Of a stretch of DNA of 25,879 nucleotides, positions 1-25,879 are shown one piece after another. The first letter of the stretch is position 1. Each line of letters opens with the position of its first letter. The position numbers were made by a program, and so were the translations under genes. The stretch is from Clostridia bacterium (GTDB taxonomy: Bacteria > Bacillota > Clostridia > Christensenellales > DUVY01): positions 1 through 25,879 of the forward strand of contig BNZQ01000025.1 in assembly GCA_026001225.1 (NCBI GenBank), read 5' to 3'. Under the pieces are notes generated by a model. That model saw only the letters and a list, made by a program, of their open reading frames with translations. It did not search any database and had not been told where the DNA came from.

Positions 1-351
1 CAAGCCGAGGCGTTGGATAAAATCACCGAAATCGACAGAGTGATCAATATCGACGTCGATTTGAAGTTGTTGCTGAACAGGCTGACCGGCCGGAGAGTAT
101 GCGACGCGTGCGGCGAAAGCGGCCACGTTTCTACGATCAAAGGTGACGTTTGCCCGAAATGCAAGAAAGGGAAATGGATACAGCGGCCCGACGACAACGA
201 GGAAACCGTGGGCAAACGCTTGTCGGTCTATGAAAAACAGACCGCGCCGCTGATTCAATATTACACCGAAAAGGGCATTTTGCGGAGCGTGAACGGTTCG
301 CAGGCGATAGACAGGGTGAGAGCGGAAATATTGCTTGTTTTGGAGAAGTGA
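1..351 (+). CDS. adk: Adenylate kinase, C-terminal part (5' end outside window)
   Basis: Adenylate kinase interconverts ATP + AMP and 2 ADP in the cytoplasm. The frame is open from base 1, so only the last 116 residues are present. Visible are the LID domain opening (LTGRRVC), a four-cysteine zinc site (C-x2-C in VCDACG, then C-x2-C in VCPKC), the DDNEETVGKRL segment that follows the LID, and the usual C-terminal helix (YEKQTAPLIQYY). The zinc-binding LID is typical of Gram-positive adenylate kinases. Placement before map is the usual order at the end of the spc operon. The stop codon lies inside the left arm of foldback repeat C1. The family assignment is certain. Confidence 0.97.
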   Translation, partial: QAEALDKITEIDRVINIDVDLKLLLNRLTGRRVCDACGESGHVSTIKGDVCPKCKKGKWIQRPDDNEETVGKRLSVYEKQTAPLIQYYTEKGILRSVNGSQAIDRVRAEILLVLEK

Positions 352-456
352 AAACTGAAAACTGAAAATTAAGGTTGGGCTTGTCGCGCCTCATGATAAA
401 TCCGGCTCACAATGATAACAAGTATAACCGAAATTTTCACTTTTCACCTTTCAGTT
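349..456. repeat. Foldback repeat C1 (purine/pyrimidine type) in the adk-map spacer
   Basis: The left arm, 349-372, is built of TGAAAAC-type units and includes the adk stop. The right arm, 431-456, is the approximate reverse complement (AATTTTCACTTTTCACC). The arms enclose about 58 nt. The same arrangement recurs after rpmJ (1944-2014) and rpsD (4023-4111). The pairing is imperfect but long enough for a stem in RNA. Confidence 0.6.
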
Positions 457-462
457 GAGAAG

Positions 463-1206
463 ATGATAGCGATCCGAACATCGAGGGAATTAGAGTTGAT
501 GCGGACGGCAGGCAAGATCACGAGAGACACGCTTCTATACCTTGGTGAACATATAAAACCGGGCGTGCGGACGGCGGACTTAAACGCTCTCGCGCATGAA
601 TATATATTAAAACAAAAGGCAAGGCCTGCTTTTCTGAAATACAACGGTTATCCGAAATCGATCTGCGTGTCCCCCGACGACGTTGTGGTGCACGGCATAC
701 CGGGATCGATGAGGATCGAGGAAGGCATGATCGTCAGCATCGACGCGGGCGCGGTTTACGAAGGCTATGTGAGCGACGCAGCGCGAACCTATGCGGCGGG
801 GCGGATCAGTACGGAAAAGCAACGGTTGATTGACGTAACGCGCGAATGCTTTTATCGGGCGGCGGCGGCGGTCCGCGACGGCGCGAGGATAGGCGACATT
901 TCGGCGGCGGTACAAACGCACGCGGAGGCCAACGGCTACGGCGTGGTGCGCGCGCTCGAAGGGCACGGAATCGGACGGAAAATGCACGAGGATCCGGGAG
1001 TACCGAACTTCGGGAAAGCGGGGACGGGCGTGCGGTTACGGGCCGGAATGGTGATCTGTGTGGAGCCTATGATCAACATGGGTACTTGGAAGGTGCGGTT
1101 CGAGGCGGACGGATGGACTTGCAGGACGGAGGACGGACAGCCGAGCGCGCACTATGAAAACATGCTGGCGGTGATGGCGGACGGTTGCGAGAATCTGACC
1201 GAATAA
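463..1206 (+). CDS. map: Type I methionine aminopeptidase
   Basis: Removes the initiator methionine from new proteins and uses two metal ions. All five expected metal ligands are visible: D94 (SIDAG), D105 (SDAAR), H168 (GHGIG), E201 (CVEPM) and E232 (YENM), plus the usual H77 and H175. At 247 residues it has the normal length of the short bacterial form without an N-terminal zinc finger. The frame stays open to an ATG at 412, but those 17 residues lie within repeat C1 and match no part of the family, so ATG 463 is chosen. The ribosome binding site there is weak (GAGAAG immediately upstream). It sits between adk and the KOW protein, as in Clostridia. Confidence 0.96.
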   Translation: MIAIRTSRELELMRTAGKITRDTLLYLGEHIKPGVRTADLNALAHEYILKQKARPAFLKYNGYPKSICVSPDDVVVHGIPGSMRIEEGMIVSIDAGAVYEGYVSDAARTYAAGRISTEKQRLIDVTRECFYRAAAAVRDGARIGDISAAVQTHAEANGYGVVRALEGHGIGRKMHEDPGVPNFGKAGTGVRLRAGMVICVEPMINMGTWKVRFEADGWTCRTEDGQPSAHYENMLAVMADGCENLTE

Positions 1207-1227
1207 AAGACATATGTAAGATGTAAA

Positions 1228-1614
1228 ATGGAACAATACACAGTCGAACTGGGCCGAGCGGCGATCAGCCGAATGGGTCGGGACAAAGGAAGCCTATATA
1301 TCGTTTGCGCGGTGGACGGGGATTTCGTCCTCGTCGCGGACGGGAGCAAACGCCCGTTGGAAAAACCGAAGCGCAAGCGGATCAAGCACTTAAAATTACT
1401 GCCCGATCTTTCGCAAACGCTGTCGGAAAAGTTTCGGGAGGGCAAAAAGGTACACGACGCCGAATTGAAGTCTTGTATCAAGAAGATCGAAGCCGGAAGA
1501 CAAACGGAAGCCGAAAACAAGGAAGCGGCAGAGGAAACCGGTCAGAACGGCAAGATAGCGGAGAAGGATCATAAAACATGGCAAAAAGCGACAATATCGA
1601 AGCCGAAGGCGTAG
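1228..1614 (+). CDS. KOW-domain RNA-binding protein
   Basis: A 128-residue basic protein whose first 50 residues ([18 protein letters not shown], then [10 protein letters not shown]) form a KOW-type beta-barrel like that of ribosomal L14e/L27e relatives. The rest is Lys/Glu-rich and probably flexible. Proteins of this kind are regularly coded between map and infA in Clostridia and are thought to bind RNA or ribosomes; their role is not settled. The last 37 nt overlap the start of infA in another frame, so translation of the two is probably coupled. It starts 21 nt after the map stop, with no strong ribosome binding site visible. Confidence 0.85.
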
Positions 1615-1799
1615 TCATCGAGGTTTTGAGGAACGCGACCTTTAAGGTCAAGCTCCCCAACGGGCATATCGTCACGGCCACCATATCGGGCAAGCTGCGC
1701 ATGAATTATATCCGCATTTTGGCCGGCGACAACGTAAAGTTAGAAATGTCGCCCTATGACCTGACCAAAGGGCGGATTACATGGCGGAGCAAATCGTAA
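1578..1799 (+). CDS. infA: Translation initiation factor IF-1
   Basis: IF-1 binds the A site of the 30S subunit during initiation. The 73-residue protein is a single OB-fold with family signatures [31 protein letters not shown] and the end [14 protein letters not shown]. Length matches the usual 72. An AAGGA site lies about 9 nt before ATG 1578, inside the upstream KOW gene. The [13 protein letters not shown] segment that contacts 16S rRNA helix 44 is intact. rpmJ follows after 24 nt. Confidence 0.98.
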
Positions 1800-1823
1800 A
1801 AGAGACAAGGAGTATATACGAAA

Positions 1824-1940
1824 ATGAAAGTAAGACCTTCGGTAAAACCGATGTGCGACAAATGCAAGGTGATCAGACGTCACGGCAAGATCATGGTGAT
1901 TTGCTCAAAGGCGCCTTCTCATAAACAACGGCAAGGCTAA
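1824..1940 (+). CDS. rpmJ: Ribosomal protein L36 (bL36), zinc form
   Basis: A 38-residue protein beginning [20 protein letters not shown] and ending KQRQG, the classic L36 signature. It forms a small zinc ribbon from C11, C14, C27 and H33. The usual protein has 37 residues, with four residues between the third Cys and the His; here there are five (SKAPS), a one-residue insertion in the zinc knuckle. An AAGGAG site at 1806-1811 lies about 12 nt before ATG 1824. It closes the closely packed map-KOW-infA-rpmJ group before repeat C2 opens a longer spacer. Confidence 0.97.
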
Positions 1941-2020
1941 AATAACTGAAAACTGAAAGATGAAAAATTCGGTCGGGATTCCTATCCTTGTTTTTCAACT
2001 TTCAATTTTCAATTCACTCA
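1941..2020. repeat. Foldback repeat C2 between rpmJ and rpsM
   Basis: The left arm, 1944-1969, is purine-rich with AACTGAAAACTGAAA. The right arm, about 1991-2014, is the imperfect reverse complement (TTTTTCAACTTTCAATTTTC). It begins a few bases after the rpmJ stop. The left-arm sequence is nearly identical to that of C1 (355-372), so these are copies of one repeat family rather than chance AT-rich DNA. Confidence 0.6.
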
Positions 2021-2069
2021 TCTTGCGACGATAAATATACAAAACGGATTTGAAAGGAGATAACATAAA

Positions 2070-2456
2070 ATGGCACGTATAGCCGGTGTAGATTTGCCCC
2101 GCGAGAAGCGGACGGAAATCGGGTTGACTTATCTGTACGGAATCGGGCGGCCCACCGCGAACAAGATCCTCAAAGCGACGGGGGTCAATCCCGACACGCG
2201 CGTCAAAGACCTGACCGAGACGGATGTCAGCAAATTGCGCGAGTATATCGACAAGAATATCGTCGTCGAAGGCGACTTAAAGCGCGACGTTCAACTGTCC
2301 ATTAAACGGTTGGTCGAAATCGGTTGCTACCGCGGCGTTCGGCACCGCAAGAACTTGCCCGTCCGCGGCCAAAGCAGCAAGCGCAACGCCCGCACGAGAA
2401 AGGGCAAGCGGCGCACCGTGGGGCGTACGAATAAGCCCGCTCCCGCTAAAACTTGA
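2070..2456 (+). CDS. rpsM: Ribosomal protein S13 (uS13)
   Basis: S13 lies in the head of the 30S subunit and contacts tRNA and the 50S subunit. The 128-residue protein starts [14 protein letters not shown], has the helix-turn-helix part ([11 protein letters not shown]) and the basic tail [11 protein letters not shown]...[11 protein letters not shown]. Length is slightly above the usual 121-125. A strong AAAGGAGA site precedes ATG 2070. The last two codons and the stop lie inside a perfect 20-bp inverted repeat (A1), so any change in that arm would alter the protein end. Confidence 0.98.
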
Positions 2457-2593
2457 TTTATAAAGGCGGATATGCGTCGCGATACGGCGTCATAAAAAAT
2501 TTTTCTCGGTCACGTAGAATGAACTACGCTTCCGTCGAAAAAATTTATCTTCCTTGTCTCGTTCGCGTCGGCACCTTTATAAATCAAGTTTTA
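2447..2593. repeat. Palindromic repeat A1 between rpsM and rpsK
   Basis: The ends form a perfect 20-bp inverted repeat, 2447-2466 and 2574-2593, and the left arm includes the last codons of rpsM. Inside are a second pairing (AAATTTTTCTCGG with CCGTCGAAAAAATTT) and an apical hairpin GTAG-AATGAA-CTAC. The core TCTCGGTCA.GTAG......CTAC.CT.CC.TCG is shared with A2, A3 and A4. A1 and A2 also share GGATA.GC.TCGCGATAC and CCTTGTCTCG, so they form a subgroup. Confidence 0.85.
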
Positions 2594-2662
2594 CTCAACC
2601 GAAATTATGAATTGCATTAACATTACGAATTGAAATAATCGATAGGAGTAAAAACATAAAAT

Positions 2663-3121
2663 ATGGCTGAACAAGAAAAAGCCGTCGTTCAAGCGAGCGC
2701 GGTTGCGGAAAAAGGCGGAAAAGCCGCCGCGGGTAAAAAGTCTGCGGGCGGGCGTAAGAAAAAAAACACGCGGCACGTGGATCGGGGCGCGGTGCATATC
2801 CGCAGTTCGTTTAACAATACGATCGTCACGATCACCGACCGCGAGGGGAATACCATCGCGGCGAGTAGTTCGGGCGCGATGCAGTTCAAGGGCAGCCGTA
2901 AAAGCACGCCTTACGCCGCGCAGGTCGTCGCCGAGAACGCCGCGCGCAAGGCGGCCGACTATGGTTTGAAATCCGTCGAGGTGTTCGTCAAAGGCCCCGG
3001 CAACGGCAGGGAGGCCGCGATCCGCGCGCTGTCCAACGCCGGCTTGAACGTCACGATGATTCAGGACGTGTCGCCGATACCGCATAACGGGTGTCGGCCG
3101 CCGAAACGCCGCCGCATATAA
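2663..3121 (+). CDS. rpsK: Ribosomal protein S11 (uS11)
   Basis: S11 is on the 30S platform and contacts mRNA near the E site. The conserved body begins near residue 36 ([23 protein letters not shown]) and ends [17 protein letters not shown], the family C-terminus. At 152 residues it is about 20 longer than usual because of an Ala/Lys-rich N-terminal extension (residues 1-34). ATG 2663 is the first start in frame after an AGGAG at 2644-2648; the 14-nt spacing is long. No later ATG with a better site was seen before the conserved domain. The stop codon lies within the left arm of repeat A2. Confidence 0.96.
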
Positions 3122-3270
3122 CGGAGGATACGCTTCGCGATACTGCGTCAAACGAAAATTTTCTCGGGGTCATGTAGGTCTTACTACACTCCCCCTCGAA
3201 AATTTCCGTTTTCCTTGTCTCGCTCGCGTCTGCGCCGTTATATCGCACCGTTGCGGCGTGTCTATGCCTT
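3112..3270. repeat. Palindromic repeat A2 (mosaic) between rpsK and rpsD
   Basis: ATATAACGG at 3116-3124, which includes the rpsK stop, pairs with CCGTTATAT at 3235-3243. An inner stem pairs GAAAATTTTCTCGGGG with CCCCCTCGAAAATTTCCG around the apex GTAG-GTCTTA-CTAC. The sequence just after, 3245-3270 (ACCGTTGCGGCGTGTCTATGCC), closely matches the right end of copy A3 (CCCGTTGCGGCGCGTCTATGCC). This spacer therefore looks like an A1-type copy joined to the remaining right end of an A3-type copy. Confidence 0.8.
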
Positions 3271-3310
3271 TAAAAAGCTTGTCGAGGGCATACTGTAAAT
3301 AGGATAAATA

Positions 3311-3362
3311 AAAGTTTTTGGGAAAGGTTCGGAAAACACTTTTTGTCAAAAAGTGTTTTCCG
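3311..3362. repeat. Hairpin repeat B1 upstream of rpsD
   Basis: A perfect 15-bp stem, CGGAAAACACTTTTT (3330-3344) and its complement (3348-3362), closes on a 3-nt loop. It is preceded by AAAGTTTTTGGGAAAGG (3311-3327), a tail whose reverse complement follows hairpin B5 at 8269-8285. It ends 45 nt before the rpsD start. No U-tract follows, so it is not a typical terminator on the + strand. Confidence 0.8.
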
Positions 3363-3407
3363 ACAAATGGCAATAAATAGCTTATCAAATCAAGGAGATA
3401 GAAGAAA

Positions 3408-4028
3408 GTGGCTAAATACACGGAAGCGGATTGCAGGCTCTGCAGACGCGAAGGCACAAAATTGTTTTTAAAGGGCGAGCGTTGCACGAGTAAGAAGTGC
3501 GCGGTCGAAAAACGTCCCGCGCCTCCCGGCCAACACGGCCTCAGTCGTAAAAAGGTGTCCGAGTACGGCACGCAGCTGCGCGAGAAGCAGAAGGCGAAGC
3601 GCGCCTACGGGCTTTTGGAACGGCAGTTTCGTCAATACTACGAGCGAGCGTCGAGCATGAAGGGCAACACCGGCGAGCAGATGATTTGTTTGCTCGAACG
3701 GCGTCTCGATAACGTGGCGTTCCGCATGGGCATCGGCGGGAGCCGCGCCGAAAGCCGTCAAATCGTCAACCACGGTCATCTCACGGTCAACGGCAAGAAC
3801 GTCAATATTCCGAGCTATCAGGTCAAGGCGGGCGACGTGATCGCCGTTAAGGACAGCAAAAAGGACAACGCGATCTTCAAGGAATTGAAGGGCGCAAAGA
3901 TCACGATGCCGAAGTGGCTCACGTTCGACACCGAGGCCTTAAAGGGCTCGATCGTCGAACTGCCCAAACGCGAGGATGCCGACTTGACCATCAAGGAACA
4001 CATGATCGTCGAGTTGTACAGCAAGTAA
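3408..4028 (+). CDS. rpsD: Ribosomal protein S4 (uS4), zinc-binding form
   Basis: S4 nucleates 30S assembly by binding 16S rRNA and in many bacteria represses its own operon. The 206-residue protein has an N-terminal zinc knuckle (C9, C12, C26, C31), then the RxxP-GQHG segment, and an S4 RNA-binding domain in the middle (LERRLDNVAFRMG, then SRAESRQIVNHGHLTVNG). It begins with GTG at 3408, served by AAGGAG at 3392-3397; no ATG in frame lies nearby. The end LTIKEHMIVELYSK is the family C-terminus. It is full length. Confidence 0.98.
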   Translation: MAKYTEADCRLCRREGTKLFLKGERCTSKKCAVEKRPAPPGQHGLSRKKVSEYGTQLREKQKAKRAYGLLERQFRQYYERASSMKGNTGEQMICLLERRLDNVAFRMGIGGSRAESRQIVNHGHLTVNGKNVNIPSYQVKAGDVIAVKDSKKDNAIFKELKGAKITMPKWLTFDTEALKGSIVELPKREDADLTIKEHMIVELYSK

Positions 4029-4111
4029 AGTAAAAGGTAAAAAGTGCGGACGGATCAAATCGTTTTGTCAATTAAACCGAAGTTCTTATTTTTTACCTAT
4101 TACTTTTTACT
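4023..4111. repeat. Foldback repeat C3 between rpsD and rpoA
   Basis: The left arm, 4023-4045 (AGTAAAGTAAAAGGTAAAAA), includes the rpsD stop codon. The right arm, 4089-4111 (TTTTTTACCTATTACTTTTT), is its approximate reverse complement. Its layout is the same as in C1 and C2, but the base sequence differs, so the arms match each other better than they match the other copies. Confidence 0.55.
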
Positions 4112-4172
4112 GAATCAATAAGCGGTATATAAATGTCAGTAACATAAAAAATGGAGGTCATTGCACATAGTC

Positions 4173-5126
4173 ATGATGGAAATAGAAAAGCCCAAAATCC
4201 TTTGCGAAGAGAGCTCGGACTCCGCCTACGCCAAGATCACCGTGGAGCCTTTGGAACGCGGTTTCGGCATTACGTTGGGGAATACGTTGCGGCGCGTGTT
4301 GCTGTCAAGCTTGCCGGGGGCGGCGGTTGTCGGCATCAAGATCGAGGGCGTCATGCACGAGTTTTCCACGATCAAGGGCGTGACCGAGGACGTTGCGGAA
4401 ATCATTCTGAACCTGAAAAATTTGCATATCAAGCTACTTTCCTCTGATAAAAGCGTCAAAAAATCCCTGCGCCTGAAAAAGGACGCGGCGGGCACGGTGA
4501 CGGCACGCGATATCGACGCCGATCCGGAAGTGGAAATTCTGAATCCCGATTTTTATATCTGCACGATGGACAACGGCGCGAAGATCGACATGGAATTGAT
4601 CGTCGGCAGGGGCAGGGGCTATGTTTCGGCGGATAAAAATAAAAACCCCGCGTTGCCGCTCGGCTATATCCCGATCGACAGCATCTTCACGCCCATAAAG
4701 AAGGTCAACTACGAGGTCGAAAGCACACGCGTCGGTCAGAATATCGACTATGACAAGCTGATTTTTGAAGTTTGGACGAACGGCACGATGAGCGCGCGCG
4801 AAATCGTCAGCTTGGCCGCTAAAATCGTCGAGGATCACATCCGCCTGTTCGTCAATTTGTCCGAAACGGTGTCGGGTATGGATATCCTGATCAATCCTGC
4901 GATCGACAAAACCACGAGGGTTTTGGAAATGAATATCGAGGACATGGATTTATCGGTTCGCAGCTACAATTGCTTAAAGCGCGCCGGTATTCATACCGTC
5001 GAGGACTTGACCAAGAAGACCGAGGACGATATGCTGAAAGTGCGCAATTTGGGCCGCAAGTCCTTGGACGAGGTGATTCACAAATTGCAGAGATTAGGTT
5101 TGGATTTAAAGCCGAAAGAGGAATAG
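4173..5126 (+). CDS. rpoA: RNA polymerase subunit alpha
   Basis: The alpha dimer is the scaffold of RNA polymerase and its C-terminal domain reads UP elements and activators. The N-terminal domain spans residues 1 to about 230 (MEIEKPKI, GFGITLGNTLRRVLLSSLPG, EFSTIKGVTEDVAEIILNLK) and the C-terminal domain is the last 75 (LSVRSYNCLKRAGIHTVEDL, VRNLGRKSLDEV). From ATG 4173 the protein has 317 residues, the usual size. The frame also offers TTG 4161 and ATG 4176. GGAGG at 4153-4157 is only 3 nt from the TTG and 15 nt from ATG 4173, so the start is uncertain by a few residues. The product is certain. Confidence 0.97.
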   Translation: MMEIEKPKILCEESSDSAYAKITVEPLERGFGITLGNTLRRVLLSSLPGAAVVGIKIEGVMHEFSTIKGVTEDVAEIILNLKNLHIKLLSSDKSVKKSLRLKKDAAGTVTARDIDADPEVEILNPDFYICTMDNGAKIDMELIVGRGRGYVSADKNKNPALPLGYIPIDSIFTPIKKVNYEVESTRVGQNIDYDKLIFEVWTNGTMSAREIVSLAAKIVEDHIRLFVNLSETVSGMDILINPAIDKTTRVLEMNIEDMDLSVRSYNCLKRAGIHTVEDLTKKTEDDMLKVRNLGRKSLDEVIHKLQRLGLDLKPKEE

Positions 5127-5128
5127 CA

Positions 5129-5200
5129 AAAGTTTTTGGAAAGGGGTATGCGGGGAAAACTTTTTGGCAAAAAAGTTTTCCCCGCGCCTCATTCAAAAAA
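5129..5200. repeat. Hairpin repeat B2 upstream of rplQ
   Basis: The stem GCGGGGAAAACTTTTT (5150-5165) pairs with AAAAAAGTTTTCCCCGC (5169-5185). Outside it, GTTTTTGGAAAGGGG (5131-5145) pairs imperfectly with CCTCATTCAAAAAAC, giving a palindrome of about 70 nt that starts right after the rpoA stop. It has the same AAAGTTTTTGGNAAAGG tail as B1. An AAGGAG ribosome binding site follows at 5214-5219. Confidence 0.8.
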
Positions 5201-5228
5201 CGTTCGTATTATTAAGGAGTAAATAATT

Positions 5229-5765
5229 ATGCCGTCTCATCGTAAATTAGGAATGCCGACAGACCAACGCATGGCTGTTCTCAAAAATCAGGCCTCGAAC
5301 CTGCTTTGGTATGGAAAGATAGAAACCACGCTGGCCACGGCGCGGGACGTTCGACGTTACACGGAAAAGCTGATCACCGTCGCGGTGCGGAACTTCGAGG
5401 ACATCGCCAAGGTCGAAAAGACCGTGCTGGTGACCTCTAAAAAAGGCAAGAACAAGGGCGAAAAGACGCCCGAAAAACGTATCGTCAACAACGACGGCCC
5501 GAAGAAGCTTGCCGCGCGCCGTAAATTGATGGCCGCGTTGGTCGATCTGCCCGATCCGATGCTGGAAACCGAGAATATGGCGGCCTATAAAATCCGCACA
5601 AAGGATATCAAGCATCCGTTGATCGAGAAAATTTTCAACGAGCTCGCGCCGAAATACAAGGACCGCGAGACCGAATTGAAGCAGGGCGGCGGTTATACGC
5701 GTATCGTCAAGCTGGGAATGCGGCGCGGCGATGCGGCCGAGATGGCGATTATTGAGTTGGTTTAA
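5229..5765 (+). CDS. rplQ: Ribosomal protein L17 (bL17), long form
   Basis: L17 is a 50S protein near the exit tunnel. The start MPSHRKLGMPTDQRMAVLKNQASNLL and the end YTRIVKLGMRRGDAAEMAIIEL match the family. At 178 residues it is about 60 longer than the usual 113-120. The extra part lies in the middle (about residues 70-140) and is Lys-rich, then acidic (KKGKNKGEKTPEKRIV, DLPDPMLETENMAAYKIRTK). Long forms are known in some Clostridia. The AAGGAG site before ATG 5229 is clear. It is the last ribosomal gene of the cluster. The stop codon lies inside repeat A3. Confidence 0.96.
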   Translation: MPSHRKLGMPTDQRMAVLKNQASNLLWYGKIETTLATARDVRRYTEKLITVAVRNFEDIAKVEKTVLVTSKKGKNKGEKTPEKRIVNNDGPKKLAARRKLMAALVDLPDPMLETENMAAYKIRTKDIKHPLIEKIFNELAPKYKDRETELKQGGGYTRIVKLGMRRGDAAEMAIIELV

Positions 5766-5887
5766 TCATATACATCGCCGGATCGGGGTAACGCTTAATT
5801 TGCCGCCTCGGTCATGTAGGGGGTTATACACTCCCTTCGGCGGCGAAATCAACGGTTGTCCCGTTGCGGCGCGTCTATGCCGTTAAA
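5761..5887. repeat. Palindromic repeat A3 between rplQ and the ROK kinase
   Basis: The whole spacer folds as one long imperfect palindrome of about 47-nt arms. TTTAA pairs with TTAAA at the ends, then CGCCG, CGGG, AAC, ATTT and GCCGCC pair with GGCGGC and its partners. The apex is the conserved TCGGTCATGTAG...ACACTCCCTTCGG. The left end contains the rplQ stop codon. Paired blocks differ from those of A4, yet each copy matches itself. Confidence 0.85.
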
Positions 5888-5929
5888 TCCGGTCCCGGCA
5901 GATTTGTCGGGACATGATTTTTTAAGGCG

Positions 5930-5979
5930 AAAATTTTTGAAAAAGCGCGAAAAAATCTTTTTCTAAAAAGTTTTTTCGC
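5930..5979. repeat. Hairpin repeat B3 upstream of the ROK kinase
   Basis: GCGAAAAAATCTTTTT (5947-5962) pairs with AAAAAGTTTTTTCGC ending at 5979, with one bulge. It is preceded by the A-rich version of the B tail (AAAATTTTTGAAAAAGCGCG). It ends 25 nt before ATG 6005 of the kinase. It is the most AT-rich member of the family. Confidence 0.7.
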
Positions 5980-6004
5980 AAAATAAAAACACGAATAAAG
6001 GGAT

Positions 6005-6967
6005 ATGGATAAAAATACTTTTAAAATCGGTTTGGATATCGGCGGGACAGCGGTCAAGGCGGGCGCGGTGGACGGCACGGGCAAGATTTTGGCCAAGGGC
6101 TCGATCGAGACCGGCGCGCAGCGGCCTTATACGAATATCATTCGGGACGTCGCCGCCGTCGCGTTCAAGGTCGCAAAGGACGCGGGAATCGAGTGGGACA
6201 AAATATCCGGCGTCGGCGTGGGCGTGCCCGGTACGGTCAATTCGACGACCGGTGAGGTCGTTTACGCGAACAATCTCGCGTTTCGCAACGTGCCGCTGGG
6301 GAGCGAGCTGTCCAAGCTTTTAAAGAAAACCGTGAAGGCGGAGAACGATGCCAACGCGGCGGGCTATGGGGAATATCTGTTCGGCGCGGGGCGCAAATAT
6401 CAAAGTAGCGTTTTCTTTACGCTCGGAACGGGCGTAGGCGGCGGGATCATTGCGGACGGCAAGATTTTTTCGGGCTTTAAATCGGCGGGCGCGGAGGTCG
6501 GGCATATCGTTATTGCGCACGGCGGCGCGCCCTGCACCTGCGGTCGGCGCGGCTGTTTCGAGGCGTATGCCTCGGCGACGGGCTTGATCCGGCTGACGGG
6601 GGAAACGGCTCAAAAATATCCGCAGTCGGTTTTGGCGAAATTGGTCGCGGAACGGCATAAGGCGGGCAAGGACGCAGGCGGAAAGACCGCGTTCGACGCG
6701 GCGGCCGCGGGTGATCGGGCGGGCTGCGAGGTCCTCGACGCTTACATAGATTACCTTTCCGAGGGGATCGTCAACGTCGTGAACGTGATCCGGCCGCAGG
6801 CGGTCATCGTCGGCGGCGGCGTTAGCGCGCAGGGCGAGGCGTTGCTCGCGCCCCTGCGCGAGAGCTGTTATAAAAAGGTGTACGGCGGTGTCGAATACGC
6901 GCCGTTCGACGTGCTGAAAGCCGAATTGGGTAATGATGCCGGGTTGGTGGGCGCAGCCTTTCTTTAA
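6005..6967 (+). CDS. ROK-family sugar kinase, probable glucokinase
   Basis: ROK kinases phosphorylate glucose or related sugars with ATP. The 320-residue protein has the ATP-phosphate loop DIGGT (11-15), the catalytic aspartate D115 in ENDANAAGYGE, the GTGVGGGI loop (141-148), the sugar-binding E164/H167 (AEVGHIVI) and the ROK zinc site C177-T-C179-GRRG-C184. All key residues are present. Length equals that of Bacillus-type GlcK. ATG 6005 follows AAAGGG closely. It is not clearly in an operon: repeats A3 and B3 precede it and A4 and B4 follow. Glucokinase is most likely, but N-acetylmannosamine or fructose kinase cannot be ruled out. Confidence 0.9.
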   Translation: MDKNTFKIGLDIGGTAVKAGAVDGTGKILAKGSIETGAQRPYTNIIRDVAAVAFKVAKDAGIEWDKISGVGVGVPGTVNSTTGEVVYANNLAFRNVPLGSELSKLLKKTVKAENDANAAGYGEYLFGAGRKYQSSVFFTLGTGVGGGIIADGKIFSGFKSAGAEVGHIVIAHGGAPCTCGRRGCFEAYASATGLIRLTGETAQKYPQSVLAKLVAERHKAGKDAGGKTAFDAAAAGDRAGCEVLDAYIDYLSEGIVNVVNVIRPQAVIVGGGVSAQGEALLAPLRESCYKKVYGGVEYAPFDVLKAELGNDAGLVGAAFL

Positions 6968-7086
6968 AAGACATATCCATCGCCGGATACGGGCTACGTT
7001 TGGCTTCCCACCTCGGTCATGTAGGTCTGACTACTCCCTTCGGCGGCTCGCCAACTGTTGCCCGTCTGCGGCGCGGCTATGTCTTT
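6967..7086. repeat. Palindromic repeat A4 between the ROK kinase and trpS
   Basis: AAAGACATA (6967-6975) pairs perfectly with TATGTCTTT (7078-7086). Inside, CGCCG pairs with CGGCG, ACGGGC with GCCCGT, and TTGGC with GCCAA. The apex has GTAG-GTCTGA-CTAC in the shared core TCGGTCATGTAG...CTACTCCCTTCGG. The left arm starts at the last base of the kinase stop codon. This is the clearest fold of the four copies. Confidence 0.88.
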
Positions 7087-7107
7087 GAACAGTCTGTCGT
7101 TCATTGT

Positions 7108-8219
<1,112 letters not shown>

Positions 8220-8231
8220 GATTTAGGAATT

Positions 8232-8285
8232 TGCGGAAAACTCTTTTTGTAAAAAGGAGTTTTCCGCACCTTTCCCAAAAACTTT
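8232..8285. repeat. Hairpin repeat B5 after trpS (inverted orientation)
   Basis: TGCGGAAAACTCTTTTT (8232-8248) pairs with AAAAAGGAGTTTTCCGCA (8251-8268). It is followed by CCTTTCCCAAAAACTTT (8269-8285), the reverse complement of the tail that precedes B1. B5 is thus the same element as B1-B4 in the opposite orientation, and it lies directly behind a stop codon. It may end the trpS transcript, though no U-tract follows. Confidence 0.8.
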
Positions 8286-8342
8286 CAGTAAGGACAGTAA
8301 AAGCTGCGAACATTAAAATCCGCTTAAAATTGTGAAATTCGG

Positions 8343-8371
8343 TTGTGTTTTTTACCGATTCGGTATATACT
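8343..8371 (+). promoter_or_regulatory. Possible sigma-A promoter for the Gln/Asn-rich membrane protein
   Basis: TTGTGT (8343-8348), a 17-nt spacer and TATACT (8366-8371). The -10 is 5 of 6 and the -35 is 3 of 6. It lies about 97 nt before the next start, in a spacer with no gene. Transcription would start near 8378 and give a leader with two hairpins: AAACGGGG-TACCCCGTTT at about 8399-8416 and TTTTTAAAAG with CTTTTAAAAA at about 8420-8446. Confidence 0.5.
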
Positions 8372-8467
8372 GTTTCCGTAACGATAGGGTCGCCGCCGAA
8401 ACGGGGTACCCCGTTTCATTTTTAAAAGTCAAAGGCTTTTAAAAACGCGGTTTTGGGAGGAAAAGGT

Positions 8468-9229
8468 ATGAAATTGTTGAACAAGACAAGCTGGTACATG
8501 CTGTTGGGCGGTTTTATCGCGTATTGGGTGTACGGCTTTGTGGGTATGCTCATCACGTTGGGCAACGCGGCCGCGCAAGCCCAAAGTATGCTCGACGCCT
8601 ATGACCGCTTGGGGGTGAACACGGGCTTGACGGCCGAATCGATCCGAAGCGTCGTCGTCACGTTCGCCGTGATCGGCTTTTTGATCACGGTCGGATTGTC
8701 GCTGATTTTCTTTTTCAAGGCTCTTTCCCATCGGAAAACGCCCCAGAGAGGCACGTATTTGACGGTCTTGCTGGTTTTCTTGATCATCTTCGCGGTGTTC
8801 GGCCTGTTCTCCCTGATCGTCGGTACCTACCTCGTTCTGATCGATTACGTGATCTATGGCGTCATGATCGCCGCGATTTATCTGCAAAGGAGCAATAAAA
8901 CGCCTGTCGTTCAACCGCCCTTGCCGGTCTATTACGGACAGCCCATGACGCCCCCCAACGCCGATCCCTATCAGCAAAATCCGTATCAACCGAACCAACA
9001 AAACTCCTATCAACAGAATCCGTATCGGCAGAACCCCTACGGACAGCAACCGAATCCGTATCAACAGAATCAGCAAAGTCCCTACGGGCAAAACCCCTAT
9101 CAAGCGCCCGTCAATCCGAATCCTTATCAATCGCAGCAGAATCCCTACGGGCAACAGCCGCAGGATCCGTTCGGCGGCGAATACGGACAGAACGGACAAG
9201 ACAAACCGAAGGACGATCAAAACGGATAA
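8468..9229 (+). CDS. Four-helix membrane protein with Gln/Asn/Pro/Tyr-rich tail
   Basis: I do not recognise a family. The 253-residue protein has four predicted membrane helices, about residues 9-31, 62-83, 96-116 and 119-138. The last 110 residues are low-complexity, made of NPYQQN, NPYGQQ and QQNPYG units, with a charged end. The loop after helix 2 is basic (KALSHRKTPQRG) and suggests a cytoplasmic side. The ATG at 8468 follows GGGAGG at 8455-8460 by 7 nt, so the gene is well supported. Tails of this kind occur in membrane proteins of unknown function and may drive clustering or bind cell wall. It stands alone, with its own likely promoter and a terminator at 9285. Confidence 0.85.
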   Translation: MKLLNKTSWYMLLGGFIAYWVYGFVGMLITLGNAAAQAQSMLDAYDRLGVNTGLTAESIRSVVVTFAVIGFLITVGLSLIFFFKALSHRKTPQRGTYLTVLLVFLIIFAVFGLFSLIVGTYLVLIDYVIYGVMIAAIYLQRSNKTPVVQPPLPVYYGQPMTPPNADPYQQNPYQPNQQNSYQQNPYRQNPYGQQPNPYQQNQQSPYGQNPYQAPVNPNPYQSQQNPYGQQPQDPFGGEYGQNGQDKPKDDQNG

Positions 9230-9284
9230 AGGGGATTCTTCACATCAAACGGAACGACACAGGGATACTCATAAGAAAGAAAAC

Positions 9285-9317
9285 AGCCGCCCCAATTTGG
9301 GACGGCCGCTTTTTTTC
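9285..9317 (+). terminator. Rho-independent terminator
   Basis: AGCCGCCCCAA and TTGGGACGGC form a 9-bp G/C-rich stem with one mismatch, followed by CCGCTTTTTTT. It lies 56 nt after the stop of the membrane protein gene. Confidence 0.85.
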
Positions 9318-9507
9318 GTTGAGATTTTTCGTTTCGCTCGGAATGACGCGCACGTGCGCGAAGGTTTTGCAGTAAAAACCTCTTAAAGTCCGACCGATTT
9401 TTTACGAAGTCAAAAAATCGCGTTTGGTCGGAACAGAGCGTCGAGTGAGCGATCAAGCGAGGAAAACGATTGAATCGTTTTCCGAGTATGAGCGAAACGG
9501 AGCGCGG
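9318..9507. repeat. Spacer with three palindromes between two convergent genes
   Basis: No gene is seen. It holds CGCGCACGTGCGCG (9347-9360), a nested hairpin CGACC...GATTTTTT with AAAAAATC...GGTCG (9391-9430), and the perfect 23-bp palindrome GGAAAACGATT-G-AATCGTTTTCC (9461-9483). The phrase TTTTTCGTTTCGCTCGGAATGAC (9325-9346, shown in part) resembles a repeat common in gut Bacillota genomes. The palindromes lie at the 3' ends of both flanking genes and may stop transcription in both directions. Confidence 0.6.
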
Positions 9508-9747
9508 CTATTTGCAGCATCCGCCGCCGAAGCCGTGTCCGCCGCATCCGCCGCAGAAGATCAGGATGATCAAGATCCAAATCCACTCGCCGCCGAAACC
9601 GCCGCCGCCGCATCCGCAGCCCTTATCGAAGCCGCCGCAGCTGTCATGGCGTCCGCCTCCGCCGCAGCAGCACAAGAGAATAAGTATGATGATGATCTCC
9701 CATCCGCCTCCGCCGCAGCCGTTGTTACAGTTATTTCCGAAGAACAT
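9508..9747 (-). CDS. 79-residue Gly/Cys-rich small membrane protein
   Basis: No family is recognised. The reading frame extends to 9810, but ATG 9747 has a perfect GGAGG 9 nt upstream, which fixes the start. The protein contains 12 Cys and about 28 Gly. It looks like an internal duplication: a Gly-rich stretch, Trp, an aliphatic helix and a Cys/Gly cluster (GGGGWEIIIILILLCCCGG at 12-30), repeated as GGEWIWILIILIFCGGCGG at 52-70. The hydrophobic parts are only 9-11 residues, short for a full membrane span. Small Gly-rich, sometimes Cys-rich proteins are frequent in spore-forming Bacillota (for example the YjcZ family), but the likeness is only general. It is convergent with the gene at 8468. 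Confidence 0.75.
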   Translation of the reverse strand: MFFGNNCNNGCGGGGWEIIIILILLCCCGGGGRHDSCGGFDKGCGCGGGGFGGEWIWILIILIFCGGCGGHGFGGGCCK

Positions 9748-10158
9748 GTCGTTTTTCCTCCTATTTAAAATTTTTTGCCTTTTGTAGTCGTTATTCGCAT
9801 ATTTGCGCATTGGTACGTTTCAGACGCTTTCTGATAAAGCCGCCTGCCGGTCTTTCCGTGTATTTCCAAAGCGTATTCACGCCCTTTTGTATAAAAGCGC
9901 TTGGGCGCTTTCTTTCGTATCCGTCGGTATTCCTTTGTATTTCAACGGTTTAAAGGCTCTGCTTCATAATATTAAACGGGAACGGGAAAGGTTCCGCGTC
10001 CCCCGCGTTTCCCGTCGGGAATGGTTTCACTTTGCGCGGTGCGGCGCGTGGAGGAGCGGGCAAACCGCGGGTTATTACCGGAGCGGCAAAGATCCGCTCC
10101 GTGCACAGGAGGGTGTGCGCAAACAGCGTCCATTTACGGTGCGGCGCATGAAAAACAG
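9748..10158. other. Long spacer without a supported gene
   Basis: An open frame at 9803-10162 (+) has no ribosome binding site and a composition unlike its neighbours, so it is not called. Visible structures are AAAGCGC-TTGG-GCGCTTT (about 9893-9911), ACGGGAAA with TTTCCCGT (9982-9989 and 10008-10015) and GGAGCGG-CAAAGAT-CCGCTCC (about 10079-10099). The first could end transcripts from either side. The divergent gene at 9747 must have its promoter here; none was clear. Confidence 0.5.
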
Positions 10159-10187
10159 TTGACAATCGAACCGCATTGCGATATGAT
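10159..10187 (+). promoter_or_regulatory. Consensus sigma-A promoter of the araD-type gene
   Basis: TTGACA (10159-10164), a 17-nt spacer and TATGAT (10182-10187). The -35 is perfect and the -10 is 5 of 6. Transcription should start near 10194, about 53 nt before ATG 10247. Confidence 0.88.
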
Positions 10188-10204
10188 AGGTTTGACAATG
10201 CGGT
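10170..10204. promoter_or_regulatory. Inverted repeat overlapping the araD-type promoter (operator candidate)
   Basis: ACCGCATTG (10170-10178) and CAATGCGGT (10196-10204) form a perfect 9-bp inverted repeat with 17 nt between. One arm is in the promoter spacer, the other at the start of the transcript, with the -10 box between them. This layout suits a repressor of sugar metabolism, although the regulator is not in the window. Confidence 0.7.
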
Positions 10205-10246
10205 GCGGATAAAGAAAGCAAAACCGAAAAAAGAGAGGATATACAA

Positions 10247-10948
10247 ATGCTTGAAGCCTTAAAGGAAAAAGTCTTGCGCGCCAACCTCGATCTGGTCAAA
10301 TACGGGCTGGTGATCTTCACGTGGGGAAACGTGTCCGAGCTCGACCGTGCGTCGGGGCTGATCGTCATCAAGCCCAGCGGGGTGGAGTATGACGGCATGA
10401 AAGCGTCCGATATGGTCGTGACCGATTGGAACGGCAACGTCGTCGAGGGCAAATACAAGCCCTCCAGCGATCTGTTGACGCATTTGGAAATCTACAAGGC
10501 CGCGCCCGGGATCGGCGGGATCACGCACACGCATTCCGCTTACGCGGCCGCTTGGGCGCAAAGCGGGCGGGCGATCCCGTGTTACGGAACGACACACGCC
10601 GATTATTTTCACGGCGCGATCCCGTGTACGCGGGGTCTGACCGCAAAAGAGACCGGCGGGGAATACGAGCGCAGCACCGGCTTGGTCATCGCCGAGAGTT
10701 TTAAAAAAACCGCGCCCGCCGAAGTGCCCGCGATTTTAGTGGAAAATCACGGCGCGTTCAGCTTCGGCGCGGACGCGCGGGAGGCGGTGCACAACGCGGT
10801 TTGTTGCGAACAGGTCGCTAAAATGGCGTATTTGACGGAAAGCCTGAACCCCGGAGTGAAACCTGCGGCGCAATTTCTGATGGACAAGCATTACTGCCGC
10901 AAGCACGGCGCGAACGCCTATTACGGCCAGTCCGGGAATCACAAATAA
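10247..10948 (+). CDS. araD: L-ribulose-5-phosphate 4-epimerase (class II aldolase family)
   Basis: Interconverts L-ribulose-5-phosphate and D-xylulose-5-phosphate, joining arabinose breakdown to the pentose phosphate pathway. The 233-residue protein has the AraD signature throughout: WGNVS (26-30), IKPSG, KPSSD with D75, the zinc histidines H94 and H96 (ITHTHS) and H168 (VENHGA), the catalytic D119 (TTHADYFHG), and the C-terminal DKHYxRKHGANAYYGQ with the late tyrosines. The C-terminal match favours AraD/UlaF over fuculose aldolase. GAGAGG precedes ATG 10247. It stands alone with no araA, araB or transporter nearby, and is controlled by the promoter and inverted repeat just upstream. Confidence 0.9.
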   Translation: MLEALKEKVLRANLDLVKYGLVIFTWGNVSELDRASGLIVIKPSGVEYDGMKASDMVVTDWNGNVVEGKYKPSSDLLTHLEIYKAAPGIGGITHTHSAYAAAWAQSGRAIPCYGTTHADYFHGAIPCTRGLTAKETGGEYERSTGLVIAESFKKTAPAEVPAILVENHGAFSFGADAREAVHNAVCCEQVAKMAYLTESLNPGVKPAAQFLMDKHYCRKHGANAYYGQSGNHK

Positions 10949-11014
10949 AACGGCAATCCTCTCTCGCAAGGCGTATAATCTGCATTTTGTACCCTCCCGC
11001 GGCCGATAATCAAT

Positions 11015-11043
11015 TTGACGGCGCGCGATTTTTTTGTTATAAT
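11015..11043 (+). promoter_or_regulatory. Strong sigma-A promoter of the tRNA-Thr locus
   Basis: TTGACG (11015-11020), a 17-nt spacer and TATAAT (11038-11043). Transcription should start near 11050, ahead of the tRNA fragment at 11076 and the intact tRNA at 11154. Confidence 0.88.
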
Positions 11044-11075
11044 AGTAAAACAAGAAAGCGTTCCCCCAAAAACAT

Positions 11076-11117
11076 GCTGTTATGGCTCAGTCGGTAGAGC
11101 ACGTCCTTGGTAAGGAC
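11076..11117 (+). pseudogene. 5' half of a tRNA-Thr(GGT) gene
   Basis: Starts GCTGTTA (acceptor 5' strand), then TG, a normal D arm (GCTC-AGTCGGTA-GAGC), A, and a complete anticodon arm CGTCC-TTGGTAA-GGACG with anticodon GGT. After that the tRNA pattern stops: the next bases (AATACGGGTTACAAACC) give no T arm with a TTC loop, and no TAACAGC is found to close the acceptor stem. The break is right after the anticodon stem. It lies behind the consensus promoter and 36 nt before an intact tRNA-Thr of different sequence. Confidence 0.8.
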
Positions 11118-11153
11118 GAATACGGGTTACAAACCATGAAAATTTAATAGTAT

Positions 11154-11228
11154 GCTGATGTGGCTTAGTGGTAAAGCACCGCCTTGGTAAGGCGGAGAGC
11201 GTGGGTTCGAGCCCCACCATCAGCTCCA
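11154..11228 (+). tRNA. tRNA-Thr (anticodon GGT), intact, with encoded CCA
   Basis: A complete cloverleaf: acceptor GCTGATG with CATCAGC, D arm GCTT-AGTGGTA-AAGC, anticodon arm CCGCC-TTGGTAA-GGCGG (anticodon GGT, Thr), 5-nt variable loop, T arm GTGGG-TTCGAGC-CCCAC, discriminator T and CCA at 11226-11228. It shares the run CCTTGGTAAGG with the fragment at 11076. The integrase gene lies downstream and reads towards it, the usual layout of a tRNA attachment site. Confidence 0.95.
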
Positions 11229-11238
11229 AAAAACCTAT

Positions 11239-11264
11239 AAAAACGCCCTCAAAAGGGCGTTTTT
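11239..11264. terminator. Symmetric terminator between tRNA-Thr and the integrase
   Basis: AAAAACGCCCT-CAAA-AGGGCGTTTTT, an 11-bp stem flanked by A and T runs, which works as a terminator in both directions: for the tRNA transcript and for the integrase transcript arriving on the minus strand. Confidence 0.88.
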
Positions 11265-11325
11265 ACATATTTCTTGGAGCCGTTTTAGCATTTTGACAAT
11301 TTATCCTCGTTAGGCTATTTCGGAG

Positions 11326-11431
11326 CTGTCTATTTTCCTGTTTTCTGTCTAATTCTTTCTAAACCTGTCTAAAAATATCGCTGTTGCATTAAACTGCATT
11401 AAATTGCATTACTAATTTTCAAACTGCATTA
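11326..11431. repeat. Two sets of short direct repeats between integrase and tRNA (candidate arm sites)
   Basis: CTGTCTA occurs at 11326, 11345 and 11365, spaced 19 and 20 bp. TGCATTA occurs at 11385, 11395, 11405 and 11425, that is every 10 bp with one position skipped. They lie between the attachment tRNA and the integrase stop, where tyrosine integrases with an N-terminal arm-binding domain have their arm-type sites. Binding is inferred. Confidence 0.7.
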
Positions 11432-11438
11432 GTGAATT

Positions 11439-12659
11439 TTATTCCATTTCAGACGCGAATTTGTTAAGTATCACTCGTGCGCTTTGGGTTTGTTTTTTAT
11501 CAACGCTGTTATATATCATTGTAGTCTTAACGTCTTTGTGTCCCAATAATGACTGTATCACTTTGGGATTTTCGTTAGCTTCAAATAACATATTAGAAAA
11601 GGTATGGCGCAATGTATGGAAGTGAATATTGAGTTTATCCAATTTGTTGCGTTTCAAGAAACGGTCAAACATAGTTCTCGTTCCCGAATAAGACCTTAAC
11701 GCGCCTTCGTCATTGCCAAAAACAAAATCGTCATCTCCGACATACGAATATCCCGTAATCGCTTGTTCAAGCTGACGCATTTTTTTGTATTCCCTTAAAG
11801 CGTCCACGACAATATCCGGCAATGGATTTTCTCTCTCGCTCGCCGCCGATTTAGTTACTCCTATAATCTGCTCTCGGCTTAATACGTTTCCGTTCTCGTC
11901 AAAATTCACTTTGACTGTGGCGGAATTTTCTATTTTAATGCCGTATAAATCGGGATTAACAAGCTCTATGTTGCGCCACTTTAAGGCAAGTATTTCACCT
12001 ATACGCGGGCTTGAAAAAAGGATTGTCAGACAAAGCGGTTTCCATACCTTATGCTTATTTATTGCCTTAAAGAATAGATTACGATGTTCGGGTCTAATCG
12101 CCTTGTATTCTTTCTTCTTTAATTTATCTCTTTCGTTAGGCGATATTTTTGTGTTTCTTACGGGGTTATCTTTTATTTCCTTTTGTATAAGCAAATAATC
12201 ATAAAACTGATTTAGCAAAAACTGTACTTTTTTTACTGTTGCCAAACCGAGCTTTTTTTCGATGTATAATGTTTTTGCGAGCAGGCGTTGGCAAATCTCC
12301 GTAGACACCTTGGTATAAGGCAAATCTCCGATATGGGGGAATATATGCAATTTCGCGTTTCGCATACAGCCTTCAAAAGTTCGACTTGTCACTTCGGCCA
12401 TCTTGAAATCCAAAAGCCACCTTGTCATTTTGGTTTTAAGGCTATCCTTTGTTTCATTGATTACGCCGTAATTATTGGTATTCCCAATCATAAAGTTTAG
12501 TTTTTGAGCGACCTCTGCACGGGACTTACCGTATATAGATTTGCGTTTGGGTTTGCCCGTTTCCTCATTTATCCCAAGAGTAATTTGTGCGACCCAAAGT
12601 CCGTCCTCTCGCTGATAAATACTGCCTTCATTATTGCCGCGCCTTGAATGTTTTGCCAT
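11439..12659 (-). CDS. int: Tyrosine recombinase / integrase
   Basis: Catalyses site-specific integration and excision of the element. Residues 8-55 (NNEGSIYQREDGLWVAQITL) are the three-stranded arm-binding domain of Tn916-type integrases, residues about 70-165 a core-binding helical domain, and 190-400 the catalytic domain. The catalytic set is R219 (FSSPRIGEI), H348 and R351 (HTLRH), H374 (LLGHKD) and Y383 (TTMIYNSV). At 406 residues it is full length. ATG 12659 follows GGAGG on the minus strand. It reads towards the tRNA and ends 210 nt from it. It is AT-rich compared with the transfer genes. Confidence 0.96.
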   Translation of the reverse strand: MAKHSRRGNNEGSIYQREDGLWVAQITLGINEETGKPKRKSIYGKSRAEVAQKLNFMIGNTNNYGVINETKDSLKTKMTRWLLDFKMAEVTSRTFEGCMRNAKLHIFPHIGDLPYTKVSTEICQRLLAKTLYIEKKLGLATVKKVQFLLNQFYDYLLIQKEIKDNPVRNTKISPNERDKLKKKEYKAIRPEHRNLFFKAINKHKVWKPLCLTILFSSPRIGEILALKWRNIELVNPDLYGIKIENSATVKVNFDENGNVLSREQIIGVTKSAASERENPLPDIVVDALREYKKMRQLEQAITGYSYVGDDDFVFGNDEGALRSYSGTRTMFDRFLKRNKLDKLNIHFHTLRHTFSNMLFEANENPKVIQSLLGHKDVKTTMIYNSVDKKQTQSARVILNKFASEME

Positions 12660-12669
12660 ATACGACCTC

Positions 12670-12900
12670 CTATTGATTTGATAATTGCCATGTCACAAAA
12701 TTGACAATGCTTACGATAATCCTTTTGCCTATTTTTTTGGCAGGAAAAGCCTTTGTGTTAATTAGGGCGCGTACATTATCGCGTCCTAAGCCTGTGATTT
12801 TTATTAAATCATCGCAGTCTAAAAACGATTTGCCGTAATGCTCGGCAAGCCGCTTTGTTTCAAGTAATATTAAATCTTGTGTCGTGGGCTTTTCGCTCAT
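12670..12900 (-). CDS. xis: Small DNA-binding protein, probable excisionase
   Basis: A 76-residue protein with one winged helix-turn-helix-like segment (LDCDDLIKITGLGRDNVRALINT, shown in part: LGRDNVRALI) and a basic recognition part (FPAKKIGKRIIV). Its size and place directly before the integrase fit an excisionase or recombination directionality factor, which bends DNA at the element ends; this is inference from context. ATG 12900 has AAGGAGG 6 nt upstream. The first 41 nt overlap the end of the methyltransferase gene, and the integrase follows after 10 nt, so the three are probably one transcript. Confidence 0.75.
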   Translation of the reverse strand: MSEKPTTQDLILLETKRLAEHYGKSFLDCDDLIKITGLGRDNVRALINTKAFPAKKIGKRIIVSIVNFVTWQLSNQ

Positions 12901-14144
12901 TCTTTTCCTCCTTTCCTCTGTTCGGCAGCATAGTTCCGAAGATAAACTCCAAAACGTCTACGACAATCGAATTTCCGGCCTGTTTGAATAACTGCGCGTC
13001 ACTCAATCCGGCGGCACGGCATTTAAGGAAGTCCGCGTCGGAAAAGCCCATCAGCCGGAAACATTCAAGCGGCGTTAGCTTGCGGATTCGGTTGTGCAGG
13101 ATAACGCCGCTGTCGTGCATATTTGCCTTAATCGTCCTCGACAAATTTTTCAAGGGCGGCAGGACATAGGCGTCGCTTGCGTTGATGTAGTAGCCGTAAG
13201 CCGTTTCGGGGTCGATAATTTTAGGTTGGCCGGAAGCCGTAATCGTCGTGGAAATGCCCTGCGGGCTTAAAACCGCGTTAGCGGGACGGTGCCACCCCTT
13301 GTTGTTCAGGTTGCCCGCCTCGATAATGTAATTGTCCATCGGCCTCGAACCGGCCTTCGTCGTTATCGTGCAGGCTATTTCGTCCGCAGATTTCGGATTA
13401 AATGAAAAACCGCCGTTGTATTTATCGCGGCGGCTCCTGTAATACCTGATTGTGTTGTCGGACAGATAATATTTTTCGGGGACGGTTTGCTCTAAAACGT
13501 CCCGCAACCTTGTCGTAAGCGGTATTCGGTCGGGGAATTCGTAATAGTAATCGCCGAGCAGGGATACCATAAAGCAACGGTTTCGGTTTTGCGGAACGCC
13601 GTAGTGACGGGCGTTCAGGAAACCGACATAGTTTTTGTAGCCCCGTGCCTCCAAGAATTCCCGCCAAGCTCTAAAATCCTTGATATTATGCCGACCCGTG
13701 ACCTCCGGCACGTTTTCCATAAGCAGCACTTGGGGCAGATTGACCGTTTCGATTATCAGCCGTTCTACCTCCCAAAGTAATGCGCTGCGGGTATTATCCT
13801 CTTTGCCCATGCCTTTGCGTTGTCCCGCGATAGATATGTCGGTACACGCCCTACGGAAACGAATATGTAAGCAGGTATATATACCTATCACATTCGTTTA
13901 TCCCTAAATCACCCCCTTTCAGTTTAGTAATATCGCTTGTGCCGAAAGCCGTCCCGTGGATAGCGTTGTAACTGATAACGGCGTATTTATCTATCTCGCA
14001 AAGGAAATGATGCTCGAAATCCGCGCCGAGATTTTTAAGCGCCTTGGCCTGACTGCCGATACCGCCGAAAAGCTCTATCAGTTTGATTCTCTTGTTAAGA
14101 ATGAATTTTTGGCTTCCGTCGAATATGCTGATTTGGCTTGCCAT
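12860..14144 (-). pseudogene. C5 cytosine DNA methyltransferase, frameshifted at the catalytic motif
   Basis: Two frames together give a whole enzyme. The first (14144 down to 13851) holds motif I (LIELFGGIG) and ends TYSFP then TAG. The second (to 12860) resumes CTDISIAGQRKG, then has ENVPEV, QNRNRCFMV, and the late RKLTPLECFRLMGF and GNSIVVDVLEFI. The join should read SFPCTDIS, the PC motif with the catalytic cysteine. Removing 7 nt (13847-13853 on the + strand) restores exactly TTT CCG TGT ACC, i.e. F-P-C-T. The start ATG 14144 has GAGGTG upstream and lies 7 nt after the primase stop. As read, neither piece should work. A target sequence cannot be predicted. Confidence 0.9.
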
Positions 14145-14151
14145 GCGCACC

Positions 14152-15060
14152 TCACATTTCCGCGCCCGAATAGGCGGCGGAGTATTTTCTTGCCGTCGCG
14201 GTGCGCGGGGTAACGCGGGAAAGCGCGTCGTCGATGAGCAGGCCGCCGTAGGTCGTGCCGCCGCGAGGGGAATTCCATTTGTCGCGGTAAAGGCCGGAGG
14301 AACGGAATATGCGGTCGATTTGCGCGGGGTCTTGCGTCCACCACGCGAGCGTAAACACGAGCGCGGAATCCGCGTGGGAGTGTGACGGGTAGGCAACGGT
14401 GTCGCCGCCGTAAAGGGCGTTAAACTTCGTCCCTTGACGGCTGTTACGGATTTGTCCGATTAGCTCCGCGTCGCTCGTATTGCTCTGAACGTCTTGGCGC
14501 TCCCGTAACGGCGCGCGGCGGCCGGTAAATTCATAGGCTATACCGGCTATCCTGTCGGAATAATCCGCAAGCCCTTTCGCGTTGCCGATTAGGTCGCCCG
14601 TCATGCAAACGAAACGGCGGGTGTCATAAATTTCGATTCCTTTTCCGTCGTTCCGTTTGAGCGCGTCGGGCGGTAGGCTTCCCCGAAAAAGGATGTGGAT
14701 ACCCGTACCCGAAACCGAACGCTCGGCGTAGGTGTCGGGCAACAGTTCCAAAAGCCGCCTTGCTTCGGGGGATGTAATCTCGCCGGATTCCTTGTCGATA
14801 GCGTGGTCAAGGTCGATAAAAACAATCCCTTTATCAAGGGCGAAGGTCAAGCCTTGATAGCGGTAACGCTTGCGGTAATAATCGGCCTTGTAAAATTCCT
14901 CCCACGTGTCCGGCTCGTTGCTCTTGGCGAATTTACCGTCGCGGGGGCTTATGATGACCTTCTTTCGCTTGCCGCTTTCCTTGTCGAAATAGGTGCGAAA
15001 CACCGCCCATTGGTTTAACGCCTTTAATTCGGCGGGGATATTGTTGATATTCATATTCAC
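14152..15060 (-). CDS. Primase-polymerase (AEP superfamily) protein
   Basis: A 302-residue protein with archaeo-eukaryotic primase features: the metal-binding D83-L-D85 (IVFIDLDHAI), SVSGTGIH (115-122) with the nucleotide-binding histidine, and IEIYDTRRFVCMTG (142-155). The last third (RIFRSSGLYRDKWN) matches the helical segment often after the catalytic domain in plasmid and phage enzymes of this type. No helicase domain is attached. It probably primes replication of the excised circle or of transferred single strands. ATG 15060 is preceded by AGGTG; the methyltransferase gene starts 7 nt after its stop. Confidence 0.85.
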   Translation of the reverse strand: MNMNINNIPAELKALNQWAVFRTYFDKESGKRKKVIISPRDGKFAKSNEPDTWEEFYKADYYRKRYRYQGLTFALDKGIVFIDLDHAIDKESGEITSPEARRLLELLPDTYAERSVSGTGIHILFRGSLPPDALKRNDGKGIEIYDTRRFVCMTGDLIGNAKGLADYSDRIAGIAYEFTGRRAPLRERQDVQSNTSDAELIGQIRNSRQGTKFNALYGGDTVAYPSHSHADSALVFTLAWWTQDPAQIDRIFRSSGLYRDKWNSPRGGTTYGGLLIDDALSRVTPRTATARKYSAAYSGAEM

Positions 15061-15061
15061 C

Positions 15062-15379
15062 TCACATTTCCGTCCCGCCGATGTGGGCGGGGGTCGTTCC
15101 CGATTCGCTTCCGCTTTGCGGCCGTATCGGTTTTTCCGGCTCTATCGCTTCGATAATTTTTTCCTGCACGTTGTAAATAACATCCTCGAAATCGCCTTTA
15201 TCCACGTTGGCGAGATTGCCGTACCCGTCGAACCTGTAAATCTCATCATCATGGGTATCGCCGATAAAATGCCGGATTCGAGCGAGGGACGGCTCTTTCG
15301 CGAGAACGTTTTGGAAATAGTCGTTCAAAAGCTCCTCGTCTACAAACTCGGCCTCTTGGATAATATCGGTCAAGTACAT
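15062..15379 (-). CDS. 105-residue protein of unknown function, possibly N-terminally truncated
   Basis: Not recognised. It is acidic and soluble (YLTDIIQEAEFVDEELLNDY, then DDEIYRFDGYGNLANVDKGD). ATG 15379 has no ribosome binding site. The frame stays open upstream for 31 more codons, which look like protein (NLWDDN, SILWNLCADYDND), up to the TAG that ends the PrgI/VirB4-like gene in the same frame. No ATG, GTG or TTG occurs in those codons. So the true start was lost, an unusual start is used, or it is joined to the gene before through the amber codon. The stop is 1 nt before the primase start. Confidence 0.6.
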   Translation of the reverse strand: MYLTDIIQEAEFVDEELLNDYFQNVLAKEPSLARIRHFIGDTHDDEIYRFDGYGNLANVDKGDFEDVIYNVQEKIIEAIEPEKPIRPQSGSESGTTPAHIGGTEM

Positions 15380-15472
15380 GCGGTCGTGTTGGTCGTTATC
15401 GTAATCGGCGCAGAGATTCCAAAGTATAGAGTAATTTTTACTCGCGTTGTCGTCCCAAAGGTTTTCCTTTAA

Positions 15473-16297
15473 CTAATCGCCTGCGGCGGCTCGCCGCCCG
15501 ACCGACAGCTTGACAAACTCGTACAGCGCGGCGGCATCCAAAATGTCAGCATCCATACCGCAGGAATTGAACAGGCTCTTGATATACGTCAGCGAATTAA
15601 ACAGGCTCTTGCGGTCGCGGTCGTAAAGGACAAAATAGTACGCGCCGTAGGTCGTCCCGCTGTTCAAGGCGTCCACGGCAAAGGCTCTGTCCTCGACGAC
15701 GTTCAACCGCGCCCTGTACTCGGCTTCGGACAGTAGACCGTTTTCATAGCTCTGTACGAGTTCGCGCATACGCTCCGCCTCGTTTTCAAGCTGCGCATCA
15801 AGGTTCAAGGGCTTTTCAAGTTTGATAATCGCCGCTTCCTGTCCCGCGCCCAAGCTATTGAGAACGGTCGTCAAAGCCCCGTCGATGATGAAGTCCTGCT
15901 TTGCCGGAGCGAGCAGTCGAAACTCAATCGGCTTAATTGATAATACGCCAGTCAGCGTCCCGTCCGAATTGACGATGCAATCTCCGTCGATTTTATCGAA
16001 CGGGAACAGCCCCGCCACGCTTTCAGCGTCCTTGCCGCCGCGCCGGTATTTCTTTCGGGAAAACAAGTGCCGGACAAGGTTCCACGCGGTCACATAGATT
16101 TTTTCCTCGCCTATGGGTAAGAAAATCGGTACGCATAAGCAAACGGCGCCGAGAGCGATAAAGAGCTTGTACGGTAAATTGCTCGTAACGATTAACGTCA
16201 CGATTAGCAGTACCGCAAGACCGAGGATAATGTCCGGCAGGGTCACGTTCTTGTAAAACCGCATACGAACCTTTGTGTTTTTGGGTATCAATCTCAT
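15473..16297 (-). CDS. PrgI-type membrane protein fused to a VirB4 N-terminal domain
   Basis: A type IV secretion part. Residues 1-90 are a PrgI-like unit (MRLIPKNTKVRMRFYKN, two membrane helices at about 17-37 and 42-62, then IYVTAWNLVRHLFSRKKYRRG). Residues 100-274 look like the N-terminal part of VirB4/TraC ATPases (FDKIDGDCIVNSDGTLTGVL, TTYGAYYFVLYDRDRKSLFNSL). The protein stops at TAG 15475-15473 after 274 residues, without Walker A or B motifs. VirB4 proteins normally run to 600-800 residues. ATG 16297 follows GGAGGAGG inside the upstream gene's end, which points to translational coupling. Either a natural split form or a deletion product. Confidence 0.75.
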   Translation of the reverse strand: MRLIPKNTKVRMRFYKNVTLPDIILGLAVLLIVTLIVTSNLPYKLFIALGAVCLCVPIFLPIGEEKIYVTAWNLVRHLFSRKKYRRGGKDAESVAGLFPFDKIDGDCIVNSDGTLTGVLSIKPIEFRLLAPAKQDFIIDGALTTVLNSLGAGQEAAIIKLEKPLNLDAQLENEAERMRELVQSYENGLLSEAEYRARLNVVEDRAFAVDALNSGTTYGAYYFVLYDRDRKSLFNSLTYIKSLFNSCGMDADILDAAALYEFVKLSVGRRAAAGD

Positions 16298-16301
16298 AAA
16301 A

Positions 16302-17780
16302 TTAAATTCCTCCTCCGTCCGTGTTGCCGGATTCCGTTTTCGCGTCCGTCTTTTCGGTCGTGGTTTCGGTCACTTTTTCAGCCGATTTCTCGGCATGCTT
16401 CCGTACCACGTCGGCGCGGTTGAATACGCCGCGCCCCGTCGCCACGTTGCGAACTCTGGGCCAAATGTTCTTGCCCGCCGTTATCGCGCCGCCCTGTAAC
16501 AGGTCTTTCATAACTCCGACAGGCAATGTGGCAAGCCGTCCCACGCCGCCCGCGATATGCGCGGCGGTTTGTCCGGCGGTATAGTTTTTCTTGTCGCCGT
16601 CCTTGCCCGTTTTGTTGTTATTGACGACGTGCTGATTTCGGGTGCTGTGTATGGACGCGTTGATGTTCTCGCCCGCGCTTACGCCTTTCCGTTGGTTGTG
16701 CCTATAATCCGAGCCGCCGATGATTTGACCGACGACCGCCGCGCCGCCGCGTACCACGCCGCGCCCGAACCGCGCTCCCGCGTGGATTCCGGCGAGCATT
16801 TGTTGGGCCTCCTGCGCTCCGGCGTTGTTGCCCGTCAGCTGTGCGATGACCATCTGCGCCTTGCTCACGGCGAACGCCCCGCCGATGATAAACAGGATGG
16901 TCACAAGGCCGTTTTGAAAGCTGTTCCCAAAGAAATTGATTTTTGTTATCTGCGGAATGATAAGGAAGAACAAGTTCATAGAAAGGATGATTCCGTACGC
17001 GCCCAAGACCTTACTCACGACCATTTCCCTCCAAAGTTTGAAGCGTTGGCCGTCGTCGGCGGGGATGGTCGATACCGATACGGGCGAGATTATGTACAGC
17101 AGGATGATGTCAAATAGTCTTTGTACAAATCTCAAAGCCGCCAAAGCGAACATAACGAGTATGACAAGCCCGCTTGCGATACCGACAAAGAAGTTCATTT
17201 CCGACAGGTCGTAATATTGCTTGACTACGTTAAGATTGTTGTAATCGAGCTGACCGTTTAGAAACATTCTCTCGATTTCGGCACGCCCCGACGCGCCGCC
17301 GGTAAACGCGCCGTCGCCGCTCGTTACGAGCAGTTGACCGCCGAACAGGACTTTGCCGCCGCCCGTAAGCGAGCCTGTCATCGCGCCGTGGATTGCCCCG
17401 ACGACGACGTTGGTCAGCATGATTCCCGCCATAAGCATAAAGGGGATTATGAGGAAAATGACGAACGACTGTCCCGCCTTAACGAGTATCTGCCCCTTGG
17501 TTTTCCTCTGGTTGCCCTCGGCGTACTCGCTCCGTATTATCGCTATGATAACGAAGATACAAAGCAGGATTATACCGATAAGCATTACGCCGAGGAAGGC
17601 GGTCTTTACTCCGCTCGATAGGGCGAAGTGGGATAACAGGTCGGTTTCCTTGCCGTCCGCTATAACGGGTTCCAGACCCGACAGCTTGAAAAATATTTCT
17701 ACGATAAAATCTATACAAGAGCAGATAGATTTTTGCAGGATATACATCAGGTCGTAAAACCATCCGAAAAGCCAATCCAT
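16302..17780 (-). CDS. Polytopic conjugation protein (TrbL/VirB6-like)
   Basis: A 492-residue inner-channel candidate. Membrane helices are seen near residues 8-32, 59-83, 103-130, 197-222, 230-245 and 265-310. The C-terminal 180 residues are soluble and rich in Gly/Ala, then Lys/Glu/Thr (HAEKSAEKVTETTTEKTD). This topology is typical of TrbL/VirB6 proteins of Gram-positive conjugative elements. ATG 17780 has GGAGGG upstream. It starts 13 nt after the pilin candidate and is followed directly by the PrgI-type gene, so these are one operon. Function is assigned from topology and position, not from a catalytic motif. Confidence 0.75.
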   Translation of the reverse strand: MDWLFGWFYDLMYILQKSICSCIDFIVEIFFKLSGLEPVIADGKETDLLSHFALSSGVKTAFLGVMLIGIILLCIFVIIAIIRSEYAEGNQRKTKGQILVKAGQSFVIFLIIPFMLMAGIMLTNVVVGAIHGAMTGSLTGGGKVLFGGQLLVTSGDGAFTGGASGRAEIERMFLNGQLDYNNLNVVKQYYDLSEMNFFVGIASGLVILVMFALAALRFVQRLFDIILLYIISPVSVSTIPADDGQRFKLWREMVVSKVLGAYGIILSMNLFFLIIPQITKINFFGNSFQNGLVTILFIIGGAFAVSKAQMVIAQLTGNNAGAQEAQQMLAGIHAGARFGRGVVRGGAAVVGQIIGGSDYRHNQRKGVSAGENINASIHSTRNQHVVNNNKTGKDGDKKNYTAGQTAAHIAGGVGRLATLPVGVMKDLLQGGAITAGKNIWPRVRNVATGRGVFNRADVVRKHAEKSAEKVTETTTEKTDAKTESGNTDGGGI

Positions 17781-17793
17781 ACTTTGCCCTCCG

Positions 17794-18087
17794 TTAGACC
17801 TGCGTCTTGACCCAAGTCTGCATAATCGGCATCAAAATCTTTAAGCCGACGATTAAAATGAAGATGATGAGGAAGCCGATTATCGCGCCGATTAAATCCT
17901 TTTTGGCTTTCTCTCTTGAATTCTGCTCGTCGCTCTTTGCAATTTTCACGCCGAGGAATATGCAGTAGATTGTACCGACCGAGCCGACAATCGCGATTGT
18001 CGGCCAAAGAATCGCGTTCAGCACGTCGAGTATAGGTTTAATGACGGGGTTAAAATCCACCGCCGCAAGTAGTGTGTTTAATAACAT
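17794..18087 (-). CDS. Small two-helix membrane protein, VirB2/TrbC-like pilin candidate
   Basis: A 97-residue protein with two membrane helices (about 24-45 and 65-87) joined by a short charged loop (KIAKSDEQNSREKAKKD), the layout of VirB2/TrbC pilins. Context agrees, since it leads the TrbL- and PrgI-type genes. An ATG at 18099 is also in frame, but its bases are part of the ATGGAGG ribosome binding site, so the ATG at 18087, 5 nt after GGAGG, is the likely start. A terminator lies upstream at 18130-18164, so it needs a promoter in the AT-rich 18090-18130, where none is clear. Confidence 0.75.
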   Translation of the reverse strand: MLLNTLLAAVDFNPVIKPILDVLNAILWPTIAIVGSVGTIYCIFLGVKIAKSDEQNSREKAKKDLIGAIIGFLIIFILIVGLKILMPIMQTWVKTQV

Positions 18088-18129
18088 AAATACCTCCATA
18101 ATTTTATTTTATTTGCTATTTTTGGCATG

Positions 18130-18164
18130 AAAAAAACTATCCGGCTCATAAAAAGAGTCGGATA
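18130..18164 (-). terminator. Terminator of the abiE genes
   Basis: On the minus strand, TATCCGACTC and GAGCCGGATA form a 10-bp stem (one G-U), followed by a run of seven T. It lies 66 nt after the AbiEii stop and before the pilin candidate. Confidence 0.85.
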
Positions 18165-18229
18165 ATTTATACGGCATTTGAAGCCTAACTAAATTTTGTC
18201 AAAGGGGATTTTTCAAAAGAGGCCGCTTA

Positions 18230-19147
18230 CTACATTTCCATTGCGCTGTCTAATTCGGAAATAATTTTTGCCAGCGATTTAACCGCAACCTCATACGGGA
18301 CTTTATCGTAAAGAAGCGACGTTGTAATGTGTTCATAATCGTATCGGTATACTTCGTCCTTAATGATGCCGCGCAGCAATTTAGGTATTTGTATATTCGG
18401 TTCCGCCGACAGGCAACCGACCTGCCCCTCGCGGGCGCGGCGCACTTCCTCAAATAAAGCCCGAAATTTCTTGTCGATTTTGACATGGTTTTTTATCATG
18501 TGCAGGTCGTATAAATGGCGCGAATGCTCCGTAATCCTGCCGTCCAAAACATAATCGCACAAAGCGAACAGCTTATCAATAAAGGTGCGTTCCAAGGTCT
18601 GCACGGTGACGGGGAACGGTTCAAGACCGTATTGCTCTATAACTCCGTCATGCCCGTTGGTCTTTAAGTAATCATAGATAAGCGACGCCGTGTTCATGCG
18701 TTCCGTGGGGAATGCCCCGATTCGGAACGCGGATTCCAAGTATAAATGCTCTTTGATGACTATGCCTTCAAAAAGCGAGGCGTAGTCGATTTGATAGCGG
18801 TTAAAGTCGCGGCGGCTTCGCACGGCGTCGGGATTCGTCAGCGTTAAGCCAAGGTCGGCAACCGTGTCGATTACCGCTTGCTTGAACCGCCTACGCCCGC
18901 CCTCGGTCAGTTTTTCCGTTTGGTCTACGTTTACGTCGATGTCCTCCGAGAATCGCTCTATAATGCGGAAGCATTTGGATAGCGACGTACCGCCCTTAAA
19001 AACAAGCCTCGGCTCTTTTTCGGAAAGCCGCCGCAGAAACAACGCGACCCAATAGTCTTTTTCGATAATCGGTTCGTCTACACCCGTTTCCGAACTGACC
19101 GCTTGAATTAACTCCCGAAACTTTTCCTCATTGTCATGCAAAAACAT
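18230..19147 (-). CDS. abiEii: AbiEii-type nucleotidyltransferase toxin
   Basis: AbiEii is the toxin of type IV toxin-antitoxin and abortive infection systems; it is a nucleotidyltransferase of the COG2253 group. Visible are EKDYW (29-33), the motif KGGTSLSK (51-58) with EDIDV (68-72) that gives the metal aspartates, and a conserved later part with RTFIDKLFALCDY and HSRHLYDLHMI. At 305 residues it is full length. ATG 19147 has TAGGAG upstream and overlaps the end of the abiEi-like gene by 14 nt, the classic coupling of antitoxin before toxin. The pair sits within the transfer region but has its own promoter and terminator. Confidence 0.92.
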   Translation of the reverse strand: MFLHDNEEKFRELIQAVSSETGVDEPIIEKDYWVALFLRRLSEKEPRLVFKGGTSLSKCFRIIERFSEDIDVNVDQTEKLTEGGRRRFKQAVIDTVADLGLTLTNPDAVRSRRDFNRYQIDYASLFEGIVIKEHLYLESAFRIGAFPTERMNTASLIYDYLKTNGHDGVIEQYGLEPFPVTVQTLERTFIDKLFALCDYVLDGRITEHSRHLYDLHMIKNHVKIDKKFRALFEEVRRAREGQVGCLSAEPNIQIPKLLRGIIKDEVYRYDYEHITTSLLYDKVPYEVAVKSLAKIISELDSAMEM

Positions 19148-19760
19148 TTTCTACTCCTACGGATACGAGATTTTGAATAGCCTTTGCCGGAAAGACATTC
19201 GCAAAGGTCAATACGCCTTTCGGGGTCAGCCCTTTTTGACGGACAAACTCTTGGATATTGCCCAATTTCTCTTTGTCAAAAAGCCCGCCGCCGTCGTTGA
19301 ATAACTCCAATAACTGCAAAGACGCCGCGTTGTTTTTTGTGACCTGCATACGCGCGCGCCGTACAATCACGCTTCTGTTGCCGATTGTTATCATGCGGAA
19401 TTTTGCCGATGCTTTCGAGCTTACTACTTCCGGCGTATTAGGCATTTGCATCGTAAGCCCCAACGAGTTTTTGAAAGTCATACCCGAATAGTAGCCGAAC
19501 ACGCCGTCGCCGTCGCGGATATACTTTTTCTCAATGATTTTGCGAAAACTCAAAGCGGATTGCGTTCCAAAAAAAGTGACCGTGGGGGCATAGTACACGC
19601 CGAACGCATACTTGACTAAACGATTTTTTTTAAGCGCGTCTTTAAGCAGTTGAAATACACGCGCCCGTGAAAACTCGCCCCATGCCGCCAAAATGTCGTC
19701 GGTGAGTATAGGCTCGTTATAGCCGTATGCTTTTACAAGCCTTGTTATTAACTCGTCCAT
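19134..19760 (-). CDS. abiEi: AbiEi-type antitoxin and autorepressor
   Basis: The 208-residue partner of AbiEii. AbiEi proteins have an N-terminal winged helix domain that binds their own promoter and a C-terminal domain that counters the toxin. Here residues 1-75 fit the winged helix (LTDDILAAWGEFSRARVFQL, LVKYAFGVYYAPT), and the rest is mixed alpha/beta, ending FANVFPAKAIQNLVSVGVEN. A longer frame begins at 19832, but ATG 19760 follows GGAGG by 6 nt and starts MDELITRL, so it is preferred. The promoter at 19801-19829 lies just upstream. Confidence 0.88.
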   Translation of the reverse strand: MDELITRLVKAYGYNEPILTDDILAAWGEFSRARVFQLLKDALKKNRLVKYAFGVYYAPTVTFFGTQSALSFRKIIEKKYIRDGDGVFGYYSGMTFKNSLGLTMQMPNTPEVVSSKASAKFRMITIGNRSVIVRRARMQVTKNNAASLQLLELFNDGGGLFDKEKLGNIQEFVRQKGLTPKGVLTFANVFPAKAIQNLVSVGVENVFA

Positions 19761-19800
19761 GCCATGCCTCCATAAACCTATTTTACACAAGTTCATAAGC

Positions 19801-19829
19801 ATTATACTCTTTTTAACCGCATAAGTCAA
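19801..19829 (-). promoter_or_regulatory. Consensus sigma-A promoter of the abiE pair
   Basis: On the minus strand TTGACT (19829-19824), a 17-nt spacer and TATAAT (19806-19801), 41 nt before ATG 19760. Near-perfect, so the toxin-antitoxin genes are transcribed apart from the transfer genes. AbiEi relatives repress their own promoter; no clear operator repeat was picked out. Confidence 0.88.
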
Positions 19830-20014
19830 CAAAAGTATCCGCTCTTTTCAAGGCAAAATGGGTTTCCCATTTCTGCCCGTGGTTTGCGGGACTCACCGGC
19901 GTTGAAAATGCCGAAGTGAGTCACCGCTTATGCCCAATTTAATAATCGGTACTATTTGAGCCGGATGTGACGCCTTTCAACAGCCCTTTCAAGGGTCATA
20001 ATAACGGTCAAGCC
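19830..20014. other. Spacer with two hairpins between the abiE pair and the surface protein gene
   Basis: No gene is seen. AAATGGG-TTT-CCCATTT lies at about 19857-19873. GACTCAC-CGGC (19890-19900) pairs with GCCG-AA-GTGAGTC (19910-19922), an 11-bp stem. Both follow the end of the surface protein gene on the minus strand, but no U-tract is present, so they are weak terminator candidates or protein sites. Confidence 0.55.
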
Positions 20015-23000
20015 TTACTTCCTTTTCTTGAATTTGCCGCGTTTACGGAACAGATATACCGCTACGCCGCCGCCGATTAGGGCCAAAATTACGATTATGA
20101 TAATGACGGTTCCGGCGGTGTTTACGGAATAGATTATGTCAAAGGTATACTCGGTCGCGTTGCCCGCTGTGTCTGTTACGACGATGCGATACGAGCCGAT
20201 TTCGGTCAAGGGTTCGCCCAAGGCGTAAGGGATAAGGCCGCCGTTACGGTAGACCGCGACGGTCGCGGGTTCGGACAAATTGCGGATTGATACCGCGCCC
20301 GAAGTAGAGCCGCCGTTCGTTACGCCGACAAGCTCGGCGGTCGGCGGGGTCGTGTCGAGCGTAAAGGTTACAGTCGTTACGTTGCCCGCAAGGTCGGTGA
20401 CGGTGATTTCATATTCGCCGTCGGACGATATTTCCGCGCCGCTTATCACCGCGCCGACAAGGGTTCCGTTTCGGTAAAGCAAGGCGGTACAGCCGTCCTC
20501 ATACGTCACGGTCACGGGGGTTGTCGTCATAGGTTCGGTCAAATCGCCGGAGCCGTCGATAATGCTAACGACGGGCGCGGCCGTCTTGATTGTAAAGGTG
20601 TAGACCGCCTCGAAACCGTTGCCGTCGTAGAACGTCAGGGCGTATTCGCCGTCCTCGGTCAGCTCCGCGCCGGACTTGTATTCGACCGTGTTGCCGTCAA
20701 AGGTAACGGTCGCATTTGCCTCGTCCGTCCAAGTAAAGCGGACGGTTCCGTTGGTGTAGCCGCCGTCGGTAGCGCCGATAAGCGTTCCGCTCGGCGCGGG
20801 CTTTAAGTACGCTTTTTCCGCCGTCACTGCGTCGATACCGCTGCGGAAATTGTCCTCGGCAGATACCTTGTAAAGCCCGTCGCGGTTGAATTCATAGTAC
20901 AGCCTGTCCGCGTTTACCGCTCTGCCGTAATCGTCCTTATCGAGCGTCAGCCAAGTTTTCCCGCTATCGACGGATTTATAAATCCGTGTTTCGGATAACG
21001 TCGCGCCGCCGTCCGTACTCGGTTCTATCCGTATTTCCAAACGCTTCGCGTCGCCGTTTTCTCTGAATGTAATCGTCGGATAATCAAGCGAAAGGACAAA
21101 GGTTGTTTCCAAAGACAGCCCGCCGTGGTTGATTGCCTGTACGGTGAAGCGTCCGCTTTTGGATAAGACGTACCCGTCGCCGTGGCTCAATGTCGCTATG
21201 ACCCCGCCCAAGGTGTCGCGGATAATGTACATAGCAAAGTCGCCGCCGAGAGCGTCCGATATTTTCAGCGTAACCGCTTCCTTAAACGCGTAAATCCTGT
21301 CGTCCGCCGCCTTGTTGAACGCGCCGCCCGACAGCTTGTAGTAAATGTCCGGCGCGGTGCGGACGATTATCAAGGTGTATTCGTAGCTGTTGCCGAAGTC
21401 GTCGTACACGGTCAAAATGTGTTCGCCCCCGTCCGAATAGGTAAGGCCGGAATACGGTTCGCCGTCGATAAGGTAGTTCGCGTGGCTTGCAAGGGTTACG
21501 CCGTTTCCGACAAAAATCCTGTCGGCGGTAAGACCGTATAGGTCGTTGCCGCTCTTAATTTCGGAGGGAGCCTTTTCCCACCACCAATAGGCTTTGACCG
21601 ATTCGGCGGCGTACTCCGCAATAACCGCATTAAGGCGGTCAAGGGTAAAGTAGGCAACCTCCGCATTTTTGTCGCCGGATTTTTTGTAGATGTAATAGGT
21701 TCCGTTTTCGGCGTTCACGCTGTCGGCACCGTCCATCGGAATACCGCCGTCCCACGTCGAGCCGCTCCAAACCGCCGTCCGAATGAGCGCGGATTCCCGC
21801 GCTTTCGCAAAGGCGAAAGCGTTATCGTAAGTGCCAAAGGCGTACCGCTCAACCGCGCCGTCGGTCGTGCCAATGGCACTTTCCCAAAATTGTTTATTCA
21901 AGGTTTGGGACAATACTTCCGTTCTTGTCGCTGTAAATTCCGTCGTCCAAATATTGCCCGCCGCGTCCGTGGATTCGACGCGGTACACGCCGCCGTCAAT
22001 CGTCCGTAACACATTGCCTCTGCCGTAAGGAACATCGTTGACCGTCACCGAAACGATAGGCGCGGCCGTCGAAAGGTCGCCGTCCGTCCACGTGACCGTG
22101 ACGTTATCCAAAGCCCTGCCGTTTGCAAGACCGTTCACCGCGACGGGCTTTCCCGTCCTGTCGATGATAACGGCGTAAATATCGGTCGCGTTTCCCGCGC
22201 TATCCTCGGCGTAAAACTCGTAGCGACCCGCCGCCGTGTAGGTGTAGTAGTGCGCGTAAGGCGTGAAGCCCGAAGCGTCCGGCAGTTTGACATATGCCTT
22301 AACCTCACCGCTTGCCGACATAGCGATTCGCGCCGCATTGGTGTAGGTTCCGTTATTGACGGGTTGTTCGTCGGCATACAGCAGGACGGTCGGAGTGGAA
22401 GTTAAGAGATAAACCTTGCTCTCCTCGGACACATTGCCCGCTCTATCCGTGGCGCGGAAAGAGTACAGACCGTCGCCGCCGTTTGTCGGGATTTCGCCGC
22501 CGTCATAGGCTTGCCAATCGCCGTTCGGGTATTTTACTTCAAGCCCGATTACGCCGCTCACGCTATCCGCCGCCGCATACCGAAACGCGGTATTTACGTA
22601 GCTCCCGCTCGCAACCTGCGCGCCGTTTGCCGTAACCGTACCCACGGGGCTTGTCGTGTCGAGCGTTACGCTAACCGTGTCGCTCATGTTGCCCGCAACG
22701 TCCGTCGCATAAAAGGTATATGTTCCCTCGCGGGACAGGGGCGTACCCGTAACATAGGATATATACCCGCCCGAATCGGGAATCCGCACATACATTCCGG
22801 CTATACCGCTGCCCGCGTCGCTTGCCGCAAAAGTAACGTAATTCTTGTTTGTAAATGCGCCGCTTGTAACGGTCGTACCGCTCGCGTATGCCGTAACAAC
22901 AGGCTTTGTTTTATCAAGCAGGACGGACACGGTTGCCGAAGTGTTGCCGGATTTATCAGCCGCGTAGAAGTAATATGTTCCGTCGGCGGTAAATTGTGTC

Positions 23001-24409
23001 CCGCTTGTAAAGGTCACATAGCCCGACGCGTTCGGCTTGTAGACATAGAGCGCGTAGGCGTCCGTCGCAGTATACGTCACATAGGCGGCGTTGGTAATCT
23101 TGCCGCTCGAAAAGGTAGCCGTCCCCGCGTAAAGCGTTCCTACGGGCGCGGCTCGGTCAAGCGTTATTGTATAGGTCGCCGTCGTGTTTCCGGCGGGGTC
23201 AATGGCGTAGAACGAGTAAACGCCCTCGGCGGTTACGTTCGTCCCCGAAGCGTAAACGCCATAGCTCCCGCCGTCCTTTTTCATGTATACCGTGCAACCG
23301 TTTGTGTCCGAAGCCGTAAAGCGGATATAGCTTGCGTTGGAATAATAGCCGCCCGATACCGCCGTTGTGCCGGAATAGAGATGGGCGGTCGGCGCGGTGC
23401 GGTCGAGCGTTACGGTGTATGTCGCGGAATAATTATCGGCGTTGTCGCGGGCATAGTAGCAATACAGTCCTTCCGTGCTTAACGTGACCGATGACGTGTA
23501 TTTGGTATAGCCGCTTGCCGTCGAAAGCCTTACATACAGCCCCTCTAATCCCGAAGTCGAATCCGAAGCCTCGAATCGTAACGAAGCCGCGCCGACGTTC
23601 GCGCCGCTCGATAGTTTCGCCGAACCGTTGTACGCGCCGATTGCGGGCGCGGTCGTGTCCCGCGTGACCGTTACCGTGTCGCTTACGTTTCCGGCGCGGT
23701 CTTTTGCATAAAAGCTGTAAACGCCGTCCCCGTAAAAGTAGGTGCTTGCCGTACATTCATAATACGAGCCGCCGCCTATTTTGTACCAATAGCTTGCAAC
23801 GCCGCTTACGTCGTCCGTTCCGAGCAGGGAAAAGTACGAGCCGGGCAACGTTGTCACCGTGCCGCCCGCAATCGAGCTACCGTTGAGCCGGACTTGAAGC
23901 TGCGGTTTTACCGTGTCCAAACAAATCGAGCTTACCTTGCTGTAATCGCCTTTCGGACTCGGCTTGTAGCTTCTGTAATACCGCCAGCCGTCCGCGTTTG
24001 AAGCGGAAAACATCTGATGCGTTCCTAACACGGTATAATCCCAATTCACGCTGTCGTAGGAATATTGAAACTGCGGAAAATCGTCGTGGGCGGTATACCC
24101 GTAGGCTTTATTCGTATAGCTTCCGCTCGATACGTTTGTATTCTTGTCGCCCGCGTGCAGCGTGCCGTACGCGTCGATTTCTTCGGGTATCTTGAATAAG
24201 TCCTCCCACCATCCGAGGGGAACGACGCTTACGCCGCCGGATTCCGCGCCGTTATATCCCAACGTTGACGGGGTTATAGCGGCGGCCGCGCCGGTACTTT
24301 GCGTATCGTCCTTTTTCACGCTTCTTAAAACGACCGAAACGATAAAAAAGGACACTACGAGTGCAAGCAGTACGCTTAACATAATGATTTTTGTTTTATG
24401 ATTTTTCAC
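20015..24409 (-). CDS. Large surface protein with tandem Ig-like repeats
   Basis: A 1464-residue protein. Residues 8-29 are a signal/membrane helix; the end has a second helix (VIIIIVILALIGGGVAVYLF) and a basic RKRGKFKKRK tail, with no LPxTG motif. Between them are at least eight tandem repeats of about 65-75 residues from about 165 to 750, each with D-x-T-x-P at the start, a (Y/F)TAxD(S/T) core, SG..Y..N...Y..F and EG.YSFYA.D.AGN. More divergent copies follow, the last near residue 1350. They resemble bacterial Ig-like adhesin domains. GTG 24409 follows GGAGG by 8 nt and overlaps the TraG gene end by 14 nt, so it is co-translated with the coupling ATPase. A role in donor-recipient contact is inference. 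Confidence 0.85.
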   Translation of the reverse strand: MKNHKTKIIMLSVLLALVVSFFIVSVVLRSVKKDDTQSTGAAAAITPSTLGYNGAESGGVSVVPLGWWEDLFKIPEEIDAYGTLHAGDKNTNVSSGSYTNKAYGYTAHDDFPQFQYSYDSVNWDYTVLGTHQMFSASNADGWRYYRSYKPSPKGDYSKVSSICLDTVKPQLQVRLNGSSIAGGTVTTLPGSYFSLLGTDDVSGVASYWYKIGGGSYYECTASTYFYGDGVYSFYAKDRAGNVSDTVTVTRDTTAPAIGAYNGSAKLSSGANVGAASLRFEASDSTSGLEGLYVRLSTASGYTKYTSSVTLSTEGLYCYYARDNADNYSATYTVTLDRTAPTAHLYSGTTAVSGGYYSNASYIRFTASDTNGCTVYMKKDGGSYGVYASGTNVTAEGVYSFYAIDPAGNTTATYTITLDRAAPVGTLYAGTATFSSGKITNAAYVTYTATDAYALYVYKPNASGYVTFTSGTQFTADGTYYFYAADKSGNTSATVSVLLDKTKPVVTAYASGTTVTSGAFTNKNYVTFAASDAGSGIAGMYVRIPDSGGYISYVTGTPLSREGTYTFYATDVAGNMSDTVSVTLDTTSPVGTVTANGAQVASGSYVNTAFRYAAADSVSGVIGLEVKYPNGDWQAYDGGEIPTNGGDGLYSFRATDRAGNVSEESKVYLLTSTPTVLLYADEQPVNNGTYTNAARIAMSASGEVKAYVKLPDASGFTPYAHYYTYTAAGRYEFYAEDSAGNATDIYAVIIDRTGKPVAVNGLANGRALDNVTVTWTDGDLSTAAPIVSVTVNDVPYGRGNVLRTIDGGVYRVESTDAAGNIWTTEFTATRTEVLSQTLNKQFWESAIGTTDGAVERYAFGTYDNAFAFAKARESALIRTAVWSGSTWDGGIPMDGADSVNAENGTYYIYKKSGDKNAEVAYFTLDRLNAVIAEYAAESVKAYWWWEKAPSEIKSGNDLYGLTADRIFVGNGVTLASHANYLIDGEPYSGLTYSDGGEHILTVYDDFGNSYEYTLIIVRTAPDIYYKLSGGAFNKAADDRIYAFKEAVTLKISDALGGDFAMYIIRDTLGGVIATLSHGDGYVLSKSGRFTVQAINHGGLSLETTFVLSLDYPTITFRENGDAKRLEIRIEPSTDGGATLSETRIYKSVDSGKTWLTLDKDDYGRAVNADRLYYEFNRDGLYKVSAEDNFRSGIDAVTAEKAYLKPAPSGTLIGATDGGYTNGTVRFTWTDEANATVTFDGNTVEYKSGAELTEDGEYALTFYDGNGFEAVYTFTIKTAAPVVSIIDGSGDLTEPMTTTPVTVTYEDGCTALLYRNGTLVGAVISGAEISSDGEYEITVTDLAGNVTTVTFTLDTTPPTAELVGVTNGGSTSGAVSIRNLSEPATVAVYRNGGLIPYALGEPLTEIGSYRIVVTDTAGNATEYTFDIIYSVNTAGTVIIIIVILALIGGGVAVYLFRKRGKFKKRK

Positions 24410-25879
24410 TTAAACTACCTCCGATTTTGTTTAATGATTCTCTTACGCCGTCGTTTAATTTTCGTATGTCCCGTAAGAGGGTTTGCGTTGTCCGTATCGC
24501 CGCAAGCTCGTTATTCTTTAAGGCGCGGGCGTTGGCTTCCTCGGCAATCCGTAGCGCGTATTGGTATCTCGCGTTTTGCAATGCCGTGATGAGCGCGGCG
24601 GTTTCCTTGTCCGATAGAACGTCCTTCAACGTCCGTTCGGCAAGCTCGGCCAAATGCTCCGCCAAAACCTGCGCTTCCTTGTCGGCTACGCCGCCTTTCG
24701 GTTTTCGCGGCTCCTTTTTTGCAAAGAGGGCATTCCGTTTCCTCATGTCGTAAAAGATTTTTTCCTCGTCAAAAAACCTGCCTCTAAATTCCTTTTCGGT
24801 CGTCTTTTCCAATTTGAACGCGCTTACCCGAAAGCTCGGCGTGAACCTTGACCGTATGGGTTGATACCCGAACACCGTCACGATTGCGTTGCCCATGTTG
24901 GATGGTGAGTTTAATTGTTGCAATTCGGACGGATAAACAAGCGGACGCTCCTTAATGCTCGCGTTTGAGTTGATGTCGTCCGCCTTTACCGTGTTGTACC
25001 CGACGTTTCGGGTGATGACTGTGTAGTTGCCGCACCGCTTTGAAAAGTCCTCGATTGTTTTCAAATCCGTTGTGCCGATAAAAACCTGTATATTGCAGTT
25101 CGATTTGATAATCTCGGCGACCTTTTCATCGTAAACTTTCGCTAATTGTGCGTAGGATTGCACGACAAGGTTCAGCCAAATATTCCTTGACCGTCCGACC
25201 GTAATCATTTGCTCCAATTTGTGGACGGCGGGCATATTTCCGAATTCGTCAAGTAGAAAGTACACGGGGCGCGGCAGGGTCAGGTCGGGGTACTTGTTCG
25301 CCTTTTGCACAAGCTCCTTGTACGCTTGCAATATGACGATAGCGGCCAAAGCGTGGCGGGTTTCGCGCTCGTCCGGCACCTGTAAAAATACCGCCGTCGG
25401 GGTTTCCGCCAAGTCCTCGAACGTGATTTCGTTCTCGCTTGTCAAGCTGCATAGCGACAGGTCGGCAAACATATTCAATCGGTCAAACAGGGTCGATAGG
25501 TAACTGCCGCGCGTTTTTTCCGCGCTGTCCAAAACCTGCTTCGATAGGCTGATACACTTCGATAACGGGCTGCGGTTTGCAAAGTAATCCGTCAGGGTTT
25601 CGCAGTCGTTCTCGGTGTTGGTCGCGACCTTCATAAGGTTAAAGAAATTGAATTTATCGACCGTCATACCGAGCTTCGGATTCCCGCTGTCCTCTAACAT
25701 AGCGAGGATAACGGCAAGGCAAAAGTTTTTCGCGCCGGATTCCCAAATCGGCTCGTGCTTGTTCGTGATAGGGCAAAGCGCGCTGATAATGTCGTGCAAG
25801 TCCTCGTACACAAGGTCGTATAACTGTTGTTGCTTAACCTGCACAAAGCCGTAGACTTCGGATTCCTTTTGAAATTCCT
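24396..25879 (-). CDS. VirD4/TraG-type coupling protein (N-terminus outside window)
   Basis: The coupling ATPase brings the relaxase-DNA complex to the secretion channel. The frame is open to the right edge (about 494 residues present), so the membrane anchor and Walker A loop are not visible. Walker B is clear (PVYFLLDEFGNMP), followed by TVGRSRNIWLNLVVQSYAQL and IKSNCNIQVFIGTTDLKTIEDFSKRCG, which are strong TraG/VirD4 signatures, then VYPSELQQL. The end is coiled and Lys/Glu-rich. It overlaps the surface protein gene. The family is certain; whether the whole gene is intact cannot be seen. Confidence 0.93.
   Translation of the reverse strand, partial: EFQKESEVYGFVQVKQQQLYDLVYEDLHDIISALCPITNKHEPIWESGAKNFCLAVILAMLEDSGNPKLGMTVDKFNFFNLMKVATNTENDCETLTDYFANRSPLSKCISLSKQVLDSAEKTRGSYLSTLFDRLNMFADLSLCSLTSENEITFEDLAETPTAVFLQVPDERETRHALAAIVILQAYKELVQKANKYPDLTLPRPVYFLLDEFGNMPAVHKLEQMITVGRSRNIWLNLVVQSYAQLAKVYDEKVAEIIKSNCNIQVFIGTTDLKTIEDFSKRCGNYTVITRNVGYNTVKADDINSNASIKERPLVYPSELQQLNSPSNMGNAIVTVFGYQPIRSRFTPSFRVSAFKLEKTTEKEFRGRFFDEEKIFYDMRKRNALFAKKEPRKPKGGVADKEAQVLAEHLAELAERTLKDVLSDKETAALITALQNARYQYALRIAEEANARALKNNELAAIRTTQTLLRDIRKLNDGVRESLNKIGGSLSEKS

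Follow-up and report, generated by a model that had tools for sequence, protein, structure and literature searches.

Hairpin-forming repeats whose copies differ by compensatory changes are known from cyanobacteria, where these small dispersed repeats are thought to be mobile. Integron attC sites are hairpins that lie behind genes; their bottom-strand fold is the active one, their unpaired bases are important, and they end in constant AAC/GTT triplets. Constant terminal repeats are likewise characteristic of the ERIC, RUP and NEMIS repeats. These MITE-like bacterial repeats (cf. PMC2759123, PMC2229807) are non-autonomous, palindromic and intergenic, with lengths of ~100–170 bp. REP and REPIN sequences are small dispersed palindromes located mostly near the 3' ends of upstream genes, and their ends can provide the stop codon (PMC3733652).

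Here, we analyzed four long palindromes in the window, a stretch of 25,879 nucleotides from a Clostridia bacterium (genome G000). The palindromes and their upstream genes are as follows, with types 1 to 3 of the repeat assigned by simple motifs:

2070..2456, + strand: rpsM (S13), upstream of copy 1; stop codon 2454–2456 within the 5' arm
2447..2593, + strand: copy 1 (type 2) hairpin, arms TAAAACTTGATTTATAAAGG / CCTTTATAAATCAAGTTTTA; overlaps the rpsM end; tip module from 2508
2663..3121, + strand: rpsK (S11), upstream of copy 2; stop codon 3119–3121 within the 5' arm
3116..3243, + strand: copy 2 (type 2) hairpin, arms ATATAACGG / CCGTTATAT; overlaps the rpsK stop codon; tip module from 3168
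5229..5765, + strand: rplQ (L17), upstream of copy 3; stop codon 5763–5765 within the 5' arm
5761..5887, + strand: copy 3 (type 1) hairpin, arms TTTAA.../...TTAAA; overlaps the rplQ stop codon; tip module from 5810
6005..6967, + strand: ROK-family sugar kinase, upstream of copy 4; stop codon 6965–6967, at the first base of the arm
6967..7086, + strand: copy 4 (type 1) hairpin, arms AAAGACATA / TATGTCTTT; tip module from 7015

The first base of copy 4 is the last base of the kinase stop codon; the best model for this gene is ROK_glcA_fam, at 233 bits, below the model cut-off of 260. Copies 1 and 2 are contained in a ribosomal-protein operon.

All four hairpins lie where an earlier note on this DNA had placed them and fold as long stems, except that in copy 2 the outer arms run continuously over 3116–3243, slightly less than the 3112–3270 it had given. 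Their folding energies are well below those of 200 dinucleotide shuffles (z = −6.9, −4.9, −3.4 and −5.6 for copies 1–4), and none of the 200 shuffles reached the observed minimum free energy for any copy. The conserved core quoted in that note, in contrast, occurs in its exact form in none of the four: copy 1 reads GGTCACGTAG and CTACGCTTCCGTCG, copy 2 has two additional G before TCA and two additional C after, copy 3 has ATAC in place of CTAC, and copy 4 is two bases shorter between CTAC and TCCC. Strong hairpins located behind genes could be ordinary intrinsic terminators, but no T run of ≥5 directly follows any of the four copies, copies 1 and 2 sit inside an operon, and the + strand terminator-like sites at 5892–5913 (behind copy 3) and 6941–6959 are distinct from the hairpins; we rejected this explanation as extremely improbable. 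The terminator scan also returned a minus-strand candidate within the 5' arm of copy 4.

The four palindromes are part of a large, probably mobile family of hairpin-DNA repeats that is apparently undescribed so far. A search of G000 with a covariance model (R1), in which 150 of 316 candidates were scored, gave 77 matches at E ≤ 0.1, and we estimate ~75 members in this genome; the E-values are rough, and 44 of the 77 model sequences come from G000 and match by construction. The window copies, each of them also in the model, are matched at 2494–2547 (E 6.6e-9), 3154–3207 (E 7.0e-13), 5796–5849 (E 6.6e-8) and 7001–7052 (E 5.7e-7). The covariance search proposed in the earlier note thus found many further copies in the genome, and it detected the family in 108 of 248 genomes of the same Clostridia order, where copy numbers are lower bounds because at most 23 candidates were scored per genome. 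Hundreds of copies were seen across the order. At a stricter cut-off, a sample of 196 genomes from the class contained 3 from other orders that carry the family. The control for the exact-pattern search gave 1 match in 61 genomes; exact-pattern and tip-motif searches pick copies by their tip, so that copies with a broken tip escape. In a viral collection, 13 stretches had the exact pattern, which by our rough, uncomputed estimate is about the chance level, and a phage-borne element was rejected accordingly. The earlier suggestion that no named family has this core was borne out within the searches made: none of the four hairpins matched an Rfam 15 covariance model up to E 1, so that a known Rfam family was rejected, and the literature on dispersed palindromes, repeats of this order, template switching and attC sites did not describe the repeat.

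Each copy is one long imperfect hairpin, ~120–150 bases at full length in most copies, that combines a conserved tip, exchanging Watson-Crick pairs and fixed mismatches, mostly pyrimidine-pyrimidine. The tip module is asymmetric and conserved across the families of the order, and 9 of its 11 predicted pairs show changes on both sides, with pair columns such as GC40/CG28/UA16 and UA44/CG37. Among 82 type-2 copies, which were registered on TCGCRATAC with ≤2 changes, so that the 5' letters of columns 0–8 but not their partners are partly chosen, the helices between the fixed mismatches use several Watson-Crick types. Of the mismatch columns themselves, one is T.C in 67 of 72 copies and a second is T.T in 61 of 74; the main ones are Watson-Crick in only 4–23% of copies, and three others are mixed (42–53%). 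Many stem changes are therefore compensatory and further copies are numerous, so neither of the outcomes that the earlier note had named as refuting was seen. Covariation of a kept structure, as the earlier note had read it, is strongly supported.

Arms match their own partners better than they match those of other copies. Our working set comprised 63 entries, from which 8 probable coding false positives were dropped for genomic counts and an additional 6 truncated or diverged copies for the arm tests. In the remaining 49 genome copies, the mean score of a copy's own arms was 19.65, compared with 11.24 for swapped arms; none of 2000 arm-swap permutations did as well, and for 21 of the 49 copies no 3' arm scored above the copy's own. 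The outer stems are self-complementary and copy-specific, as proposed, but they are not unrelated to one another: many genome copies share an end resembling TTTAACGGC.../...GCCGTTAAA, which by eye is altered among them in paired fashion.

Such pairing could also be a mutational by-product in which template switching between arms perfects functionless palindromes, a known mechanism (PMC8794818, PMC8604942). Across 28 copies, the 3' arm mirrors the final coding bases of the upstream gene (79 matches, 45.4 ± 6.3 expected; 0 of 5000 permutations reach 79), so there is gene-specific mirroring at the hairpin base, and as many as 41 paired double changes occur among 25 close copy pairs that have copies in common and so are not independent. 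On the other hand, the fixed mismatch columns are unpaired in most copies right next to short covarying helices, the tip module is conserved across the order's families, and none of 86 distinct loops is inverted, as template switching could leave them. Arm-to-arm correction, which the earlier note had offered as a cause, is thus supported at the base of the hairpin and not as the sole cause, since mismatches are retained a few bases away from covarying helices and no loop is inverted. Recent insertions in two other genomes, G036 and G223, have uniform ends with no gene-specific mirroring evident by eye, which indicates that the mirroring step is absent from some insertions. We consider it improbable that the pairing is a by-product throughout.

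The repeat is placed in a strict relation to gene ends. In this genome, 30 of 51 copies have the stop codon of an upstream sense gene at the hairpin base, compared with 3 in the mirror position; in other genomes the numbers are 37 of 66 and 1. These counts repeat, with shifted control windows, an analysis whose longest-ORF rule sometimes picked non-gene frames. Behind genes for tRNA-Leu, tRNA-Glu and tRNA-Val, the tip starts exactly 50 bases after the tRNA 3' end, and the tRNA-Leu case, with the same offset, was seen in two congeneric genomes. Types 1 and 2 are placed mostly at stop codons. Type 3 is anchored at a sense stop in just 5 of 17 copies and often lies between opposite-strand genes, with gene strand taken from codon scoring trained on the window genes.

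Compensatory change is usually taken as proof of RNA, and the earlier note had left the choice between RNA and a cruciform undecided. Within paired columns, G.U is no more frequent than the A.C mismatch, whether in the whole count (131 vs 166) or when counted by region (84 vs 100), so the data agree somewhat better with a cruciform or another structure of DNA than with RNA. The regions differ: the middle helices (21 vs 36) and outer helices (29 vs 44) have no G.U preference, whereas the sub-apical helix has 30 G.U and 18 A.C, and the 11 tip pairs in a MAFFT alignment have 42 and 13, an excess that opposes the DNA reading. When all aligned positions are counted, including mismatch columns, the numbers are 86 G.U and 85 A.C in this genome and 185 and 120 in other genomes. 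Fourteen tRNAs taken as a control gave 24 G.U and 0 A.C, a result that rests on ARAGORN's own pairing rule. Among the 25 close, non-independent copy pairs, single pair losses went to G.U 10 times and to A.C 27 times. Finally, the antisense strand forms the stabler fold in 138 of 149 copies (DNA parameters). The lack of a G.U excess and the better antisense fold favor a structure kept as DNA over one kept in messenger RNA, without settling the question.

The main competing model is that the repeats are 3'-UTR elements of messengers, acting in protein binding, processing or stability, with some mobility and maintained by selection on RNA. Their strict sense placement immediately 3' of stop codons and tRNA genes is explained more naturally by a signal read as RNA, and the conserved asymmetric tip, the G.U excess near it and the excess over all aligned positions of other genomes point the same way. 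Against this model, the middle and outer helices show no preference for G.U, the sense strand folds less stably, and 12 of 17 type-3 copies lack anchoring at a sense stop. In addition, some family members appear by eye to have a terminator-like hairpin within the 5' arm, in which case the full hairpin would rarely be transcribed. We therefore regard this model as tentative and somewhat unlikely.

Comparison of related genomes indicates turnover. In a congener whose RpoA is 92% identical and whose genome has 24 family matches, all four sites of the window lack a copy, and orthologous sites hold the element in some congeners but not in others. Within a single genus, one gene end is followed by three tandem copies in one genome, by a single copy in another and by none in five. 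Where the element is present, it begins directly behind the stop codon in both genomes; comparison of the 2 occupied with the 5 empty sites revealed no evident target-site duplication, although divergence of the spacers prevented definition of the 3' end. The family also includes near-identical copies and tandem arrays. Seven of the 24 copies in the congener genome G001 were compared, and none lay beside a G000 copy among these loci. One locus shares a 341-base stretch with G000 at its far end.

Our preferred reading, to which we assign a probability of roughly one half, is that the palindromes are a small non-coding, recently mobile, single-hairpin repeat that is conserved in fold more than in sequence and spreads as folded DNA. 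The mobile form would most likely be a one-strand hairpin, and a putative host or element enzyme may recognize the tip module together with the spaced mismatches, which would leave the helices free to change while pairing holds. Fresh copies would settle, or survive, immediately behind gene ends. After insertion, the arms may copy each other locally, which would turn the 3' arm into a mirror image of the gene's final bases. Several results weigh against this reading: the searches described below found no mobilizing enzyme, no target-site duplication was evident at the occupied site, the strict sense placement and the G.U excess near the tip point to RNA, some recent insertions show no mirroring, and most type-3 copies are away from sense stops. 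A more specific and rather doubtful version is that a single-strand DNA (or cDNA) element recognized by its structure inserts exactly where finished genes end, behind stop codons and, with one constant offset, behind mature tRNAs, by means of a machinery that detects the end of translation or of a mature RNA. The shared offset behind three different tRNA genes makes this version slightly less doubtful. If so, the family would represent a mobile element of a new class, characterized by its fold and not by terminal sequence and belonging to no known transposase family.

Several implications follow for the family as observed. It combines strong covariation with no clear G.U signature in its outer arms, and thus provides a natural way to ask whether covariation can arise in DNA. 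Its unusually exact placement at gene ends marks it as a distinctive candidate mobile element, and annotation of Clostridia genomes could mistake its copies for an RNA family.

Among known systems, the palindromes could instead be REP-like repeats moved by RAYT (Y1) transposases, or attC-like integron sites. REPs likewise lie near 3' ends and can supply a stop codon (PMC3733652), and attC sites are likewise hairpins with an acting bottom strand (PMC2117344). Searches of the order's genomes for Y1 transposases, reverse transcriptases and integron integrases found no mobilizing enzyme. Y1 transposases occur in 8 of 19 high-copy genomes and 91 of 248 overall (by eye, weak matches included), with no match in the copy-rich G000, G036 and G223, and REP/RAYT was rejected. 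Reverse transcriptases show no association with copy-rich genomes either (6 of 19 vs 56 of 248, by eye), and a reverse-transcriptase-borne element was set aside as less likely. The integron integrase model TIGR02249 was above cut-off in 0 of 248 genomes, with one weaker match in G013, and the outer ends are not the constant AAC/GTT but vary (TTTAACGG, TTTGACGG and AAAGACATA in G000, CTGACGG in G036), so attC was rejected as well. An origin in either system is very improbable.

The resemblances are nonetheless instructive. Like REP and REPIN sequences, these are dispersed palindromes predominantly near gene 3' ends, but a REP unit is 20–40 bp compared with ~120–150 bases in most copies here, and it has a GTAG or CGTC tag at one end, where each member of this family is a single hairpin marked by its tip module, by mismatches at intervals and by arms particular to the copy; no association with RAYT was seen here. 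The family shares with MITE-like repeats a non-autonomous, palindromic and intergenic character and a length of roughly 100–170 bp, but divergence between its arms preserves their pairing, and copies of types 1 and 2 lie mostly at stop codons. The cyanobacterial repeats differ in lineage, tip module and stop-codon placement, a separation made by description and not by sequence. With attC sites, the family has in common a hairpin 3' of a gene, a bottom- or antisense-strand fold and unpaired bases, but here there is no integrase above cut-off and no cassette array was seen, and it is the tip, not the ends, that is constant.

When folded, the four window palindromes, to which an earlier note had pointed, form long hairpins with energies well below those of shuffled sequences. 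They lie in the left part of the window, where the gene order is rpsM-rpsK-rpsD-rpoA-rplQ-ROK kinase-trpS:

2447-2593, forward strand: copy 1, type 2, behind rpsM
3116-3243, forward strand: copy 2, type 2, behind rpsK
5761-5887, forward strand: copy 3, type 1, behind rplQ
6967-7086, forward strand: copy 4, type 1, behind the gene for a ROK-family sugar kinase

The types are those of this analysis, which sorted the family into three by sequence. The exact letters of the core that the note had described are absent from all four copies, but one module is indeed common to them, with small breaks in copies 3 and 4. Its parts are a short helix capped by a variable loop; an internal loop with unequal sides, TCA facing CT; G-C pairs; and another loop in which TC faces CKTC or similar. 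In several genomes (for example, at loci L044, L048, L054, L068, L076 and L081), GGTCA...CTCC is replaced by GGTTA...CGCC, a joint change of two internal-loop positions.

The window also holds other repeats. A second hairpin family (3311-3372, 5129-5190, 7112-7160 and 8215-8285) combines variable inner stems with a constant flank, AAAGTTTTTGGAAAGG; allowing up to 2 mismatches, the genome has 105 such places, versus 31 for the reversed control. A tandem-like stretch of 49-base units occupies 8978-9167, and a 1464-aa ORF (20015-24409) contains repeated blocks of about 42-68 bases.

The source genome (2.19 Mb, 78% complete, 230 contigs, of which the window contig makes up 25.9 kb) is rich in family members. 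An initial pattern matched 64 places, versus 12 with the reversed control, and a tip covariance model of 54 positions, built from 77 sequences (44 from this genome), gave 77 matches at E ≤ 0.1. Across the order, 108 of 248 genomes had matches at E ≤ 0.01; of 196 genomes drawn from the whole class, 5 did so at E ≤ 0.001, two of them from the same order. Match numbers go up to 73 in the genome of locus L081 and 66 in G036, and named species with matches include Candidatus Gallimonas merdae (2), Candidatus Gallimonas merdigallinarum (12) and Pumilibacter muris (8). Several genomes carry tandem arrays with copies spaced about 117-157 bases apart.

Both the pairing and its interruptions recur across copies. 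Both-sided changes were seen at 9 of 11 predicted tip pairs (85 aligned copies). When 82 type-2 copies were registered on the motif TCGCRATAC, mismatches fell in columns -6, 0, 6, 9-11, 13 and 19-20, including T.C at -6 (67/72) and 6 (57/76) and T.T at 0 (61/74) and 13 (55/78). The helix columns between them are paired in 74-100% of copies, mostly >85%, and in several of these columns the number of Watson-Crick types is three or four. Pairing is mixed (42-53%) in columns -8, -1 and 21. Types 1 and 3 carry fixed mismatches of their own (T.T 17/23, G.G 22/23, T.C 21/23). Pyrimidine-pyrimidine mismatches, which are purine-purine on the opposite strand, account for 389 of 617 sense-strand mismatches here and 888 of 1261 elsewhere; purine-purine mismatches number 57 and 68, respectively. 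The antisense strand folds better under both RNA (45/49 and 89/100 copies) and DNA parameters (45/49 and 93/100).

For placement, we looked for an in-frame sense stop within a fixed window of 25 bases at the base of the hairpin, counting open frames of 270 bases or more. It was present in 30 of the 51 copies examined here and in 37 of the 66 from elsewhere, versus 3 and 1 when the window was mirrored to the 3' base and 0-6 and 3-7 in shifted windows of equal width. By type, the stop was present in 8/10 (type 1), 15/19 (type 2) and 5/17 (type 3) copies; at L001 and L004, the upstream frame extends into the element. Four loci in four genomes have a member behind a tRNA gene, the tip always starting 50 bases past the tRNA end, the distance also seen for stop codons:

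L147 and L148 (two genomes, one genus): tRNA-Leu
L150: tRNA-Glu
L154: tRNA-Val

At L147, L154, L156 and L157, inspection by eye showed a hairpin resembling a terminator, its tail rich in T, inside the 5' arm, making terminator and long hairpin mutually exclusive.

The outer arms fit their partners within the copy, and the arms also bear a relation to the gene end. Among 28 sense copies, the six pre-stop bases matched the mirrored flank at 79 positions (permuted flanks, 45.4 ± 6.3; 0 of 5000 permutations reached 79), and mirror runs of at least 3 bases occurred in 8 copies versus 1.5 expected. Copy 1 and copy L026 are not independent here, sharing the long end AAAACTTGATT. Since the ends of recently spread copies look uniform by eye in two genomes, G036 and G223, mirroring seems to follow the spread of a copy.

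Occupancy differs between relatives. The nearest by RpoA are Clostridia metagenome genomes, the best being the congener locus L063 (RpoA 92% identical). Its genome, G435, which agrees with G001 at every listed place, has 24 family matches but none at sites orthologous to the four window copies, where other spacers stand. Two further long imperfect palindromes at its ribosomal-operon junctions (L063:1855-2070 and L063:2830-2965) lack the tip module. Genus g17 offers a second case, behind a gene whose C-terminus, judged by eye, is SecA-like: three copies occupy the site in G223 and one different copy in G019, and it is empty in G169, G192, G144, G157 and G245. The stop codon has been retained, and in both occupied genomes the element starts directly behind it. 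Copies L010 and L022 have inner arms identical save one base; their tip helix and loop differ as a block. Among the pattern-matched copies of G036, the tip helix comes in just two forms (CACGTAC/GTACG and CATTTAC/GTAAA) and loops are shared, which suggests that copies exchange sequence with one another. Several G036 copies (L230-L241) are followed by a common stretch and another repeat, TGTCATTTCGACCGA...GGAGAAATCCCC, which sometimes immediately precedes the next family copy.

The best reading is that of a mobile hairpin element that would be recognised by its fold. Copy number was tracked by none of the enzyme families tested (Y1 transposases, reverse transcriptases and integron integrase), and viral contigs seldom contain the exact pattern. 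The main rival is an RNA role within the 3' UTR, on which the balance of G.U and A.C bears. In columns paired in at least 60% of copies, sense-strand totals were 131 G.U and 166 A.C; at a 75% threshold, G.U/A.C was 30/18 in the sub-apical, 21/36 in the middle and 29/44 in the outer helices, with 4/2 in the tip helix itself. Contrary counts came from 11 MAFFT tip pairs (42/13) and from all aligned positions including fixed mismatches (86/85 here, 185/120 in other genomes). Among 25 close copy pairs, which share copies, 41 paired double changes stood beside 76 single losses of a pair, of which 10 left a G.U and 27 an A.C, while pyrimidine pairs resulted from 35 and purine pairs from 4. From these counts, set against structural RNAs, we read the outer-arm pairing as maintained or renewed at the DNA level and leave the tip open: 14 tRNAs of the fetched loci have 24 G.U and 0 A.C in 291 pairs, and one published figure for rRNA is that G-U pairs are affected in 78.5% of two-step compensations (PMC8794818).
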